Shown piece by piece: positions 1 to 64,000 of a DNA stretch of 64,000 bases; positions within the stretch are counted from its first letter, which is position 1; every line of letters begins with the position of its first letter. Origin of the DNA: Methanovulcanius yangii (lineage in GTDB: Archaea; Halobacteriota; Methanomicrobia; Methanomicrobiales; Methanomicrobiaceae); the NCBI RefSeq assembly GCF_018687785.1, contig NZ_LTBL01000001.1, positions 310,001-374,000 on the forward strand, in the 5' to 3' direction. The translations under genes and the position numbers were made by a program. The notes beneath the pieces were generated by a model, which was given only the letters and a program-made list of their open reading frames with translations, was not told where the DNA came from and did not search any database.

Positions 1-1112
1 CTACGGGTTCGCCGTTCATGCGAATTGACGGATATGTCAGCCATCCCTCGGACTGCCGAACAAACAGGGCCGACACCTTCATCTCGATCAATCGTCGGCC
101 GGTGGTATCAAAGACCATCGCGCGGGCGATACGGGCCGGGTATGGTACTCTGGTAGCAAAAGGGTCCTACCCGTCCGTCTTTCTGAACCTGACCATCGAC
201 ACGGGACTGGTGGATGTCAACGTCCATCCCACCAAGCGTGAGGTACGCCTCTCCCGGGAACGTGAGATTCTGGAGGAGATCACCCGGGCGGTCTCCGAAA
301 CTCTACACTCGACCGATATTCTGCGGAAAAGGACTAACAGGACTGAAGCTGAGATTGGTGAGAGGAACCTGATTTCTCCCCGTGTATCGGGCGTACGTGA
401 AGAGACGCCGAAGAGCTATTCCGCTGGTGGTTCCGGTGTGCAGGCCGGTGGCCGTGTTCACCTGAAATTCTCAACGACAGACAAACAGCTGCGACTGACA
501 GAGACGGTGTGCCTCGGAGATACACCCGGGCTCCTTCCCTCCCTGAGGGTAATTGGGCAGGTATGTGAACGGTACATTCTCGCCGGTTCGGTGGCTGATG
601 ACGAACTATTCATTATCGATCAGCATGCCGCACATGAGCGAATCCTCTATGATCAGCTAAGTGCCGGGAGAGATGGTCGTCTCCAGCGCCAGGATTTGCT
701 CGTCCCTCTGGTTGTATCCCTGAGACCGGCTGAACATGCCGCATTGAACGATGCCTCATCTGTTCTTGAGGATCAGGGTTTTGTCATTGAGGATTTTGGC
801 GGTGGCAGCATCGCCGTGCGTTCAGTCCCCATGGTATTAGGAAAGAGGCTCGGGGCAGAAATAATTCGGGATATTGCCGGGGATCTCATTGCAGAAAAGT
901 CCCTCTCTTCAGATGAGAGAAAGGAACAGATTACCTGTATGGTGGCCTGCCGGGGAGCGATTAAAGCCGGCACAACAATGAGCAATGAGCAGATGGAACG
1001 GCTACTGGATCAGCTCTCGCGGACCAGTGAACCCTATACCTGCCCGCACGGACGACCGGTTATCCTCTCATACACCATAAGCCAACTTGACCGCCTGTTC
1101 CACCGATCGTGA
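1..1112 (+). CDS. mutL: DNA mismatch repair protein MutL (5' end outside window)
   Basis: Mismatch repair mediator: a GHKL ATPase that links MutS mismatch recognition to strand incision. The N-terminal ATPase motifs lie before the window; the frame is open from base 3. The visible part starts in the transducer domain (SINRRPV at about 84-104), then has a variable linker and a C-terminal dimerisation/endonuclease domain. That domain shows DQHAAHE at about 621-641, ACRGAIKAG at about 949-975 and CPHGRP at about 1042-1059, the metal-site motifs of endonuclease-type MutL. The last acidic residue of the DQHA(X)2E(X)4E motif is Asp instead of Glu. The first ATG at 18 is internal. MutL is bacterial-type and widespread in mesophilic methanogens. 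Confidence 0.95.
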   Translation, partial: TGSPFMRIDGYVSHPSDCRTNRADTFISINRRPVVSKTIARAIRAGYGTLVAKGSYPSVFLNLTIDTGLVDVNVHPTKREVRLSREREILEEITRAVSETLHSTDILRKRTNRTEAEIGERNLISPRVSGVREETPKSYSAGGSGVQAGGRVHLKFSTTDKQLRLTETVCLGDTPGLLPSLRVIGQVCERYILAGSVADDELFIIDQHAAHERILYDQLSAGRDGRLQRQDLLVPLVVSLRPAEHAALNDASSVLEDQGFVIEDFGGGSIAVRSVPMVLGKRLGAEIIRDIAGDLIAEKSLSSDERKEQITCMVACRGAIKAGTTMSNEQMERLLDQLSRTSEPYTCPHGRPVILSYTISQLDRLFHRS

Positions 1113-1154
1113 TTGTATTTTGCTCATCCGGCGAAGTTCGGGGAGACCCATCTC

Positions 1155-1781
1155 TTATGCCCGCATCCCCGCGCTCATACCGCAGAGGTCATGGATGATG
1201 CGAAGAACTATCAGCCGTTCCCCTTCGACGACGGTCTGTGCAACAATGAAGGTGAGAAATCCCTGTCTGCTGAAGATTTGCCGGACTTCGTCGATGCCGG
1301 TGAGGTCGGAGATGAGAAGCAGGGCCCTTCCATGTGGTGCAATAATATCGGAGAGGATATCTGCAAATCGTCGTATGGAGTCCCTGCCGTCTTCGCCGCC
1401 GTCAAGGGCGTGTTCGAGCCAGTCATCGATACGTTCGCCGGGTGCTGTAGGGAGATAGGGTGGATTGAAGAGTACGACATCAAATTGGTGACAGAGACCC
1501 GATGCCAGATCCGTCCTGATGACCTCCACTCTCTGGATTCGGGCAGATTTGCAGGCGTGGGGATTGATATCGGTCGCATAGCAACGGGTAACTGTCGCAA
1601 TATGCCTGGCAATATACCCGCTGCCGGTGCCTATCTCGAGTACTGTCTCTCCTGGATGCACCTCATGCATGGCTGCCTCCAGGAGAAGCATGGTGTCCGC
1701 TTCCGGCTGGTAGACCTGGGGATGCCATTGGGGGTGCCCCTCCCCGGGATTATCTGTTGCGTTATTCAATTTGGACTCCAT
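1155..1781 (-). CDS. HemK/PrmC-family protein N5-glutamine methyltransferase
   Basis: Class I SAM-dependent methyltransferase of 208 aa. Residues 51-55 (GTGSG) form the SAM-binding loop and NPPY at 106-109 is the signature for methylating a side-chain amide, so the likely target is the GGQ glutamine of release factor aRF1. The preceding QVYQPEADT block is typical of archaeal HemK/Mtq2 proteins. I chose the ATG at 1781 because GAAGGA lies seven bases before it and it falls downstream of the likely promoter; the ATG at 1814 would be upstream of the expected transcript start. It is convergent with mutL and divergent from the HerA-like gene. The function is inferred from family. Confidence 0.85.
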   Translation of the reverse strand: MESKLNNATDNPGEGHPQWHPQVYQPEADTMLLLEAAMHEVHPGETVLEIGTGSGYIARHIATVTRCYATDINPHACKSARIQRVEVIRTDLASGLCHQFDVVLFNPPYLPTAPGERIDDWLEHALDGGEDGRDSIRRFADILSDIIAPHGRALLLISDLTGIDEVRQIFSRQGFLTFIVAQTVVEGERLIVLRIIHDLCGMSAGMRA

Positions 1782-1818
1782 CTGGTGTTCCTTCTCAGTT
1801 ACGGCCCATGGCATTACC

Positions 1819-1826
1819 CTTTAAAG
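1819..1826. promoter_or_regulatory. Shared palindromic TATA element for divergent genes
   Basis: CTTTAAAG is a perfect palindrome between two divergent genes. It lies about 35 bases from the start at 1859 and 40 from the start at 1781, so one TBP site could serve both directions. It is the only clear TATA candidate in this short spacer. Assignment is by spacing only. Confidence 0.45.
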
Positions 1827-1858
1827 CCATGTACATGCTACATTGTAAATACGGACTT

Positions 1859-3592
1859 ATGGAGATTGTCATAGGAAAAGCAGCAGGCAGGGATTTTGCC
1901 ATCGATGCACAGGAACTGGTGACGGGAAGGACATGCATTATCGCCCAGTCAGGTGCCGGAAAAAGCTGGAGCATTGCGGTTTTATGTGAACAGCTGTGCC
2001 GGTACAGGATTGGGTTCTGCCTTATCGATACGGAAGGGGAATATTTCTCCCTGAAGGATAAGTTCGACCTTATATGGATAGGGGCGGATGAAGAATGTGA
2101 CTATGACATCGAGAAGGCAAACCTAAAGGAAATTCTGCGCGAATCGATGCATTCCGGTATTCCGGTCATATATGATGTGTCTGAGGTTGCAATGACCGAT
2201 AAGGTCGCTCGCCTTGCCCACATACTCTATGATATTGCAACGGATGAACGCCAGCCATATCTCCTGATTGTGGAGGAGGCGGACAAGTTCATCCCCCAGA
2301 GTAAGGATTCCATCAAGAAAATTGAAGAGATCTCACGAAGGGGAAGAAAGCGGGGTCTTGGGATGCTTGTTGCAACGCAGAGGCCGGCCATCGTCACAAA
2401 AAATGTGCTTTCACAATGCAACAATCAGATCATCGGGAAGCTCTCCATTGAAAATGATCTAAAGGCGGTGGATCTCTTCTTTGGCTCAAAGAGGGAGGTT
2501 GAAGAACTCTCAACGCTGAATCCCGGCGATTTCTTTGTGATGGGGGGGCTCACCCGTGAGAAGACCAAGATGCGGTTTGCCAAACGGGAAACCAAACACC
2601 GTGGGCTTACCCCTCTCCTCTCCCCCAGGGAACCAAGCCCGCTATCGCCGGAACCGGAGGACACCGAGCCTGCAGAAATGTCACATCCGCCCATGGGGGA
2701 GTCTGAAAATATTCCTGATGTGGCTGCGGAGACAGCTGGAAAGAGTACATCGCGTGAACCGGCATCCCTGATCGCAGAACCGGAAGAGAGCAGTAAAACG
2801 GCCAAAGCTCCCAAGACGCCCCGTGCCAAGGTCCGCAAGAGACGAAACCCTTCCCCTCTTGCACTCAAAGGAATGCCTGTTCATATTACACGGGATGAGG
2901 CACTCAATATCGCAGGCGGCAAACTGAAAAAGAAGGTTCTGATATTTGGAGAGGATGAACGCCTCGCCTCGGTGGAACTGTTGTACTGGCCGCTTTATCA
3001 TGTGAATGTCAGGTATATTTCTGGGAGGATAAAGAAAAATACGCAGGAAACAGCATTTTTTATTGACGGAATACATGGTCACTGCGCAGAGCCTGACGGT
3101 GGTCTCCGGCTCCGACCCTGTTTTTCCGATTACATTGGGCTTTCGGAGGAAGCCATACGTGTTCTTGCAGCATTTTCGATGACCGGGGAAACCCCGACCG
3201 AGATTGAGGCGGCAGCCCGTATTGGGCCCGCGGCCGTCGAGAGGGCGATCGATGAGCTTCTTGCACGAAAACTAGTCACAGCGGCAGAATATGCGGGCGG
3301 TGTACCGGTTTATGTTCCGCTGGTCAGTCACGGCATTCCCAAACTCGGTACTTCAGTGCGCACCCTCCCCTCGCCACCGGTCGTGCTTGATGAAGTGACG
3401 GTTGAGGAATGCCCCGTCCGCACCGATGACATCCGTACCATCCTCAAAGTCATCGAACCGACCTCGGAAATTCGAAGCTGTGATCGATTCTACTATCCGG
3501 TCTATGAAGTGTCAATCGCATCCGGTGCATCTGTACGATCTGTTTTTATCGACGGATTGCACGGAACGCGGGTAATGATCCAAAAAAATTAA
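1859..3592 (+). CDS. HerA/FtsK-like DUF87 ATPase with duplicated C-terminal module
   Basis: A 577 aa P-loop ATPase. Walker A SGAGKS is at 31-36, Walker B LLIVEEAD at 135-142 and ATQRP at 172-176, all typical of HerA-type DNA translocases. Residues about 245-335 are a Pro/Glu/Ser-rich linker. The C-terminal part has two related units, YWPLYHVNV (376-384) with FIDGIHG (401-407), and YYPVYEVSI (545-553) with FIDGLHG (563-569). A helix-turn-helix-like stretch (about 428-475) lies between them. Start at 1859 is preferred over 1757 because the upstream 34 codons lack family character and overlap the divergent promoter. There are no nurA or mre11/rad50 genes nearby, so a role in end resection is not supported. 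Confidence 0.8.
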   Translation: MEIVIGKAAGRDFAIDAQELVTGRTCIIAQSGAGKSWSIAVLCEQLCRYRIGFCLIDTEGEYFSLKDKFDLIWIGADEECDYDIEKANLKEILRESMHSGIPVIYDVSEVAMTDKVARLAHILYDIATDERQPYLLIVEEADKFIPQSKDSIKKIEEISRRGRKRGLGMLVATQRPAIVTKNVLSQCNNQIIGKLSIENDLKAVDLFFGSKREVEELSTLNPGDFFVMGGLTREKTKMRFAKRETKHRGLTPLLSPREPSPLSPEPEDTEPAEMSHPPMGESENIPDVAAETAGKSTSREPASLIAEPEESSKTAKAPKTPRAKVRKRRNPSPLALKGMPVHITRDEALNIAGGKLKKKVLIFGEDERLASVELLYWPLYHVNVRYISGRIKKNTQETAFFIDGIHGHCAEPDGGLRLRPCFSDYIGLSEEAIRVLAAFSMTGETPTEIEAAARIGPAAVERAIDELLARKLVTAAEYAGGVPVYVPLVSHGIPKLGTSVRTLPSPPVVLDEVTVEECPVRTDDIRTILKVIEPTSEIRSCDRFYYPVYEVSIASGASVRSVFIDGLHGTRVMIQKN

Positions 3593-3593
3593 C

Positions 3594-4397
3594 CTACTGT
3601 TTTGCCGATCTGTGCGCCTTCTCTGGTTGTGCAGCCCCGGCATTTGCAATGTCGGCAAATTCTTTAAGTGAGAGTTCTTCCGGCCGTCTAGCAAGAAGTT
3701 CATCGGGGAGTGTGCCTATGATGCGATCCACGGTCTCTGTACCGAGGAGACTGCGTGAGGTTTTCAATCCCTTCCGCACGGTTTTTCGGCGGTGCGAAAA
3801 GAGCTCACGAACAATGAGTGCATACAAGTCCGTATCTGCAATGGGATGGGGAGGAGACCGGGGAGTGATCTTCATCACCCAGGAATGAACTTCCGGCGGG
3901 GGAGAAAATGCCTTTGGGGATAGCTGCATCATTGGTTTGACCTTTGCATATGTCTGTACCATTATGGAAAGTCTGCCCACTCCCGGCGTACCCGGCGGAG
4001 CAATCATGCGCTGTCCAAATTCCTTTTGGTACATCAGCACTGCTTCGCCGAATCCGATATCCAGGAGACGGAAGGTGATCCTGGATGATGCTGAGTAGGG
4101 AAGGTTTGCCACGACTTTTTCAAAAGGGGGGATTTCGCACCGGACGGCATCTCCGTGAATCAGAATGAGGGTGCCATTTTTAATCTCGCGGGCGAACCTG
4201 ATTTTCAGATCCTCGACAAGGCCGCTGTCAAGTTCTATCGCGATGACGGTTGCACCGCGATTCAGAAGGGCTTTTGTAAGAGGGCCTTCTCCCGGTCCAA
4301 TTTCAAGCACACGCTTTCCGGCAACATCGACCATGCCGGCAATCTTCTCGATTGCCTTTCGGTCGATGAGAAAATGCTGGTCCCTTGGAGCCTTCAT
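3594..4397 (-). CDS. ksgA: 16S rRNA dimethyladenosine transferase (RsmA/KsgA)
   Basis: Dimethylates two adjacent adenosines near the 3' end of 16S rRNA during small-subunit maturation. The 267 aa protein has the N-terminal DQHFL motif, the SAM loop GPGEG at 34-38 and the catalytic NLPY at 98-101, at normal length for an archaeal KsgA/Dim1. Its start overlaps the DUF655 stop by four bases, which places it last in the translation array. The stop lies one base from the convergent HerA-like gene. Confidence 0.95.
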   Translation of the reverse strand: MKAPRDQHFLIDRKAIEKIAGMVDVAGKRVLEIGPGEGPLTKALLNRGATVIAIELDSGLVEDLKIRFAREIKNGTLILIHGDAVRCEIPPFEKVVANLPYSASSRITFRLLDIGFGEAVLMYQKEFGQRMIAPPGTPGVGRLSIMVQTYAKVKPMMQLSPKAFSPPPEVHSWVMKITPRSPPHPIADTDLYALIVRELFSHRRKTVRKGLKTSRSLLGTETVDRIIGTLPDELLARRPEELSLKEFADIANAGAAQPEKAHRSAKQ

Positions 4398-4969
4398 TTC
4401 GATGTGAAGAGCCGGTATTTTATCTCCGGATCTTCGATCTCTTCCAGGATTCTCTTTACAATCATCTGCTCCGGATGCGGTATGGCTTTTATCCGGGTTG
4501 AGATGTCTTCGAAACTTTCGAACGGTTTTTTCGTTCTTTCATCGAGGATTTCCTGAAGAAGCTTCTTTCCAATACCCGGAAGAAGGTGGAGCATATGCAG
4601 CTTGATAGAGATAGGGACGGCGCTGTTGTAGAAATCTACAAATCGCTGTTCTTCTTCTTTTACAATCGCTTCGATTGCAAAAGGAAGCTCCATCTTTGCG
4701 GTCTGGGTAAGATCCTCATAGCCGATACGACGTTTGACCCGCTCTATCTTGTCACGTTCCCGATCGCCGATATACACCACATCGTGAAGCTGAATATCAC
4801 TCACTTTCGGGACGAGTTCCAGAAGTTTGAACTGATCTTTACCCACTCCCTGTACCAGCGGTTCAGGTTTGTACTGCTGGCGGATTGCTTCGATCCGACC
4901 ACGGGGGAGAAAGTCAATAACGACTGCATAAAGCTCTTTTTTATCAGACCGCAAAATAATCACCCTCAA
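4394..4969 (-). CDS. DUF655 family protein with helix-hairpin-helix
   Basis: A 191 aa archaeal protein of the DUF655 family. The N-terminal half (RGRIEAIRQQYKPEPLVQ onward) looks like an S1/OB-type RNA-binding fold. The C-terminal half contains LLPGIGKKLLQEIL, a helix-hairpin-helix nucleic-acid-binding motif. The gene overlaps rpoF and ksgA by four bases on either side, an arrangement conserved in many archaea and suggesting a role in rRNA maturation or translation. The biochemical function is not known to me. Confidence 0.85.
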   Translation of the reverse strand: MRVIILRSDKKELYAVVIDFLPRGRIEAIRQQYKPEPLVQGVGKDQFKLLELVPKVSDIQLHDVVYIGDRERDKIERVKRRIGYEDLTQTAKMELPFAIEAIVKEEEQRFVDFYNSAVPISIKLHMLHLLPGIGKKLLQEILDERTKKPFESFEDISTRIKAIPHPEQMIVKRILEEIEDPEIKYRLFTSK

Positions 4970-5316
4970 TAATGAGCTAAAACGAGATCGATGATCTCAT
5001 CGAGTTCATCACCTGTCAGGGTGAACCGCTCCTTGGCATAGATTGCCCTCAGTTCATCCCGGGTTTTTGGCATAATATTGACAATGCGGTAAGCAATGTC
5101 TGGTTTCATCTTTTCCAGCGTTGCGAGCTCATCAAGAAGAGCCCGTGCGTTATCCGCATCGGTTTTTGAGAGATGATTGGCATGCTCAATACTCCTGCGG
5201 AGTTCATAGGACATTTCACTTCCTGATTCGAGCCGCGCTGATTCGACGGCAAGGAGCATCTCACGTACTTCCGGGAGCGAAATCCTTTCTTCACCAATTA
5301 TTCCCTTTACTTTCAT
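4966..5316 (-). CDS. rpoF: DNA-directed RNA polymerase subunit F (Rpb4)
   Basis: The 116 aa Rpb4 homologue pairs with Rpb7 (RpoE) to form the polymerase stalk, which helps promoter opening and processivity. It has the HRDC-like helical C-terminal region (TRDELRAIYAKERFTLTGDE). The start MKVKGII at 5316 is preferred because the longer in-frame version would run through the end of the L21e gene. Location between L21e and DUF655 is the classic archaeal context. Confidence 0.93.
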   Translation of the reverse strand: MKVKGIIGEERISLPEVREMLLAVESARLESGSEMSYELRRSIEHANHLSKTDADNARALLDELATLEKMKPDIAYRIVNIMPKTRDELRAIYAKERFTLTGDELDEIIDLVLAHY

Positions 5317-5333
5317 GCCAATCACAAGGGAAA

Positions 5334-5627
5334 TTATAGTTTTTGGGGTTTTAGATGTTGCGGTCGGGAAACCACGGTCTTGACGCTGTCGCCATCGGTA
5401 ATGCTGAGCACCCATGCACGTCCCTGACGTCCAACAATCGTTCCGGTCTTTCCGTGGAACCTGCGGTGAGGCATCCCTTTCTGGACACTGGAGTCGATGA
5501 CAATGTGGACTTTCTGTCCCTCATCGAATTGCTGAATGACTGACGTTACCGGTGCGATACCGCGGCGTCTAAGCGCCTTTTTAAACTTATACCTGGTCTT
5601 CTTTCTCGGGCCGTTGTGATGTGCCAT
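5334..5627 (-). CDS. rpl21e: Large ribosomal subunit protein eL21
   Basis: A 97 aa ribosomal protein starting MAHHNGPRKKTR, normal length for archaeal L21e, rich in Lys/Arg. The conserved GRQGRAWVL block is present. The first 41 bases overlap the 3' end of pus10 in another frame, which is long for this array. Stop lies 17 bases before the rpoF start, so the genes are probably cotranscribed. Confidence 0.95.
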   Translation of the reverse strand: MAHHNGPRKKTRYKFKKALRRRGIAPVTSVIQQFDEGQKVHIVIDSSVQKGMPHRRFHGKTGTIVGRQGRAWVLSITDGDSVKTVVSRPQHLKPQKL

Positions 5628-6885
5628 TTTCCTTATCCTCCATTTGTTCGGTTTTCTTCTCCGGAACCACCCCTTCAACGTTGATAACGTCAAGGGCGGT
5701 GACCCGGGCTGGTGCCCCGAGGCATTCCGTGAGACTTGGTGTTGTTCTCTTGTTGTCACCAGAGATGAGCTCTTTGATATAGAGGCCGGCATCGCCGACA
5801 ACTTCTATCACATATTTGCCGTCAACCACATCCATGAGCTCAACATCTATGACATGCCGTTTCCGTATCTTGTCAGCCCTTCGATGAGAAACCCTCTCCG
5901 GCGTGCGCTGTGAAATTTGAGCACCCTTGAGGGTATTCAGGGATGATTTGATATCATTAACGGAGAATTCGCCGTCGACTTCTACCAGAATGCTGTATTT
6001 CTTATGAGCTTTTCCGGATTTAATGGTTTCCACCTCGCGCCGATTGCTGAGATGGTCAAAGATCACGGCGACTTTCCCGTCAGCATGTCGATTAACTTCT
6101 TCTTCGAGATACTCGAGAGGAATGTCCTGTTTCAGGGGATGGATCACCTCAAGTACAAAGGGCCTTCCGGTTCCAAGCATCCTTGCATCGATATCTTCCC
6201 TGCCTGCACCATGGAGTATTGCATCCTCAGCATGGAATTCTTCGATGACACGCGCACCGATCAGTTCCTCGACAGACGTCTCGTACATTTTTCCGGTAAA
6301 GTTGCATCTCGGACACCCCTTCCCACGGCATTCACGACAGTGCCAGCGTGTCTGTGGAATGCCCCGAAGGTACTTGCAGTATCTGCCATAGATGAAGATG
6401 GGATTGATCTCAATCTCGACGCAGTCGTCCTCGATATTGCAGACGGCTACGATATCCGGGCGTTTGAAATCAACCTCCGCCCCGGTGCGGGCTGTAACAA
6501 CCTTTCCCACTTCCCGGTTGAACTGTGCCTTCAGGGGTTCAGGCGATTTCAGGCCAAGATCACTCCAGACCATCTCCTCGCTCTCTGCTATCATCGGCGG
6601 TACTCTGCACCCTACGAGAAGGGTATGATATTCGATACCCTCCAGGGCGTCGACAATTTTGTCAGCCCAGGCTTCAACGTCATCGAAGAGATTTCCGCAA
6701 ATCCAGCATTCCTCTTTTTCAGGAGAGTATGGGGTATCGTCTTCAAGTGCAAGCGCAGTGCGAAGCCCCTCCCCTCGTTTCTCATTTGTAATCCCGAAAG
6801 AGCGTTTCCCGAAAAACCGGCCGAGGCAGTGATTGCATATCGGACCGTATTCGGTTACTCTACGGGAATCTTCTATAACTCCGAT
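5587..6885 (-). CDS. pus10: tRNA pseudouridine(54/55) synthase Pus10, apparent ATC start
   Basis: Makes pseudouridine 54 and 55 in the T-loop of archaeal tRNA. The catalytic GREDIDARMLG block, with its Asp, lies in the C-terminal domain. The zinc-binding THUMP-like N-terminus (CNHC and CWIC) lies upstream of the first in-frame ATG at 6594, so the gene must start further upstream. No ATG, GTG or TTG occurs between the in-frame stop at 6907-6909 and 6594. The best start is ATC at 6885-6883, seven bases after GGAGGG. An ATA at 6876-6874 overlapping the trmY stop is the alternative. This gives 432 aa, a normal Pus10 length. The product of this gene acts directly after TrmY on nucleotide 54. Confidence 0.85.
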   Translation of the reverse strand: MGVIEDSRRVTEYGPICNHCLGRFFGKRSFGITNEKRGEGLRTALALEDDTPYSPEKEECWICGNLFDDVEAWADKIVDALEGIEYHTLLVGCRVPPMIAESEEMVWSDLGLKSPEPLKAQFNREVGKVVTARTGAEVDFKRPDIVAVCNIEDDCVEIEINPIFIYGRYCKYLRGIPQTRWHCRECRGKGCPRCNFTGKMYETSVEELIGARVIEEFHAEDAILHGAGREDIDARMLGTGRPFVLEVIHPLKQDIPLEYLEEEVNRHADGKVAVIFDHLSNRREVETIKSGKAHKKYSILVEVDGEFSVNDIKSSLNTLKGAQISQRTPERVSHRRADKIRKRHVIDVELMDVVDGKYVIEVVGDAGLYIKELISGDNKRTTPSLTECLGAPARVTALDVINVEGVVPEKKTEQMEDKENGTSQRPEKEDQV

Positions 6886-7454
6886 GGGTTTTCCCTCCTG
6901 TCCATTTCATTGAGCATGATCGTGATCGTATGATCCGCGTGAAGGATCTTTGGGCCGACAGATACCTTCTGTACGTCCTGAATCAGCGCTTCCTCCTCCT
7001 CTGCAAAGTTCATGTGATCGGAGAGAAGATAGGCGTCAGGCAGTTCGGCCATTGTCCGGATATCTTCTCCGTTCTCATCAAGTAGTGCCACCTGAAATTC
7101 CGAGAGCAACCGGTCAAGGCCTCCTCTTCGAACATACACGCCCTTCGTTGATTCGGAAAACTCGTCGCGGCATGTTGCCGCCAGAGCCTTTTTGATCAGC
7201 GACCCTGCACTGCGTTCATCGGGATTCAGGTACCGCACACGTTCGCCACTGAAGAGGATGGTCTTCGGTGGGTCGGGTTCCCCCTGAAGAACAAGATAGC
7301 ACTCCACATCGCGGCGCAAATCGTGGGAGAGAAAGAGGGAGGAGTTAACGCAGCGGCAGAGGACATCCATCCTCCCTGCACCCCCCGGCATGTCATTCAG
7401 AGAAAAATCCCCGGATGTACTGGCCTTGTGGCCGACGATAATAAATCGTTTCAT
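6873..7454 (-). CDS. trmY: tRNA (pseudouridine-54 N1)-methyltransferase TrmY
   Basis: A SPOUT-class methyltransferase of 193 aa (DUF358 family) that converts pseudouridine 54 to m1-psi in archaeal tRNA. The N-terminus MKRFIIVGHKA and the C-terminal SVGPKILHADHTITIMLNE region (the knotted SAM site) are characteristic. It sits directly before pus10, whose product makes its substrate, so two consecutive steps are encoded together. Its TAG stop overlaps the beginning of the Pus10 reading frame. Confidence 0.93.
   Translation of the reverse strand: MKRFIIVGHKASTSGDFSLNDMPGGAGRMDVLCRCVNSSLFLSHDLRRDVECYLVLQGEPDPPKTILFSGERVRYLNPDERSAGSLIKKALAATCRDEFSESTKGVYVRRGGLDRLLSEFQVALLDENGEDIRTMAELPDAYLLSDHMNFAEEEEALIQDVQKVSVGPKILHADHTITIMLNEMDRRENPSEL
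6893..6899 (-). promoter_or_regulatory. Strong ribosome binding site before the ATC of pus10
   Basis: AGGAGGG on the minus strand lies inside the 3' end of trmY and ends seven bases before ATC at 6885. This is ideal spacing for an archaeal Shine-Dalgarno site and decides the proposed non-AUG start. Confidence 0.6.
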
Positions 7455-7460
7455 CTGTCG

Positions 7461-8780
7461 TTACATCCCGCCAAATTTCTTCATCATACGCTGCATATTG
7501 AATTTTCCGCCGCCACCGCGCATTCCCTTCATCATGCGTTGCATGGTCTTGTAATATTTGATCAGTTCGCGCACTTCCTCTGGTGAAGTGCCTGAGCCAA
7601 TCGCAATGCGCTGAACCCTGGAGCCCCCGATGACGGTGGGGTTGTCAAGTTCCTCGCTTGTCATCGAATCCATGATCACTTTGAACCGGTCCATCTTGGC
7701 GGAGGTGACATCGAAGGCATCTGAAGGGAGCTCGACATTGCCCATTGGGAGCATGCCCATCACCTGTTTGAGGGGCCCCATTTTTTTGAGCGCCTCCAGT
7801 TGTTTGTACATGTCCCTGAGGGTAAATTTCCCCTTCAGCATCGCATTGACATCGATGTCATCGGTATCAATCGCCTCTTCGGCGCGTTCAACGAGTGCGC
7901 GGAGATCTCCCATGCCCAGTAGGCGCGAAATAAATCCGTCGGGGTCAAACCGCTCGAGGTCTTCGATGGTCTCCCCCGACCCGATAAAGACGATTCCGCT
8001 CCCTGTCTCTGCAACAGCAGAGAGTGCTCCTCCGCCTTTTGCGGTGCCGTCCATCTTGGTGATGATGACACCGTCTATCTCTATCGCTTCATGGAAGCGA
8101 CGTGCCTGCTCACGTGCCTGCTGTCCGAGCGCCGCATCGATGACGAGCCATCGGTGGGTGGCGGCGGTAAGCTTGTTGAGGGCAATGATCTCATTGATAA
8201 GTTCGTCCTCGAGGGCATGTCGGCCCTGGGTATCGACAATCAGCACTTCGGCCGTGTGTAATTTGTCCGTACCCCGACGAACGATATCTTCGGCATCGGT
8301 TTCACCCGGCTCGCCGTAACAGGGCACATTGATTTTATCACAGAGGGTTTTTAGCTGCTGGTAGGCGCCGGGACGGAAGACATCGGCGCAGATTACTCCG
8401 ACGCGAAGTCCCTTTCTCTGGAAATACCGGGCGAGTTTCCCGGTGGTGGTGGTCTTTCCGCTTCCCTGCAACCCTGCCATGAGGATGGTTTGGGGTTCCA
8501 GTCTTACATCGGCGTCCGGACCCATCAGGGATACCAGTTCTTCGTACACAATCCGGAGCACATGCTCACGGACGCTCATTCCTGCAGGGGGGGCTTCCTC
8601 CAGCGAGCGCTGTTTGATGGAGTTCGTGAGGTCCATCACCAGCTTAACGTTTACGTCTGCCTGGATCAGAACACGTTGCAGATCCCGCACAAGCTCTTCG
8701 ACCGCGGCCTTATCAACCACGGTCTTGCCGGCGAGTTTCTTCATCGCATCTTTGAGCCCTGTGCTGAATCTGTCTAGCAT
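7461..8780 (-). CDS. srp54: Signal recognition particle protein SRP54
   Basis: GTPase of the signal recognition particle. It binds 7S RNA and signal sequences and docks with FtsY at the membrane. The 439 aa protein has an N domain, a G domain ([11 protein letters not shown]-loop; [11 protein letters not shown]) and a Met-rich M domain ending in [19 protein letters not shown]. The G3 element reads DTQGR where DTAGR is usual. The start at 8780 follows GGAGGAGAAG and overlaps ftsY by seven bases, so translation of receptor and particle is linked. Confidence 0.96.
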
Positions 8781-9868
8781 GTTTCTTCTCCTCCAAGAAT
8801 TTCTTCAACGATTGTTGCTGGTTCGAACGGTATAATATCGTCATACCCCTGGCCGATACCAAGGAACATGATGGGCTTGCCAATAGTGTGTGCAATCGAT
8901 ATTGCAGCGCCCCCCTTTGTGTCCATGTCCGCTTTCGTAAGAACAACGGTGTCCGTCCCAACTGCATTGTTGAACTCTTCAGCCCGGATGACGGCATCGT
9001 TTCCGGCGACAGCTTCATCGACATAGGCGACGATGTCGGGTTTCATCACGCGACGAATTTTTTCAAGCTGGTTCATCAGGTTTGCCCGGTTATGGAACCT
9101 CCCTGCCGTATCTGCAAGGACGACATCGATACCATGTGCTTTGGCATACTCGACGGTATCAAAGAGGACTGCAGACGGATCGGCACCTTCCTGGTGCCTG
9201 ATGACCTTGATGCCTATTCGATCGGCATGCGTCTGCATCTGCTCATTTGCACCTGCCCGGAAGGTATCGCCGGATCCGATCACCACGCTGTAGCCGTTCT
9301 TTTTCAAAAAGTGTCCAACTTTGGCAACTGTTGTCGTCTTGCCTGCTCCATTTACCCCGGTAAAGAGGATCTTTACCGGACGCTCGTGAGTATCGATGTA
9401 ACCGGTCAGCGAGAAACCTTCCCCAAGGACTTCAAGGAGCGCATCCTTGAGCGCCTGTACGACCATCGCATCGACAGACTGGGTGATCTTCTTCTTCGAC
9501 CCCGTCAGGTCTTCTTTCATCTTTGATGAGATGGCATCAACCGCAGGAAGGGCAACATCATTTTCCAGTAGGATGATCTCAAGATCCTGAAGTGTACCTT
9601 CAATCTTTTTCTCAGAGATCACAACTTCACGATCTTTGACGAGGCTTTTTACCTTGTCGCTAAAAGAGGGCTGAGATCTGGATGTGACCTTCGATGATTG
9701 TTTTTCTGATGGCTTGGCCGGTTGCGTTTCAACAGAAGGAGACCTTTCAGGTGATCCGGTCACACGAACCGCATCTGAACCCGCGTAGGTCTCTTCAATG
9801 GACTCCTCGATGTTTTTCGATAGCTTTCCCCGGACATTTAGGAGTTTTGACTTCAGAGAATCAAACAT
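8774..9868 (-). CDS. ftsY: Signal recognition particle receptor FtsY
   Basis: SRP receptor GTPase of 364 aa. An acidic, Ser/Lys-rich N-terminal A region (about 1-75) precedes the NG domain, which carries [15 protein letters not shown] and [12 protein letters not shown]. It lies between prefoldin alpha and srp54, the usual archaeal order. No membrane segment is seen, so membrane contact would be through the A region and N domain. Confidence 0.95.
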
Positions 9869-9881
9869 GCTGGATCACGCA

Positions 9882-10322
9882 TTATGCGCCCCGGTTCATC
9901 TGTGACTGGACCTGCATGTAAGCCGCCTCCATTCTTGATGCGACTTCCTTTGCCTGTTTCTGAACCTGTTCAATGGATTCGGCTACTTTCTTTTCGAGTG
10001 CTTCAAGCTCCGTAATGCGGCTTTCGAGATAGTTGGTACATTCCGCATTAGTACGCTCAACAACAACGTCCGAACCAATATTCAGAAGAACGGAGTCAGT
10101 ATCGAGAATTTTTACCCTGAGGCTGGCACCGCCGCCGATCTGAAGAAGTACCACAGGTTCATCTTCATCAGCAAGGGATTTCAGGGTTTCAGCCGCAGTG
10201 GCTGTTTCAAGCCTGCGTCCCTGCAGCATTTCGAGTTGCCTGGAATATGCCTCCACCTGCTGAGTAAACTGTGTAAGGTACTGTTCAAGCATCTGAATGT
10301 CTCGAGGGTCCACATCAGTCAC
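9882..10322 (-). CDS. pfdA: Prefoldin subunit alpha
   Basis: Alpha subunit of the hexameric prefoldin chaperone, which holds unfolded proteins and passes them to the thermosome. The 146 aa protein is mostly coiled coil, with two long helices around a short beta section (GGGASLRVKILDTDSVLLNIG). The GTG at 10322 is chosen because GTGGTGA lies just before it and one base separates it from the LX stop. GTG at 10331 is possible. Confidence 0.9.
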   Translation of the reverse strand: MTDVDPRDIQMLEQYLTQFTQQVEAYSRQLEMLQGRRLETATAAETLKSLADEDEPVVLLQIGGGASLRVKILDTDSVLLNIGSDVVVERTNAECTNYLESRITELEALEKKVAESIEQVQKQAKEVASRMEAAYMQVQSQMNRGA

Positions 10323-10323
10323 G

Positions 10324-10515
10324 TTATTCACCACTTGCAAGAGTAATGCCGTTTATCCGGATATAATTCCTTTTAAGGTGGTGTTTACTTCCGATAATAT
10401 TGAAAATGCGCTCTTCGGCACCCTTTTCATTAGCGGCTGAAACGATTTTTGTAAAGGGCTTCCATGCATCACGTTCACGGTATTCGCCCTGCACTTCAAA
10501 TGTTTGTTCTGTCAT
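10324..10515 (-). CDS. rplX: Large ribosomal subunit protein eL20/LX (L18Ae)
   Basis: Small 63 aa archaeal ribosomal protein LX. The WKPFTKIVSAANEKGAEERI block is characteristic. The ATG at 10515 lies eight bases after GGAG; an upstream in-frame GTG overlapping the aIF6 stop is less well placed. It lies between aIF6 and prefoldin alpha, the conserved archaeal order. Confidence 0.93.
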   Translation of the reverse strand: MTEQTFEVQGEYRERDAWKPFTKIVSAANEKGAEERIFNIIGSKHHLKRNYIRINGITLASGE

Positions 10516-10520
10516 TGTAA

Positions 10521-11183
10521 TCACTCCACAAAACCTAAAACTTCTTCAATTCTTCCAAGCTCAAATCCGCTCGTTGCCGTTCCCGCAAGGTATCCCTTCG
10601 AATTTGCAATCAGGCCGGTTCCAATAAGATTGGATCCCATGTTGATCGTTCCCGTTCCAACCGGAAGATCGGTATACTCTTCGATTGCTTCGATCTCCTG
10701 TCTGGAAGCTCGTGGGGGCAGAAGGAATCCCTTATTTGTCGCAACTGCAACCATTCCGACCGTAGCAATGCCTCCTATAGGCATTATCAGGACGGGAACT
10801 TCGAGAAAAGTGGAGATCTCCTCTGCTATCCGTTCCGGCATATCGGGGTGGACTACAGCAAGGTCGTCATTTGCGAGAATGACATTTCCTGCTGCATTCA
10901 TTCCCCGCTCAAGGAGCATCACCTCTCGGTAGCCTTTCAAAAACTCAATTTCCCGGGCTGTTGCAAGTCCGGAGACGATGAAACCACGGGAATTACCAAC
11001 AAGGAGTGACCCAATAATGGAACTTCCCTGTATTGTCGTTTCGGCAATTTCCACCTGGAGTTCTCTAGCTACGGTACTGATGTACTCTTCGGGGGCTTCG
11101 GGTGGAACGAATGCAACATCGTCGAATACTCGGGTGTACACGCCGATATGTTCGTTGCCTGCAAAGTCGATCGTTTCTGTCAT
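10521..11183 (-). CDS. eif6: Translation initiation factor aIF6
   Basis: Anti-association factor that binds the 50S subunit and prevents premature joining with 30S. The 220 aa protein shows the repeated pentein pattern of eIF6 (five similar alpha/beta units, such as NSRGFIVSG and NSKGYLAGT). Start at 11183 is chosen because the longer version overlaps L31e and lacks a good ribosome site. It directly follows L31e. Confidence 0.96.
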   Translation of the reverse strand: MTETIDFAGNEHIGVYTRVFDDVAFVPPEAPEEYISTVARELQVEIAETTIQGSSIIGSLLVGNSRGFIVSGLATAREIEFLKGYREVMLLERGMNAAGNVILANDDLAVVHPDMPERIAEEISTFLEVPVLIMPIGGIATVGMVAVATNKGFLLPPRASRQEIEAIEEYTDLPVGTGTINMGSNLIGTGLIANSKGYLAGTATSGFELGRIEEVLGFVE

Positions 11184-11184
11184 T

Positions 11185-11448
11185 TCACTCTTCTGCAAGT
11201 TCTGCCTGGACCTGGCCGTCCTCGAACTTCATCGCCCGGACGCGAATCTTTCGCGGCGGTTTTTCGGATCCATGTTCCCAGACCTTCTCATTGATACTCT
11301 TGTCGAGCTTGATTTCTTCGCTCTTCATGTGTTTTGAGAGGTAGGAACGGATCTCCTTGATTGCACGGTTGCTCCTCTTCCAGCGGGGAGCCTTTTTGAC
11401 ATCCCTGAGAGGGATGATGTAGATCTGTTCATTGAGGATATCTGCCAT
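11185..11448 (-). CDS. rpl31e: Large ribosomal subunit protein eL31
   Basis: 87 aa ribosomal protein L31e ([21 protein letters not shown] and the conserved [10 protein letters not shown] segment). Four bases separate it from L39e upstream, and it ends one base before the aIF6 start. It belongs to the tightly packed L39e-L31e-aIF6-LX-prefoldin set. Confidence 0.96.
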
Positions 11449-11452
11449 AGCC

Positions 11453-11605
11453 TTACACCTTCAGGGAGCTGCGCCTCCAGTTGCGGCGGCGCGGGTGTGA
11501 TACCACATTCCTTTTTGTCTTGATCATTACCCATGCAGGCACGCGGCGATTCTGTTCGCATGCCTTTGCGAGCCTGACCTTACGGCCCTTTGTAATTTTG
11601 CTCAT
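11453..11605 (-). CDS. rpl39e: Large ribosomal subunit protein eL39
   Basis: 50 aa, very basic ribosomal protein near the exit tunnel. Translation gives [19 protein letters not shown] at the start and [14 protein letters not shown] at the end, matching L39e closely. GGTGAAGG lies just before the ATG. It is easily missed because of its size. Confidence 0.96.
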
Positions 11606-11628
11606 GTTTCCTTCACCATGTGGTGGCA

Positions 11629-12216
11629 TTATTCCTGTCTGCCAATCACCAGTGACTGCTGGTGGCGGGAGGGGAATATTCTATACGGGTCGATTCCCCG
11701 TGCTTTGAATGCTGCCCGGATTTCCGATTCATAATCCCCGTTTTCGATATGACCTGTTTCCCCGTATTCCACTTTAAAGTGGCGGGCGACAAGTTCCTCA
11801 ACGGCGGATTTGCCGAATCCAAGCAGAGGCCGCACGTAGGTGCACTCATACCGTGCCTCAAGGCTCTGTACTTCCGGCAGGGTGAGCATAGGAACACGGT
11901 CATTCATCCGTGTTCCATCCCCTATAACATCATACTCCTTTGCGAGGGAGGTGATGGCGTTCCTATGCACAAGGTTGATGGCATTGTTCGGATATCCGTC
12001 CGATGCCATCATATCGACAACCGTTTCAAGCAGTCCAGCTGAAAATACCCGTTTTCTCAATGGAAATTCCAATGCCTCTGCTGCATTCTCAATGGCCCTG
12101 ATGGGTGTTTCCCGCCTGAACACAAAGGTGTTGAGTTCGACATCATAGTCGCGGGAAAGCATGAGGGCAGCAAGGGAACTGTCCTTTCCACCGGAAAAGA
12201 GTACTCCGGCCTTCAT
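11629..12216 (-). CDS. PP-loop ATP pyrophosphatase family protein (DUF7411-like)
   Basis: A 195 aa N-type ATP pyrophosphatase. The P-loop FSGGKDSS is at residues 8-15, as in tRNA-modifying and asparagine synthase-type enzymes that adenylate a substrate. No THUMP or zinc domain is present and the protein is short. It sits between the PDCD5-like and L39e genes (start overlaps the upstream stop as TAATG), which suggests a tRNA or ribosome-related modification. The substrate is not known to me. Confidence 0.8.
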
Positions 12217-12557
12217 TACTTGCGTGTTATTTTGTAGTCGGTCTTCTGCGGTGTCAGCTGTTTGAGCAATCCTTTGAGCATCTCGTCGTTGATCTTTCCC
12301 CTGAGTCTTCCACTCTGGGCAAGCATAACGAGCTGGTGCTCAACAGCCTGTGCAAAATCCGGACGGGTCAGCTTGATGGTATTCAACCGCTCACGCGCCT
12401 CGGGTTCGAGGATCTGCATAAGGATCATCTGGATCTGGGCTTCCTGCTGCTTCTGCCGGGCGGCCATCTCCTCCTCTGCTGCAGCCTGACTCATCTGCTG
12501 ACGCTGGAGTTCTTCCATGCGTCTGCGGCGGAGGTCTGCAAGCTCGTCGTCTCCCAT
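12216..12557 (-). CDS. DNA-binding protein, PDCD5/DUF122 family
   Basis: 113 aa member of the archaeal/eukaryotic PDCD5 family. It has a charged N-terminal helix ([17 protein letters not shown]), a compact helical core and the conserved [19 protein letters not shown] segment. Cellular role is poorly defined; nucleic-acid binding has been reported for homologues. It follows S19e, its standard neighbour in Euryarchaeota. Confidence 0.92.
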
Positions 12558-12571
12558 CTATCTCACGTCCA

Positions 12572-13021
12572 TCAGTATTTTGCAAGTGCAGCGTTCTGTT
12601 CTACGATCTCCGGCTTGGCGGAGAAGGCAACTCCGTCAAGGAAGGAACGGCCCTTTGCAGTGATAACACGCCCTTCAGGGGTGTTTCCAACAAGGCCTTC
12701 CTGCTCAAGCTGCTGCACGATTTTGCGTAGCACCGAGCCGCTTCCCTTCCGGAACTGAGATGGGTTTGAGCCCCGATTCTTCTTGCCTCCGTAGAATGTT
12801 CTGAGTCGTTCGACGCCGACGGGTCCGTCGACGTAAATGCGGCGCAGTACAGATGCGGCGCGTATGTACCACCAGTTCTCATCATACGGTGGTGCTTCTT
12901 TGTGTACCCCTGTCTTTGCGAACTGTGCCCAGTCCGGAGACTCGACTGCGTCCATAGCTTTGAGCTCTTCTGCAGCCTTCTGGATGAGTACCTCAGGGGG
13001 TATGTCGTATACGGTTGTCAT
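12572..13021 (-). CDS. rps19e: Small ribosomal subunit protein eS19
   Basis: 149 aa ribosomal protein with the conserved WWYIRAASVLRRIY and GSGSVLRKIVQQLEQEGLV segments of S19e. A TATA element lies about 60-70 bases upstream, so a new promoter probably begins here inside the larger translation array. Confidence 0.96.
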   Translation of the reverse strand: MTTVYDIPPEVLIQKAAEELKAMDAVESPDWAQFAKTGVHKEAPPYDENWWYIRAASVLRRIYVDGPVGVERLRTFYGGKKNRGSNPSQFRKGSGSVLRKIVQQLEQEGLVGNTPEGRVITAKGRSFLDGVAFSAKPEIVEQNAALAKY

Positions 13022-13079
13022 TCACTAACCACTCTCATTTATGCCAAGTAGCAGTCTTTACATATTGGTCAGAGCGCCT

Positions 13080-13090
13080 CTTATATATTT
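13080..13090 (-). promoter_or_regulatory. TATA box upstream of S19e
   Basis: AAATATATAAG on the minus strand lies in the 107-base spacer between the YhbY-like gene and S19e. Transcription would start near 13060, giving a leader of roughly 40 bases. It is the best TATA match in this spacer. Confidence 0.6.
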
Positions 13091-13128
13091 CGTGGTGCGC
13101 TTCATTTTTCCCCGAATCCGGTTGTCCG

Positions 13129-13368
13129 TTACCTGCGTCCCAAGACCATCGTTCTTCCACGCACTTGTATAAGGCGAGCAGCGCAGAGATGGGCAATTTC
13201 TTCCGGTTCCACTTCTGTGCTTCTGAGCCATTTGATTTTGACAATTCTGTTGTCACGTATCTGACGGCATATTTCGTCGATTGTATGCTCAGATACGCCG
13301 TTTTTCCCAATCCATACCGATGCCTTCAGCCGGCTCGCTTCCTTTTGTTCAGCTCGATTATTTCCTAT
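13129..13368 (-). CDS. YhbY/CRS1-CRM-family RNA-binding protein, apparent ATA start
   Basis: A 79 aa CRM-domain protein that binds rRNA or ribosome precursors. The reading frame gives RLKASVWIGKNGVSEHTIDE and ends VRGRTMVLGRR, both typical of archaeal YhbY proteins. No ATG, GTG or TTG can start the full domain: the in-frame stop is at 13375-13377 and the next codons are GGA ACT ATA. The ATA at 13368-13366 is preferred; GGTGAGG lies just upstream. It overlaps the end of rnp4 by 11 bases. Standard ORF calling would miss this gene because its conserved part starts before any canonical codon. Confidence 0.8.
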   Translation of the reverse strand: MGNNRAEQKEASRLKASVWIGKNGVSEHTIDEICRQIRDNRIVKIKWLRSTEVEPEEIAHLCAARLIQVRGRTMVLGRR

Positions 13369-13678
13369 AGTTCCTCACCACCGGATGTCTCCACTGGTTG
13401 CCGCATTCAAGGCATGTTATGATAATTTTTCCTCTGTGAATCCGGACCCGCGCATTGATGCCGGGAACGAGATATGCGAAGCACTTCCTGCAGTATTTAC
13501 GTCTGAGTTCCCTGGGAATACGTATCCTATCCCTCATTGCAATTCTGCGTGCCCGTTCAACGTAAGTTCTGCTCAGTTCGGGATGAATGCCAAACTCCTC
13601 CTGAGCCTCTCGAAATAATATTTCGATGCGTTCGAGTGCGACCGTATTCTTTTTCGGGCGTTTTCTTCGTATTCCCAT
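13358..13678 (-). CDS. rnp4: Ribonuclease P protein component 4 (Rpr2/Rpp21)
   Basis: Protein subunit of archaeal RNase P, which removes the 5' leader of pre-tRNA. The 106 aa basic protein has two helices, then a zinc ribbon with CRKC and CLEC (YCRKCFAYLVPG; TCLECGNQWRHP). It begins the translation array and is probably expressed from its own promoter, with the YhbY-like gene overlapping its end. Confidence 0.94.
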   Translation of the reverse strand: MGIRRKRPKKNTVALERIEILFREAQEEFGIHPELSRTYVERARRIAMRDRIRIPRELRRKYCRKCFAYLVPGINARVRIHRGKIIITCLECGNQWRHPVVRNYRK

Positions 13679-13711
13679 GGTCCTGTCTGTTTCTGCTTTC
13701 CGTACGTTTCA

Positions 13712-13721
13712 GATATAAACG
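13712..13721 (-). promoter_or_regulatory. TATA box upstream of rnp4
   Basis: GTTTATATCT on the minus strand lies about 38 bases before the rnp4 ATG and immediately after the purN stop. Transcription would begin near 13690. This suggests the translation array starts here and is not read from purN alone. Confidence 0.5.
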
Positions 13722-14336
13722 TTATTCGGCGTCTTTGAGAATTTGAACCTGACGCCCGTTGATCCTGAGGCGGTCTTCACAAAATAGCTGCACGGCATAG
13801 GGGAGTGCCTGATGCTCATGTATCATGATCTTTTGTGCTAATGAATCTTCATCATCGGTCTCCGCAACATCTACAACCCTCTGGATGATGATCGGGCCTG
13901 AGTCCATCTCTTCATCGACAAAATGGACTGTGCATCCGGCTACCTTCACCCCATATTCAATTGCCTGACGCTGGGCATGAAGGCCGGCAAAGCTTGGAAG
14001 CAGCGATGGATGAATGTTGATCATCTTCCCTGCAAATTTTGCAGCTGTTTTGTCATTGAGAAGTCTCATATATCCGGCGAGGACGAAGAGATCCGCTCTT
14101 GTCTCATCCATTGCCTGTTCGAGTACCCTGTCATAATCTGATCGGGAATCAAAGGAACGAAAATCGATGACGCGTACCTCAATGCCTGCCCGGCCTGCCC
14201 GCTCAATTGCATAAGCCCCGGGGTTGTCGGTTATCAGGCGGATGATGCGGCCCGGAATTGCACCGTCTCGTACACGTTCGATGATAGCCTGAAAGTTTGA
14301 TCCATTCCCTGACGCGAGAACGGCAATGCGTTTCAT
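13722..14336 (-). CDS. purN: Phosphoribosylglycinamide formyltransferase (PurN)
   Basis: Transfers formate from formyl-folate to GAR in purine synthesis. The 204 aa protein has GSNFQAI for the phosphate, INIHPSLLPSF with the catalytic His and Asn, and DEEMDSGPI with the catalytic Asp. MKRIAVLASGNGSN is the usual start, so 14336 is preferred to 14345. The archaeal alternative PurT is not seen here. Confidence 0.94.
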   Translation of the reverse strand: MKRIAVLASGNGSNFQAIIERVRDGAIPGRIIRLITDNPGAYAIERAGRAGIEVRVIDFRSFDSRSDYDRVLEQAMDETRADLFVLAGYMRLLNDKTAAKFAGKMINIHPSLLPSFAGLHAQRQAIEYGVKVAGCTVHFVDEEMDSGPIIIQRVVDVAETDDEDSLAQKIMIHEHQALPYAVQLFCEDRLRINGRQVQILKDAE

Positions 14337-14360
14337 AGGATTCATTTGGTGGCGAGAATC

Positions 14361-15629
14361 TTAACGATTCTCACCGCTGCCGGTTTCCATCGGGAAGATG
14401 AGTTTGATGTCCTCGATACGTTTGTCCGCCATTCTCATCACCATCAGTCTGATTCCGCTCTCCGGCATTTCAACGACTTCTCCTTTTTTCGGTATGTGGC
14501 CGAGTTGGTTGGTTATTAGGCCCCCCATCGTCTCATAAGAATCATCGAGAGGCAGGGATATATTCAGGGTCTCATTTACCCGGTCAACCCACGCTCGTGA
14601 ATCAATGATATAGACCATATCGCTAATCTTCTGAATTTCCGGTTCTTCTTCGTCAAATTCATCCATGATCTCGCCGACAAGCTCTTCCAGGATGTCCTCA
14701 ACAGTGATGATTCCTGCGAAGGTGCCATATTCATTTATGACAATGGCAATGTGCAGTTTTTTCTTTTGCAGCTCGCGAAGCAGGTCATCAATATCCTTCG
14801 TTTCTGGAACGAAGTATGCCTCGTAGATGAGTTCGGGAATCGTCACATTCTCCCGCTTCGAATAGATCGCCTCAAACACATCCTTGACATTCAGAATACC
14901 GATGATGTTGTCGATCTGGTCGTCGTAGACCGGGATGCGGGTATATCCGGTTTCATTGAAGATGTTGATTGAGTCTTCGAGGGGATCCTCAACATCAATC
15001 ATGACAACATCTGCGCGTGGTGTCATGACTTCACGGGCGATGGTTTCGGAAAAACGAAAGACCCGATAGAGCATCTCATGCTCCTGCTCTTCGATGGTTC
15101 CTTCCTCTTCTCCCACATCAATCCATTGTTTAATCTCGTCTTCCGTGACTGTGGGTCTGGTGATCCGATCCCGGGAAAAAGTCTTTTTCCCGACGTCAAT
15201 TACCCAGAACAACGGATACAGGGCATATGACAGGTAGAGGATGGGGCGCGCCACGAGAAGAGCAACCCGTTCTGCAGACCGCGCAGCGTATGTCTTTGGA
15301 AGTATCTCCCCCATGGTAAGCATCACGAGCGTGGTAAAGAACGTTGCAATTCCTACTCCAATTTCCCCCCAAATGGCAATTGCAACTGCCGTGGCTATTG
15401 ATGCCGCGGCGATATTGACGAGATTGTTCCCTATGAGGATGGTGATAAGGAGGCGATCAGGGTCTGCCTTCAGACGTTCAAGGGCGGATGACCCCTTTTT
15501 CTTCTGCTCGACAAGTGTCCGCACCTTTGCAGCGTTTAAAGAAATCAGTGCAACCTCTGAACCGGAGAAGAATCCTGAGAGAAAGATGCAGACCACAAAA
15601 AATATCAGTGCAACACTATATTCGATCAT
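14361..15629 (-). CDS. Hemolysin/CNNM family membrane protein (DUF21-CBS-CorC)
   Basis: 422 aa integral membrane protein. The N-terminal DUF21 region has about four membrane segments (FFVVCIFLSGFFSGSEVAL first). A pair of CBS domains follows (MTPRADVVMI; LHIAIVINEYGTFAGIITVEDILEE), then a CorC_HlyC domain. Relatives act in magnesium or cobalt export or its regulation. A GGGTGCA ribosome site precedes the ATG. The substrate cannot be told from sequence. Confidence 0.9.
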   Translation of the reverse strand: MIEYSVALIFFVVCIFLSGFFSGSEVALISLNAAKVRTLVEQKKKGSSALERLKADPDRLLITILIGNNLVNIAAASIATAVAIAIWGEIGVGIATFFTTLVMLTMGEILPKTYAARSAERVALLVARPILYLSYALYPLFWVIDVGKKTFSRDRITRPTVTEDEIKQWIDVGEEEGTIEEQEHEMLYRVFRFSETIAREVMTPRADVVMIDVEDPLEDSINIFNETGYTRIPVYDDQIDNIIGILNVKDVFEAIYSKRENVTIPELIYEAYFVPETKDIDDLLRELQKKKLHIAIVINEYGTFAGIITVEDILEELVGEIMDEFDEEEPEIQKISDMVYIIDSRAWVDRVNETLNISLPLDDSYETMGGLITNQLGHIPKKGEVVEMPESGIRLMVMRMADKRIEDIKLIFPMETGSGENR

Positions 15630-15718
15630 TGCACCCGGCCGTCCGTACGGCTTATAGAATGGTAACTATTCATATACTGTAACGCATCTTCTTTGGTGGT
15701 ACATCCACATAAAACCTT

Positions 15719-16540
15719 TTAGTCAAAGAAACTTTCAAGGAAGGCGACTTCTTCTTCGAGAATGGTTACTTTCTCCTCTCCGGACAGGTGTCTGCTGAAA
15801 TGGAGATCCTCGAGTTCAAGAATCAGCGGCCCCTCGTATCCGTAATCGGCAAGCAGGGCGATTGCATGTCCCGTGAGTTGATCACCATGAACCCGCATAT
15901 GCGGCCCCCCGGCACCGACGGCACTGACATGAACGTTTGCAATACGATCAAAAAACCAGTTGATGTAATCTTCGAGGTCGTCGGCATTTCCTGTTTCGGC
16001 ATGCGCAGTGTCGAGGGTAAAAGAAAGCCAGGGATGATTTTCCAGGACTTCTGCCATCTGTTCAGGGGAGCAGAGCAATGCATTGATCTTTGGTTCCATA
16101 TTTTCAATGGCAACCGGCACGGTGGTGTCTTTCATGCAGGCATGGACTGCATCAAGGTAATATTCCAGTCGGCGATAGTCCATCTCCGAGGGGGGGCGCT
16201 TTGCAGTTCTTCTTCCAGGATGGATGGTCAGGAGTGAAGCATTGGTGAGGGCGGCAATCTCTCCGGCGTTGCAGGTATACCCAATCGATACTTCGACAAT
16301 CCCGGGATTGATGGAGCATGGGTTGAGATCCAGAACAGGTGCATGTATGGCGATTGGTAAGAGACATGGGTGGGCATCAATAGACTCTCGTAATTCCTGA
16401 ATCGGCAGTCCCGACAACCAGAAATACGGCGTTTCAACCCAGAATTCTATTGCAGAACATCCTGCCTGTTCCAGAAAAGAAAATATTTCCCTGACCTGGT
16501 ACTCGTGGAAAAACATGCTCGAACAACCGATCCGGACCAT
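15719..16540 (-). CDS. Sugar phosphate isomerase/epimerase family (xylose isomerase-like TIM barrel)
   Basis: 273 aa AP-endonuclease-2 superfamily protein. Metal-binding residues are suggested by LTIHPGR, AIENMEP, FTLDTAHAETG and HVSAVG, spaced as in a TIM barrel with a divalent metal site. No DNA-repair-specific feature is seen, so an isomerase or epimerase role is more likely. The ATG at 16540 is preceded by GGAGTGATC, a near-perfect ribosome site, so the GTG six bases upstream is rejected. Confidence 0.82.
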   Translation of the reverse strand: MVRIGCSSMFFHEYQVREIFSFLEQAGCSAIEFWVETPYFWLSGLPIQELRESIDAHPCLLPIAIHAPVLDLNPCSINPGIVEVSIGYTCNAGEIAALTNASLLTIHPGRRTAKRPPSEMDYRRLEYYLDAVHACMKDTTVPVAIENMEPKINALLCSPEQMAEVLENHPWLSFTLDTAHAETGNADDLEDYINWFFDRIANVHVSAVGAGGPHMRVHGDQLTGHAIALLADYGYEGPLILELEDLHFSRHLSGEEKVTILEEEVAFLESFFD

Positions 16541-16625
16541 GATCACTCCTTTTCATGGTATCCCATTAAATTTCCTGTTGAGGTCAACCCATAGGTTGAA
16601 CATGGCCAGTGACGATATCTGACAG

Positions 16626-17867
16626 ATGGACTGGTTTGATTCGCGCGAAACCTCCTGTCCTGTCTATTCCGTTGACCAGATCTCAGCGGTGATACGGGAT
16701 CTGCTGGATGATCGCAGATTGCGTGACGTGTGGATATCCGGGGAAGTCACGAACTGCACAAATCATCGGTCGGGACATCTCTATTTCTCCCTCTCAGGAA
16801 GTGCCGACACCTCACGGCGCCCATCCCTTATTCGTTGTGCGGTATGGAAATCCTATGCCCGTGAGCTTGAGTTTCTTCCGGCAAACGGAATGCAGGTTCT
16901 TGCGTACGGTTCTGTGGATCTCTACGAACCGAATGGAGAATACAAATTCATCGTTCGTGATATGCGACCTGCGGGGGAAGGGGATAAGCACCTCATGGTC
17001 GAACGCTGGAAAGCGGCGCTCGATAAGGAAGGTGTCTTCGATCTTGATCGGAAAAAGCCACTGCCGCAATTTCCTGCTTCTGTTGGTGTCGTTACCGCTG
17101 ATACAGGGGCGGCACGAAGGGATATCGAACGTGTGATTGCACGTCGGTATCCATTGCCGGTCCTTCTTGCCCCCTGCAGAGTACAGGGTGAGGGTGCACA
17201 TACGGAGATTGCCGCTGCTGTTCGCGCGCTCGACGGCAGGGTTGACGTCATTATCGTCGGAAGAGGGGGAGGTAGTTTCGAAGATCTCTTTGAATTCAAT
17301 CATCCTGATGTTGTCCGGGCAGTTGCCGCATGCCAAACGCCGGTGGTCAGTGCAGTTGGTCATGAGGTTGACACGACACTGGTGGATTATGCCGCCGATG
17401 TGAGGGCTGCAACGCCATCTGTTGCAGCAGAGCTGGTTGTTCCGGACCGGATTGAGATGATGCGGGGGCTTGAGGAGATCCATGAGCGCCTCAGGCGGTC
17501 GGTCGATCGCACGATTGTACGGGAGCATGAGGGCCTCGTCTACCTCTGTCTTCGTCTGCGGCCGGATCGCCTCAGAAAGAGAATCAATTTTGAGCAGCAG
17601 GGTCTTGCAGAGATGACAGACAGGCTGAACAGGGGATATCAGCGCATTATAGAACGCCAGAAGGTTGAACTTGCAAATTTATCCGGGTTACTTCGTGCCG
17701 CTCATCCCCTCCTTCCCCTTGAACGAGGATACACGATGGTGCGGGATAACAACCGACTGATCTCATCGGCACATGATGTCAGCACCGGGGATGAAATCAT
17801 GGTATTCTGGCATGACGGTTCGGCAAAGACAAAGGTAATGGAGATGCGTTATGACGATAAGTTATGA
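16626..17867 (+). CDS. xseA: Exodeoxyribonuclease VII large subunit
   Basis: Catalytic subunit of ExoVII, a bacterial-type single-strand exonuclease that works without metal. The 413 aa protein has the N-terminal OB-fold (YSVDQISAVIRDLLDD), then the catalytic core with GRGGGSFEDLFEFNHPDVV and SAVGHEVDTTLVDYAAD. The coiled coil before the C-terminus is shorter than in enterobacteria. It overlaps xseB by 17 bases. Such genes are most likely of bacterial origin in methanogens. Confidence 0.95.
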   Translation: MDWFDSRETSCPVYSVDQISAVIRDLLDDRRLRDVWISGEVTNCTNHRSGHLYFSLSGSADTSRRPSLIRCAVWKSYARELEFLPANGMQVLAYGSVDLYEPNGEYKFIVRDMRPAGEGDKHLMVERWKAALDKEGVFDLDRKKPLPQFPASVGVVTADTGAARRDIERVIARRYPLPVLLAPCRVQGEGAHTEIAAAVRALDGRVDVIIVGRGGGSFEDLFEFNHPDVVRAVAACQTPVVSAVGHEVDTTLVDYAADVRAATPSVAAELVVPDRIEMMRGLEEIHERLRRSVDRTIVREHEGLVYLCLRLRPDRLRKRINFEQQGLAEMTDRLNRGYQRIIERQKVELANLSGLLRAAHPLLPLERGYTMVRDNNRLISSAHDVSTGDEIMVFWHDGSAKTKVMEMRYDDKL

Positions 17868-18033
17868 AAAAAAGATGGAAGAACTCAAAACCATCGTGGC
17901 AAAACTTGAAGACGGGTCCGCCCCTCTTGATGAAATGATCGAACTGTACGAGCGTGGAGTCTCACTCGTCAAGGAGTGTGAAACAATCCTTGAAGAAGCT
18001 GAAATGAAGGTGTCTCTTCTTCAGGACGGCTGA
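17851..18033 (+). CDS. xseB: Exodeoxyribonuclease VII small subunit
   Basis: 60 aa helical-hairpin protein that binds the XseA coiled coil. KKMEELKTIVAKLEDGSAPL and the LYERGVSLVKECE segment are diagnostic. Its 3' 65 bases overlap the convergent DUF371 gene, so both transcripts are partly antisense. Confidence 0.92.
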   Translation: MTISYEKKMEELKTIVAKLEDGSAPLDEMIELYERGVSLVKECETILEEAEMKVSLLQDG

Positions 18034-18454
18034 ATACCTCCATTTTTACGGTCATCGGGTTTCCTTTCTTCAGCCATTCAATCAGAGGCCGGGGAATGCC
18101 CGAAGCGGGCATATCAGAGCAGATTCCTACTGTCCTGTCGCAGACATATTCGCTCATGCGCCATACGAGATCTGTCGGGTGTGAGAGGTTCATTTTTTCG
18201 CTTCCTTTGGAGAGGATTATGCAGGAGTGACCGCCACCTTCAAGTGTGGTTCTGAGTACTGCCTCATCCCTTGCAAGGGCGGATTTAAACGCATCCGAGA
18301 GTGCAGCAGCTCCTTTATCTGAATCGATTCCGACGATGCATGTGCCACATGTTGTCAGGTACGAATCCGTCGTTATCTCAAAGGTGGTCCTGTGATCCGC
18401 TTTGACATTCGGGTGTCCGGAACACCGGATAAATTCGCGTATACACTCTTCCAT
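17969..18454 (-). CDS. DUF371 domain protein
   Basis: 161 aa archaeal protein of the DUF371 family (RCSGHPNVKADHRTTFEIT; CIVGIDSDKGAAAL). The compact alpha/beta fold has no recognised catalytic motif and its role is unknown. ATG at 18454 is preferred to the TTG at 18466. It is convergent with and overlaps xseB by 65 bases. Confidence 0.83.
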   Translation of the reverse strand: MEECIREFIRCSGHPNVKADHRTTFEITTDSYLTTCGTCIVGIDSDKGAAALSDAFKSALARDEAVLRTTLEGGGHSCIILSKGSEKMNLSHPTDLVWRMSEYVCDRTVGICSDMPASGIPRPLIEWLKKGNPMTVKMEVFSRPEEETPSFQLLQGLFHTP

Positions 18455-18558
18455 GCTGCTGCACAAGATGTGATTCTGTCATTATTTCAATATTGTTGTA
18501 CCTGCAGTCACTGCCCTGTCGGGAGGGTATATCTTCTTCTCGGTTCAATAAGGTGAGA

Positions 18559-19134
18559 ATGAAAACGTATTGCAGATGCCCGTCCTGTGGTGAGGAAAAT
18601 GACCATGCAATACTCAAAGAGGCCGGGGACCTTTTGGTACAGTGCGTGGACTGCGGGAATATTTTCCATATCCGCAAACCCAAAGAACCGGAGGTCCTTG
18701 TCATCCGCACCGTTGTGAGCGATGCCGAAATCTCCGAAGTTGGGAATGTCGAACTACTCGAGGATGAAATCTGTGGGAAGGGAGACCTCCTGGTTGCTGA
18801 GATCGGTGATGAGGTCTTCACTGTAGAGGTGACGGGGATTGAATGCGGAGACAAGCGCAGAAACCGTGCTAAAGCGTATGAGATATCAACGCTCTGGACG
18901 CGCCTTGTGGATGAAGTGGTCGTCAAGGTGTCCGTTCACGATAAACGAAGGACTATCCCGTATTACATCCGTTGTGAAGGTGAGCGTGACTTCGTAATCG
19001 GTGAGATCGAACGGATAGAAAAAATACCCTTCCGTATAACCCACATCAAACTGAGGGATGGAGCCATGATGCGAAAAGAGGGATGGAAGGCGTATGCACG
19101 GAAGATTACACGGGTGTACGGAACCCGTGTCTGA
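18559..19134 (+). CDS. HVO_0476-type zinc finger protein
   Basis: 191 aa. The N-terminal zinc ribbon has CRCPSCG and CVDCG; a longer beta-rich domain follows (LLEDEICGKGDLLVAEIGDEVFTVEVTGIE). The family is widespread in Euryarchaeota, with unknown role, perhaps transcription or RNA binding. The ATG at 18559 is preceded by GGTGAGA; the longer form from 18493 begins upstream of that site. The stop abuts the convergent thioredoxin-like gene. Confidence 0.85.
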   Translation: MKTYCRCPSCGEENDHAILKEAGDLLVQCVDCGNIFHIRKPKEPEVLVIRTVVSDAEISEVGNVELLEDEICGKGDLLVAEIGDEVFTVEVTGIECGDKRRNRAKAYEISTLWTRLVDEVVVKVSVHDKRRTIPYYIRCEGERDFVIGEIERIEKIPFRITHIKLRDGAMMRKEGWKAYARKITRVYGTRV

Positions 19135-19395
19135 TCACATATATCGGCGGACGGCCTCCTCCAGCTCTTCGGACTGAATAACGCCCACGAATTTTTCTTT
19201 TATTTCTTTGTCGAATAGAATAACAATCGTCGGAGTGAGGTGCAGATCGTATTCTTTTATCACCTCGGGAGATTTCACCGCATTGATCTCCTCAATATGA
19301 ATTCCCGTCTTTTTCTCGACTTCACGGTTGATGGGTTCCTGTTCCTCGCAGCCGACACAGTTTTCCTGATAAAAACAGAGCACCTCGAGTGGCAT
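19135..19395 (-). CDS. Small thioredoxin/glutaredoxin-like protein
   Basis: 86 aa thioredoxin fold. The redox pair is CVGC at 13-16 and the cis-Pro loop is LTPT. Length matches archaeal mini-thioredoxins. The atypical CVGC in place of CGPC suggests a specialised redox partner. It stops immediately next to the HVO_0476-like gene in the opposite direction. Confidence 0.85.
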   Translation of the reverse strand: MPLEVLCFYQENCVGCEEQEPINREVEKKTGIHIEEINAVKSPEVIKEYDLHLTPTIVILFDKEIKEKFVGVIQSEELEEAVRRYM

Positions 19396-19439
19396 GAAAA
19401 AGAGATGGGGGAGGAGGTATAAATACCTCCCGCCTTGCG

Positions 19440-20114
19440 TTATACTATGGTCTCAACCCTGACGTCGGCACCGGCGTATCCGTATAGGACCGTCAGACTT
19501 TCATCGCCAATATCTGTAATCCTTGCATAGCGGGTTGCAATTGTCTGCGGGGTTTCATTTTCGAGTGCGATCTCAGGTTGAGGAGCGAATCCGAGCGGAA
19601 TCCACATACCAACTTCAGCCTCTGAGAAGTTGCCACCGATATTCTCGTACTGTTCTTTTGACATTTCCCGCTCCATTGATGAACCGAATGGGAAAGTAAC
19701 GGTCGTCGAGTCGCCTTCTCCAAGACCAACAACACTGTCACTGATTGCCTGCATCTCTGTTTCAAAGAGAGCGTAGCTGATGACACCGGACGGGTATACA
19801 TAGACTTCAACAGGAACGATGAAGTCGTCATAGGTCTGGTTAACCATGAACTGGATCGGCTGGCTTACACCTGCAAGAATGCCTTCCGTCTCGACTACCG
19901 AGGTGTCGGAGGTAATGATAGGTGTTCCTGTCTCATCACGTATGGTATACTGCACGGCCACAATCGATCCCTCTTCTGCCTTCTTGAATATATTGAAGAA
20001 CCCCATGGTAAGAGTAAATCCAAGAACACAGGATATCAGGATGAATACGACGAATACCCGGGTCGCTGTCTTCGCCCAGTCATCGTTTTTCTTCTTCGTA
20101 TCCTTTTTTGCCAT
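19440..20114 (-). CDS. Membrane-anchored FKBP-like peptidyl-prolyl isomerase
   Basis: 224 aa. A Lys-rich start (AKKDTKKKNDDW) is followed by one membrane helix (VFVVFILISCVLGFTLTMGF) and an outside domain. GSIVAVQYTIRDETGTPI and VGLGEGDSTTVTFPF resemble the FKBP fold with an inserted flap, as in long archaeal FKBPs. Active-site residues are not clearly conserved, so activity is uncertain. Start at 20114 is preferred to the longer form at 20132, which adds only MQTYYL. Confidence 0.7.
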   Translation of the reverse strand: MAKKDTKKKNDDWAKTATRVFVVFILISCVLGFTLTMGFFNIFKKAEEGSIVAVQYTIRDETGTPIITSDTSVVETEGILAGVSQPIQFMVNQTYDDFIVPVEVYVYPSGVISYALFETEMQAISDSVVGLGEGDSTTVTFPFGSSMEREMSKEQYENIGGNFSEAEVGMWIPLGFAPQPEIALENETPQTIATRYARITDIGDESLTVLYGYAGADVRVETIV

Positions 20115-20203
20115 TAAGTAATAGGTTTGCAACTGTATGCCTTAAAGCTGTATTATCCTGCTACTTTTTCGCACCCGAATTTCAGGTATGAATCCAGGGA
20201 TAA

Positions 20204-20212
20204 TTTTATTAA
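20204..20212 (+). promoter_or_regulatory. TATA box upstream of hsp20
   Basis: TTTTATTAA lies about 60 bases before the Hsp20 start, with CAGGGATAA just upstream as a BRE-like element. Transcription would begin near 20233, leaving a leader of about 40 bases that carries GGAGGT at 20261-20266. Confidence 0.5.
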
Positions 20213-20271
20213 TCTAATGCTCACTTCAAGGTAGTATCTGAGTGTGTTCTCAGGGTATGCGGAGGTAGATG

Positions 20272-20736
20272 ATGGCTATAAGGAGAAGATATCCGTTTAA
20301 TATGCTATGGAATGAACTGGATGAAATGCTTGCAGAATGGGAGGACCGTGTTCACAGCACAATGGCCACGGGAACGAGTCTTCCGGCTGTAGTGGGGCCG
20401 GCTCTGCGGGGAGAGTGCCGCGTCGACGTCTGGGAAGAGGACGAAGAGGTTATCATCGCCGCGGATCTCCCCGGTGTCGAGAAACCCGAGGTCAGTATCC
20501 GCCTTGTTGATCCGCAGATTCTTGAAATACGTATCGAGAAGAAGGTGGATTATGAGGAAAAAGAAGAACCGGACTACTATGTCAGGGAACGAATTGCCGG
20601 GAATATGCAGAGGAGGGTATACCTTCCTTCAGAGGTTGTGGACGAGGGTGCGACAGCGACATTCAGGAATGGAGTCCTCGAGGTTCGGTTCAAAAAACTT
20701 GCCCGGGAAACCGGGACTGTCATTCCCATTGAATAA
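20272..20736 (+). CDS. Hsp20/alpha-crystallin small heat-shock protein
   Basis: 154 aa ATP-independent holdase. The alpha-crystallin domain contains DVWEEDEEVIIAADLPGVEK and ends GVLEVRFKKL, with the C-terminal IPIE motif for oligomer assembly. The second ATG of the ATGATG pair (20272) has the better distance from GGAGGT. Confidence 0.93.
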   Translation: MAIRRRYPFNMLWNELDEMLAEWEDRVHSTMATGTSLPAVVGPALRGECRVDVWEEDEEVIIAADLPGVEKPEVSIRLVDPQILEIRIEKKVDYEEKEEPDYYVRERIAGNMQRRVYLPSEVVDEGATATFRNGVLEVRFKKLARETGTVIPIE

Positions 20737-20795
20737 CACTTTTTTACCATTTCATCGATTCATTGATGAATTCCCGATGACAATAGAGAATACGC

Positions 20796-21581
20796 ATGGG
20801 GAAAAAGAAGGTCCGGGACTACATGACCTACGATGTGGTGACGGTAAATGCCAGCGGCACCGCAAAGGACGTCATAAATGCAATACGGGATACCAACCAC
20901 GACGGATTTCCCGTCGTTGACGGAAGAAAAGTTGTGGGGTATGTTGCGGCACGCGATCTTCTCTTCGTCTATCCTCACACGCCGGTTGAGAGAATCATGT
21001 CCCGCCACCTGATCGTAGCTGACCCTGATATGGATATCAACGATGCCGCACGGGTAATATTTCGTTCGGGTATTCAGAAGCTTCCGGTTGTCGATGATGC
21101 AAATAACCTCATCGGGATTATTTCAAATGCCGATGTTATTCGCTCACAGATTGAGCATGTGTCCCCGGATAAAGTCTTTAAATTTATTGAGACCCTGCGA
21201 CAGCTGCACGATGTCGAACCGGCCCTTGTCCGTGAGTCCGTGCCCATCGGAGAGTTGCTGCCAACCCAGTCAAAGATATATCAGGACGAGCTGGAGGGGC
21301 GAATCTATGAAATAAAAAAAGGGCTTGCAGAACCTTTGATCGTCGTTCGCCGCCCCGGAAGGCTTATTCTCGTTGATGGTCATCACCGGGCAATCGCTGC
21401 AAAACGTATTGGAATCAAAGAACTCGATGCATACATCATAGAAATTGATGAAGATATCGAACTCGGGCTTGAACGGACGGCAAAAGAGATGAAACTGAAA
21501 ACCCTGGACGATGTCCGGGTTCTTGATTATGCCCGCCATCCCCTTGTGGCAGTGACGCACCGCCTGATGCGCCACAACTGA
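20796..21581 (+). CDS. CBS-pair protein fused to ParB/sulfiredoxin-like domain
   Basis: 261 aa. Two CBS domains (about 1-120: VRDYMTYDVVTV; VERIMSRHLIVADPD) precede a ParB/Srx-like domain with LILVDGHHRAIAAKRIGI. CBS pairs sense adenine nucleotides; ParB-like domains are CTPases, nucleases or phosphotransferases. The DGHHR motif suggests nucleotide handling. It lies 59 bases after hsp20, so cotranscription is possible. I do not know a tested function. Confidence 0.8.
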   Translation: MGKKKVRDYMTYDVVTVNASGTAKDVINAIRDTNHDGFPVVDGRKVVGYVAARDLLFVYPHTPVERIMSRHLIVADPDMDINDAARVIFRSGIQKLPVVDDANNLIGIISNADVIRSQIEHVSPDKVFKFIETLRQLHDVEPALVRESVPIGELLPTQSKIYQDELEGRIYEIKKGLAEPLIVVRRPGRLILVDGHHRAIAAKRIGIKELDAYIIEIDEDIELGLERTAKEMKLKTLDDVRVLDYARHPLVAVTHRLMRHN

Positions 21582-21586
21582 TCGCC

Positions 21587-22768
21587 TCAGGACCCGTGAT
21601 GGGACATGTCATACTTGTCGTTGAGTACGATCTCCCTGACCGCCGTTCCTTTTTCAATCAAGGCCTCCGGCCAGATCCTGATTCCAGCATGGACAACACT
21701 TCCGGCTCCGATGACTGAACGTGGACCGATAACAGTGTCATTCTCAATGTTGCACCCTTTATCTATCGAGGCATGATTATCGATGATGCTCCCACTGATA
21801 GTTGAACTGTCTCCAACCCTGACATGATTATAAAGGGATGATGAAAATATTTTGGCTTTCTCGCCAATCCTGCAGTTATTCCCGATGCTCGTGTACGGGC
21901 CGATGATTACATCCTTTTCGATCTCTGTCCCGGCACCGATGGAAACGGGTCCTATGATCTTGGAATTCTGGCCGACAACAACCGCATCTCCCAGACTCAC
22001 CGGACCGTGTATGGTTCCTCCTTTCACCGTGATGTCGCCGGAAATATTAGTATATGACATCTCCTGCAGTTTCCAGTGTTCGGCCTCCCGGAGGGATCGC
22101 GGACTCCCGACATCAGACCAGTTTCCCCGTGCCAGCCATCCCGCAAGATGGGTGGAAGGACTATTCATGAGGATTGGGAAAAGGTCCTTAGCAAAGTCAA
22201 ATTTTGTATTCCGGGGGATATATTCAAAGATTTCAGGGTTACAGACATACATGCCGGTACTTGCCAGGTTGGAAAAAATTTCTCCTGGGCCGGGTTTTTC
22301 CTTAAATCGGAGAATATGGTATTCCGCATCGATTTCTGCAATACCATACTCGGATGGTTCATCGATGCTTATCAGGCCGATTGAGACGGTTGCATCGCCA
22401 CGAATGTGTTCCCGGTAAAACTGTAAGAGATCGATATCGGTGATATGGTCCCCGCCGACGACGAGAAACGGTGATTCCATTAGATACTCACGCGCATTGA
22501 AGACACTTCCTGCGGTTCCAAGTTTTGTTTCTTCGTGGACGTACGTGATATCCGCCCCAAAGAGGGACCCGTCACCGAGGGTCTTTTCTATGGTGTCTCC
22601 CTTGTAGCCGAGGGTAATGATAATATCCGTAAATCCGAGGTTTGCCAGATGATCAACCAGATGAATGATGGATGGAACATTGACAATCGGAATGCACGGC
22701 TTTGGCCTCTCGAATGTCAGGGGGCGAAGGCGCGTTCCTTCTCCGCCGCACATGATACAGACCTTCAT
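21587..22768 (-). CDS. Sugar-phosphate nucleotidyltransferase with left-handed beta-helix
   Basis: 393 aa. The N-terminal Rossmann-like transferase begins CGGEGTRLRPLTFERPKPC, the signature of NDP-sugar pyrophosphorylases. The C-terminal third is a hexapeptide-repeat beta-helix (IGPYTSIGNNCRIGEKAKI). Glucose-1-P, mannose-1-P or GlcN-1-P could be the substrate; the beta-helix is found in bifunctional GlmU-like enzymes and in mannose-1-phosphate guanylyltransferases. It likely supplies glycan synthesis or N-glycosylation. Confidence 0.88.
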   Translation of the reverse strand: MKVCIMCGGEGTRLRPLTFERPKPCIPIVNVPSIIHLVDHLANLGFTDIIITLGYKGDTIEKTLGDGSLFGADITYVHEETKLGTAGSVFNAREYLMESPFLVVGGDHITDIDLLQFYREHIRGDATVSIGLISIDEPSEYGIAEIDAEYHILRFKEKPGPGEIFSNLASTGMYVCNPEIFEYIPRNTKFDFAKDLFPILMNSPSTHLAGWLARGNWSDVGSPRSLREAEHWKLQEMSYTNISGDITVKGGTIHGPVSLGDAVVVGQNSKIIGPVSIGAGTEIEKDVIIGPYTSIGNNCRIGEKAKIFSSSLYNHVRVGDSSTISGSIIDNHASIDKGCNIENDTVIGPRSVIGAGSVVHAGIRIWPEALIEKGTAVREIVLNDKYDMSHHGS

Positions 22769-22866
22769 GGATGATGGTTTGCGTTTCTCGCCAATAATTC
22801 TGCCCGTTTACCTGTGATGATGCACAGGTCGCAATTTTCACATAGTCTGGAGACAATACCTCACCT

Positions 22867-23358
22867 ATGCGGCGTGAGAGGTTTGAGTGTACGGTATGCG
22901 GGCGATGCTGTTTTGGAATGGGTAAGTATGTCCGTATCGTCGGGCAGATGGGTCCGAATCGGTTAGCCATTCGCCATGAACTCTCAAATGAAACTTGTTA
23001 TGCAACGATCGAAAAAAAATTCAGGGATGATTTTGATCTTGCCCATGCAATGGGGATTACGGAAGGGTGGTGTCCGTTCCTTTGTGAAGAGGGTGATGGG
23101 AGATATCCCTGCATTATCCACGAAACCCGCCCCGGGTTTTGCCGGAACTTTACCTGTTGCCGGATGCGGGTTTATAGCAGTGACGGGGTGCCTGTGGCGC
23201 GGGTGAAGGGGAAGTCATCCGTCCTGACCGATGACGATGATTTTGCCGAATGGTGGAAGATCTCGATTGCCTCCCTTCCCTGCGAGGGAAGGGAATGGGA
23301 GGAAGAGGCAGGCAGAATCCTTGCTTCCAAGGGCTTTAGTGTGGTATGGTATGACTGA
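22867..23358 (+). CDS. YkgJ-family cysteine cluster protein
   Basis: 163 aa with clusters CTVCGRCC near the N-terminus and CPFLC, CIIHETRPGFC and CCR further on, matching the YkgJ/Fe-S or zinc-binding family. Role unknown; metal or Fe-S chemistry is inferred. The stop overlaps the next gene's ATG (ATGACTGA). Confidence 0.82.
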   Translation: MRRERFECTVCGRCCFGMGKYVRIVGQMGPNRLAIRHELSNETCYATIEKKFRDDFDLAHAMGITEGWCPFLCEEGDGRYPCIIHETRPGFCRNFTCCRMRVYSSDGVPVARVKGKSSVLTDDDDFAEWWKISIASLPCEGREWEEEAGRILASKGFSVVWYD

Positions 23359-23617
23359 ATCATCCCGGAGGGTGCTTCCTGTTGCCGGCGGATCAGTCCA
23401 GTGCCTGCAAAATAAGCGTGAACAGATTGAACGGTGCCGCTTTTGCGTCCATTCTGTCAGTTTTTATTCAAAGGGGGCATGGCGCCCCTCTCCAGCGCGT
23501 GCATTCTGTTTGTCCTGCCGGACAACCGAAGAGGTTGCCCTCGACACTGTTGAAAAGGTGTGCTGTGACGATAACGGAAGGGAAGGATTTTGCAGTATGA
23601 TGAATGTAATCAGCTAA
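23351..23617 (+). CDS. Small Cys-rich protein, two CxxC pairs
   Basis: Hypothetical 88 aa protein. Its ATG overlaps the end of the YkgJ-family gene by eight bases, which supports translation coupling. CRFC at 29-32 and CLSC at 53-56 form a plausible zinc knuckle; C71, C72 and C81 add more. It ends 11 bases before the convergent cobyric acid synthase gene. I recognise no family. Confidence 0.55.
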   Translation: MTESSRRVLPVAGGSVQCLQNKREQIERCRFCVHSVSFYSKGAWRPSPARAFCLSCRTTEEVALDTVEKVCCDDNGREGFCSMMNVIS

Positions 23618-23628
23618 CTGGTCTTTCC

Positions 23629-25077
23629 TCAGATACACTTCATTATCTGGTTCATATCGAGATGCCGTTCGAAGTGTGCGGCAAGTTTTTCATACGCGTC
23701 GTCGGTGAATTCGGAGTAGTGTTCGGGTACCGGAGCATACTCCACCCCCTTCTTTTCACAAAGATATGAGAGGAGGCCATTGACGGCATTTCTGTTCTGG
23801 AACAGACCGTGAAGGTAGGTCCCGAATATCATCCCGTTCTCTGATACGGCCCCCTCCGTTTCGAAGGCATGGGGACACAGCTGCGTATCGGTTGTGCCCA
23901 TATGTATTTCATACCCCGACACTTCACCAATTCGGGATAGGATGGGACCAACCGGCGCAGCCGTGCGCTGAACCTGCACTGTTGTCTTCGTGTAACCGGA
24001 GAACTCGGTGATTATATCAAGAAGTCCAAGTCCCCTGATGGTTATGTTTCCTTCCTCAACACCGTGGTCGCGGATGACGGCACCCAGCATCTGATAGCCG
24101 CCGCAAATCCCTATAACAGGTATGCCGCGTTTTGCCGCCTTCACAATTTCCCTGTCGCATCCCGTTGACCGGACAACCTCCATGTCACCGACGCTGTTTT
24201 TTGTCCCCGGAATGATTATGGCATCATATTTGTCAAGAGGGGTACCAGGTGGTACGAAATCCACCGGTGCATATCGTTCCAATAGTTCAAAATCTGTGAA
24301 ATTTGAAATTCGTGGAAGGCGGATGATCGCGATTCTGATATCTCCCTCCCGTTGAATTTTATCGCCAATCGAGAGAGAATCTTCACTTGGAAGAGCAATG
24401 TCGGTATAGGGAATAATCCCAAGCACCGGGACTTCGCATTTCTCCTCAATAATACAGACCCCCTCGTCGAAGAGTGATGTGTCCCCTCTGAATTTGTTGA
24501 TGATTATTCCCTTTACCTGGGTGCGGATATCCTCCGGAAGGAGCATGATGGTTCCGTACAGTTGCGCAAAGACTCCTCCCCTTTCAATATCGGCTACGAG
24601 TATGATGGGAAGCTGAAGCCTGCGTGCGAGGAGTATATTTGCAATATCTCGTGTGAAAAGATTGCATTCTGCCGCCCCGCCGGCCCCCTCAATAACCACT
24701 GTCTCATAGTTAGTCGCCAGATGTTCATAGGCTTCAGTGACGATGTCCAGAAGTCGTTCGGTCTGGCGATAATATTCCCCCACCTTTACATCCATGAGGG
24801 GTTTGCCCATGAGGACAACCTGTGATTCACTGTCTCCTTTCGGCTTCAGGAGAACAGGATTCATCTCAGCCCCGGGTATGGCACGTGCTGCAATTGCCTG
24901 AATTGCCTGGGCAATCCCGATTTCATCTCCTGAAGGGGTAACATAGGAATTCAGGCTCATATTTTGTGATTTGAACGGCGCCACTGAAACTCCCCTGTTG
25001 GAAAGAATCCTGCAAAGTGCGGCGACTGTCATGCTCTTTCCTACATGTGATGCGGTACCGAGGATCATAAAGGACAT
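23629..25077 (-). CDS. cobQ: Cobyric acid synthase (CobQ/CbiP)
   Basis: Amidates four side chains of adenosyl-cobyrinate using glutamine, in cobamide synthesis needed by methyl transfer in methanogenesis. The 482 aa protein has the N-terminal BioD-like P-loop variant LGTASHVGKSMT, and the C-terminal glutaminase with the nucleophile in IGICGGYQMLG and the His in GTYLHGLF. The ATG at 25077 is about 28 bases from a TATA element, so the mRNA is probably leaderless. Confidence 0.95.
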   Translation of the reverse strand: MSFMILGTASHVGKSMTVAALCRILSNRGVSVAPFKSQNMSLNSYVTPSGDEIGIAQAIQAIAARAIPGAEMNPVLLKPKGDSESQVVLMGKPLMDVKVGEYYRQTERLLDIVTEAYEHLATNYETVVIEGAGGAAECNLFTRDIANILLARRLQLPIILVADIERGGVFAQLYGTIMLLPEDIRTQVKGIIINKFRGDTSLFDEGVCIIEEKCEVPVLGIIPYTDIALPSEDSLSIGDKIQREGDIRIAIIRLPRISNFTDFELLERYAPVDFVPPGTPLDKYDAIIIPGTKNSVGDMEVVRSTGCDREIVKAAKRGIPVIGICGGYQMLGAVIRDHGVEEGNITIRGLGLLDIITEFSGYTKTTVQVQRTAAPVGPILSRIGEVSGYEIHMGTTDTQLCPHAFETEGAVSENGMIFGTYLHGLFQNRNAVNGLLSYLCEKKGVEYAPVPEHYSEFTDDAYEKLAAHFERHLDMNQIMKCI

Positions 25078-25100
25078 AGATAGGTACGAGTGCAGCGTTG

Positions 25101-25110
25101 TTTAATAAAA
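25101..25110 (-). promoter_or_regulatory. TATA box of cobQ
   Basis: TTTTATTAAA on the minus strand lies about 28 bases before the cobQ ATG. This spacing predicts a nearly leaderless transcript. Confidence 0.55.
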
Positions 25111-25204
25111 TTATATTGATCTAAATCGTGTTAATATGTATTTTCAGCCAGCGAAACAGGAAGACCTCCTTTTCATCGGGAATGGAGCCGCCTGGTATGC
25201 CAAC

Positions 25205-25215
25205 AAATATATAAG
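25205..25215 (+). promoter_or_regulatory. TATA box of aIF1
   Basis: AAATATATAAG is centred about 28 bases before the ATG at 25238, so the transcript would be leaderless or nearly so. This supports 25238 over the ATG at 25232. Confidence 0.6.
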
Positions 25216-25237
25216 CAGAGCATGAAGGTACATGGTA

Positions 25238-25543
25238 ATGACTGGAGGTATATGTCCTAAATGTGGACTGCCCAAAGAGCTCTGTATATGCGAAGAAGTA
25301 GCAAAAGAACAGCAGCAGATAAGTGTGAAGATCAACCGCAGGCGATACGGAAAGGAGGTTACAGTCATTGACGGCCTTGATCCGTATGATATTGACCTTG
25401 AAGAACTTCAGAAATATCTGAAAGGAAAACTTGCATGCGGCGGTACGGTGAAGGGCAATTCAATAGAATTGCAGGGAAATCATCGTGAGCGTGTCAAGAA
25501 ACTCCTGCTGGACAAGGGTTATAAACTGGATAATATCAATTGA
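25238..25543 (+). CDS. Translation initiation factor aIF1 (SUI1 family)
   Basis: 101 aa factor that checks start-codon pairing on the 30S subunit. An N-terminal zinc knuckle [13 protein letters not shown] is typical of archaeal aIF1. The SUI1 fold follows ([37 protein letters not shown]). Its accuracy is relevant here because three genes in the window seem to begin with ATC or ATA. Divergent from cobQ. Confidence 0.94.
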
Positions 25544-25566
25544 TTTTTTTTCCTTTAAAAAAAAAA
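25544..25566. terminator. Bidirectional T-rich terminator
   Basis: Eight T residues follow the aIF1 stop on the plus strand. On the minus strand the ten A residues at 25557-25566 become a T-run just after the TadC-like gene. Archaeal polymerase terminates at such T-runs, so both convergent transcripts can end here. Confidence 0.65.
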
Positions 25567-25567
25567 T

Positions 25568-26578
25568 TCAGATGAAGAATCTGAATGCCATCCACGCGAT
25601 GATTACCATTACAACTGAGTATTTCAATCCGGCAACGGCTCTTCCCTCACCCATCTGACCCGCGACAAGTCCGGAGAAGAATGCCTGTATCACGGCAGCA
25701 TGCAGGAAGAGCCGACGGTAGAAGTCCATATCGATGTTTCCACCAAAGGACATTCCCCCGGTATTCCCTGATGCGGCCATCGCAGCTCCGGCCTCTGCCA
25801 TGGTATCCAGAAATGTTCCGGTCATCACGGCAATCACGAAGAGGAAGACAAGGAAGGAAATAATCACAATAATCACATAAATGAGCATGTTATTGCGACG
25901 CTCGGTTTCGAGATTGACAAATTCATACGTGTCCGAGGCGGCGGCCCGCAGGACTTCGCTCACATCTCCGCCTGCACTGCTGGCCTTTGCAATCAGGTCG
26001 ACACTCCTCTGGGCGAGTGTTGTACCGATTCTCTCCCCAAATTGGTAGATGGCCTCAACGAACGGAATGTTCCAGGACATCTCTGCATCGAGTTTCTTAA
26101 TATATTGTGTAAGGTTGCCATATTCTCCTGTGGCGACAATATGGATCGCATTGGGAAGTGTCATTCCACTCTCATTCATTCCTGCGACATCACGGAAGAA
26201 ATTCGGGAGCGAAATATTCAGATTACGCATCCTCATGGAGTGCCTCAGGTCGAGATATGCAAGAGGGATGCAGGCGATCATCAGGGAGAGGAGGAATATG
26301 TCATCGATCACGGTCGTGGTAAACGCTGTGATCAGCCCATATTGACTTATCAGATAGATCAACCCGATGAAGAAGATCAGGATTGCTACCGGAATGGAAA
26401 CAATAAGAATGTTGAGGGGTTTTTCTGTCAGCACCTGGACCGGATGCTTCATGAATCTCCCGATTCCTTCCCGTGCCTTGTGCTGTTCCTCAACTTTTGT
26501 GAGGATTTCATCTTCCCTTTTTACCTCGGGGGATAATGGTTCGGCCGGGTCCTTTTCTTTCTTATCAAACAGTTTCAT
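25568..26578 (-). CDS. TadC-like type II/IV secretion membrane protein (T2SSF), second
   Basis: 336 aa membrane assembly platform of a type IV pilus-type system. The first two membrane helices (about 58-110: VSIPVAILIFFIGLIYLIS) precede the cytoplasmic T2SSF domain with FFRDVAGMNESGMTLPNAI and KASSAGGDVSEVL. C-terminal helices follow (MLIYVIIVIISFLVFLFVI). It is last in the run, four bases after its paralogue. Together they resemble the TadB/TadC pair that sits on one ATPase. Confidence 0.88.
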   Translation of the reverse strand: MKLFDKKEKDPAEPLSPEVKREDEILTKVEEQHKAREGIGRFMKHPVQVLTEKPLNILIVSIPVAILIFFIGLIYLISQYGLITAFTTTVIDDIFLLSLMIACIPLAYLDLRHSMRMRNLNISLPNFFRDVAGMNESGMTLPNAIHIVATGEYGNLTQYIKKLDAEMSWNIPFVEAIYQFGERIGTTLAQRSVDLIAKASSAGGDVSEVLRAAASDTYEFVNLETERRNNMLIYVIIVIISFLVFLFVIAVMTGTFLDTMAEAGAAMAASGNTGGMSFGGNIDMDFYRRLFLHAAVIQAFFSGLVAGQMGEGRAVAGLKYSVVMVIIAWMAFRFFI

Positions 26579-26582
26579 CTCT

Positions 26583-27515
26583 TTACACCTCCGGGGTCAT
26601 GGAACTGATCATGATGATGAACATGATACTGCCCAGTGGAATGATTCCGTATATCACAGCGTAAAGGAACAGGGGATCTGTTTCTCCGCTGATGGTTGAC
26701 ATAATCGACTGAAGGATGATCAGGAAGAGTGTTCCTGCCACAAGGGCTGTTACATATGATTCGGATATCAGTCCGAGCGTCTCAAGGAAGGTCTTCTGCT
26801 CGAGCCTGTTCTCCCTCGTATACTGCTCGGATTTTGTTCGGAAATATTCTGTGAGGTTACTCCCCGATGAGATGCTGGCAGTAGCCCCCTGAAGGAAGTC
26901 GCGCATGCGTGCGCTGGGAGTATAAATCCCCCCAATTCGCAGAGCATCCAGGAGATCCTTACCAAAAATATCTATTTCCCTGGCAATGTATCTCGCCTCC
27001 ACAGCACTCTCCCCATAGATTCTGGACTGACCAAGAAGCCTGAAGACCTCTGCCGGGGTAATACCCGCCGTTGACATGGCAGTGACGTAGTTGATTGCAT
27101 ACGGAAGAGTAGCATCAATGTTCCGGCGCCTTTCCCCGGCCATGACGCCGGGATAGATGAGGAAGATTGCATACGTCACGCCACCGAATATGAGAAGGCT
27201 CACGCCAAAGACGATGATTGTTCCGATGAGGAGTTTGAAGGGTTCGAGTGCGATAATAAAGGATGGGACACTCCCGTGATAAACAATCATTTCGGGGACC
27301 CGAAATGCCCATGTGAGAAGTCCGATGCCCGCCCCGGCGAGGAGACCTACAATAACCGCTGATATCACTGCCGTAGACAGATACGCTTCAAATGGAGTTG
27401 TCATTCTGGCCCTCATCATATCTGTTCTCAGAAAGAGGAAATCATCCCTCTTCCTTCTCATCCTCTCGCCGAGCAGATTGAAGCAGAAGCGTTCAAAACT
27501 ATTCATAGAGGTCAC
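26583..27515 (-). CDS. TadC-like type II/IV secretion membrane protein (T2SSF), first
   Basis: 310 aa partner of the protein above. Two N-terminal helices are visible (AYLSTAVISAVIVGLLAGAG; LLIGTIIVFGVSLLIFGGV). The T2SSF core has ATLPYAINYVTAMSTAGITP, and two C-terminal helices follow. The start overlaps the ATPase stop by 17 bases. Having two such proteins per ATPase is usual in archaeal pilus and archaellum-like systems. Confidence 0.88.
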   Translation of the reverse strand: MTSMNSFERFCFNLLGERMRRKRDDFLFLRTDMMRARMTTPFEAYLSTAVISAVIVGLLAGAGIGLLTWAFRVPEMIVYHGSVPSFIIALEPFKLLIGTIIVFGVSLLIFGGVTYAIFLIYPGVMAGERRRNIDATLPYAINYVTAMSTAGITPAEVFRLLGQSRIYGESAVEARYIAREIDIFGKDLLDALRIGGIYTPSARMRDFLQGATASISSGSNLTEYFRTKSEQYTRENRLEQKTFLETLGLISESYVTALVAGTLFLIILQSIMSTISGETDPLFLYAVIYGIIPLGSIMFIIMISSMTPEV

Positions 27516-30012
27516 CTCTCACGAGATCCATGACCGTTTCGGGGTCACGGTAATATGAGAGGAGCACTTTTCCAACTTCTTCATAGTGGCGGATCTTTTT
27601 AATACGCATCCATTCGAGAATTTCCTGTCTTCTCTTCAGTTCTTCACGCATCCGTGCTTCGCTCCAGCCTTTGGTCTCCATGATGTCTTCAAGGACATAG
27701 GATTTGCCGGAATATCGAATTTCATCCGTCGCGGCATTCCATTTGAATACCTCGTTTGTAATGAGTTCCTTTGTTCGCGGATCGATATCCAGAATTTCGA
27801 TCAGCGCCTTGTTGCGCCGGATACGCTGACCACCGAAGCGTGCCTGTACCTGAACACTGACAAGGTCGAGTGCGCTCAGCATGTTCCGGGGCACATTCAT
27901 CGGGGGGTTTTCGAACCGGTGCACCACACTTGCCACAGAATCTGCGTGCACGGTTGCATAGGTGACGTGACCGGTACTCATTGCCTGGAAAAGTGTCTGT
28001 GACTCCTTACCACGAACCTCACCAACGAGGATGTATTCCGGCCGCTGACGAAGTGCCGCACGAAGGAGTTCGTACATGTCGATGGACCCTTTTCCGCTGG
28101 AATCGAACGATTCCCTTGTAATCGAGGGGATCCAGTTCTTATGCGGAAGCTTTAGTTCTCGCGTATCCTCCAGGGTAACAATTTTCGCGAGTGGTGGGAT
28201 GAAGAGTGATATCGCATTGAGCGAGGTTGTCTTTCCTGATGCAGTGCCTCCGGCAAAAATACAGGATTTCCCGTTTTCGACAGCAAGCCAGAAGAATGCG
28301 ACCGACAGGGGAGAATATGTTCCCCACTCGATCAGATCGGTCGGGGTGATCGGTTCTTCCTTGAATTTACGGATGGTAAATGTGGAACCATGCGCCGTCA
28401 CCTCACGTCCAAGGGTCATCTGAATACGGGAACCGTCCGCCATTGTTGCATCAAGCATCGGCTCTGATATGGAGATGTATTTTCCTGCACGCTGAGCCAG
28501 TTTTGTAACAAAAGAGTCCAGTTCGGCAGTATTGTCATAGGACAGGTTTGTCTGGATTGATTCATAGTTCGAATGGAAGACGAATATCGGGGACTTTAGC
28601 CCGTCGCATGAGATATCTTCAATATATTTGTCATGCATGACGGCATCGATAACACCATCGCCGAGGAACGTCTTCTGAATATTATAATAGACTTTTGCCC
28701 GGGATGGTGGATCCAGTTTGATACCGTAATCGAAGATGATCTCGTCGACTGCACTCTTCAGAGCTTCATTTGCCTTATCCTTGGTGAGATCCTGGGTATT
28801 TACATCGAGTGTCTCAAAAAGGCGCTGGACGATTTCATCTCTCAGGACCCGTTCGGCTTCAGTCAGTACCGGTTCGATGACCCGATACTGGTACTCGTGG
28901 GCATTGTGATCAAAGATAATCCGGATATAGGCGAAGGGTTCGTTGACGGGATACAGCTCAATCTCTTCGACGGCATCGTTCTCATTCATCGTCAGGTCGA
29001 CGACCGGCCCATGAATGCTCGGATCGTACTCTTCGACCTCCCCTATGATCTTTCCGAAGATTTTGCCGCCGAATTTTCTCTTTTTCTCCTCTTTGACAGG
29101 ACTTGCAGGAGTCTCCGGCGGTGTCATCTTGGAAAGATCAAGATTATCGACATCTCCCTGAACAAGGCCGTCAAGTGCTGAGAGAATCTGTTTCCTGTCA
29201 ACAAGATCAAATTGACGGTCCTTTTCGGAAATATGGAATTCCTCCAAATCGAGCTCTGCACCCTTTGCCAGAATTAGACTTGAGAGCCCGCTGAGTTCAT
29301 CGATACTCACGACCCCGGGAGTTTTTCCTGCAGAATCAGCAGTAGTCGACCAGTGAGTTTTTCCAGGGGAAGGGCCGTCCATGGCGTCGGTATGAACAAT
29401 GACTTCTCCTCCCTGTTCATCCGATTCCTCATCGGTGATACGGGTCACTTTTGTTACAGGTCCTCCTGACGCCGTATGGATGGATGGGGCTTCTGCCTCT
29501 TCGTAGGTGGTGAGCACCTCACTGATGACAGAGCTGACCTTTCCGTCATTGATTCCGTCCCGCTCCTGTACATTTTCACTTTCTCTGATTTTTTGAATCA
29601 TATCCGATAGTGAACCGGGGGGGGCGGGTGTTTCCGCCGTATTGCTGGATTGAGGCTTGTCCTCCGGGTTTTCAATATCCAGTGTCGCCTCGATTGCTGA
29701 TTCTTCTTCTGATTGGCGTTTTAGTTCTTTTATCAGGCTTCCCAGGTCCTGTGCGGACGATCCTGCAGGTTCCGTTGGCGAAGATTGTGGTTGTTCCGGT
29801 TTACTATCAGAAATCTTCTCATCCTCTGAGATCTGCCCAGTGGACTCTTCCTGTGCGATATTTACCGTTTCGTCGGGAGAATCCTCCAGACCCCTGGTCA
29901 CTCCGCTTATGATATCCCCGGCATTTTTATCCACATCCGATGCATGTGTTTCATCCTCAGATTTTTTTGTGAAGCCCTTTATCCCTTTGAAAAGTGAATT
30001 TTTGTCATTCAT
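27499..30012 (-). CDS. Type II/IV secretion system ATPase (GspE/TadA family)
   Basis: 837 aa secretion ATPase that powers pilus or secretion-filament assembly. Walker A GGTASGKTT is near residues 587-595 and Walker B YILVGEVRG follows, with VTYATVHADS as the His box. The C-terminal half is a normal TadA/ArlI-like enzyme. The first roughly 320 residues are an acidic, Ser/Pro/Glu-rich stretch of low complexity, unusual in length, that probably acts as a flexible docking region. GGAGGT seven bases before the ATG decides the start at 30012. Confidence 0.92.
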   Translation of the reverse strand: MNDKNSLFKGIKGFTKKSEDETHASDVDKNAGDIISGVTRGLEDSPDETVNIAQEESTGQISEDEKISDSKPEQPQSSPTEPAGSSAQDLGSLIKELKRQSEEESAIEATLDIENPEDKPQSSNTAETPAPPGSLSDMIQKIRESENVQERDGINDGKVSSVISEVLTTYEEAEAPSIHTASGGPVTKVTRITDEESDEQGGEVIVHTDAMDGPSPGKTHWSTTADSAGKTPGVVSIDELSGLSSLILAKGAELDLEEFHISEKDRQFDLVDRKQILSALDGLVQGDVDNLDLSKMTPPETPASPVKEEKKRKFGGKIFGKIIGEVEEYDPSIHGPVVDLTMNENDAVEEIELYPVNEPFAYIRIIFDHNAHEYQYRVIEPVLTEAERVLRDEIVQRLFETLDVNTQDLTKDKANEALKSAVDEIIFDYGIKLDPPSRAKVYYNIQKTFLGDGVIDAVMHDKYIEDISCDGLKSPIFVFHSNYESIQTNLSYDNTAELDSFVTKLAQRAGKYISISEPMLDATMADGSRIQMTLGREVTAHGSTFTIRKFKEEPITPTDLIEWGTYSPLSVAFFWLAVENGKSCIFAGGTASGKTTSLNAISLFIPPLAKIVTLEDTRELKLPHKNWIPSITRESFDSSGKGSIDMYELLRAALRQRPEYILVGEVRGKESQTLFQAMSTGHVTYATVHADSVASVVHRFENPPMNVPRNMLSALDLVSVQVQARFGGQRIRRNKALIEILDIDPRTKELITNEVFKWNAATDEIRYSGKSYVLEDIMETKGWSEARMREELKRRQEILEWMRIKKIRHYEEVGKVLLSYYRDPETVMDLVRGDLYE

Positions 30013-30634
30013 TCATCCCACCTCCGATTTCAATAATTGTTTCCACCCTTGAGTCATTGAACTCAATCCTAAACTTGTGAATCTTTTGATCACGGTCAAC
30101 AATGACGCAGTCGTAAATGCCATTAACCAGTTTAAATGTAACATTCCCTTCCGCCCCGGTCAATTCGCTCAGAAGCATCTGACGTCCCTTCCTGATCGAG
30201 ACCCTGACGCCCTGTTTCGGCTGATTATTCTCCAGAATGATCAGTTTCAATGTCCCCCTCGAAAGTTTGGCACCCCCAATTGTTGGAATATCATCCAGCT
30301 GAGATCCATGTAGATGGCCTTTATCATAAATTCTGCACCCCGCTGCCACTGACTCTGCATACCGATGGTCGCAAACATAGACCTTGAATTTGCTGTCTTC
30401 CTTGCAGAGATAGATTGCTTTATCTCCAAAAAGATTACCTTCGGACGACATGAGCGCTGCCCCTTCCGGTTGCCCGTCAACAAATATCAGAAGAAATTGT
30501 TTTTCCTTATCCGATGACAATGCAAGTCCAGAGCGTCCTGAAGCCTTCATCTTGCTAATCAGGTCGTCGGTTCCGTATTCACCGGCATATTTGGAATTTT
30601 CAATGACAACCCTGATATGATCCTCAATTTCCAT
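30005..30634 (-). CDS. DUF2226-like protein with beta-sandwich C-terminus
   Basis: 209 aa protein of unknown function. Residues about 36-100 (LLIFVDGQPEGAALMSSEG onward) match in pattern the N-terminal domain of the next upstream gene product. A beta-sandwich like CarboxypepD-regulatory domains follows (KLIILENNQPKQGVRVSIRKG; ELTGAEGNVTFKLVNGIYDC). No membrane segment or signal peptide is seen. The stop overlaps the secretion ATPase start by eight bases, so the two are translationally linked. A 136-base AT-rich spacer before it may hold its own promoter. Confidence 0.65.
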   Translation of the reverse strand: MEIEDHIRVVIENSKYAGEYGTDDLISKMKASGRSGLALSSDKEKQFLLIFVDGQPEGAALMSSEGNLFGDKAIYLCKEDSKFKVYVCDHRYAESVAAGCRIYDKGHLHGSQLDDIPTIGGAKLSRGTLKLIILENNQPKQGVRVSIRKGRQMLLSELTGAEGNVTFKLVNGIYDCVIVDRDQKIHKFRIEFNDSRVETIIEIGGGMNE

Positions 30635-30685
30635 CCTATCACCACACCCCACCGATACCATTTATATCCTTCAATTTTTCATTTA

Positions 30686-30700
30686 ATATATTTTTGCCAT
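30686..30700 (-). promoter_or_regulatory. Possible internal promoter upstream of the pilus part
   Basis: The spacer 30635-30770 holds AAAATATATTAAATG on the minus strand, the best TATA candidate there, about 55-65 bases before the ATG at 30634. It would allow the ATPase/TadC genes to be transcribed separately from the hydrogenase genes. Confidence 0.4.
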
Positions 30701-30770
30701 TCAATGGGCATTTTTTCATCTCTGGTGTTCGTCGTTTGTCTCCTGTCATTCTCCATTGCCTATACATTTT

Positions 30771-31433
30771 TCATTGGACTCCCTGAATTGCAAGTCTGAT
30801 AAGTCCCAGATTTGCATTGGTCGTTGTAAGGATGCAGATGAAAAGATCCCCGAATGGAGCAAGGATGAATTTGGCCTCTGAAGTTTCGAGGATGATCTGG
30901 TCCATCATTCCAATTCCCAGGTCTCCTGCAATTTTTACCCCTGCACGGTGAAAATCCTCAGCAATAGCGGCAACCTTCTCGAAATCCCCTTTCCCCTTTG
31001 AATGTACTGGAAATCCCTCAAAAAAGGCTGCCACTGCAAGCACGCCTGGCTGCTTCAAAATCTTTTCCAGTTTCTGTTCATCCGAGAGTTCGGCCTTTTC
31101 TTCAGGAGGAAGCGTCTGGTGATCAACCAGCCACTTATGGTTGATGGCGTATGTCACTGCATCGCGAAGTTCGGGTTCAGAATATGTCATAATCTCGAAA
31201 GTGAACTTTTGAGGCTCCCTGAAAATGAGTATCGCGTCGTTTCCCCGGTAATCTCCTTCATCGGAAGAGAAATATCCGATGGCCGGGATTCCATTTTCCA
31301 TTATGAGATAACCGGTACCCCTCTCAGAGTATGCTTTCACGCCAACCAGGATTTGGCTGCTGTACTCGGACAACTCAGCGAACGGACACTCGAGTTTGGC
31401 TATCCGTTTTCCATCTGGAAGCATGGGAATCAT
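30771..31433 (-). CDS. DUF2226-like domain fused to roadblock/LC7 domain
   Basis: 220 aa. Residues about 8-110 contain YLIMENGIPAIGYFSSDEG and FTFEIMTYSEPELRDAV, a DUF2226-like unit similar to the following gene product. Residues about 125-220 (ILKQPGVLAVAAFFEGFPVH; FGDLFICILTTTNANLGLI) form a roadblock/LC7 fold. Roadblock proteins bind small GTPases or serve as regulatory dimers. The ATG overlaps the upstream roadblock gene by four bases (ATGA). This domain pair is uncommon to my knowledge. Confidence 0.7.
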   Translation of the reverse strand: MIPMLPDGKRIAKLECPFAELSEYSSQILVGVKAYSERGTGYLIMENGIPAIGYFSSDEGDYRGNDAILIFREPQKFTFEIMTYSEPELRDAVTYAINHKWLVDHQTLPPEEKAELSDEQKLEKILKQPGVLAVAAFFEGFPVHSKGKGDFEKVAAIAEDFHRAGVKIAGDLGIGMMDQIILETSEAKFILAPFGDLFICILTTTNANLGLIRLAIQGVQ

Positions 31434-31777
31434 AATGCGGCGATAATTCGTTCTCTGTTCTTCTTCAGTTCATAGCGGATACGGCCGATATTGACCTCCT
31501 TTTCCGCCACAATTGCAATCAGTTCATCCTCAGAGAGAGGTGAGAGAAGTATCGGGCCGTTTTCAAGTTCGACGAGCATCTGGATCATCTCACCCTGCCC
31601 GAGTTCTGCCCCCATTGCCTCTGAGGTGCCCATGCCGGTTGAAGCCATTGCACCGAGCGCTTCTGTATCAATTTCCCCTTTTTCCGCACTTTCAATTACA
31701 AATCCATCTCTGCCGACGACAACCGCGGCTTTTATGCCGTCAAGTCGGAGAAATTCCCCTAAAATTGATTTAAGCAT
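31430..31777 (-). CDS. Roadblock/LC7 domain protein
   Basis: 115 aa single-domain roadblock/LC7 protein. MLKSILGEFLRLDGIKAAVVV, DGFVIES and the GPILLSPLSEDELIAIV strand pattern are typical of MglB/roadblock folds. Such proteins regulate Ras-like GTPases and act as dimers. No GTPase gene is in the window. Its ATG overlaps the hydrogenase large-subunit stop (TGATG), so the regulator is translationally coupled to the hydrogenase. Confidence 0.85.
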   Translation of the reverse strand: MLKSILGEFLRLDGIKAAVVVGRDGFVIESAEKGEIDTEALGAMASTGMGTSEAMGAELGQGEMIQMLVELENGPILLSPLSEDELIAIVAEKEVNIGRIRYELKKNRERIIAAL

Positions 31778-33189
31778 CACAAACACCTCTTAATCTGAAT
31801 TCTCTTTCCATCTCTATTATCGTTTTTCCCGTGGACCAGCTCAAATGTTACCGGCATTTGTTTGATTGCATGGGTTGCACAGGATATGCAGGGATCATAT
31901 GCCCTGATTACCATCTCTATCTGATTTTTCGCGCTCTCTGAAATATCACCATTTCGCACAACCTTGCGGGCTACATCCTCCACCCCACGATCCATCGCCC
32001 AGTTGTTCTGGCATGTTGCAACGATGAGATTACATTTTTCGATAAACCCTTCATCGTTTACCGTATAGTCATGGATCAAAGTTCCCCGTGGAGCTTCGAT
32101 GATGCCAACCCCCCGTTTGTTTACCACCTCATTAATCGGGGTTCTGATGAAATCACCGGTAATGGAGGGGTCCTTAAGAAGATCAACTGCCCGCTCCGTT
32201 GCAGCCAGAAACTCGATATACCTGGCTGGATTATAGGCAAGGGTTGTCTGGACCACCCTGCCGAATTTGTCCCGGTATTCATCCAGGGCTTCGTCAGCGC
32301 GGGGGGTACCCATCGAATTCACGATATTTAACCTCGCAAGAGGACCTACACGATAGTAGTTGCCACTTGCCAGTCTCGCAAATTTCAGATAGGACCAGCT
32401 CTCTGAGTACTCTTCAATGAAATCAAGGTATCCCGCGCCATCATATGTCCCGGCAAACGTTCCTTCGGGAGAAAGTATCTGTGGCGAACCTTCGCAGACT
32501 GAGAAGGTTCCATTATTGGAGAGGCCCATGAATGATGATTCTACAGCACCAAACGAGAGATCCGCCTTTTCGAGCAAATCCTTAGCCATTCCCCAGCAAT
32601 CTATAGCAATGGCAAGGGATTTTTCAGCCATGGCCAGGAGCTCTGCACGGCTCTGTTCGGATAGGGTATGGGATATCCCGCCGGGGACTGCGGAAGAGGG
32701 ATGAATTGGCTTTCCGCCAATCGCTTCTGTCAGTCTCTGACCGAATTTTCTGACCTCGATTGCCTTTTTGGCAATTTCAGGGGATTTTTTCACCAGGCCG
32801 AGTATGTTTCTCTCTTCCGGGTTCACTTCGTGACCAATGAGAAAGTCGGGAGCTGCCAGCATGAAAAAGTGAAGTGAGTGGGAATGGACGAACTGTCCAA
32901 GCATGAGAAGTTCCCTGAGTTTTTGTGCGGTCGGGGGGACTGTAGCCCCAAATATCTGATCGCATGCCTTGACGGATGCAATATGATGTGATGTTGGGCA
33001 GATTCCACATATTCTCGGGGTAATCCTGGGCGCTTCTTCTACTGCGGCTCCGATCATGAATTTTTCGAAACCCCTCAGCTCGACAACATTGAAATGTGCG
33101 CTCTCCACTTCTCCCGCATCGTCCAGTTGGATTCGCACCTGTGCATGACCCTCAATGCGGGTAACGGGATTGATACAGATATTTTTCAT
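31777..33189 (-). CDS. [NiFe] hydrogenase large subunit, Mvh/Frh-like
   Basis: 470 aa catalytic subunit of a group 3-like [NiFe] hydrogenase. The four Ni-Fe ligands are present: C61 and C64 (RICGIC) and C434 and C437 (DPCISC). His440 is followed by a 30-residue tail, presumably removed by a maturation protease after nickel insertion. So the enzyme looks active and not a degenerate sensor. It lies with only a small subunit. No MvhD and no F420-binding FrhB gene is adjacent, so the electron partner must be elsewhere or be the nearby ferredoxin. The ATG overlaps the small-subunit stop (ATGA). Confidence 0.9.
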   Translation of the reverse strand: MKNICINPVTRIEGHAQVRIQLDDAGEVESAHFNVVELRGFEKFMIGAAVEEAPRITPRICGICPTSHHIASVKACDQIFGATVPPTAQKLRELLMLGQFVHSHSLHFFMLAAPDFLIGHEVNPEERNILGLVKKSPEIAKKAIEVRKFGQRLTEAIGGKPIHPSSAVPGGISHTLSEQSRAELLAMAEKSLAIAIDCWGMAKDLLEKADLSFGAVESSFMGLSNNGTFSVCEGSPQILSPEGTFAGTYDGAGYLDFIEEYSESWSYLKFARLASGNYYRVGPLARLNIVNSMGTPRADEALDEYRDKFGRVVQTTLAYNPARYIEFLAATERAVDLLKDPSITGDFIRTPINEVVNKRGVGIIEAPRGTLIHDYTVNDEGFIEKCNLIVATCQNNWAMDRGVEDVARKVVRNGDISESAKNQIEMVIRAYDPCISCATHAIKQMPVTFELVHGKNDNRDGKRIQIKRCL

Positions 33190-34106
33190 CGCTTACCTCC
33201 CTCGGAGATAAGTTCACGGATCTTGGAAATTTGCTTGTCCTCCATCACTTCACTCCCCATGGTAAAGGCGTACATGGTGTGGCTTACATCGTAGAACTGC
33301 TTTGCAATCTCTTTTTCCGGGATGTCGGTCAGGTCTGCAATACGCCGTACCATCAGATTGTAGATATCCCGGCATGGCTCGCGGAGAATATCGAGCGAAG
33401 GACCGTTGCACCCATGGCAGGGAACATTGTTTTTTGGACATGATGCTCCGCATCCGCAGAAGGTTACCGGTCCGAGGCAGAGATATCCCTGACCCAGAAG
33501 ACATTTTCCTGGAAGAGGGACTCCTTCATGGCGTCTTCTCAGCGCCCACTCGGTAACCTCCCCCATCTTCCGGTCACATTCGGAGCAAACAGATTTTCTT
33601 GAGAGACTGATCGAATCCCCCGTTATCAAGGGCAGGATGATCTCTTTGAGCCTCGCCTCCTTTGGCGGGCAACCCGGTATATAATAATCGATTTTTACCA
33701 TATCCCCGACGGCAAAGACACGATAAAGAAACTCAGGAACCTCCACAGGAATGGTATTTGATTCATTCGCAGTCTCTACTCCCTGATAAACCTCTCTGAA
33801 TATTTCATCCCTGCTGTGAGTCATCGAGAGTCCGGAAACTCCTCCATAACATGCGCATGTGCCGAGTGCGACAAGGGTTTTTGCCTTCTTTCTTATGGTT
33901 CTGAGCCGTTCCTGATTCTCTTCATTCCGTACTGCGCCGGTAACAAAAGCGATGTCGATGTCATCAGGTGGTGTTTTAACATCCATGATGACGGGGGAAT
34001 ATACTATGTCCGCCTTTTCAATGATGTCGAGGATCGCTTCATGGAGATCGAGTACTGCGATTGTACACCCGGAACATCCTGCAAGCTCTTCAATGGCAAT
34101 TTTCAT
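33186..34106 (-). CDS. [NiFe] hydrogenase small subunit, Mvh-like
   Basis: 306 aa electron-transfer subunit. C11 and C14 (LAGCSGC), GTCACYGG and IPGCPP supply the proximal iron-sulfur cluster ligands. The C-terminal part is Cys-rich (CSEC; CLLGQGYLC; CGCGASC; CHGC), giving two more clusters as in MvhG/FrhG. No Tat signal is present, so the enzyme is cytoplasmic. GGTGATATCC before the ATG decides the start at 34106 over 34115. Confidence 0.9.
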   Translation of the reverse strand: MKIAIEELAGCSGCTIAVLDLHEAILDIIEKADIVYSPVIMDVKTPPDDIDIAFVTGAVRNEENQERLRTIRKKAKTLVALGTCACYGGVSGLSMTHSRDEIFREVYQGVETANESNTIPVEVPEFLYRVFAVGDMVKIDYYIPGCPPKEARLKEIILPLITGDSISLSRKSVCSECDRKMGEVTEWALRRRHEGVPLPGKCLLGQGYLCLGPVTFCGCGASCPKNNVPCHGCNGPSLDILREPCRDIYNLMVRRIADLTDIPEKEIAKQFYDVSHTMYAFTMGSEVMEDKQISKIRELISEGGKR

Positions 34107-34117
34107 GGATATCACCG

Positions 34118-34681
34118 CTATTTTAGGATCAGTTTTTTGAGACAGGCGTTTGGACCTGTATGGATGATTTCAAGTTTTCCGCGTTTGCCGGTGATCTCTT
34201 CCACCGCACCGACGACATAGCCGCAGAGCGTCTGGCAGAACGGCCCTCCCTGTTCCTGCCCGATTCGTCTGAGGGTCTGTCTGACGATGCAGTCGTGGAA
34301 AACAAGGTAGATGAACGTGCTTCCGTCTTCTTCGACGATATAATCCTCCTTGTCTCCCGGTTTCCATGGTTCGAAAGAATATTGTCCGTGGAGGATATAC
34401 GAAAGTTCCCTTAGCGCTTCTTCAACATCCTCTTTCTTTTCGAAGTATTTTGCGACCTCGTGTCCGAATTTTTTCCCGGCACGGTAAGTGACAGCATTTG
34501 CACCCCGTCCGGCAATCTCTTCGAGCGACTTAATTATATATCCATTCATCTGCATGAGCCCGTGCAGGGTTACCTCAAGTTCTGCGGCGGGAGGATCACA
34601 CCTGAGCGGGACATCTTCGGACTTAAAGACAAGGTCAGTCCGGAACTGTTCCTTCGCTTCATCTATATAGCTGGCTGTCAT
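34118..34681 (-). CDS. V4R-like (4-vinyl reductase family) ligand-binding protein
   Basis: 187 aa. The C-terminal region (GGPFCQTLCGYVVGAVEEIT and HTGPNACLKKLIL) resembles the V4R fold, a small-molecule or hydrocarbon-binding domain that often has a regulatory role. The usual V4R ending of two Cys and a Gly/Asp is only partly kept. Its ATG at 34681 overlaps the ferredoxin stop (TGATG). Association with a hydrogenase suggests a sensor or assembly role, but this is inference. Confidence 0.55.
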   Translation of the reverse strand: MTASYIDEAKEQFRTDLVFKSEDVPLRCDPPAAELEVTLHGLMQMNGYIIKSLEEIAGRGANAVTYRAGKKFGHEVAKYFEKKEDVEEALRELSYILHGQYSFEPWKPGDKEDYIVEEDGSTFIYLVFHDCIVRQTLRRIGQEQGGPFCQTLCGYVVGAVEEITGKRGKLEIIHTGPNACLKKLILK

Positions 34682-34926
34682 CAGATCACTTTCCTGAGCA
34701 TTGTGCACACTTTCATGCTGATATACATCCTGCGAGAAGGCACTGCCCCTTTGTGCTCAAGAGCCTGGGCAGGACATATTTCATGGCATGAGAGGCATCC
34801 CATGCAGTTTTCAGGTCTGATAGGTGTGCAGGTATCATTCTGGAGCTCCAAAACATCCATTGGGCAATCCTTAACGCATAAACCGCATCCCACGCATGCA
34901 TTTTTGTCAACGCTGATTTCAATCAT
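34681..34926 (-). CDS. 2[4Fe-4S] ferredoxin
   Basis: 81 aa with two CxxCxxCxxxC sets: C11, C14, C17, C21 and C41, C44, C47, C51. A basic C-terminal tail follows. As the first gene before a hydrogenase without MvhD, it could be the electron acceptor or donor. AAGG lies about ten bases before the ATG. Confidence 0.9.
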   Translation of the reverse strand: MIEISVDKNACVGCGLCVKDCPMDVLELQNDTCTPIRPENCMGCLSCHEICPAQALEHKGAVPSRRMYISMKVCTMLRKVI

Positions 34927-34980
34927 TCTGGTAACCTTCTTGCCACGGGAAGGTGAGAGGGCCCTCGCCAGTGATGTATG

Positions 34981-34992
34981 GTAATAATTAAA
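34981..34992 (-). promoter_or_regulatory. Promoter of the ferredoxin-hydrogenase operon
   Basis: TTTAATTATTAC on the minus strand lies about 60 bases before the ferredoxin ATG and would give a leader near 35 bases. Directly upstream of it is an imperfect inverted repeat at 35004-35029. The whole 299-base divergent spacer to the prepilin peptidase gene is AT-rich and has no reading frame of note. Confidence 0.5.
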
Positions 34993-35003
34993 TGGTGATT
35001 GTA

Positions 35004-35029
35004 ATATGGTATAGACTTTCCTATCATAT
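35004..35029. other. Imperfect inverted repeat in divergent promoter
   Basis: ATATGGTATAG (35004-35014) and CTATCATAT (35021-35029) pair over nine bases with a two-base bulge and a six-base spacer. It sits just upstream of the hydrogenase-operon TATA element, a position suited to an activator or shared operator. No other copy was noticed in the window. Confidence 0.35.
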
Positions 35030-35225
35030 TTGATGGAAATCTATTTATTGTGTCTTCATTTGATTTTTTTAATAAATGAGTATATTTGTCTAATATTCTG
35101 GATTAATGACAAAATGAGAGGTTTTTATTACATATCATTTTTGATATTCAATACAAACGTTCATTAGTGCATTGTGGTGCAGTACCGCCACACATAAATG
35201 ATCCGATGACTTACTATTTTCATTC

Positions 35226-36020
35226 ATGATAATTCCAACCCTTGCTCTCTCATCTGTAGCCATCGGCCTTACACTGGGTTATGCGTCAATTCTGGACATT
35301 CGTGAGCGCAGAGTTCCCTTTAAAACGTGGTATCCAATGCTTGGAATCGCGATTCCAATGGCAATTGTCACATACATAATTCTTTTTTTCGAAGGAATAA
35401 ATCCCGTATTTTTAGCCGGAATTTTCATAATTTCTGCGTTGTTATGCGGATTTTTCTACTTTGCTTCAGCATATCTCCATCTCTTCGGGGGAGCCGATGC
35501 ATGGGCGTTGATTTTTATTACTGCATGTATGCCACTGTATCCGGTGGAACCTGTGGTTGGCTATCCACTGCTTGCCTATTTCCCCTTGAGCGTTCTCATC
35601 AATGCGGTAATCCTGAATATGTTGGCACCTGCTGCCATTCTCGGAATGAATCTGAAGAGAGGAAATCGTGCCCCTCTACGATATATGCTGGTTGGATATC
35701 CAGTTGACGGGGAAACTATTGAAAATGAATTTGGATTTATTATGGAAGATTTTACCGAAAACGAAGATGGGAGTATATCCCGTCGTTACCTTTCATTCGG
35801 TGAGGCAATTACAAGAATGCTCAAAGGCGAGAGAAGGCTATATACAAGGGATTTCAAACGTCATCCTGAGGAATATCGAAAAGAACTGGAAATATACCGA
35901 AAGGCGGGAAGGGTATGGATATCATATGGGGTGCCTTTTATTGTTCCCATCTGTGGAGGATTCATATCAGCGGTGATATTTGGTGATTTCCTCTTTATCG
36001 TGATGACAGCTCTGATATAG
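35226..36020 (+). CDS. Prepilin/preflagellin peptidase (A24 family)
   Basis: 264 aa membrane aspartic protease that trims class III signal peptides of pilins. The catalytic Asp pair is D24 ([13 protein letters not shown]) and D91 (FGGADAWAL). Several membrane segments follow; a charged loop of about 80 residues precedes the last helices. It is divergent from the hydrogenase-pilus run and is the obvious processing enzyme for that system. No pilin-like gene with a class III signal was found in the window. Confidence 0.92.
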
Positions 36021-36030
36021 GTGGGGTGAA

Positions 36031-36402
36031 ATGAAACTTAATTTTGATGATGGCGGGCTTATTCCCGTCATTGCGCAGGAAATTGGAACCGGATCTGTTT
36101 TGATGCTTGCATATGCAAATAAGGAGGCAGTGGACAAAACCCGCGCAACCGGGTATGCTCACTATTACTCCAGAAGTCGCAGAAAAATTTGGAAGAAAGG
36201 GGAAGAGTCAGGCAACGTTCAGAAGGTGATATCAATTCTCGTTGATTGTGATGAGGATACGCTTATCTATCAGGTAGAGCAGGCAGGTGGGGCCGCGTGT
36301 CATACCGGACATGCAACGTGTTTTTATCGTACGATTGAGGGAAAAATTGTAGCGCCCCGCATCTTTGATCCCGATGAGGTATATGCTAATAAGGATGAAT
36401 GA
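36031..36402 (+). CDS. hisI: Phosphoribosyl-AMP cyclohydrolase
   Basis: Third step of histidine synthesis: opens the ring of PR-AMP. 123 aa with the zinc ligand block [13 protein letters not shown] and the upstream [12 protein letters not shown]. No HisE fusion. It starts ten bases after the prepilin peptidase stop, so the two may share a transcript. Confidence 0.95.
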
Positions 36403-36427
36403 CATCTATTAATGTGGTGATATTTTT

Positions 36428-38386
36428 ATGAAACTCGTACCCGATACGAGCGTCGTCATAGACGGACGCATCACCTCCATGCTCAGGGAGGGAGAATATA
36501 AGGGTTCCACAATAATAATACCCGAAGCCGTTATCGCAGAACTTGAATCACAGGCTAACCAGGGAAGGGAAATTGGTTTTAGCGGCCTTATCGAGCTTCA
36601 GGAACTCTCCAAAATCGCAGAAGCAGGGGAGATAGAACTCTTTTATGTTGGGGACCGGCCAAGTCTGGAACAGGTAAAACTCGCCAGTGGCGGGGAGATA
36701 GACGCAATTATTAGAAATGTGGCTCTTGAATACGAGGATGCACGGTTTATTACCAGCGATATTGTACAGGCTGAAGTTGCCCGCGCAAAGGGAATTGATG
36801 TCCTCTATCTCAAACCGCAGATCGGAGATTTTTCGCCTCTGTCAATTGAACGTTTCTTTGATGATACAACGGTTTCCGTTACCCTCAAAGAGCGTGTGAA
36901 ACCCATCGCAAAGAAAGGTGAACCGGGGAACATGAAACTTGTCCCGGTGCATGATGTTGCCCTGAGTGAATATGACCTCAGGCAGACCGCACAGGAGATT
37001 CTCGAACGGGCTAAGCGTGACCCGGAAGGGTATATCGAGATAGAACGCCGTGGGGTCACCGTTGTTCAGATTGGTGCCATGCGTATATCCATCGCACGCC
37101 GACCGTTCACTGATGGGATGGAAATTACTGCTGTGCGTCCGGTAAGGAAATGTGTTCTTGATGATTATGCCCGGGCAGATCTTGTAAAAAAATCCCTTGG
37201 CACCGGAAAACAGGGGGTAATCATTGCAGGCACCCCCGGGAGCGGTAAAACGACCCTCGTGCGCAGCATTGCCCTCTCTCTTGTACAGGCTGGATATCAG
37301 GTATCTTCCATGGAGTCTCCGCGAGATCTCCAGACTCCAGAGGGAATTACCCAGTTTACCGCTCTTGACGGCAGTATGGCCCAGACCGCGGCAGTCCTCC
37401 TGATGTCCCGTCCGGATTTTGTCATATTTGATGAAATCAGGAAGGATGACGATTTCAGGGTATTTGCAGATATGCGCCTTTCGGGCGTTGGAATGATTGG
37501 TGTTCTTGATGCAGCAGATGTTCTGGAAGCTCTTCAGAGGATTCTCCTCAGGATTGAGTTGGGTGTTGCGGCAATGTCCGTCAGTACCATTGTCCTGATA
37601 AAGGATGGGAACATTCTGGGAGTATACAGCATGAACTATGCGATTCGGCAGCCGTCGGATATGCCGGACTCCTCTGCACCCCGTCCTGTGATTACCGTGA
37701 CGGACATGCAGAGCGGTTCACCAGTTGGTGAGGCGTTCAGGTATGAGGGGGAAACAGTCATTCTCCCCCTCCGCAAAGGAGAAGCTCCACGTCCCGAACC
37801 GTCCCCGGCTGTGCCTTCGAAGGTTGCAAAGGAAGAAACCGCTCCCCCTGCTCCTGTTGAAGAACCGGCGCATGAACCTGAAATCCCCGGTGAAAATCTC
37901 GCATGGAAGGTGGCCGAACGTGAAATACAGCATGAAATCGGACGTTTCACTGATGGCCCGGTGAAAGTCAGAATGCTGACGGACAATAAGGCTGTTGTGT
38001 ATATAGATGACCGGGATGTACCTGCTGCCATTGGAAAAGGAGGGAAAAATGTGGCGGGGATTGTTAATAAACTGTCCATCGGAATCGACATCCGTCCACT
38101 CTCGGAGTATGCCGAAAAAGAGGAACGTTCAGGGGCTCCAAAGGCTGAAGGTATTACCACAAGTGAGGGAATTGAGCTAAGGACCGACAAGAAGAATCTC
38201 TCAATTATCAGTCTGGAAAATGCAGGGAAGATCGTCGACGTATTTGGTGGGAAAGAGTATCTCTTCACCGCGACGGTAAACGATGCAGGTGAGATCACCG
38301 TTGCGAAGAGCAGCACCATAGCCCAGGACATGATTCGCCGGTATGAAGACGGGGAGGTCATCCGCCTCAAACCGGTAGGAAACTAA
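36428..38386 (+). CDS. PIN domain - VirB11-like ATPase - KH domain protein
   Basis: 652 aa. A PIN-type nuclease domain at the N-terminus has D6 and other acidic residues (DTSVVIDG). A VirB11/PilT-like ATPase has Walker [10 protein letters not shown] at about 268-276 and Walker B FVIFDEIR. The C-terminal KH domain ([19 protein letters not shown]) binds RNA. The order is known for the archaeal PINc/VapC ATPase family (COG1855-type), probably in RNA turnover or quality control. GGTGAT precedes the ATG. It is downstream of hisI. Confidence 0.88.
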
Positions 38387-38456
38387 CTTTATTTTTGAAT
38401 GTCAATTATTCTGGAGATTATTGAAACAATTGCTGTAGAATGAGGGGAGTTTAGAA

Positions 38457-41234
38457 GTGACGAAGTTTGATATTAAAGAATTGGAATCGGAATATGCGGA
38501 TGCATGGAAGGAGCAGTTCCGTTCAGACCCCGGAGAAAAAGAGAAATTCTACCTGAACGTTGCCTATCCTTATCCCAGCGGAGCGATGCATGTCGGTCAT
38601 GGTCGAACGTATATTGTTCCCGATGTCATTGCCCGGTTTTGGAGAATGCAGGGCAAACAAGTTCTCTATCCGATGGCATTTCATGTAACGGGGACGCCTG
38701 TGATTGGCATATCGAAAAGAATTGCCGGCAGGGATGAGAAGACCATCCGCCTGTATCGCGATCTCTACCGTGTTCCTGGGGATATCCTGGAGCAGTTTGT
38801 CGAACCGATGGAGATTGTCAAGTATTTCAGCCAGGAATATGAACGGGTGATGAGCAGGTGTGGCCTCTCTATTGACTGGCGGCGCAGGTTTACCACTGTC
38901 GACCCAACCTACAGCAGATTTATTGAATGGCAGTATCTTCATCTACATGAACAGAACAGGGTCGTTCGTGGCGCCCACCCGGTAAAATACTGCATGCAAT
39001 GCGACAATCCGGTTGGTGATCATGACCTGATGGAAGGGGAGCATGCGGAGATCATCAAATTTGTTCTGGTTATGTTTGCCTGGGACGATTATCTCATCCC
39101 ATGTGCAACATTGAGGCCTGAAACGACGTATGGTGTCACCAATCTGTGGGTCAACCCTGAAGTTGTCTATCGGAAGGTGAAAGTCGATGGGCAGAAATGG
39201 ATTCTCTCCCCCGAAGCCACTGAAAAAATCACTCTCCAGGATCATGACGTCGTCATTGAAGGAGAGATCCCGGGCACAGATCTTATTGATGAAACGGTCT
39301 CCAATCCACTGAGCGGTGAAGTAAAGATTCTTCCGGCCGACTTTGTCGACCCGGATATGGCCACGGGCATCGTAATGAGTGTCCCGGCGCATGCACCATT
39401 CGATTATATCGCCCTCAGGGATCTCCAGCAGGCAGGAAAATATACTGATATCCGTCCTGTAGCCCTGATTACGGTTGAGGGATATGGCGAGTTTCCGGCG
39501 CAGGATGCCGTTGAGAAGGCTGGCATCATCGATCAAAATGATCCTGCCATGGAAGTCCTGACCCAGGAAGTCTACAATGCCGAACATTCGAAGGGTCGCA
39601 TGCTTCCGGAATATGGCGGGAAACCGGTCAAGGAAGCACGAGAGGATATCGCAGATCTGATGCTTGAGCGGTATGGTTCGGCGGTGATGTTCGAATTCGA
39701 CACAAGAAATGTCGTCTGTCGCTGCGGCTCACGAGTATATGTCCGGATACTTCACGACCAATGGTTCCTGAAATATAGTGACCCCGAGTGGAAAGAAGAG
39801 GTGCACACTGACCTTGATCGTATCTCTCTTGTACCGCCCGAGGTTCGCGCCGAATTCAACCGTACCATAGACTGGTTGAATGACTGGGCATGCACCCGGC
39901 GCATAGGGCTTGGAACACATCTCCCCTGGGATAAGGACTGGCTGGTCGAACCTCTCTCTGATTCGACAATCTATATGTCTTATTATACCATTGCCCATAA
40001 GATCCGGTCGATTGATCCCGCACTTCTCACTCCCGACGTCTTCGATTATATATTCTATGGGCAGGGCTCCCCGACAACTGTCGAGAGGGAGATTCTCGAT
40101 GATCTGCGCAGCGAATTCTTATACTGGTACCCATATGATTTCAGATTTTCTGCTAAGGATCTCATATCCAATCACCTGACCTTCCAGCTCTTCCATCATG
40201 ACGCCATATTCCCCGAATCACTACGTCCGAAGGGAATGGTCATTTTCGGGATGGGCCTTCTCGAAGGGGCGAAGATGTCATCCTCAAAAGGGAATGTCAT
40301 TCTTCTCGAGGATGCGATCGATGAATTTGGGGCCGATACCGTCAGAATGTTTCTCGTCGGCAGCGCGGAACCCTGGCAGGATTTTGACTGGAGAAATGAA
40401 CTGGTATCTTCCACCAGAAAACAAATTGAACGGTTCTGGAATACCATCACGGATGGTGTTTCAGCCACTGATTCCTTTGATATTGATCGCTGGGTACTCT
40501 CCCGGATGCAAGAACATATTCAGCGGACGACAGATGCCCTGAAGTCATTCCAGACCCGGCAGGCTCTCCAGGAGGCATATTTCAATGTCGAGTCCGATCT
40601 TAAATGGTATCGCCGGCGTCTTCCTGAGGATGTGAGGACCTCTGTGGTAATCAATGATATTGCACAGGCCTGGGTGCGGCTACTTGCACCGTTCATACCC
40701 TATACCACAGAAAAACTATGGGAAATGATTGGTGACGGAGAGCCTATTGCGTTTTCAGAATGGCCCGTTCCGGATGAAACAAAGATTGACCTGAATCTAG
40801 AACTCTCGGAAGAACTACTTGCAAGGACCGTTGAGGATATCGAGTCGATCATCAAGCTGATCCAGATTGAACCGGAGCACCTGATCCTTTTCGTCGCACC
40901 TGGATGGAAGTATGATGTATTCAGAACGGTGGCCTGTGCTGCCGACCGTAAGAAGATTATCGGGGAGATCATGAAGGATGAAACCATGCGTGCCCGTGGG
41001 AAAGAGGCAACCGATGCAGCAAAACAGGTAACGAATCTGATTCATCGGCTCCCCCCTGAACTTGTCCGGATCATTGCATCGTCGGGGATTGATGAAGTGG
41101 ACGTCTTTGAAAATGTGAAGGATTTCCTGGAACGTGAATTCAGGGTGAAGGTCTCCATTGTGGACGCCGGCGAAAGCACTCATCCAAAGGCTCGCGCCGC
41201 ACTTCCGTTCAAGCCGGCGATCGTCATTGAATAA
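38457..41234 (+). CDS. leuS: Leucyl-tRNA synthetase (archaeal type)
   Basis: 925 aa class I aminoacyl-tRNA synthetase. HVGH at 45-48 and KMSSSKGN in the C-terminal catalytic part form the active site; an editing CP1 domain lies between. The start is a GTG preceded by GAGGGGAG. Length and order match archaeal/eukaryotic LeuRS. The C-terminus has the anticodon-binding and tRNA-contact regions. Confidence 0.96.
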
Positions 41235-41237
41235 TAA

Positions 41238-41272
41238 AAAAAAAGAAAATCAGATTAAATACCTATTTTTTT
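41238..41272. terminator. Two opposed T-run terminators
   Basis: Between the convergent leuS and DUF5611 genes the minus strand has nine T residues (A-run 41237-41245) and the plus strand has seven T residues (41266-41272). Both are suited to archaeal termination. Confidence 0.55.
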
Positions 41273-41604
41273 GCAGCTTTTTCGGCATTCTTCTTGCGCT
41301 CTTTTGTATTGAACCCGGTGACATATTCCAGGTATTGGCGGAACCTTTTATTTGTGTCGAGAACGACGGCGTTTGCCTCATCCTCCGGCATCCTGTCAAA
41401 AATTCCCATGTCGGATTCGGATTCGCAGATCAGTGTCTTCTCCTTTTCTCCGGTATATACCTCAAGCCGTAAAAATGATCCATACGATATCGAATAGCGG
41501 CCATCTGTCTCATCCGCAGTCACTCCGAAGTACTTCTCCAGACCATCTGTCATCCGTTCACTCAGGCCGGTTTTAAATCCGCGCTTGATCTGGTATTCAG
41601 TCAT
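41263..41604 (-). CDS. DUF5611 family protein
   Basis: 113 aa, starting MTEYQIKRGFKTG. The family is small and found in methanogens; function unknown. A Lys-rich tail (NTKERKKNAEKAAKK) suggests nucleic-acid or protein contact. Start at 41604 is chosen over 41625 by family resemblance. Confidence 0.65.
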   Translation of the reverse strand: MTEYQIKRGFKTGLSERMTDGLEKYFGVTADETDGRYSISYGSFLRLEVYTGEKEKTLICESESDMGIFDRMPEDEANAVVLDTNKRFRQYLEYVTGFNTKERKKNAEKAAKK

Positions 41605-41734
41605 ACCCACATATTGTCCCTTCAATATTATCTTTCTTCGTCTGCTGCATGTGGAGTGCGTTATTATCCTGAAGAAAACCTTATTAGTTGTTATGCAAGA
41701 GTCAGGATATCGAAATTGAGAGGATTGTGATAAT

Positions 41735-42451
41735 GTGGAGGATATAAAGATTCATTCACTTGATCTTGATGGGGAAGACCTTACCGTGTTCATGGGATTT
41801 CCCGGCAGTGGCCTCGTGGGCAGCATAGCACTGGCCCATATGGTTGATGTACTGGAATTTACCCATATTGGCAACATTACGAGCAAATACTTCCCTGCCA
41901 TGGCGATGATGGTCAATGGAGTAATCAATGCTCCCGTCAGAATTTATCGGAAGGATTCCTATGTCATACTCATCTCTGATGTTCCTGTTCATCCTATGAT
42001 CTGTTATGAAATATCAAATGGGATCCTTGATTGGCTGGAACCGTTTTCGATAAAGGAAGTGGTGGTCATCGCAGGAATTGTCACCAACGAGCCGGAAAAA
42101 CGGGTTTTTGGCGTTGCCACGGACAACAACTCTCTTGAACGAATTCAAGGCCATGCTGAAATCCTCCCAATGGGAAGCATTACTGGTATTGCCGGTAGCA
42201 TGCTTGTTGAATGCAAAGTCAACGGAACTCCTTCATTTGGCCTCCTGGGTGAAACGATAAACAACCCTGATCCCAGAGCGGCCGCATCGGTGATCAAGAT
42301 ACTTAACCAGATTTATGGATTTAATCTCGATGTCGAACCCCTCATCGAACAGGCGACGGAAATCGAAGCAGCGCTTCAGCAGATGGCAGAACAGGTTGAA
42401 CAGGCTGAACAGGCGCCCTTGAAAAAAGAACAGCTTCCAATGTACGGGTGA
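41735..42451 (+). CDS. Proteasome assembly chaperone family protein (PAC2)
   Basis: 238 aa protein with the PAC2 motif GFPGSGLVGSIA, related to PbaB-type archaeal chaperones that help assemble the 20S proteasome or related rings. A Gln/Glu-rich C-terminal tail has repeated EQ pairs (EQVEQAEQAP). Start is GTG at 41735; an ATG just upstream is out of frame. Overlap with the next gene suggests cotranslation. Confidence 0.87.
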   Translation: MEDIKIHSLDLDGEDLTVFMGFPGSGLVGSIALAHMVDVLEFTHIGNITSKYFPAMAMMVNGVINAPVRIYRKDSYVILISDVPVHPMICYEISNGILDWLEPFSIKEVVVIAGIVTNEPEKRVFGVATDNNSLERIQGHAEILPMGSITGIAGSMLVECKVNGTPSFGLLGETINNPDPRAAASVIKILNQIYGFNLDVEPLIEQATEIEAALQQMAEQVEQAEQAPLKKEQLPMYG

Positions 42452-42456
42452 GTGAG

Positions 42457-42861
42457 ATGAATTGCGTTATCAAGTGCATAGCATTAACAGGCATCACCGA
42501 ACCGGTCCTTGACGAATTAAAGAAAGGAAAGCCACGGACTCTTGAACTTCAGAGTGCCCACAATCTGATCTCGCTTACTGGTGTCTCTCCGGGAGATGTT
42601 ATCTTTCTGACATCCGTTGATCTTGATGATTTCACACGTGGTGACCGCGGGATCATAGTGAAAGTGATCTCACTGACCATTCAGATGAAGAGGATGGTCG
42701 AATATGTTTCACCTGTCTATTACGAGGAGCGCGAGCGTATGTCTGCGAGGATTCAGGTGCAGCATGTTGATGTAGCGGTATCCAAATCCGTAGAAGGCAC
42801 AAAATGGGGTGAACCGACCTTTGTGGAGATAATTCGCCCTTCCTGTTACCGTGCCGGGTGA
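42457..42861 (+). CDS. DUF473 family protein
   Basis: 134 aa archaeal DUF473 protein. It has a beta-rich N-terminal half (TLELQSAHNLISL; GDVIFLTSVDLDD) and a family-typical C-terminal segment. No known function. The ATG at 42457 sits right after GGTGAGTGAG. The GTG at 42448 overlapping the PAC2 stop is a possible alternative. Confidence 0.78.
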   Translation: MNCVIKCIALTGITEPVLDELKKGKPRTLELQSAHNLISLTGVSPGDVIFLTSVDLDDFTRGDRGIIVKVISLTIQMKRMVEYVSPVYYEERERMSARIQVQHVDVAVSKSVEGTKWGEPTFVEIIRPSCYRAG

Positions 42862-42896
42862 CGAACCGGCATAACCATTTTTACAAGAATTTAAGG

Positions 42897-42920
42897 CCCA
42901 ATAATACAATTACTATTGGG
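42897..42920. other. Perfect inverted repeat upstream of tRNA-Arg
   Basis: CCCAATA (42897-42903) and TATTGGG (42914-42920) are exact complements around a ten-base loop. It is placed where a tRNA promoter TATA element is expected and also between the DUF473 stop and the tRNA. It could be an operator or a hairpin between transcripts. Confidence 0.4.
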
Positions 42921-42929
42921 AAATTCTGT

Positions 42930-43004
42930 GGACCTGTGGCTTAGCCAGGATATAGCGCCGGGCTTCTAACCCGGACGTCGGGGGTTCGAATCCCTCCAGG
43001 TCCG
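42930..43004 (+). tRNA. tRNA-Arg (anticodon TCT)
   Basis: 75 nt. Acceptor GGACCTG pairs with CAGGTCC; anticodon stem CCGGG/CCCGG encloses CTTCTAA with anticodon TCT; the T-arm is GGGGG-TTCGAAT-CCCTC. Discriminator base G at 43004. The CCA is not encoded. No intron. Two T-runs follow (43019-43024 and 43027-43033) as terminator. Confidence 0.95.
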
Positions 43005-43018
43005 TATTAATCCGAATA

Positions 43019-43033
43019 TTTTTTGATTTTTTT
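43019..43033 (+). terminator. T-run terminator of tRNA-Arg
   Basis: Six T residues (43019-43024) and seven (43027-43033) lie 15 bases after the tRNA end. Confidence 0.6.
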
Positions 43034-43193
43034 GAAGTCTCCGGCAATTTCTCCGGTCGTTTAAGATTACTCTCAGGCGATAAATTAGGAATTAAAGCCT
43101 TTAAAAATCGTTGGAGTTTGGCCAATGAGCGCATAAAATATCTGTTCTTCCCTCTACGGAGAGGGATAAAAAAATAAAAATCCTTGTGGGGGA

Positions 43194-45188
43194 TCAGCAG
43201 ACTCGGGAACCTGGTTCCACGTCCCTCTTCGGGACCAGCAGAGACGCCTCCTCGCCGGCCGCAAGGAGCATGCCCCTGCTTTCAATTCCGAAGATCTTTG
43301 CCGGTTTGAGGTTTACGCAAACGATGATATTGGTTCCAATGAGCTCTTCCGGTTCGTATCTGTCCGAAATGCCACTGACAATCTGCCGTTCTTCATCACC
43401 AATGGTAACCTGTAATTTTAAAAGATTGCGTGATCCCTCAACCTTTTCCGCAGAAAGGATTTTTCCGACCCGAAGATCAACACGGGCAAATTCATCAATC
43501 GTAATTTGTTCGCTCTTTGGTGTTTCTTCTTTCATTTTTGCAGCTCCTATTCTTTTATTCATAATTATTTCAAGCTGTTCTCTTGTTTCATTTTCGATTT
43601 TTGCAAAAATTATTGAAGGTTTTGGAAGGTCGCTGTGTTCAAATCCAACGAGCGCGTCGTCGATTGCATGTTCCTTGACATGGTCTGTATATCCGAGCAT
43701 CTCCCAGGATTTTTGCGCCTCTTCGGGCAGAAGGGCATCAAAGAGGAGGGTGGCCGCCTTTGCAATCTGGAGGCAGTTGCGGATAACCTGCTCAGCTGCG
43801 ATACGGTCTTCCTTGATCAGTTTCCATGGGGCATTGTTCTGGATATAGGAATTTCCGAATCCCGCGAGCCCCATCATCGCATCGATAGCATTCTTAAATT
43901 CATAGCGGTTCATCTCGTAATCAACTGATTCAAGAACCCGGGAAATCTCGGACAATATCTCCGTTTCCGGTTCCATTGCCGGAATGCCTCCAAGTTTATT
44001 CGCAGCAAAATGCAGAGTCCTGTACAGGAAATTTCCGAGTGTATCTACCAGTTCATTGTTTATACGATCCTGGAATATCTGCCATGAAAAGTTCAGCTCT
44101 TTGGTATGGGAGGTATAGGAGAGCAGGTAATATCTCAGATAATCCGCAGGAAGACCCTGATCGAGATAATCATCGTTCGTCCAGATGACGTACCCTCTGG
44201 TCTTCGAAAATGTCTTGTCATCGATCTTGACCATGCCGCTTGCGACGACAGCATCCGGAGTCTTGTATCCTGCTCCTTTCAGGATTGCAGGCCAGAAAAC
44301 ACAGTGATGGTAAATTATGTCCTGGCCTATGAAATGGATAATCGGCTGGTCTCCCTTCCAGAATTGTTCCCAGTCCCCTCCGGTCATCCGTGCCCATTCT
44401 TCGGTAAAGGACATGTAGCCTATCGGGGCGTCCACCCAGACATAAACCACTAGGTCATCGTGGCCGGGAAATTTCACGCCCCAGTCCAGAGTCCGGGTGA
44501 TACACCAGTCATGCAGTCCCTCTTTAACCCATCCCAGCGCATAATTTCTGGCATTTGTTGTTCCGCCAAGATTGGGGAGGAATGATTCCAGGAAATCGCT
44601 GAATTCACCTAGTTTGAAGAAAAAATGCTCCTGTTCCCTGAGTTCCGCCTTCCCCCCACATACCTTGCAGACGGGATTTTTTATTTCCCCGGGTTCGAGA
44701 TGTTTGCCACATCCCTGGTCGCATTCGTCACCCCGTGCCTGTTCCCCACAATAGGGGCAGACGCCCTCCACGTATCGGTCGGGAAGGAACATTTCACAGT
44801 TCGGACAGTAGCTCTGACTGATTGTCTTTTCATAGACATACCCGTTATCAATCAACGACTGTACGATCTCTTTTGTCCTGTTGTGATTAGTAGGGTCATC
44901 TGTCATTCCAAACCTGTCAAACAGAACGTTCATGCGTCGGAAGGTGCTGTCAAAGTGTTCGCTGAATTTTTCCGACAGCTCCCTGGGGGTCGTACCATTT
45001 TGTTCGGCACTGATAACGATAGGGGTGCCGTGATTATCTGAGCCACAAATGAATACAACCTCGTTTCCGGTATGGCGCAGATACCGAACATAAAAATCTG
45101 CGGGAACGTAGGTGCGAAGATGGCCTATATGGCACGGCCCATTGGTATATGGCAGCCCGCAGGTGACCAGCAGGGGTGAATTGCTCAT
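43194..45188 (-). CDS. metG: Methionyl-tRNA synthetase with C-terminal tRNA-binding domain
   Basis: 664 aa. HIGH motif at 20-23, a four-Cys zinc knuckle set (CPNC, CPYC, CDQGC, CKVC) and the KMSKS variant KTFSKTRG are visible. The last roughly 105 residues ([19 protein letters not shown] onward) are an EMAPII-type tRNA-binding domain. TATA-like TATTTATACC lies about 27 bases before the start, so a leaderless mRNA is likely. Confidence 0.96.
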
Positions 45189-45209
45189 GCCTATGTTTTT
45201 TGCTATTGA

Positions 45210-45219
45210 TGGTATAAAT
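45210..45219 (-). promoter_or_regulatory. TATA box of metG
   Basis: TATTTATACC on the minus strand is about 27 bases before the metG ATG. The 42-base spacer is too short for separate promoters of normal spacing for both divergent genes, so the plus-strand gene may have an unusual promoter. Confidence 0.45.
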
Positions 45220-45230
45220 ACATAATATTC

Positions 45231-46025
45231 ATGAAAAAACGGCAGATTTTTCCGCTCTGGTCATTTGGTGCCGAAGTCCCGGAACCTGAAATTACGGATC
45301 TTACTGAATGGGTGGCCGCCCGCCGCAATTATCCCTGTGACCTGGGAACCTACAAGGTTGAACGTTCTTTGGTGGAACAGGCTGAAGTGGATATGCCGTG
45401 TTATGGAGGCATGTATTATCGTGTGCGCATTATCTCCGCGCTCCAAAATGTGTCGGAGGGGTTTCTTCGTGGTGAACCTGCCCTTGATTATGGAATGCTC
45501 CTACAGGATGTGATCAGTGCCAGAAAAATGCACAGGGATGTTCGTCTCTGTCTCCCGTCTCCATTATCCCTTGGGATCGAAGATGGATATTATGGGGATT
45601 ATGATGATTTTTTAGGGGCATTGTGTCATCTTTACCAAAAGCTGATGCGGGAATTACGGGATAACGGGATCAGGAAGTGCATCATTATCGGAGAACGGTT
45701 CTCATCCATTGAACTGGAAGAACTGATATCGGGAAAGTCCTTCTTTTTTTCCCCGGAGAGTACTTCCAGGGTTCTGTCATCCATTCTTGAGGTGCAGGAT
45801 ATGGTGGCAGTTCCCGTACAGAGGCTGGCTCATCTCCTCGAGCTCGTGAATACGTATGAAATACGGCGGGCAGCACTCATTGATGCCTGTCCCGAGGATT
45901 TTGAGAATGCTCTCGATGCTTTCGATGTTGAACAGCTCATTGCCGGTGGATATTCAAAGGGAGCCCGAAGGGATTACTGGAATGAACTGAAAAAAAAGGC
46001 ATATGTGGAAATTGACTATTTTTAA
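45231..46025 (+). CDS. Hypothetical protein, possible TIM-barrel
   Basis: 264 aa. It has no signal peptide or membrane segment. The pattern [29 protein letters not shown] and [22 protein letters not shown] loosely recalls MetE/UROD TIM-barrel proteins, but no zinc Cys/His ligands can be assigned. It is divergent from metG and convergent, two bases apart, with an ABC permease. I do not recognise the family. Confidence 0.6.
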
Positions 46026-46027
46026 TT

Positions 46028-46720
46028 TTAGAGAATGTCGAGAGCACTTCTTCCCGATGTGGTCATGCCTGGAACGGCTAGTTTGCGTTCGAGAAGCATC
46101 ACTGCTACTGTTGTAATCGTAACGAGCACCAGATACAATATGCCGACGACCATGAACGTTTCAGTGTAGGTAAAATATTTTGTTGCAACCAGCTTTCCCG
46201 CTCCGGTAAGTTCGATGACCGTGAGCATGTATGCCAGTGATGAGTATTTGATGAGATAGATAAATTCATTGGACAATCCCGGGATTGCCCGTCGCAGAGC
46301 CTGGGGGAGGATGATGGAACGCACGGCCTGCATGCGCGTCATGCCCAGGGCCTGCGCAGCTATCATCTGTCCTTCCTTGACTGATCCAATTGCTCCCCGG
46401 ATGTATTCGGAACTATATGCACCATTACACATCACAAATCCAACGATCGAGGCGGAAAACGCTGAAAGGGTGATCCCTACGGAAGGAAGGCCAAAATAGA
46501 GAATGAAGAGCATAAGCAACAGGGGGGTTCCCTTGATAAATCCAACCACGCTTTTACAGAGAAAGATAACCGGCCTGGAACCGTAAACCCTTCCTATTGC
46601 GAGGAGAATGCCCAAGAGAAATCCAATGGGGGCCGCGATAAGAACCAGTTCAATGGTTATCACCAGACCCTCGAGGAGGGTGGGCATCAGAATCTGAAAT
46701 ATGAATTCAGTTGTGTCCAT
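46028..46720 (-). CDS. Polar amino-acid ABC transporter permease (second)
   Basis: 230 aa HisM/GlnP-type permease. Several membrane helices (ITIELVLIAAPIGFLLGILL first); the EAA-like loop is AQALGMTRMQAVRSIILPQAL. It is last of a four-gene transporter set, six bases after the ATPase gene. Confidence 0.92.
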   Translation of the reverse strand: MDTTEFIFQILMPTLLEGLVITIELVLIAAPIGFLLGILLAIGRVYGSRPVIFLCKSVVGFIKGTPLLLMLFILYFGLPSVGITLSAFSASIVGFVMCNGAYSSEYIRGAIGSVKEGQMIAAQALGMTRMQAVRSIILPQALRRAIPGLSNEFIYLIKYSSLAYMLTVIELTGAGKLVATKYFTYTETFMVVGILYLVLVTITTVAVMLLERKLAVPGMTTSGRSALDIL

Positions 46721-46726
46721 GAACCA

Positions 46727-47482
46727 TCATTCCGTCCCGAAACCGGTTACTTTTCCTATAAAATTCTTGCATCGTTCAAAGGTTTCGTCGCTCATCATCT
46801 GGTCCGGACTTCCCTGTTCCTGAATGATCCCATGCTCCATAAACATGATTCGTGTCGCAACTGAGCAGGCAAATCCCATCTCGTGGGTGACAACAAGCAT
46901 CGTCATTCCCTGTTCTGCAAGCTGTTTCATGACCTCGAGGACTTCACGGGTCAGTTCGGGATCCAATGCCGACGTGGGTTCATCAAAGAGGATGACGTCG
47001 GGGTCCATTGCAAGAGCTCGAGCGATGGAGACGCGCTGGGCCTGACCGCCTGAAAGTTCTGCCGGATAGTGGTCTGCCCATTTCTCCATGCCCACCTGAC
47101 GGAGTTCATAGAGAGCTTTTTCCCGAGCTTCTTTGGGATCCATTCCCCTGACTTTGATGAGGGCGATCTCGACGTTTTTCAGGGCAGTGAGATGATCGAA
47201 GAGGAAGAAGTTCTGGAAGACCATTCCAATCCGCTGCCGGAAATAATTGATTCGCTTGCCGGAGTTGGTCACCTCTTCTCCATGCAGCCATACGTGGCCG
47301 GCATCGGGTTTGTTCAGCTGATTTATACACCTGAGCAGGGTGCTTTTTCCGGTTCCGGAAGGTCCGATAAAACAGATGGTCTCCCCCTTTTTGACATCAA
47401 AGGTGACGCCACGGAGGACTTCGAGTTCTCCAAACGATTTGTGGATGTTTTCCACCTTGAGGATGTATTCTTCGTCTGCCAT
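46727..47482 (-). CDS. Amino-acid ABC transporter ATP-binding protein
   Basis: 251 aa GlnQ/HisP-type ATPase. Walker A GPSGTGKST, signature LSGGQAQRVSIARAL, Walker B VILFDEPTSALD and switch His VTHEMGF are all present. It couples ATP hydrolysis to uptake of polar amino acids. It lies between the two permeases. Confidence 0.95.
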   Translation of the reverse strand: MADEEYILKVENIHKSFGELEVLRGVTFDVKKGETICFIGPSGTGKSTLLRCINQLNKPDAGHVWLHGEEVTNSGKRINYFRQRIGMVFQNFFLFDHLTALKNVEIALIKVRGMDPKEAREKALYELRQVGMEKWADHYPAELSGGQAQRVSIARALAMDPDVILFDEPTSALDPELTREVLEVMKQLAEQGMTMLVVTHEMGFACSVATRIMFMEHGIIQEQGSPDQMMSDETFERCKNFIGKVTGFGTE

Positions 47483-47484
47483 AA

Positions 47485-48159
47485 TTACATTGCTCCTGTC
47501 CCGAATCCCGGGACTTCCACCTTCTTCTCTATTGTATGTAGCACCTTCAGGCCTGCATAGTTGAGCAGGATGAAAATCCCCGCACAGACCAGGTATATCG
47601 GCATCGTAACATACGTCTGCGATACAATCTGGGATGTTCTTGTCAGGAGTTCTGCAACACCAATAGCATAGCAGATGGCCGAATCTGTGAGAATGTTCGG
47701 ATATTCATTGGACCAGCCGGGAAGTGCGATCCGTACTGCCTGTGGGAGTATGATATTGCGGATTCCCTGGAATCGGGTCATCCCGAGAGATCGTGCTGCA
47801 ACCATCTGGCCTTCACTGATCGACTGAATTGCCCCGCGAAAAATCTGTGACTGATATGCGGCCCCTCTTAGTCCAAGTACAGTGGCACCGACAAAGAATG
47901 CCGGAAGATCAAGACCCAGTCCTGGGAATATACCGAAATAGAAGAGAAACAGTAAAACAAGCACAGGGAGGCCACGGAAGAACCATACATATATTCCAAC
48001 AACTGCACGGACCGGTAATTTACCATACACCTGTCCGAGGGCCATGGGAAGTCCGACCAATACCCCGATGATGAGGGCAGATGCAACAAGACCAAGGGTT
48101 GCAAATATTCCTGATATCAGGTAGGGAAACCATTCGATGAGGATAGTGATGAGATCCAT
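47485..48159 (-). CDS. Polar amino-acid ABC transporter permease (first)
   Basis: 224 aa paralogue of the other permease, with the matching loop ARSLGMTRFQGIRNIILPQAV. Five or so membrane helices. Two bases separate its stop from the ATPase start. The two permeases likely form the membrane heterodimer. Confidence 0.92.
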   Translation of the reverse strand: MDLITILIEWFPYLISGIFATLGLVASALIIGVLVGLPMALGQVYGKLPVRAVVGIYVWFFRGLPVLVLLFLFYFGIFPGLGLDLPAFFVGATVLGLRGAAYQSQIFRGAIQSISEGQMVAARSLGMTRFQGIRNIILPQAVRIALPGWSNEYPNILTDSAICYAIGVAELLTRTSQIVSQTYVTMPIYLVCAGIFILLNYAGLKVLHTIEKKVEVPGFGTGAM

Positions 48160-48269
48160 CAGTCAATCACCGTCTCTCAGGTAATGGTTGGCCGTATGGG
48201 TGATGTATTCCTTTGTGAATTCGCATTGCGTTCACTCAGTATTAAATCCTAGTACAAAATAGAAGTTTT

Positions 48270-48286
48270 GAAGTGAAAATCACTTC
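48270..48286 (-). other. Hairpin between binding-protein and permease genes
   Basis: GAAGTGA and TCACTTC form a perfect seven-base stem with a three-base loop in the 145-base gap after the binding-protein gene. No long T-run follows on the minus strand. Such hairpins between a binding-protein gene and its permeases can stop part of transcription or protect upstream mRNA. Confidence 0.5.
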
Positions 48287-48304
48287 TTAACCCTGTTCGA
48301 ATAC

Positions 48305-49108
48305 CTACTCTGTCATCTCATATTGTTCTTTCAACTCTTCCCAATACGGATCCGCCATCAGTTTGGTGATTCCTTCATTGATGGTTTCGAGAAGTTCGGT
48401 GTCATCTTTGCGGATTGCAACTCCGTACTCTTCACCGGTGTCGATTTCACCGACAATGACCAGGGGTTTTCCTTCAATGGCATCCAGCATAGGGGGTTTG
48501 TCGTAGATAGCAGCATCGATGCGCTGGTTCTTGAGATCCTCTGCTACAAGCGGGAAGTTGTCGTAGGTTTTCAGGCTCTCCTTTTCCATAAGGCCGGTTT
48601 CGACAAGATGTTCCTCAACCCAGAATTGTCCGGTAGTTCCACGCTGTCCACCGACTACGAGGGTACCGCTCTTGAAGTCCTCGAGTGTGTAACCGGAATC
48701 TTCATGCACTGCGACGGACTGATTGACCTTCCAGTAGGGTATGGAGAAACTGACCTTTTCCTTGCGCTCCTCTGTGATTGTCATGCCGGAATAGACCATG
48801 TCAATCTTACCATTCTGAAGAGCGACAATGATTCCATCCCATGCAATGGGCTGGATCTCCACTTCAAAACCCTGTTCCTCTGCGATCCACTTAATGGAGT
48901 CAACATCGAAGCCCTGAGGGTTCCCTTCGGAGTCGATATAACTGTATGGGGGATATTCCCCGTCAATGCCAACGACATATACGGTCTTCTCCGCAACCTG
49001 AGCGGGTGCCCCCTCAGAGGGCTGACCGGTGCTGGAAGTACATCCAGCAAACCCGACAGCAATGATGACCATAGCTACCAGTAATGTTCCCAACCAATTA
49101 CGGCTCAT
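48305..49108 (-). CDS. Amino-acid ABC transporter substrate-binding lipoprotein
   Basis: 267 aa. The signal peptide ends in a lipobox, VGFAGC, with Cys22 or so as the lipid anchor. The rest is a family 3 bacterial-type solute-binding fold (GIDGEYPPYSYIDSEGNPQG; DGIIVALQNGKIDMVYSGM). Most similar in type to cystine, glutamine or polar amino acid receptors; the exact ligand is not clear. First in the transporter set, with a leaderless-type promoter. Confidence 0.93.
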   Translation of the reverse strand: MSRNWLGTLLVAMVIIAVGFAGCTSSTGQPSEGAPAQVAEKTVYVVGIDGEYPPYSYIDSEGNPQGFDVDSIKWIAEEQGFEVEIQPIAWDGIIVALQNGKIDMVYSGMTITEERKEKVSFSIPYWKVNQSVAVHEDSGYTLEDFKSGTLVVGGQRGTTGQFWVEEHLVETGLMEKESLKTYDNFPLVAEDLKNQRIDAAIYDKPPMLDAIEGKPLVIVGEIDTGEEYGVAIRKDDTELLETINEGITKLMADPYWEELKEQYEMTE

Positions 49109-49131
49109 AGAATGAATTTTTAGTCTGCCCT

Positions 49132-49140
49132 TCTTTTATG
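49132..49140 (-). promoter_or_regulatory. TATA box of the ABC transporter operon
   Basis: ACATAAAAG on the minus strand is about 28 bases before the ATG at 49108. The rest of the 245-base spacer (to 49353) has no gene; it holds a small perfect inverted repeat CCATCA-AC-TGATGG at 49244-49257. Confidence 0.5.
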
Positions 49141-49243
49141 TTTTATGAAATGAATCTCGGTATGGGAAAAAAGAAAATTTAGGCCTTTCATGGACATCCG
49201 TCGAAGAATTTTGTATTCTTTGAAATATTCTGATATTTTTCCA

Positions 49244-49257
49244 CCATCAACTGATGG
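49244..49257. other. Small perfect inverted repeat in the ABC promoter region
   Basis: CCATCA and TGATGG with a two-base centre. It is about 135 bases upstream of the transporter start, and 100 bases downstream of the DHH gene. Possible operator; no T-run supports a terminator. Confidence 0.25.
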
Positions 49258-49353
49258 GTCAATTTGTCAAAAACGCGGTAACGGGGTCATCGGATAAGAG
49301 GCGATATGACAGTCATCCTGTTCCTGAAAAAATTTTGATACATGCCAATTATA

Positions 49354-50340
49354 TTAGCGCGCCCCATCGCCCAGGGGGATCTCCTCTGCAATCCGTACCA
49401 GATCATCGAAATGGTGATTTTTTCTCGTCAGAGCAAGTGATGCACGGTCAATGAATGTGAATGAAAATGTCCCACCGGCAGCGGGTGGATGTCCACCCCC
49501 GTTGAAGGCGCGTGCGATGAGGTGACTTATGGGTGGTTTGGATCGAATGGAAAATCTTCCGCTTTTACCGTACACCACTTCGATATCAGTAAAAAATTCA
49601 TCACGAATTGCATGTGCAGTCTCACTCGGATACCCATAGAGAGGTGCAAAAGCTATCCTGAATCTGCTTCCAAGGATTACCATCCTGCGCTTGCTTTTTT
49701 TTATTGCATTCTCCCGCTCTTTTTCTATCTCTGCATACTTCTCTTGTATCCATTCATCAGAGAGAATGCCTCGTGCCAGCCGATCCCGTACAGGGTTCAG
49801 GTTGGCATGAATGGTGCAGACCTGTCCAAGTGGCGCTGATCTCGGGTCCAGATGTTTCCAGAGATCGTAATCGCAGACAACACGTGCGATTTCACCCGCG
49901 GTGCTGTTACCGGGCATCAGATCCCTGGCACAAATCCCGGTTGCACAGGTTTCCGTATCGACAATCAAATATTCACTGCGCTCGGCGACGGATGCGATCT
50001 CATCGGGTGTCCAGCGGTGATGATCTCGCCATTCTATTCGCCAGTTGTTTGACCGTGCCTTTTCGAGAACTTCCTGTGCTCCGGGGAAGTATCCCAGATC
50101 ACTGATACTCAGGATGTCTCCTCTTCCATCAACATCGGCCAGAGCAGAGAGAAGACGGGGAAATTTTCCAACGGATGACCAGATGGTAAATACATTTGAA
50201 TGGTGCATTCGGTGAATTGCATCGCATCCTGCCGCGTCAAGATCATTGTGCGTTAAATGGACGACGTTTCCCTTGCGTTCCCCAACCGATTTCATGAGAT
50301 GAGAAAATCCTTCACTGCTTCCTGATCCCCGTGTTCCCAT
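49354..50340 (-). CDS. DHH-family phosphoesterase (oligoribonuclease/NrnA-like)
   Basis: 328 aa. Metal ligands appear in THNDLDAAGCDA, SDLGYF, the DHH triad RDHHRW and VDTETCATG; the C-terminal DHHA1 domain has FNGGGHPPAAGG. Members cleave short oligonucleotides, pAp or cyclic dinucleotide products. No TM segment, so it is cytoplasmic. It stands alone between the ABC promoter and tRNA-Phe. Confidence 0.88.
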   Translation of the reverse strand: MGTRGSGSSEGFSHLMKSVGERKGNVVHLTHNDLDAAGCDAIHRMHHSNVFTIWSSVGKFPRLLSALADVDGRGDILSISDLGYFPGAQEVLEKARSNNWRIEWRDHHRWTPDEIASVAERSEYLIVDTETCATGICARDLMPGNSTAGEIARVVCDYDLWKHLDPRSAPLGQVCTIHANLNPVRDRLARGILSDEWIQEKYAEIEKERENAIKKSKRRMVILGSRFRIAFAPLYGYPSETAHAIRDEFFTDIEVVYGKSGRFSIRSKPPISHLIARAFNGGGHPPAAGGTFSFTFIDRASLALTRKNHHFDDLVRIAEEIPLGDGAR

Positions 50341-50464
50341 TGTTCTATTCTTTTCACGGATAACGTCATAAAAGGCATGTTTCAGGACTATTGCACAAAA
50401 TTAGGATTCTTTCTGTAGGAAATCAAAGAATTTATTACCTTGTGGGTGCAATCTTGTATCCCAA

Positions 50465-50538
50465 GCCTTAGTAGCTCAGACTGGGAGAGCGCCAGACTGA
50501 AGATCTGGTTGTCGCCGGTTCAAATCCGGCCTGAGGCA
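50465..50538 (+). tRNA. tRNA-Phe (anticodon GAA)
   Basis: 74 nt. Acceptor GCCTTAG pairs with CTGAGGC with one G-T pair; anticodon stem CCAGA/TCTGG encloses CTGAAGA with GAA. T-arm GCCGG-TTCAAAT-CCGGC. Discriminator A at 50538; no CCA encoded and no intron. A TATA-like AATTTATTA lies at 50429-50437. Confidence 0.95.
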
Positions 50539-50545
50539 TAAGATC

Positions 50546-50552
50546 TTTTTTT
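50546..50552 (+). terminator. T-run terminator of tRNA-Phe
   Basis: Seven T residues, eight bases after the tRNA end. Confidence 0.6.
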
Positions 50553-50617
50553 AAAAATAATCTGACAGGAACATTTATTTTCCGGTATTCCTATCACCCT
50601 TCATTCGGGATGTTGTC

Positions 50618-51076
50618 ATGGCGGTTGATGGGGATCTTATTGAAATATTTGATGTCAGGCAGAACAAGGTCAACTGTGTGCCTCTCATTGAAAAAACGGA
50701 TGAGGAATGGTTTCATATTCTGGGCGTCAAGGAATACGAAGTTGCACGAAAGGGTGGAACCGAGGCGCCTTTTACCGGGAAATATTATAAATGTGATGAA
50801 GAAGGGGTGTATGCCTGTGTGTGTTGTGGTACGGATCTCTTCGTTTCCTCTGATAAATTTGATTCGGGGACAGGATGGCCAAGTTTTACGCGCCCTGTTT
50901 CTGTGAAAAACGTTAAGGAGATTCCAGATTATTCGTATGGAATGTTACGAACCGAGGTTCGCTGCCGAAGGTGTGGGGCCCACCTTGGTCATGTGTTTGA
51001 TGACGGGCCCGCTCCGACACATCTGAGGTACTGCATGAATTCAGCCTCGCTGAAGTTTATTCCCGCGCAGAATTAG
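50618..51076 (+). CDS. msrB: Peptide-methionine (R)-S-oxide reductase MsrB
   Basis: Reduces methionine-R-sulfoxide in damaged proteins. 152 aa with zinc Cys pairs CVCC and CRRC, the substrate motif TGWPSF and the catalytic Cys in RYCMNSASLKF. The first 30 residues are an extension. The 3' end overlaps the convergent sensor kinase gene by 20 bases. Confidence 0.95.
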   Translation: MAVDGDLIEIFDVRQNKVNCVPLIEKTDEEWFHILGVKEYEVARKGGTEAPFTGKYYKCDEEGVYACVCCGTDLFVSSDKFDSGTGWPSFTRPVSVKNVKEIPDYSYGMLRTEVRCRRCGAHLGHVFDDGPAPTHLRYCMNSASLKFIPAQN

Positions 51077-52895
51077 GTTTGCCCTGCTCAATCTTTGAGA
51101 TCTTGGGGAGGACGATGGTAAATTTACTTCCTTTTCCGGATGTACTTTTCACAAGAATGGTTCCTCCATGCATTTCGATATATGTGCGGGCGATTGAGAG
51201 CCCAAGTCCCATTCTCCCAAATTCCCTGTTTAATGCGTTTGTGTCGCCGATGAAGAATGGCTCAAATATGTGCGGGATTTCAGTGTCTGTCATCCCTTTT
51301 CCGTTGTCCTCTATGCATATCTGGTGGGATGATATGCTCTCCGAATGTGAAATCGTGATGATTCTGGGATCGGTGCTATACTGGATGGCATTTGCGGCGA
51401 TCCCCTCGACCACCTGATAGACCCGATCCCTGTCTGCGTAGAGGAGGATATCGTCAGGTATCAACAGCGAAATGCTGGCACATTTATGATAGGAGTTGGA
51501 GGCGATAATCTCCTGAACGAGATTTCTCAGTTCAAATGCCGAGTATCGTAGTTGAGGGGCATACCTGTCGAGAACACCATGCTCGAGCATCCTGTCTACG
51601 AGAGTACGTTCTCGTTCTGCACTATCTAGACAAATTTTCAGCATGTGGAGGGTGTCGCTGTCAAGTGTCGTTGAAACCTTCTCATCGTCGATTATCATAT
51701 TGAGATAACCGACAATGGGTTGAAGAGGGGTGCGGAGTTCGTGTGCGGCAACATTGATGAAATTCTTCCAGCGCCGTGTCTCGTCTTCGGTCGAGGTCTG
51801 AAATTCCGGTTTGGTTTGAGCAAGAGATGGTTCGTGCATAATCCCGATGATTGCCGTTACCTCGTCCTCTTCAAGCATTGGCGTCAGTGTGGCGTAAATG
51901 GGGACAACGCTATCATCAAGCTTCACATCTGCAGCAAAGGACGATGGCTGCTTATCGGCATGGATACTCTTCATGCATGAGATGCATTCATCTTCTGAAC
52001 TGAATATTTCATGAAGTTTTTTTCCAATGAAGGTTTGTGGAGATATTCCTGCGCTTATAAGACGTGACCAGTGAAAGCTGTTTATGGTGCTGTCGGCGGA
52101 CAGAATGATCAGAGCATTCAGGGATGAATCAAGAATCTGCCTCAGTTCCGATGTCAGGTCCAAAGTCCTTGCTGCATGCCCCCCCATGTCATCAGAGATT
52201 TCGATAATGGAACATTCGATCGTACCGCCGGTTGGGTTGCATGAAACAAGGACAGTGCGGACCTTTCCATTATGGTCCTGAAAACGAATCCGTGTATGGA
52301 TTGCTATGTCATCCCCCTGAATTTCCTGTATCAGGTCTTTTCCTTCCTGCATGGTGCCGAGGATGTCGGTTGCCGTCAGAGATGTTAGCTGGGTTGGTGA
52401 AAATCCGGTGATTGATGCAATTTTTCCATTGAAACCGATGATGCGCTGTGAAGTTTTATCCCAGGTTAAATGGGCGATATTGAGGTTTTCCATCGCATTT
52501 GCAATTGTGGCGGCTGTTGAGGTTTCGGATTTGAGCGATGTGGCCGCGATCACTACCCACAGAAAAAGGGCAGAAGACAACAGGATGATGATCGGATCAA
52601 TTGGGAAGCCATGAACAAAGAACCAGCCGGTGACGGAAAGATAAGTGATGATGAGGGCGAGGGTTGCAGGAAAACTTCTTTCCGGAAACCACAGTGCGAT
52701 AAGAATAATGGGGATGATAAAGAGCTGGGGGAAGACGTAGATGAGGGATCGGTGGATATCGGAGGGGGAGAGAACAAACCCTTCAATGGTCATCAACAGT
52801 GCGAGGACGACAAAGGCCCCGGTAACCCATGTTCTGAGAAATGTATTTTCATCAGTGAATAAGAATTTGCGTTGTCTGTTTCCCCCATATTCCAT
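51057..52895 (-). CDS. Membrane PAS sensor histidine kinase
   Basis: 612 aa. About four N-terminal membrane segments (25-120), then two PAS domains (about 130-245 and 250-350; the second contains ECISC, as seen in redox- or metal-sensing PAS). The HisKA H-box has His385 (NVAAHELRTPLQP). The HATPase has EGIAANAIQYS, IEDNGKGM and GRMGLGLSIARTY. It is an orphan: no response regulator gene is close by. It is convergent with msrB. Confidence 0.92.
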   Translation of the reverse strand: MEYGGNRQRKFLFTDENTFLRTWVTGAFVVLALLMTIEGFVLSPSDIHRSLIYVFPQLFIIPIILIALWFPERSFPATLALIITYLSVTGWFFVHGFPIDPIIILLSSALFLWVVIAATSLKSETSTAATIANAMENLNIAHLTWDKTSQRIIGFNGKIASITGFSPTQLTSLTATDILGTMQEGKDLIQEIQGDDIAIHTRIRFQDHNGKVRTVLVSCNPTGGTIECSIIEISDDMGGHAARTLDLTSELRQILDSSLNALIILSADSTINSFHWSRLISAGISPQTFIGKKLHEIFSSEDECISCMKSIHADKQPSSFAADVKLDDSVVPIYATLTPMLEEDEVTAIIGIMHEPSLAQTKPEFQTSTEDETRRWKNFINVAAHELRTPLQPIVGYLNMIIDDEKVSTTLDSDTLHMLKICLDSAERERTLVDRMLEHGVLDRYAPQLRYSAFELRNLVQEIIASNSYHKCASISLLIPDDILLYADRDRVYQVVEGIAANAIQYSTDPRIITISHSESISSHQICIEDNGKGMTDTEIPHIFEPFFIGDTNALNREFGRMGLGLSIARTYIEMHGGTILVKSTSGKGSKFTIVLPKISKIEQGKPNSARE

Positions 52896-53130
52896 AAGCG
52901 GCCCTCTATGTACAAAATACTATGAAATTTGGTTGGTATTTTAATTTTGCTTATTAATTTTAATAAGCGAGATTCTCTAATCTATTGTGTATCCTTCAGA
53001 ATATTGGATTTATTTAAATTTGTAGAGTTTTTTTTAAAAATTCTCCTGAGTTCCATGGTTTTTGATTGGCGATTTGGATGTTGAAAGTGCACAACAAATC
53101 ACTAATTAGTTTTACTGCATACAGTACTGC

Positions 53131-53811
53131 ATGCGTCCATTCGTTTTCGTCAATCTAGCAATGAGTGCTGATGGAAAGCTTTCAACGCGTGAACGACGTC
53201 AGGTCCGGATTTCTGGTGAAGATGATTTTCTTCGGGTTGATCAGATAAAGGCAGATAGCGATGCGATTATGGTTGGCATCGGAACAATATTTGCGGATAA
53301 TCCCTCCCTGACAGTTAAGTCCGAGGAAAGAAAGGCGGCCCGTCGTCAAGAAGGAAAGGAGGAGAATCCGGTTCGTATTGTCATCGATAGTTTGGGAAGG
53401 ATTCCTCTTGATGCGGAAATTCTTCACAAGGGGCCGGGACAGAGAATCATTGCTGTTTCAGGGAGAATGGATCCCGGACGGCAGGCGGAACTGCAAAAAT
53501 ATGCGGATGTCATCGTATGCGGGAATGATGACAGGGTTCATCTAACGACCTTGCTGAACCGCCTTGGGGAACGGGGAATCCGCAGACTGATGGTTGAAGG
53601 CGGCGGAACGCTCATCTGGGGCCTTTTTGAAGAAGGACTGGTTGATGAAATAATCACCTGTATAGGAAACGTAATTATCGGCGGTTCGGATGCACCTACT
53701 CCGGTGGACGGTCCCGGGTTCCTCAAGGAATCGGAATTTCCAGCCCTTGAACTCATAGAATCGGCGCCAATGGATCAGGGCGTTGTTCTGAGGTGGAAGG
53801 TCAAAAAATAA
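53131..53811 (+). CDS. 2,5-diamino-6-ribosylamino-pyrimidinone phosphate reductase (RibD-C/ArfC type)
   Basis: 226 aa NADPH-dependent reductase of riboflavin and F420 deazaflavin precursor synthesis. RPFVFVNLAMSADGKLSTRER at the start, VGIGTIFADNPSLTV and LMVEGGGTLIWGLFEEGLVDE are diagnostic. The ATG is about 25 bases after a TAATTAG-type AT-rich element, so leaderless translation is likely. The ACTGCAT sequence occurs twice just before and at the start. Confidence 0.9.
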   Translation: MRPFVFVNLAMSADGKLSTRERRQVRISGEDDFLRVDQIKADSDAIMVGIGTIFADNPSLTVKSEERKAARRQEGKEENPVRIVIDSLGRIPLDAEILHKGPGQRIIAVSGRMDPGRQAELQKYADVIVCGNDDRVHLTTLLNRLGERGIRRLMVEGGGTLIWGLFEEGLVDEIITCIGNVIIGGSDAPTPVDGPGFLKESEFPALELIESAPMDQGVVLRWKVKK

Positions 53812-53834
53812 TGTGGGTTGATCGGATGTGCGGG

Positions 53835-54317
53835 TCAGGTTGTACGGTTCCGTGACAGAACGTTGTCATAGATGGTGTAGCTGCTTCCATCGTTATACCA
53901 GACCTTGGCTGTGACGCGATCAGTCCCTGTTGTCGCTTCTCCGGCAGCTACGGTAAAGGTTGCTTCTGAATTGATCCGTGGTTCAAGCGACTTTTCGGTC
54001 ACCTTTCCATTTGATGCGATAACTGTTGTTTTAAGGACATTTACCTGATCCATCCCTTTTCCACCGTTAAAGGTGACGACAATGTCCCCCGTTATCGGAT
54101 CTTTTACAGCCGCTACGGTGACCGAAATGGTTGTTGGCACAACATCCGTTGGATTGGGAACAAGATTCGGTGATGTCGGCGACGTTGCTGTAGGTTGGTT
54201 TGTTACCGGTAGAGGTGTCGGCGACGGAGTTCCGGGGGCAGAACTATCTGTGCATCCAGCTACCAGGACAATTGCGGCAATGAGGAGGAGAATAATCGCA
54301 AAATTTCCCTGTTTCAT
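53835..54317 (-). CDS. Secreted lipoprotein, Pro/Thr-rich linker
   Basis: 160 aa. A signal peptide ends in the lipobox LVAGC. A Pro/Thr/Ser-rich linker (about 23-65) follows and a beta-rich domain like archaeal type IV pilin C-terminal or Ig-like folds (VKDPITGDIVVTFNGGKGMD). Function unknown; likely cell-surface bound. It is divergent from the membrane protein gene next door. Confidence 0.8.
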   Translation of the reverse strand: MKQGNFAIILLLIAAIVLVAGCTDSSAPGTPSPTPLPVTNQPTATSPTSPNLVPNPTDVVPTTISVTVAAVKDPITGDIVVTFNGGKGMDQVNVLKTTVIASNGKVTEKSLEPRINSEATFTVAAGEATTGTDRVTAKVWYNDGSSYTIYDNVLSRNRTT

Positions 54318-54410
54318 GTTCTATCATACGAAAATTTTCTATTTATCAGTATCGGATACTATACTTGGGGTACCAGTTCGATATCTGGCCCGGAGCGTGA
54401 TACTACGAAT

Positions 54411-55142
54411 ATCCGATGGGAATATAAACTTGCGATTTTTCTGGTTTTTGCATCTGTCAGCATTTATTCCATAAAATTTGCGGTTTTCCACAATCCTCAG
54501 GACACGGTCAACTATCTCTTCAATTCGATGGGATTTCTGCCGATTAATGTCCTTCTTGTAACAGTCGTTCTCAACAGCCTGTTGACCATCCGGTCAAGGC
54601 GGGAAAAACTACAGAAACTCAATATGGTCATCGGGACATTTTTTTCTGAGATAGGGAATCATCTCCTTGTTGTTCTCTCGGATAATGACCCAAAGGCGGA
54701 CGATCTTCGAAGAGCTCTTCTGATACGCGAGGACTGGGACCGGGAACAATTTTCTGCCATCTGCAGGATTATTGAGCAGAGGGAGTACGAGGTCAATACT
54801 GAGAATATCGACCTTGTGGAATTGCATGGCTACCTTATGGAAAAACGTGACTTCATGCTCAGGCTGTTGGAAAATCCCGTTCTTCTTGAGCATCAGTCCT
54901 TTACCGAACTTCTCAGCGCGGTTTTCCACCTGAATGAAGAACTATGGAGGCGTGATGATTTTACCTGTCTCCCTGCGTCCGACTGTCGTCACCTTGAAGG
55001 GGACATTGTCAGGGTGTACAGAGAACTGGTTCGTGAATGGATCTACTACATGCAATATCTCAAGGATAACTATCCGTACATGTTCTCACTTGCGCTGAGG
55101 ACCAATCCATTTGACGAAGAAGCCTCTCCGGTTGTGGCATAA
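54411..55142 (+). CDS. Two-helix membrane protein of unknown function, apparent ATC start
   Basis: 243 aa if started at ATC 54411. The first ATG in frame, 54528, would remove a helix of the form LAIFLVFASVSIYSIKFAVF that starts the conserved family pattern. A second helix (GFLPINVLLVTVVL) and a charged cytoplasmic part with KLNMVIGTFFSEIGNHLL follow. No ATG, GTG or TTG occurs between the upstream end of the frame and 54528. GGAGCGTGAT lies upstream (54392-54401). Role unknown; the fold past residue 80 is helical. Confidence 0.65.
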   Translation: MRWEYKLAIFLVFASVSIYSIKFAVFHNPQDTVNYLFNSMGFLPINVLLVTVVLNSLLTIRSRREKLQKLNMVIGTFFSEIGNHLLVVLSDNDPKADDLRRALLIREDWDREQFSAICRIIEQREYEVNTENIDLVELHGYLMEKRDFMLRLLENPVLLEHQSFTELLSAVFHLNEELWRRDDFTCLPASDCRHLEGDIVRVYRELVREWIYYMQYLKDNYPYMFSLALRTNPFDEEASPVVA

Positions 55143-55183
55143 TCTTCATCATCTTTTTTTTCTGCTGAAATGTCAGGAGATAC

Positions 55184-55195
55184 ATTATATTAAAT
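55184..55195 (+). promoter_or_regulatory. TATA box of the 2-oxoacid oxidoreductase operon
   Basis: ATTATATTAAAT lies about 35 bases before the ATG at 55225, giving a leader near eight bases. A T-run at 55153-55161 just before it can end the upstream transcript. Confidence 0.5.
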
Positions 55196-55224
55196 GGGAA
55201 TGATATTCTCGATGGATTGGGATA

Positions 55225-56895
55225 ATGGCAGATTATTCGATACTTATTGGTGGAAAGGCGGGGGATGGAGTTAATCGTGCAGGCCAGGTGATTGCAAAGA
55301 TCTTTACCCGCCTTGGCTTTTTCAGCTACATGTATTATGACTATCCCTCGCTGATACGGGGGGGCCACAACTATGCGGTTGTCCGGGTTGCTGATCATCC
55401 TGTCGGTGGGTGCAGGGAGGGAATAGATGTGCTCCTTGCCCTTGATTCAACAACACTCAGGCGTCACAAAACGTTCGTACGCAATGATGCCGTGATCCTG
55501 TACAATTCGGACCTGGTCCATGATGCTGAGGGTACAGCCATTCCCCTCCTCTCGATAATCACGGAGGAAGAGGGCTCTCCCGTAATGGCGAATACCTGTC
55601 TGATTGGTGCATTTTGTAAATCTATCGGACTTGAGTGGAATTTTGTGGAAGAGGTTCTCCGATTGGAACTGCCGCACGAGGTCGAGAAGAATCTCCGAAT
55701 TGCCAGGAGAGGATATGGCGCAGTCCCGGTTGAAATGCGTCCCGAATTTCTTCATCTGGCGCAGAAGGGGGGGGATAAGATTCTCCTGACCGGGAACGAA
55801 GCTATCGCGCTTGGTATGGTGGCCGCGGGGCTTGATGGTTATGTGGCATACCCGATGAGCCCGGCAACGGGCATTCTTCATTATATGGCTGAAATTGCCG
55901 AAGAGGCTGGAGTGACGGTCATTCATCCAGAATCAGAAATTGCGGCAATGAATATGGTTGCAGGAATGGTATATGGTGGCTTCAGGGCTGCTACCGGTAC
56001 GGCCGGGGGAGGTTTCAATCTCATGGTCGAAGGCCTTTCTATGGCGGCGATGGCTGAACTTCCTGTCACGGTTGTCCTTGCCCAGCGTATCGGACCATCG
56101 ACCGGAACACCTACATATACCGCACAGGAGGATCTCAACTATGCCATTTATGCTGGAAACGGAGAATTTCCCCGGTTCATATTCGCACCGGGAGATGCGG
56201 GTCAGGCTTACGAGTGTGCGGGACATGCCCTTAGGCTTTCATGGAAATACCAGGTGCCCTCTCTCATCCTGACCGACAAGACGCTTGCGGAAGGCACATA
56301 CACAGTTGAGCCATCAACCCTGCCGGAGCTGATCCCCGCACAGGCGATTACCCGGATAGGGCCGGTCGAGGAGTACCGCCGATATTCAGATTCTGAGGAT
56401 GGCATATCCCCCTATGCCATCCCCGGAGATGGGTCAGTAACAATAAAGGTGAACAGCAAGACCCATCGTCCCGACGGTATCTCGACCGACACTCCGGAAG
56501 GCATAGCCGGGTGCATCGATAAGCAGATGCGTAAACTTCCCGCCATGCGCCAGGAAGTTTCGGATTTGCGTCCGGTGATCATCTACGGAAATCCTGATGC
56601 TGAAATCTGCCTCCTCTGTTGGGGCTCGAATGCCCCGTTATGCCGTGAGGTGGCGGGAAGGCTTGGAATAAAAGCTGTGCAGCCCCTTGTTATGTGGCCG
56701 TTCCCGGCAGGGGAGGTATCGGATGCGGTTGGTGATTCCTGGATGGTGATCTCGGTCGAGGACAATTATGCCGGGCAGCTTGCTGATCTCGCGCGGCATC
56801 ATGGGATCCGCGTGGATCTGCACATCCCGAAATATGACGGGAGGCCGCATTCTATCGACGGACTAGTAGAACTTCTCTGGGGGGTAGTAGCATGA
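55225..56895 (+). CDS. 2-oxoacid:ferredoxin oxidoreductase, fused gamma-alpha subunit
   Basis: 556 aa. Residues 1 to about 185 are the gamma domain (GGKAGDGVNRAGQVIAKIF); the rest is the alpha pyrimidine-binding subunit (LTGNEAIALGMVAAGLDGYV; PATGILHYMAEIAEE). The order gamma-alpha in one chain is as in KorA/OorA-type enzymes that oxidatively decarboxylate or reductively carboxylate 2-oxoacids with CoA. In methanogens this supplies succinyl-CoA/2-oxoglutarate or similar. The 2-oxoacid is not fixed by sequence. Confidence 0.9.
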   Translation: MADYSILIGGKAGDGVNRAGQVIAKIFTRLGFFSYMYYDYPSLIRGGHNYAVVRVADHPVGGCREGIDVLLALDSTTLRRHKTFVRNDAVILYNSDLVHDAEGTAIPLLSIITEEEGSPVMANTCLIGAFCKSIGLEWNFVEEVLRLELPHEVEKNLRIARRGYGAVPVEMRPEFLHLAQKGGDKILLTGNEAIALGMVAAGLDGYVAYPMSPATGILHYMAEIAEEAGVTVIHPESEIAAMNMVAGMVYGGFRAATGTAGGGFNLMVEGLSMAAMAELPVTVVLAQRIGPSTGTPTYTAQEDLNYAIYAGNGEFPRFIFAPGDAGQAYECAGHALRLSWKYQVPSLILTDKTLAEGTYTVEPSTLPELIPAQAITRIGPVEEYRRYSDSEDGISPYAIPGDGSVTIKVNSKTHRPDGISTDTPEGIAGCIDKQMRKLPAMRQEVSDLRPVIIYGNPDAEICLLCWGSNAPLCREVAGRLGIKAVQPLVMWPFPAGEVSDAVGDSWMVISVEDNYAGQLADLARHHGIRVDLHIPKYDGRPHSIDGLVELLWGVVA

Positions 56896-57743
56896 ATCCT
56901 TCATTTATTACCGATGCCCAGAACACGTGGTGTCTTGGATGTGGAAATTTCGCCCTTCAGCACGCGATAAAGGACGTGATTTTTGGTCTTATCAAAGACG
57001 GAACTCCTCGGGAATCGATAGTATTGGTTGCCGGAATCGGGTGTCATGGTAAAATTGCGGATTACCTCAATATCTCGACATTTTATTCGCTCCATGGCAG
57101 AGCGATCGCAGTTGCCACCGGGATCAAGCTTGCAAATCCTGATCTGACTGTGATCTGTTCTGTCGGTGATGGGGACACCTATGCCGAGGGGCTTGCACAT
57201 CTGATATTTGCGGCAAAGCGCAATATCGACATCACCGTCATCGTCCACAATAACCGTGTCTATGGCCTGACCAAAGGGCAGTACACGCCTACATCGCCCG
57301 GGAAGTACCACGGGAAATCGACACCCCGGGGGATATCCGATGATCCGCCATTCAATCCTGTTGAGATCTTACTCTGTTCGGGATGCGGATTTATTGCACG
57401 GGGATATACGCGAAGACAGGAAGAACTGACGGGATTAATCCATGACGCCATCGTTCACAGGGGCTTTTCCGTCGTGGATACCCTGCAGATTTGTGCGAGT
57501 TTCCTCGACATGACTGATATGTACAACGAGCGGGTTTACGTCCCCGATGGGCATAATCCAGAGGATTTTGCTGCTGCCTGCATGATTGCACGGGAGTGGG
57601 ACTATGATAGCGACGGTCCCATTGCGCTGGGGACTATCTATCGGAAAAACATCCCGACCTATGAATCCAGATTCCGGGTTCCACAAAAAAGTGATGTCGA
57701 GAAGGCCAGAAGTGTTGATAAAATCATGCGGGAGCGGAGTTAG
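56892..57743 (+). CDS. 2-oxoacid:ferredoxin oxidoreductase beta subunit
   Basis: 283 aa TPP-binding subunit with GIGCHGKIADYL, VGDGDTYAEG and HNNRVYGLTKGQ as the pyrophosphate-magnesium site. Conserved Cys residues in WCLGCGNF and CSGCGF support a proximal Fe-S cluster. The ATG overlaps the alpha stop by four bases. No separate ferredoxin (delta) gene follows, so an external ferredoxin would act as partner. Confidence 0.92.
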   Translation: MNPSFITDAQNTWCLGCGNFALQHAIKDVIFGLIKDGTPRESIVLVAGIGCHGKIADYLNISTFYSLHGRAIAVATGIKLANPDLTVICSVGDGDTYAEGLAHLIFAAKRNIDITVIVHNNRVYGLTKGQYTPTSPGKYHGKSTPRGISDDPPFNPVEILLCSGCGFIARGYTRRQEELTGLIHDAIVHRGFSVVDTLQICASFLDMTDMYNERVYVPDGHNPEDFAAACMIAREWDYDSDGPIALGTIYRKNIPTYESRFRVPQKSDVEKARSVDKIMRERS

Positions 57744-57774
57744 CTTCTTTGCTCATCTGAATTCCCCTCAATGT

Positions 57775-57786
57775 TTTTATATTATA
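57775..57786 (+). promoter_or_regulatory. TATA box of ferritin gene
   Basis: TTTTTATATTATA-type element about 50 bases before the ATG, followed by GGTGATGTGAT as ribosome site. Confidence 0.5.
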
Positions 57787-57828
57787 TCCTGTAACTACCT
57801 GCTGTTCAACCGATGTTGGTGATGTGAT

Positions 57829-58344
57829 ATGAACGACAGAGTAATGGATGCGATTAATGAGCAGATAAAATGGGAATTATATTCGGCCTATCTTTACCTA
57901 TCGATGTCTTCATGGTTTGAGTCCATTGGCCTGAAGGGCTTTGCAAACTGGGAGCGTATCCAGGCAATGGAAGAGCGCGATCATGCCATGAAATTTTATA
58001 CCTATGTTCTTTCCCGCGGGGGGCGAGTGATATTTCAGTCAATAGATGCTCCACCTTCTGAATGGGAATCACCCCTTGCAGCGTATGAATTTCAGTTATC
58101 TCATGAAAAAACCGTCACGGCCAGAATTGAAAATCTGATGAATATTGCAATCGAGGAGAAGGATCATGCCTCAGCAAGCATGCTCCAGTGGTTTATTAAT
58201 GAGCAGGTTGAAGAGGAAGAGAATGCGAAATCCATTGTTGATCAACTGAAGCTGGTAAGTGGGGAAACAGGAAAGGGACTTCTCTACATGCTTGATAAGG
58301 ATCTCGCAGCAAGGGTTTACCATCCTCCCGTGGTGCAGGAATAG
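57829..58344 (+). CDS. Ferritin (non-heme)
   Basis: 171 aa iron-storage ferritin. Four-helix bundle with ferroxidase ligands in QIKWELYSAYLYLS (Glu) and MEERDHAMKF (Glu-His), and further ligands in IEEKDHASASMLQ. No heme Met is apparent. Single gene with its own promoter. It would store iron and limit oxidative damage in the cytoplasm. Confidence 0.94.
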   Translation: MNDRVMDAINEQIKWELYSAYLYLSMSSWFESIGLKGFANWERIQAMEERDHAMKFYTYVLSRGGRVIFQSIDAPPSEWESPLAAYEFQLSHEKTVTARIENLMNIAIEEKDHASASMLQWFINEQVEEEENAKSIVDQLKLVSGETGKGLLYMLDKDLAARVYHPPVVQE

Positions 58345-58440
58345 AAGGGATTCCCGCACCTGACTTTTTTTTCGATTCGTCGTATCGACGATTCACTGAA
58401 TAAACTGCAAAATGGGATGGTATTCGGTCGCCCTATTTGA

Positions 58441-58526
58441 CTAGATTAATTATTTATATGATTGTCGTACTGCGGAGGCAGTATTAATTATAATTTTTCA
58501 TTTATTGGGATAACTATATTATCTAG
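58441..58526 (+). ncRNA. Candidate structured RNA or terminator region
   Basis: The 653-base gap between ferritin and proS has no convincing gene. Here CTAGAT (58441-58446) pairs with ATCTAG (58521-58526), enclosing a perfect hairpin TACTGC-GGAG-GCAGTA (58468-58483). ATTAATTAT occurs twice (58445 and 58483). A T-run follows the inner hairpin. It may be a ferritin terminator or a small RNA; AT-rich TTATTTATATG lies inside. Confidence 0.3.
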
Positions 58527-58566
58527 TTTGGTGTATGTGTTATTCGTCCTGTTTCGTACAAAGAAC

Positions 58567-58598
58567 GGGGGCGAGTCGCCATTCCCGTCTCGTCCCCC
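58567..58598. other. GC-rich hairpin in the ferritin-proS gap
   Basis: GGGGGCGAG (58567-58575) pairs with CTCGTCCCCC (58589-58598) with one bulged T and a 13-base loop. It stands out against the AT-rich surroundings. Inner bases GGCGA-G-TCGCC form an alternative small hairpin. Confidence 0.45.
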
Positions 58599-58706
58599 GA
58601 ATCACATTTCATAAATATTTTATCGGCGAGAGAAATGAACTTCTATCTCTGAGCCGGTATCGCGGGTATTTTTCCGGGATTATGTGGTATTTGCGCATGA
58701 TTATGA

Positions 58707-58723
58707 ATTCTGTGCCACAGAAT
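58707..58723. other. Perfect 8-1-8 palindrome in the ferritin-proS gap
   Basis: ATTCTGTG-C-CACAGAAT is an exact palindrome of 17 bases, suited to a dimeric regulator. The gap from 58345 to 58997 otherwise holds no open frame with family resemblance on either strand. Confidence 0.4.
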
Positions 58724-58997
58724 GAGAGAATTGTTCCTACCCAGATAATTATTTTCTGATATATTTTCTCGAATCACAAACATTGAAGGGCCGGTACGGT
58801 TGAAAATTCAGATGTCGTGCTTCACTCGGGATATCTGATTGATGACCTGAGGTATATCGGAAATCTTTGAAAGGGACACACGTGAGGTTCTTTGGATATG
58901 CACGAGCCCCTCCCGGAAAGGGAATGTGGTCCTATGGTTGTCCCCGTCCATCAGTCAATAATAATGAATATTTTTGTTACAATGGAAGAAAAGAAAT

Positions 58998-60431
58998 TTA
59001 ATAGGTCCTGGCTATTATTGCCGGACGTGCTTCTTTCCCGCATACGATGCAGGGCCCCGTTTTATCCCCGATATAAGAGCTTCTCACGTCGTCCCCGAGA
59101 ATTCCAACGCCTGTTTCCTTCTCTATCATATCAGCACAGGCCTCATCTCCACACCAGTGGAGGACAGCCACTCCTTTTTCTGCCGCCTCTTTTGCCTCCC
59201 CCATCGTTGAGACCTGTTTGATTTGTTCTCCGGCACGGGTTTCAGCACGTTGTCTCATTTCCTCTCTAAAGGATTCCAGAAGATTACCGATTTCTTCAAG
59301 GATTGTTACCCGGGAGACCTGAATTTTTTCTCCGAAGCGTGTTGCCGCCATGACGACCCCGCTATCGATATCACGCGGTCCAATCTCCAGACGCAGCGGT
59401 ACTCCCCGCATCTCCCAATAGTAGTATTTTGCTCCAGGGCGAATATTTCTGGTATCTATGGTGACCCTGTATCCGGCCCCTCGAAGGGTAGCTTCGAGGT
59501 CATCGGCCGCTTTCTGAACATCGTTTTCTCTTCCCTTCTTGATGATTGGAACGATCACTATCTGCATGGGGGCAATCTCGGGGGGGAGAATGAGCCCCCG
59601 ATCATCGCCGTGGATGCTGATGAGAGCGGCTATGCATCGTTCGGATATGCCGTAACAGGTCTGATGAGCCAACTGCTGGACTCCTTCCGGATCCTCATAT
59701 TTCATGTCAAACGTTCTTGAAAAATTATCACCGAGATGATGTACGGTTCCGACCTGGAGAGTTTTTCCGTCGGGCATGATGGCGTCAGTTGCGATGGTAT
59801 AGTCCGCGCCGGGAAATTTGTCCCATTCGGGACGGCGGGAGATGATGATTGGAACCCCGAGGCGGGCATAAAATTCACTATAAAGGGCTACTGCTTCTTC
59901 TACCTGTTTTTCTGCCTCTTTCCAGGTGGTGTGGACAGTATGTGCTTCTTTGAATGATGTAATCTCACGGAGTCTGATGAGGGGCCGGGTATGTTTTGTC
60001 TCGTACCTGAAGGTGTTGACTATCTGGTACAGCTTGATGGGAAGATCTGCATGAGATCTCACCCAGAGACTGTACATTGGGTAGATGGCGGTCTCGCTGG
60101 TCGGTCGCAGTGCCAGTTTTACATCGAGTTCGGTAAGGCCACCGTGTGTCACCCAGTACACCTCTTCTTCAAACCCTTTGATGTGCTCTGCCTCCTTCAT
60201 GAACTCGTGTTCGGGGATGAGGAGCGGGAACAGCGTCTCTTCATGGTCCCTGTCAAGCAGTTCTCTCAGGATGCCATATGTCCGTTTTCGAATTGCGAAT
60301 CCGTGGGGGTACCATACATAGAGGCCTTTGACAGGGTACCGGACATCCATGATCTCCGCCTGCCAGAGTATGTCGTTATACCATGCGCTGAAATCGCATT
60401 TTTGAGGAAGTGCGCCGCTCTCTTCGTGCAT
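58998..60431 (-). CDS. proS: Prolyl-tRNA synthetase (archaeal/eukaryotic type)
   Basis: 477 aa class II synthetase. [19 protein letters not shown] (motif 2 region), [18 protein letters not shown] and the zinc-like C-terminal domain (CGDEAC; CIVC) are characteristic. No bacterial editing insert. 12 bases separate it from the upstream SpoIIM-like gene. Confidence 0.96.
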
Positions 60432-60443
60432 TTGCCAGACTCC

Positions 60444-61010
60444 TTATATGAGTAAATTTAGGATTTCGGGCGTAATAAACCCCTCTATGCACGCTGCAAC
60501 TGCAAGAAGCGGGAGAACAAGACGAAGGAATTTTTTCCCGTATATTGAGGCGGTGGCAATTGCATCGCCGTCGCCACCCAGTTCCCTCCACAACTCCCTG
60601 CCGAGGAGAATGCCATATGATCCAGCCAGAATGAATGCAGGGATCTCAAAAATGCCATGGGGGAGGACTCCTGCAAGAAAGAATAACGCCCCCTGTTCCT
60701 GACGGATCATCTCAGCAACGATGCCAATGATGAATCCATTGAGGGTGAGGATAAGAATGGTAATCAGGCCAAATGATACCCCGCCCAGAAACAGGATGAC
60801 CGATGCCTGAAGGTTGTTGATAAAAATATTCAGTGATACTATGGCCGGGTTCTCGCTCATCAACTGCAAAAATATTTCTTCATTGATGAGGTTCATCAGT
60901 TCCTGTCCGATGACTGGATCATTTGCTACCGCTAACCATCCTGCTATGGCAGCAATGAGAAATACTGCAAGGGACAGGAGGATTGCCCTGAATTCTCTTC
61001 TGTCATACAT
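60444..61010 (-). CDS. SpoIIM-like membrane protein (stage II sporulation M/DUF95)
   Basis: 188 aa with about five membrane helices. FINNLQASVILFLGGVSFGL, GVLPHGIFEIPAFILAG and LPLLAVAACIEGFITPEI match the family; PHGIFEIPA is typical. In archaea it has no sporulation role; function unknown. Start overlaps the DUF63 gene by eight bases. Confidence 0.88.
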   Translation of the reverse strand: MYDRREFRAILLSLAVFLIAAIAGWLAVANDPVIGQELMNLINEEIFLQLMSENPAIVSLNIFINNLQASVILFLGGVSFGLITILILTLNGFIIGIVAEMIRQEQGALFFLAGVLPHGIFEIPAFILAGSYGILLGRELWRELGGDGDAIATASIYGKKFLRLVLPLLAVAACIEGFITPEILNLLI

Positions 61011-61851
61011 ATAACACCATCCGCACCATGTCGCGTATACCTGGTGCCATTCCCACTACGATCATTGCAAGAAGGATGAGATGCCAGAGCGAATCACTGC
61101 CGCCCTCCTTGCGATAAGCCTCCAGGATGTAGATCGCCGGAATGAGGACGGCAAATTTTAATGCATACATGGAAAAAGCCGTCCCGGTCCATTCGATGAG
61201 ATGGGAGCCTACCACATGTACTTCCACATATTTCATTTCATGTAGATCGATGCCGTAGCTGGTGGCACTTGCATCCAGCATATGCCCATAGATAAGGAGT
61301 TTGTAGAGGGCGTCATTGACATATTCCCAGCCAAAGACATATCGCACGAGGCCCCAGAGTGCGCCGAAACTCACAATTGACATTCCCAGAATGGTGAAAA
61401 GGACTGTCAGGGAAACCTGTGAGTAGGTGAGGCCGTATGAAATTAGAAGAAGCGCCACGGTTACACAGGCGGCAACCCCTCCCCAAAAATATCCTCTCGT
61501 ATAGGATTTGATAAGGCCGTGCTTTTCGCAGTTACGTGCGAGTACAAGGACCGCAACGGTATAGAAAAAAACCACGAAAAATATCAGCGGCGTTACCAGA
61601 AGCACATTCCATGGTCTGGGAATGATGCCGGTATCCTCCACAACACGCAGAATTCCTCCAAGGACGACAAACGGTATTGTTGAAAGAATAAAATCATGAT
61701 CTATCTGAATACCAGTTTTTTTCAGCCACCTGTAGACGAGATAAACAGCAATGATAAGGATGATTGCATACGTCAGGGTATCGACTATTGTATACGGGTC
61801 CCCATTGAGCGTAGGACCAACGTAATATTTGTATATAAAATCCCAGATCAT
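61003..61851 (-). CDS. DUF63 family membrane protein
   Basis: 282 aa archaeal integral membrane protein with seven or more helices. FVVLGGILRVVEDTGIIP and HMLDASATSYGIDLHEMKYVE are family marks. Function unknown. It is divergent from egsA, 13 bases away, so the promoters overlap. Confidence 0.87.
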   Translation of the reverse strand: MIWDFIYKYYVGPTLNGDPYTIVDTLTYAIILIIAVYLVYRWLKKTGIQIDHDFILSTIPFVVLGGILRVVEDTGIIPRPWNVLLVTPLIFFVVFFYTVAVLVLARNCEKHGLIKSYTRGYFWGGVAACVTVALLLISYGLTYSQVSLTVLFTILGMSIVSFGALWGLVRYVFGWEYVNDALYKLLIYGHMLDASATSYGIDLHEMKYVEVHVVGSHLIEWTGTAFSMYALKFAVLIPAIYILEAYRKEGGSDSLWHLILLAMIVVGMAPGIRDMVRMVLYV

Positions 61852-61864
61852 TTAGTGATAATAA

Positions 61865-62947
61865 ATGAGTGCAGACGGTATAAAATTACTCAAAACTCCG
61901 GTTTTGGATAAGTCAAAGTGGATGCAGCTTCCACGTGACGTCATAATCGGGCATGATGTTATAGAACAAATTCCGAAGGTCTGCGAAGATCTTGGATTGT
62001 CAGGGCAGGCATTTGTTATCAGCGGGGGAGGGACAACGATGAAGGTGGCTGGTGATCGCGTCCTTGCTCTTCTTGAAAGCCAGTTTGATACTGATTATTT
62101 TTTAGTTGATGCGATCAATCCGGAAACCATTGCAAAAGCCCAAAAAGCAGCAGCAAACGCAGGTTTTATTGTTGGAGTGGGGGGAGGCAAGGTCATCGAT
62201 ACTGCAAAGATCGTCTCATTTAATCTGGACCGGGTATTTCTCAGTGTTCCTACTGCGGCATCCCATGATGGCATTGCCTCATCACGTGCGTCGGTGCCGA
62301 GTAAAGGCGGGAGTGTCTCCCTTCAGGCACATCCCCCCACGGCACTGATCGCAGATACGAAAATCATCGCCGCCGCACCACGCCGTCTGCTGGCCTCCGG
62401 GTGCGCCGATGTAATATCGAATTACACTGCGATTCTGGACTGGGAGTTGTCGCACCGGCTGAGGGGAGAACCGGTCTCTGAATATGCAATGGCTCTGGCC
62501 CGTATGACCGCAGAAATTACTGTGAAGAATGCCGGGGTAATACGGCTCAATACGGAAGAGAGTGCCTGGACGGTCGTCAAGGCCCTGGTGTCGTCAGGTG
62601 TGGCCATGAGTATCGCCGGGTCTTCGCGTCCTGCTTCCGGGGGAGAACATAAATTCAGTCATGCGTTGGATCAGCTTGCACCGGGGGTTGGTCTCCATGG
62701 AGAACAATGCGGGATCGGCTCAATCGTTACGATGTATCTTCATGGCGGCGATTGGAGGGAAATCCGCACCTCCCTTCAGACGATTGGAGCCCCGACGACC
62801 CCGGCGGAGATAGGGATCGATGATGAGACCGCGGCAAAGGCACTTGTCATGGCCCGCGAAATTCGTCCGGAGCGGTTTACCATTCTGGACATGGGAATAA
62901 CGGATGAGGTCGCCCGAAATCTAATACGGATGTTGTATATGGAGTAA
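61865..62947 (+). CDS. egsA: sn-Glycerol-1-phosphate dehydrogenase EgsA
   Basis: Makes the G1P backbone of archaeal ether lipids from DHAP with NAD(P)H. The 360 aa protein has the nucleotide loop GVGGGKVIDTAKI and zinc ligands around SHDGIASSRASVP (Asp), SGGEHKFSHALD (His) and LHGEQCGIGS (His). It is a hallmark archaeal gene. AGTGAT precedes the ATG. Confidence 0.96.
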   Translation: MSADGIKLLKTPVLDKSKWMQLPRDVIIGHDVIEQIPKVCEDLGLSGQAFVISGGGTTMKVAGDRVLALLESQFDTDYFLVDAINPETIAKAQKAAANAGFIVGVGGGKVIDTAKIVSFNLDRVFLSVPTAASHDGIASSRASVPSKGGSVSLQAHPPTALIADTKIIAAAPRRLLASGCADVISNYTAILDWELSHRLRGEPVSEYAMALARMTAEITVKNAGVIRLNTEESAWTVVKALVSSGVAMSIAGSSRPASGGEHKFSHALDQLAPGVGLHGEQCGIGSIVTMYLHGGDWREIRTSLQTIGAPTTPAEIGIDDETAAKALVMAREIRPERFTILDMGITDEVARNLIRMLYME

Positions 62948-62950
62948 TTT

Positions 62951-63406
62951 ATGATCTCAGAAAAATCCAAAATAACTCTTGCCGGGAAGAATATTGCTGT
63001 CGAGGGTCTTGAATTCATTTATGAAGGGGAGAGTCCGGCATGTGAGGGGTGCAAGCTTCATAAGGTCTGCCATAACCTTCGCCTCCGGCGGAGGTACAGA
63101 ATTGTCGGGGTGCGAACGAATACCCTTCATTCCTGCAATGTTCATAATGGGGGGGCATACACCGTGGAGGTAGTTGTAGCGCCCATAAAATCCGCTGTAC
63201 CAACAGAGCGGGCGATACTGCATTCAAGAATTACATTCGAGACCAGCTGCACGGAAACCGAATGCCCGAACTTCTCCCTGTGTAATCCCGAAGGAGTGAT
63301 TGAAGACGAGGGCTATCATATCGAAGAAGTATTTGGTGAGGTGGAAAAGCCTTGTGTCCTTGGGAAAAGGATGAAAGCCGTCCTTCTACGTCCGGTCTCG
63401 GAATAG
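62951..63406 (+). CDS. UPF0179 family protein
   Basis: 151 aa archaeal protein with Cys sets CEGCKLHKVC and CTETECPNFSLC, likely one metal or Fe-S site. Function unknown. It starts three bases after the egsA stop, suggesting a shared transcript. Confidence 0.88.
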   Translation: MISEKSKITLAGKNIAVEGLEFIYEGESPACEGCKLHKVCHNLRLRRRYRIVGVRTNTLHSCNVHNGGAYTVEVVVAPIKSAVPTERAILHSRITFETSCTETECPNFSLCNPEGVIEDEGYHIEEVFGEVEKPCVLGKRMKAVLLRPVSE

Positions 63407-63439
63407 AGTCCTATTCTTTCATATTATCCATCATTTTTG

Positions 63440-64000
63440 TCATCTGCCATCTTTTCTGAGAGCATTCAAAGATTCTGCAATGCCGATTACTTCGGTGATT
63501 CCCTGTATCTGGGTTATCCATTTGCCGGGGATTGCATTCAGGCCAAGATCTGCTCCTGACATCGCCCCTGCAATAGCTGCGATTGTGTCGGTATCGCCCC
63601 CGAGCATGACTGCAGCAGACACCGTCTCCGGATACGAACGGTAATTTAAGAAGAGGGAGATTGCACAATGAGTGGTCGCAAGGGCATCGAGCGAAGGGAT
63701 CAGCGGGTAATTGTGGGGATCGCCGAGAATATCCCTGATTTCTGTGATGGTAATGCTATTGAGGGCGGATGCGTATGCCTCATCCCTGGGGATTCCCCTG
63801 CAAAGGCAACTGATCATCATATTGACAACGGCGGAACATTCACAGGCAACGGGGTGGGGATGGGTAAGTCGTGAGCAAGCGAGACTTACCTGCCATACTT
63901 CTTCAGGTGGATAAAAAATGCCCAATGGGGGGCCCCGCATGACACTTCCGTTGCTTCTGCCGCCACCCTGTTCAAAGATGTCCTGTGCGGCATCCCGGGG
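63440..64000 (-). CDS. ADP-ribosylglycohydrolase family protein (5' end outside window)
   Basis: C-terminal 186 residues of an ARH/DraG-type hydrolase that removes ADP-ribose from proteins. NGSVMRGPPLG and MLGGDTDTIAAIAGAMSGA supply the metal-binding Asp residues. The frame is open to the window edge at 64000; the ATG at 63940 is internal. Convergent with the UPF0179 gene. Confidence 0.9.
   Translation of the reverse strand, partial: PRDAAQDIFEQGGGRSNGSVMRGPPLGIFYPPEEVWQVSLACSRLTHPHPVACECSAVVNMMISCLCRGIPRDEAYASALNSITITEIRDILGDPHNYPLIPSLDALATTHCAISLFLNYRSYPETVSAAVMLGGDTDTIAAIAGAMSGADLGLNAIPGKWITQIQGITEVIGIAESLNALRKDGR

Follow-up and report, generated by a model that had tools for sequence, protein, structure and literature searches.

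A gene run in Methanovulcanius yangii that joins a [NiFe] hydrogenase, roadblock proteins and the machinery of a type IV pilus (T4P) consists of two separable modules. Since the hydrogenase module often lies outside the pilus module, the strongest link in the run is that of the hydrogenase to its regulators, not that of the hydrogenase to the pilus. We favour, at a probability of roughly 0.45, a reading in which this specialised Mvh-type hydrogenase would either feed an H2 or redox signal into a MinD/roadblock/PATAN spatial-control cassette or be positioned by it as cargo, the cassette serving the T4P motor as well. The run lies in a stretch of 64,000 nucleotides (the window) and has the following features:

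35226..36020 (+), A24-family archaeal prepilin peptidase, divergent (PF06847 and PF01478)
34681..34926 (-), fd, 2x[4Fe-4S] ferredoxin of 81 aa (Pfam Fer4)
34118..34681 (-), v4r, V4R/Bet3-fold protein, its start set at the conserved M10 of the ORF
33186..34115 (-), mvhG-like gene, hydrogenase small subunit (Oxidored_q6)
31777..33189 (-), mvhA-like gene, [NiFe] hydrogenase large subunit (NiFeSe_Hases)
31430..31786 (-), robl, single-domain roadblock/LC7 protein (PF03259, E = 1.5e-16)
30771..31433 (-), d5, beta-rich PATAN/DUF2226-like domain, then a roadblock domain (Robl_LC7)
30635..30770 (no strand), gap between the hydrogenase half and the pilus half
30005..30634 (-), d4, PATAN-like N-terminus and CarboxypepD_reg-like domain (from alignment); first gene of the pilus half
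27499..30012 (-), PilB3-type secretion/pilus ATPase (T2SSE, PilB3_C)
26583..27515 (-), TadC/T2SSF membrane protein 1 (PF00482, E = 5e-15)
25568..26578 (-), TadC/T2SSF membrane protein 2 (PF00482, E = 1e-15)

All ten minus-strand genes of the initial annotation were present at their coordinates and on their strand, and Pfam and NCBIfam agreed on the domains. The junctions are overlaps or very short gaps with the sole exception of 30635-30770, an interval in which an AT-rich stretch contains a TATA-box-like sequence, aaaaatatattaaa, ahead of d4. Alignment of relatives placed the start of d4 at 30634, the conserved M10 of its ORF; the conserved start of v4r at 34681 overlaps the fd stop by one base. 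Beyond the run, a gene at 36428-38386 (+) encodes a PIN-domain protein with a T2SSE-like ATPase core; throughout the order this gene adjoins the pilus locus, as do hisI and leuS.

MvhA and the ATPase were searched in 130 Methanomicrobiales genomes, and the gene order was read around both. The hydrogenase module, H (fd-v4r-mvhG-mvhA-robl-d5), was found in 65 genomes, half of the order being without Mvh. The pilus module, P (divergent leuS, the PIN/ATPase gene, hisI and the prepilin peptidase gene, then d4-ATPase-TadC1-TadC2), is nearly universal, with an ATPase homolog at E<=1e-60 in 128 of the 130. Distances were taken from the coordinates of the MvhA and ATPase matches. The modules were linked in 27 of the 65 mvhA genomes, with the hydrogenase no more than 6 kb from the orthologous ATPase on one contig and H sitting between the prepilin peptidase gene and d4; they were 0.9-1.6 Mb apart on one contig in 9 and on different contigs in 26, and 3 gave no ATPase entry. 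Two of the 26 split-contig genomes (G103 and G049) look linked from their contig-end context, and in the others examined H had separate surroundings of its own. Linkage of H to P is dispensable, which counts against the favoured reading, since the modules are far apart in the 9 genomes with both on one contig and probably in about 20 more.

The order seen in the window was found again in Methanogenium, Methanofollis and several MAG lineages, all with linked modules, and Methanoculleus (f4) has them apart; one MAG labelled Methanoculleus (L108) shows the linked arrangement and may be mislabelled. The genes of each module kept their order even where H and P were apart, and fd-v4r-mvhG-mvhA-robl-d5 had a single order wherever it was found in Methanomicrobiales. 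Chance adjacency is ruled out by this conserved order in many genomes and by the 27 of 65 with H and P within 6 kb. Insertion of the hydrogenase block into a conserved locus by rearrangement, leaving it functionally unconnected with pili and roadblock proteins, would suit the separation of H and P in many genomes and the possible separate promoter at 30635-30770. Such an origin is nevertheless very unlikely in view of the order conserved after relocation and of two recurrences, the hydrogenase beside roadblock/MinD genes in more than one family and, in f10, mvhA beside the gene for a PilB3-type ATPase.

The initial annotation described a physical union of hydrogenase and pilus through roadblock proteins. 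The roadblock pair is indeed common to both halves: in genomes with the hydrogenase away from the pilus it accompanies the enzyme, and in those lacking the hydrogenase it is retained next to the pilus ATPase gene. An obligatory union is ruled out, because Methanoculleus and several Methanomicrobiaceae (four genera of the window's family) keep the modules far apart and because many genomes have the pilus locus and no Mvh at all.

Robl_LC7 was matched by d5 in 27 of 27 relatives. Its predicted structure is confident (mean pLDDT 89) and has a roadblock fold, the C-terminus matching MglB among other roadblock structures. The roadblock part of the name first given to d5 thus stood; the DUF2226 part is weakly backed, with DUF4388 (PATAN) matched at E = 0.0027 in 2 of the 27 relatives and DUF2226 at E = 0.03 in 1. 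Away from the pilus, H is usually headed by genes for MinD, a roadblock-like protein with a TM anchor, a hycI-type protease and a PATAN-like protein, here called the MQLPRG protein. MinD and PATAN-like genes lie between d5 and d4 in f2 and f3, in the place of the 30635-30770 gap. Family f5 has no Mvh; in most of its genomes looked at, robl-d5 lie directly against the ATPase gene, with genes for the MQLPRG protein, TM-roadblock protein and MinD nearby.

The robl-d5 pair persists without a complete mvhA in f5, and also in G079, in which a remnant of mvhA is kept and robl-d5-d4-ATPase is intact, and in G071, which has kept the genes for the MQLPRG protein, TM-roadblock protein, robl and d5 without hydrogenase or MinD. 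G079 and G071 appear to have lost the hydrogenase recently. In a tree of concatenated robl-d5, the copies from f5, G079 and G071 grouped with hydrogenase-linked pairs. No complete hydrogenase block of the window type was seen without robl-d5 in Methanomicrobiales. Because the regulators outlive the hydrogenase in several lineages and no complete block lacks robl-d5, the data suit an enzyme that was added to an existing control system. The link of the hydrogenase to the MinD/roadblock/PATAN cassette is a deeper one than its link to the pilus.

MinD2 positions motility machinery in Haloferax (PMC11588486), and the MinD copies seen here keep an amphipathic-looking C-terminal tail, a motif consistent with membrane binding. 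It is conceivable that the cassette brings the hydrogenase and the base of the pilus to one site, such as a cell pole turned towards hydrogen-producing partners, and senses nothing. The placing of cargoes by MinD-family proteins, the MinD tail and the TM-anchored roadblock-like protein in the clusters of relatives agree with this. We consider positioning without sensing distinctly unlikely, as the fold of the V4R protein resembles sensory domains and module H of the M. yangii genome contains no minD, the nearest copy being approximately 45 kb away.

The hydrogenase itself is not degenerate, all metal ligands being intact: Ni ligands C61, C64, C434 and C437 of MvhA were invariant in 20 of 20 sequences, and the 12 invariant cluster cysteines of MvhG make up three Fe-S cluster ligand sets. 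MvhG aligns along its length with MvhG of PDB 5odc (5odc_E). The best sequence matches of both subunits are of Mvh/Vhu type, chain D of PDB 7t2r being another close match of the large subunit, and full-length homology and the complete ligand sets liken them to the F420-non-reducing hydrogenase of MvhAGD-HdrABC. The window copy differs from that enzyme in having no adjoining mvhD or hdr, in having its own ferredoxin, V4R protein and roadblock genes, and in its score against NCBIfam VhuA of 415.8 bits, half of the equivalog cut-off of 800. It also has an extra cysteine, Cys248 of MvhG, which was found in 73 of 74 Methanomicrobiales, 3 of 4 Methanocella and 3 of 3 f9 copies, and in none of 6 other Mvh copies examined. 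The ferredoxin conserves all eight cluster cysteines and has an extra one, Cys74, in 75 of 75 Methanomicrobiales and 4 of 4 Methanocella copies. The MvhA tree did not resolve the regulator-linked copies as one single clade and left the deep branching open.

Recurrence beyond Methanomicrobiales emerged when 394 genomes of the phylum were searched with a v4r profile. Four f14 genomes, taken as Methanocella, have fd-v4r-mvhG-mvhA-robl-d5-mql-x-minD. In f9 the order is v4r-mvhG-fd-mvhA with robl nearby in 3 of 3 genomes, G132 having TM-roadblock and minD genes as well. Two f10 MAGs have fd-v4r-mvhG-mvhA followed by genes for a PilB3-type ATPase and a TadC-like protein, the mvhA-ATPase spacing of -4 and +55 nt meaning overlap or near-abutment (L177 2250-2253; L178 4009-4077). 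Methanocella and G132 possess a separate, further Mvh beside Hdr-type genes; the regulator-linked Mvh in these genomes is therefore not simply the Hdr partner. No description of a link between a hydrogenase and these regulators or the pilus was found in the open-access literature searched, which makes the novelty provisional, and a literature search for roadblock proteins together with hydrogenase returned no relevant paper.

In the M. yangii genome, the module H copy is the only Mvh-type hydrogenase found, and the only MvhD-family match lies with Hdr-like genes approximately 980 kb from it. As the sole Mvh-type hydrogenase of the genome, it may serve HdrABC, whose MvhD is elsewhere. MvhAG could be nothing other than the usual H2-oxidising partner of the bifurcating complex HdrABC-MvhD, with the ferredoxin and the V4R protein as electron-transfer or assembly partners, roadblock/MinD proteins localising or assembling MvhAG, and the pilus link a neighbourhood inherited by descent. 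This is in line with the closest known relatives being Mvh/Vhu, with the hycI-type maturation protease (PF01750) that often heads the cluster and with Anderson et al. 2009 (PMC2686161), in which Memar_1007-1008 were treated as an F420-non-reducing hydrogenase feeding Hdr. A purely metabolic role is possible, although on balance we doubt it: no mvhD or hdr was recognised within module H, Methanocella and G132 have their separate Mvh beside Hdr genes, half of Methanomicrobiales do without Mvh, and v4r and the roadblock genes are invariable companions in that order.

The v4r gene occurred in 64 of the 130 genomes, all within the mvhA set, and in 52 of 52 among the good genomes; the sole mvhA genome without it, G055, has a fragmentary assembly. 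Conservation of the protein is unusually high, with C140, R143, Q144, C158, H183 and C189 invariant or nearly so across 87 relatives, including three invariant cysteines and an invariant histidine. Its description as V4R-like was not borne out at the Pfam threshold, as none of 20 relatives matched V4R (PF02830) and one f9 homolog scored 16.4 bits against a gathering threshold of 31, and a PDB sequence search with the v4r profile gave nothing useful. The predicted fold, in contrast, appears close to that of V4R/Bet3/DmpR-type domains: with an AlphaFold model (mean pLDDT 70), Foldseek returned PoxR and DmpR sensor domains and TRAPPC3 with probability 1.0 and TM about 0.4. The V4R-fold domain of DmpR binds zinc via three Cys and a Glu (PMC7264223); by this analogy, a metal or redox site in the V4R-fold protein is plausible. 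In the pilus-locus region of f5, a double-V4R protein is encoded, in some genomes with a response regulator with PAS (L078 14595-15722, L080 14905-15696).

In the pilus half, the ATPase scored 117 bits with T2SSE and above the cut-off with PilB3_C, and PilB3_N gave 23.1 against a cut-off of 27. A role as archaellum motor was rejected, the FlaI model scoring 414 against a cut-off of 550. PF13620 was matched by 7 of 23 d4 relatives. The two TadC/T2SSF proteins and the prepilin peptidase are present as in an archaeal PilB3-type T4P assembly locus; no pilin was recognised among the genes of the run. In the survey by Makarova et al. 2016 (PMC4858521), archaeal T4P loci are linked to roadblock and FleN/MinD proteins, and the likeness extends to the PilB3-type ATPase, two TadC proteins, prepilin peptidase and roadblock and MinD companions. 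Unlike those loci, the present one has a hydrogenase block inside it, and hydrogenase is not mentioned in the survey's main text.

The favoured reading, a hydrogenase tied to the spatial-control cassette, may be pictured as follows. In the M. yangii lineage, the roadblock/PATAN cassette, which in relatives includes MinD, would have been built into the PilB3-type pilus-motor locus. Electrons from H2 oxidised by MvhA would run via MvhG to the dedicated ferredoxin; the V4R protein would then alter its contact with the roadblock pair according to its redox or metal state, and roadblock, PATAN-like and MinD proteins would determine where the pilus ATPase sits or how active it is, d4 serving as a motor-proximal adaptor. 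As a variant, the hydrogenase would be positioned cargo, not a sensor. The sequences themselves show gene content and order, the co-occurrence of v4r with mvhA, intact metal ligands, recurrence across the phylum and regulators that survive without the enzyme; that electrons reach V4R, which way signals travel and whether the pilus is affected is inferred, as is the hydrogen- or redox-responsive organelle proposed in the initial annotation. Because the hydrogenase block sits inside the pilus-motor locus in about half of the relatives checked, H2 may control where or when surface filaments work.

HupUV/HoxBC are regulatory hydrogen-sensing hydrogenases, and the likeness to them would be that of a hydrogenase as input to a signalling chain. 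They belong to a different hydrogenase group, no histidine kinase is encoded in the window run, and the sensing role here is a proposal from genes. A wider claim, which we hold to be somewhat unlikely, is that a phylum-wide class of dedicated [NiFe] hydrogenases reports H2 or redox state via the ferredoxin and the three-cysteine V4R protein to MinD/roadblock/PATAN control of polarity and T4P, so that archaea would possess a hydrogen sensor connected to a surface machine. To our knowledge, H2 sensing in archaea and the placement of methanogen filaments towards hydrogen-producing partners are open questions, for which the present hydrogenase, accompanied in several orders by a spatial-control cassette, offers a concrete, testable candidate. 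If the proposal is true, some Methanomicrobiales and Methanocella genes that are annotated as Hdr partner hydrogenase may do something else.

Two known systems resemble the regulatory part. Among the cyanobacterial PATAN regulators of PilB, PixE reportedly binds PilB1 (cited in PMC7690835); there, too, small regulator domains lie beside a pilus ATPase or act on it, but PATAN homology is weak in the window proteins. The MglA/MglB polarity control of T4P in Myxococcus also has roadblock-fold proteins beside the pilus motor. It differs in its MglA GTPase, for which the locus has no counterpart and the genome no PF08477 match above cut-off with the one model tried, and the known MglA/MglB system has no enzyme input. 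No kinase is encoded in the window locus; this, the MglA result, the MvhA tree without a single clade of regulator-linked copies and the lack of a recognised pilin speak against the favoured reading. Chemotaxis as an obligatory output was rejected, as Methanocella paludicola (G146) and G132 have the cluster and no CheW match. Between fd and the prepilin peptidase gene, L042, L043, L045 and L112 have an extra, diverged robl-d5 pair with small neighbours, which in L042 include a HAMP-domain membrane protein. A second PATAN-like - TM-roadblock - MinD cassette is present in the window's genome (L098 8283-11886; G000:C1 about 388-391 kb), near RNA polymerase genes and with a divergent pair of roadblock and response-regulator genes.
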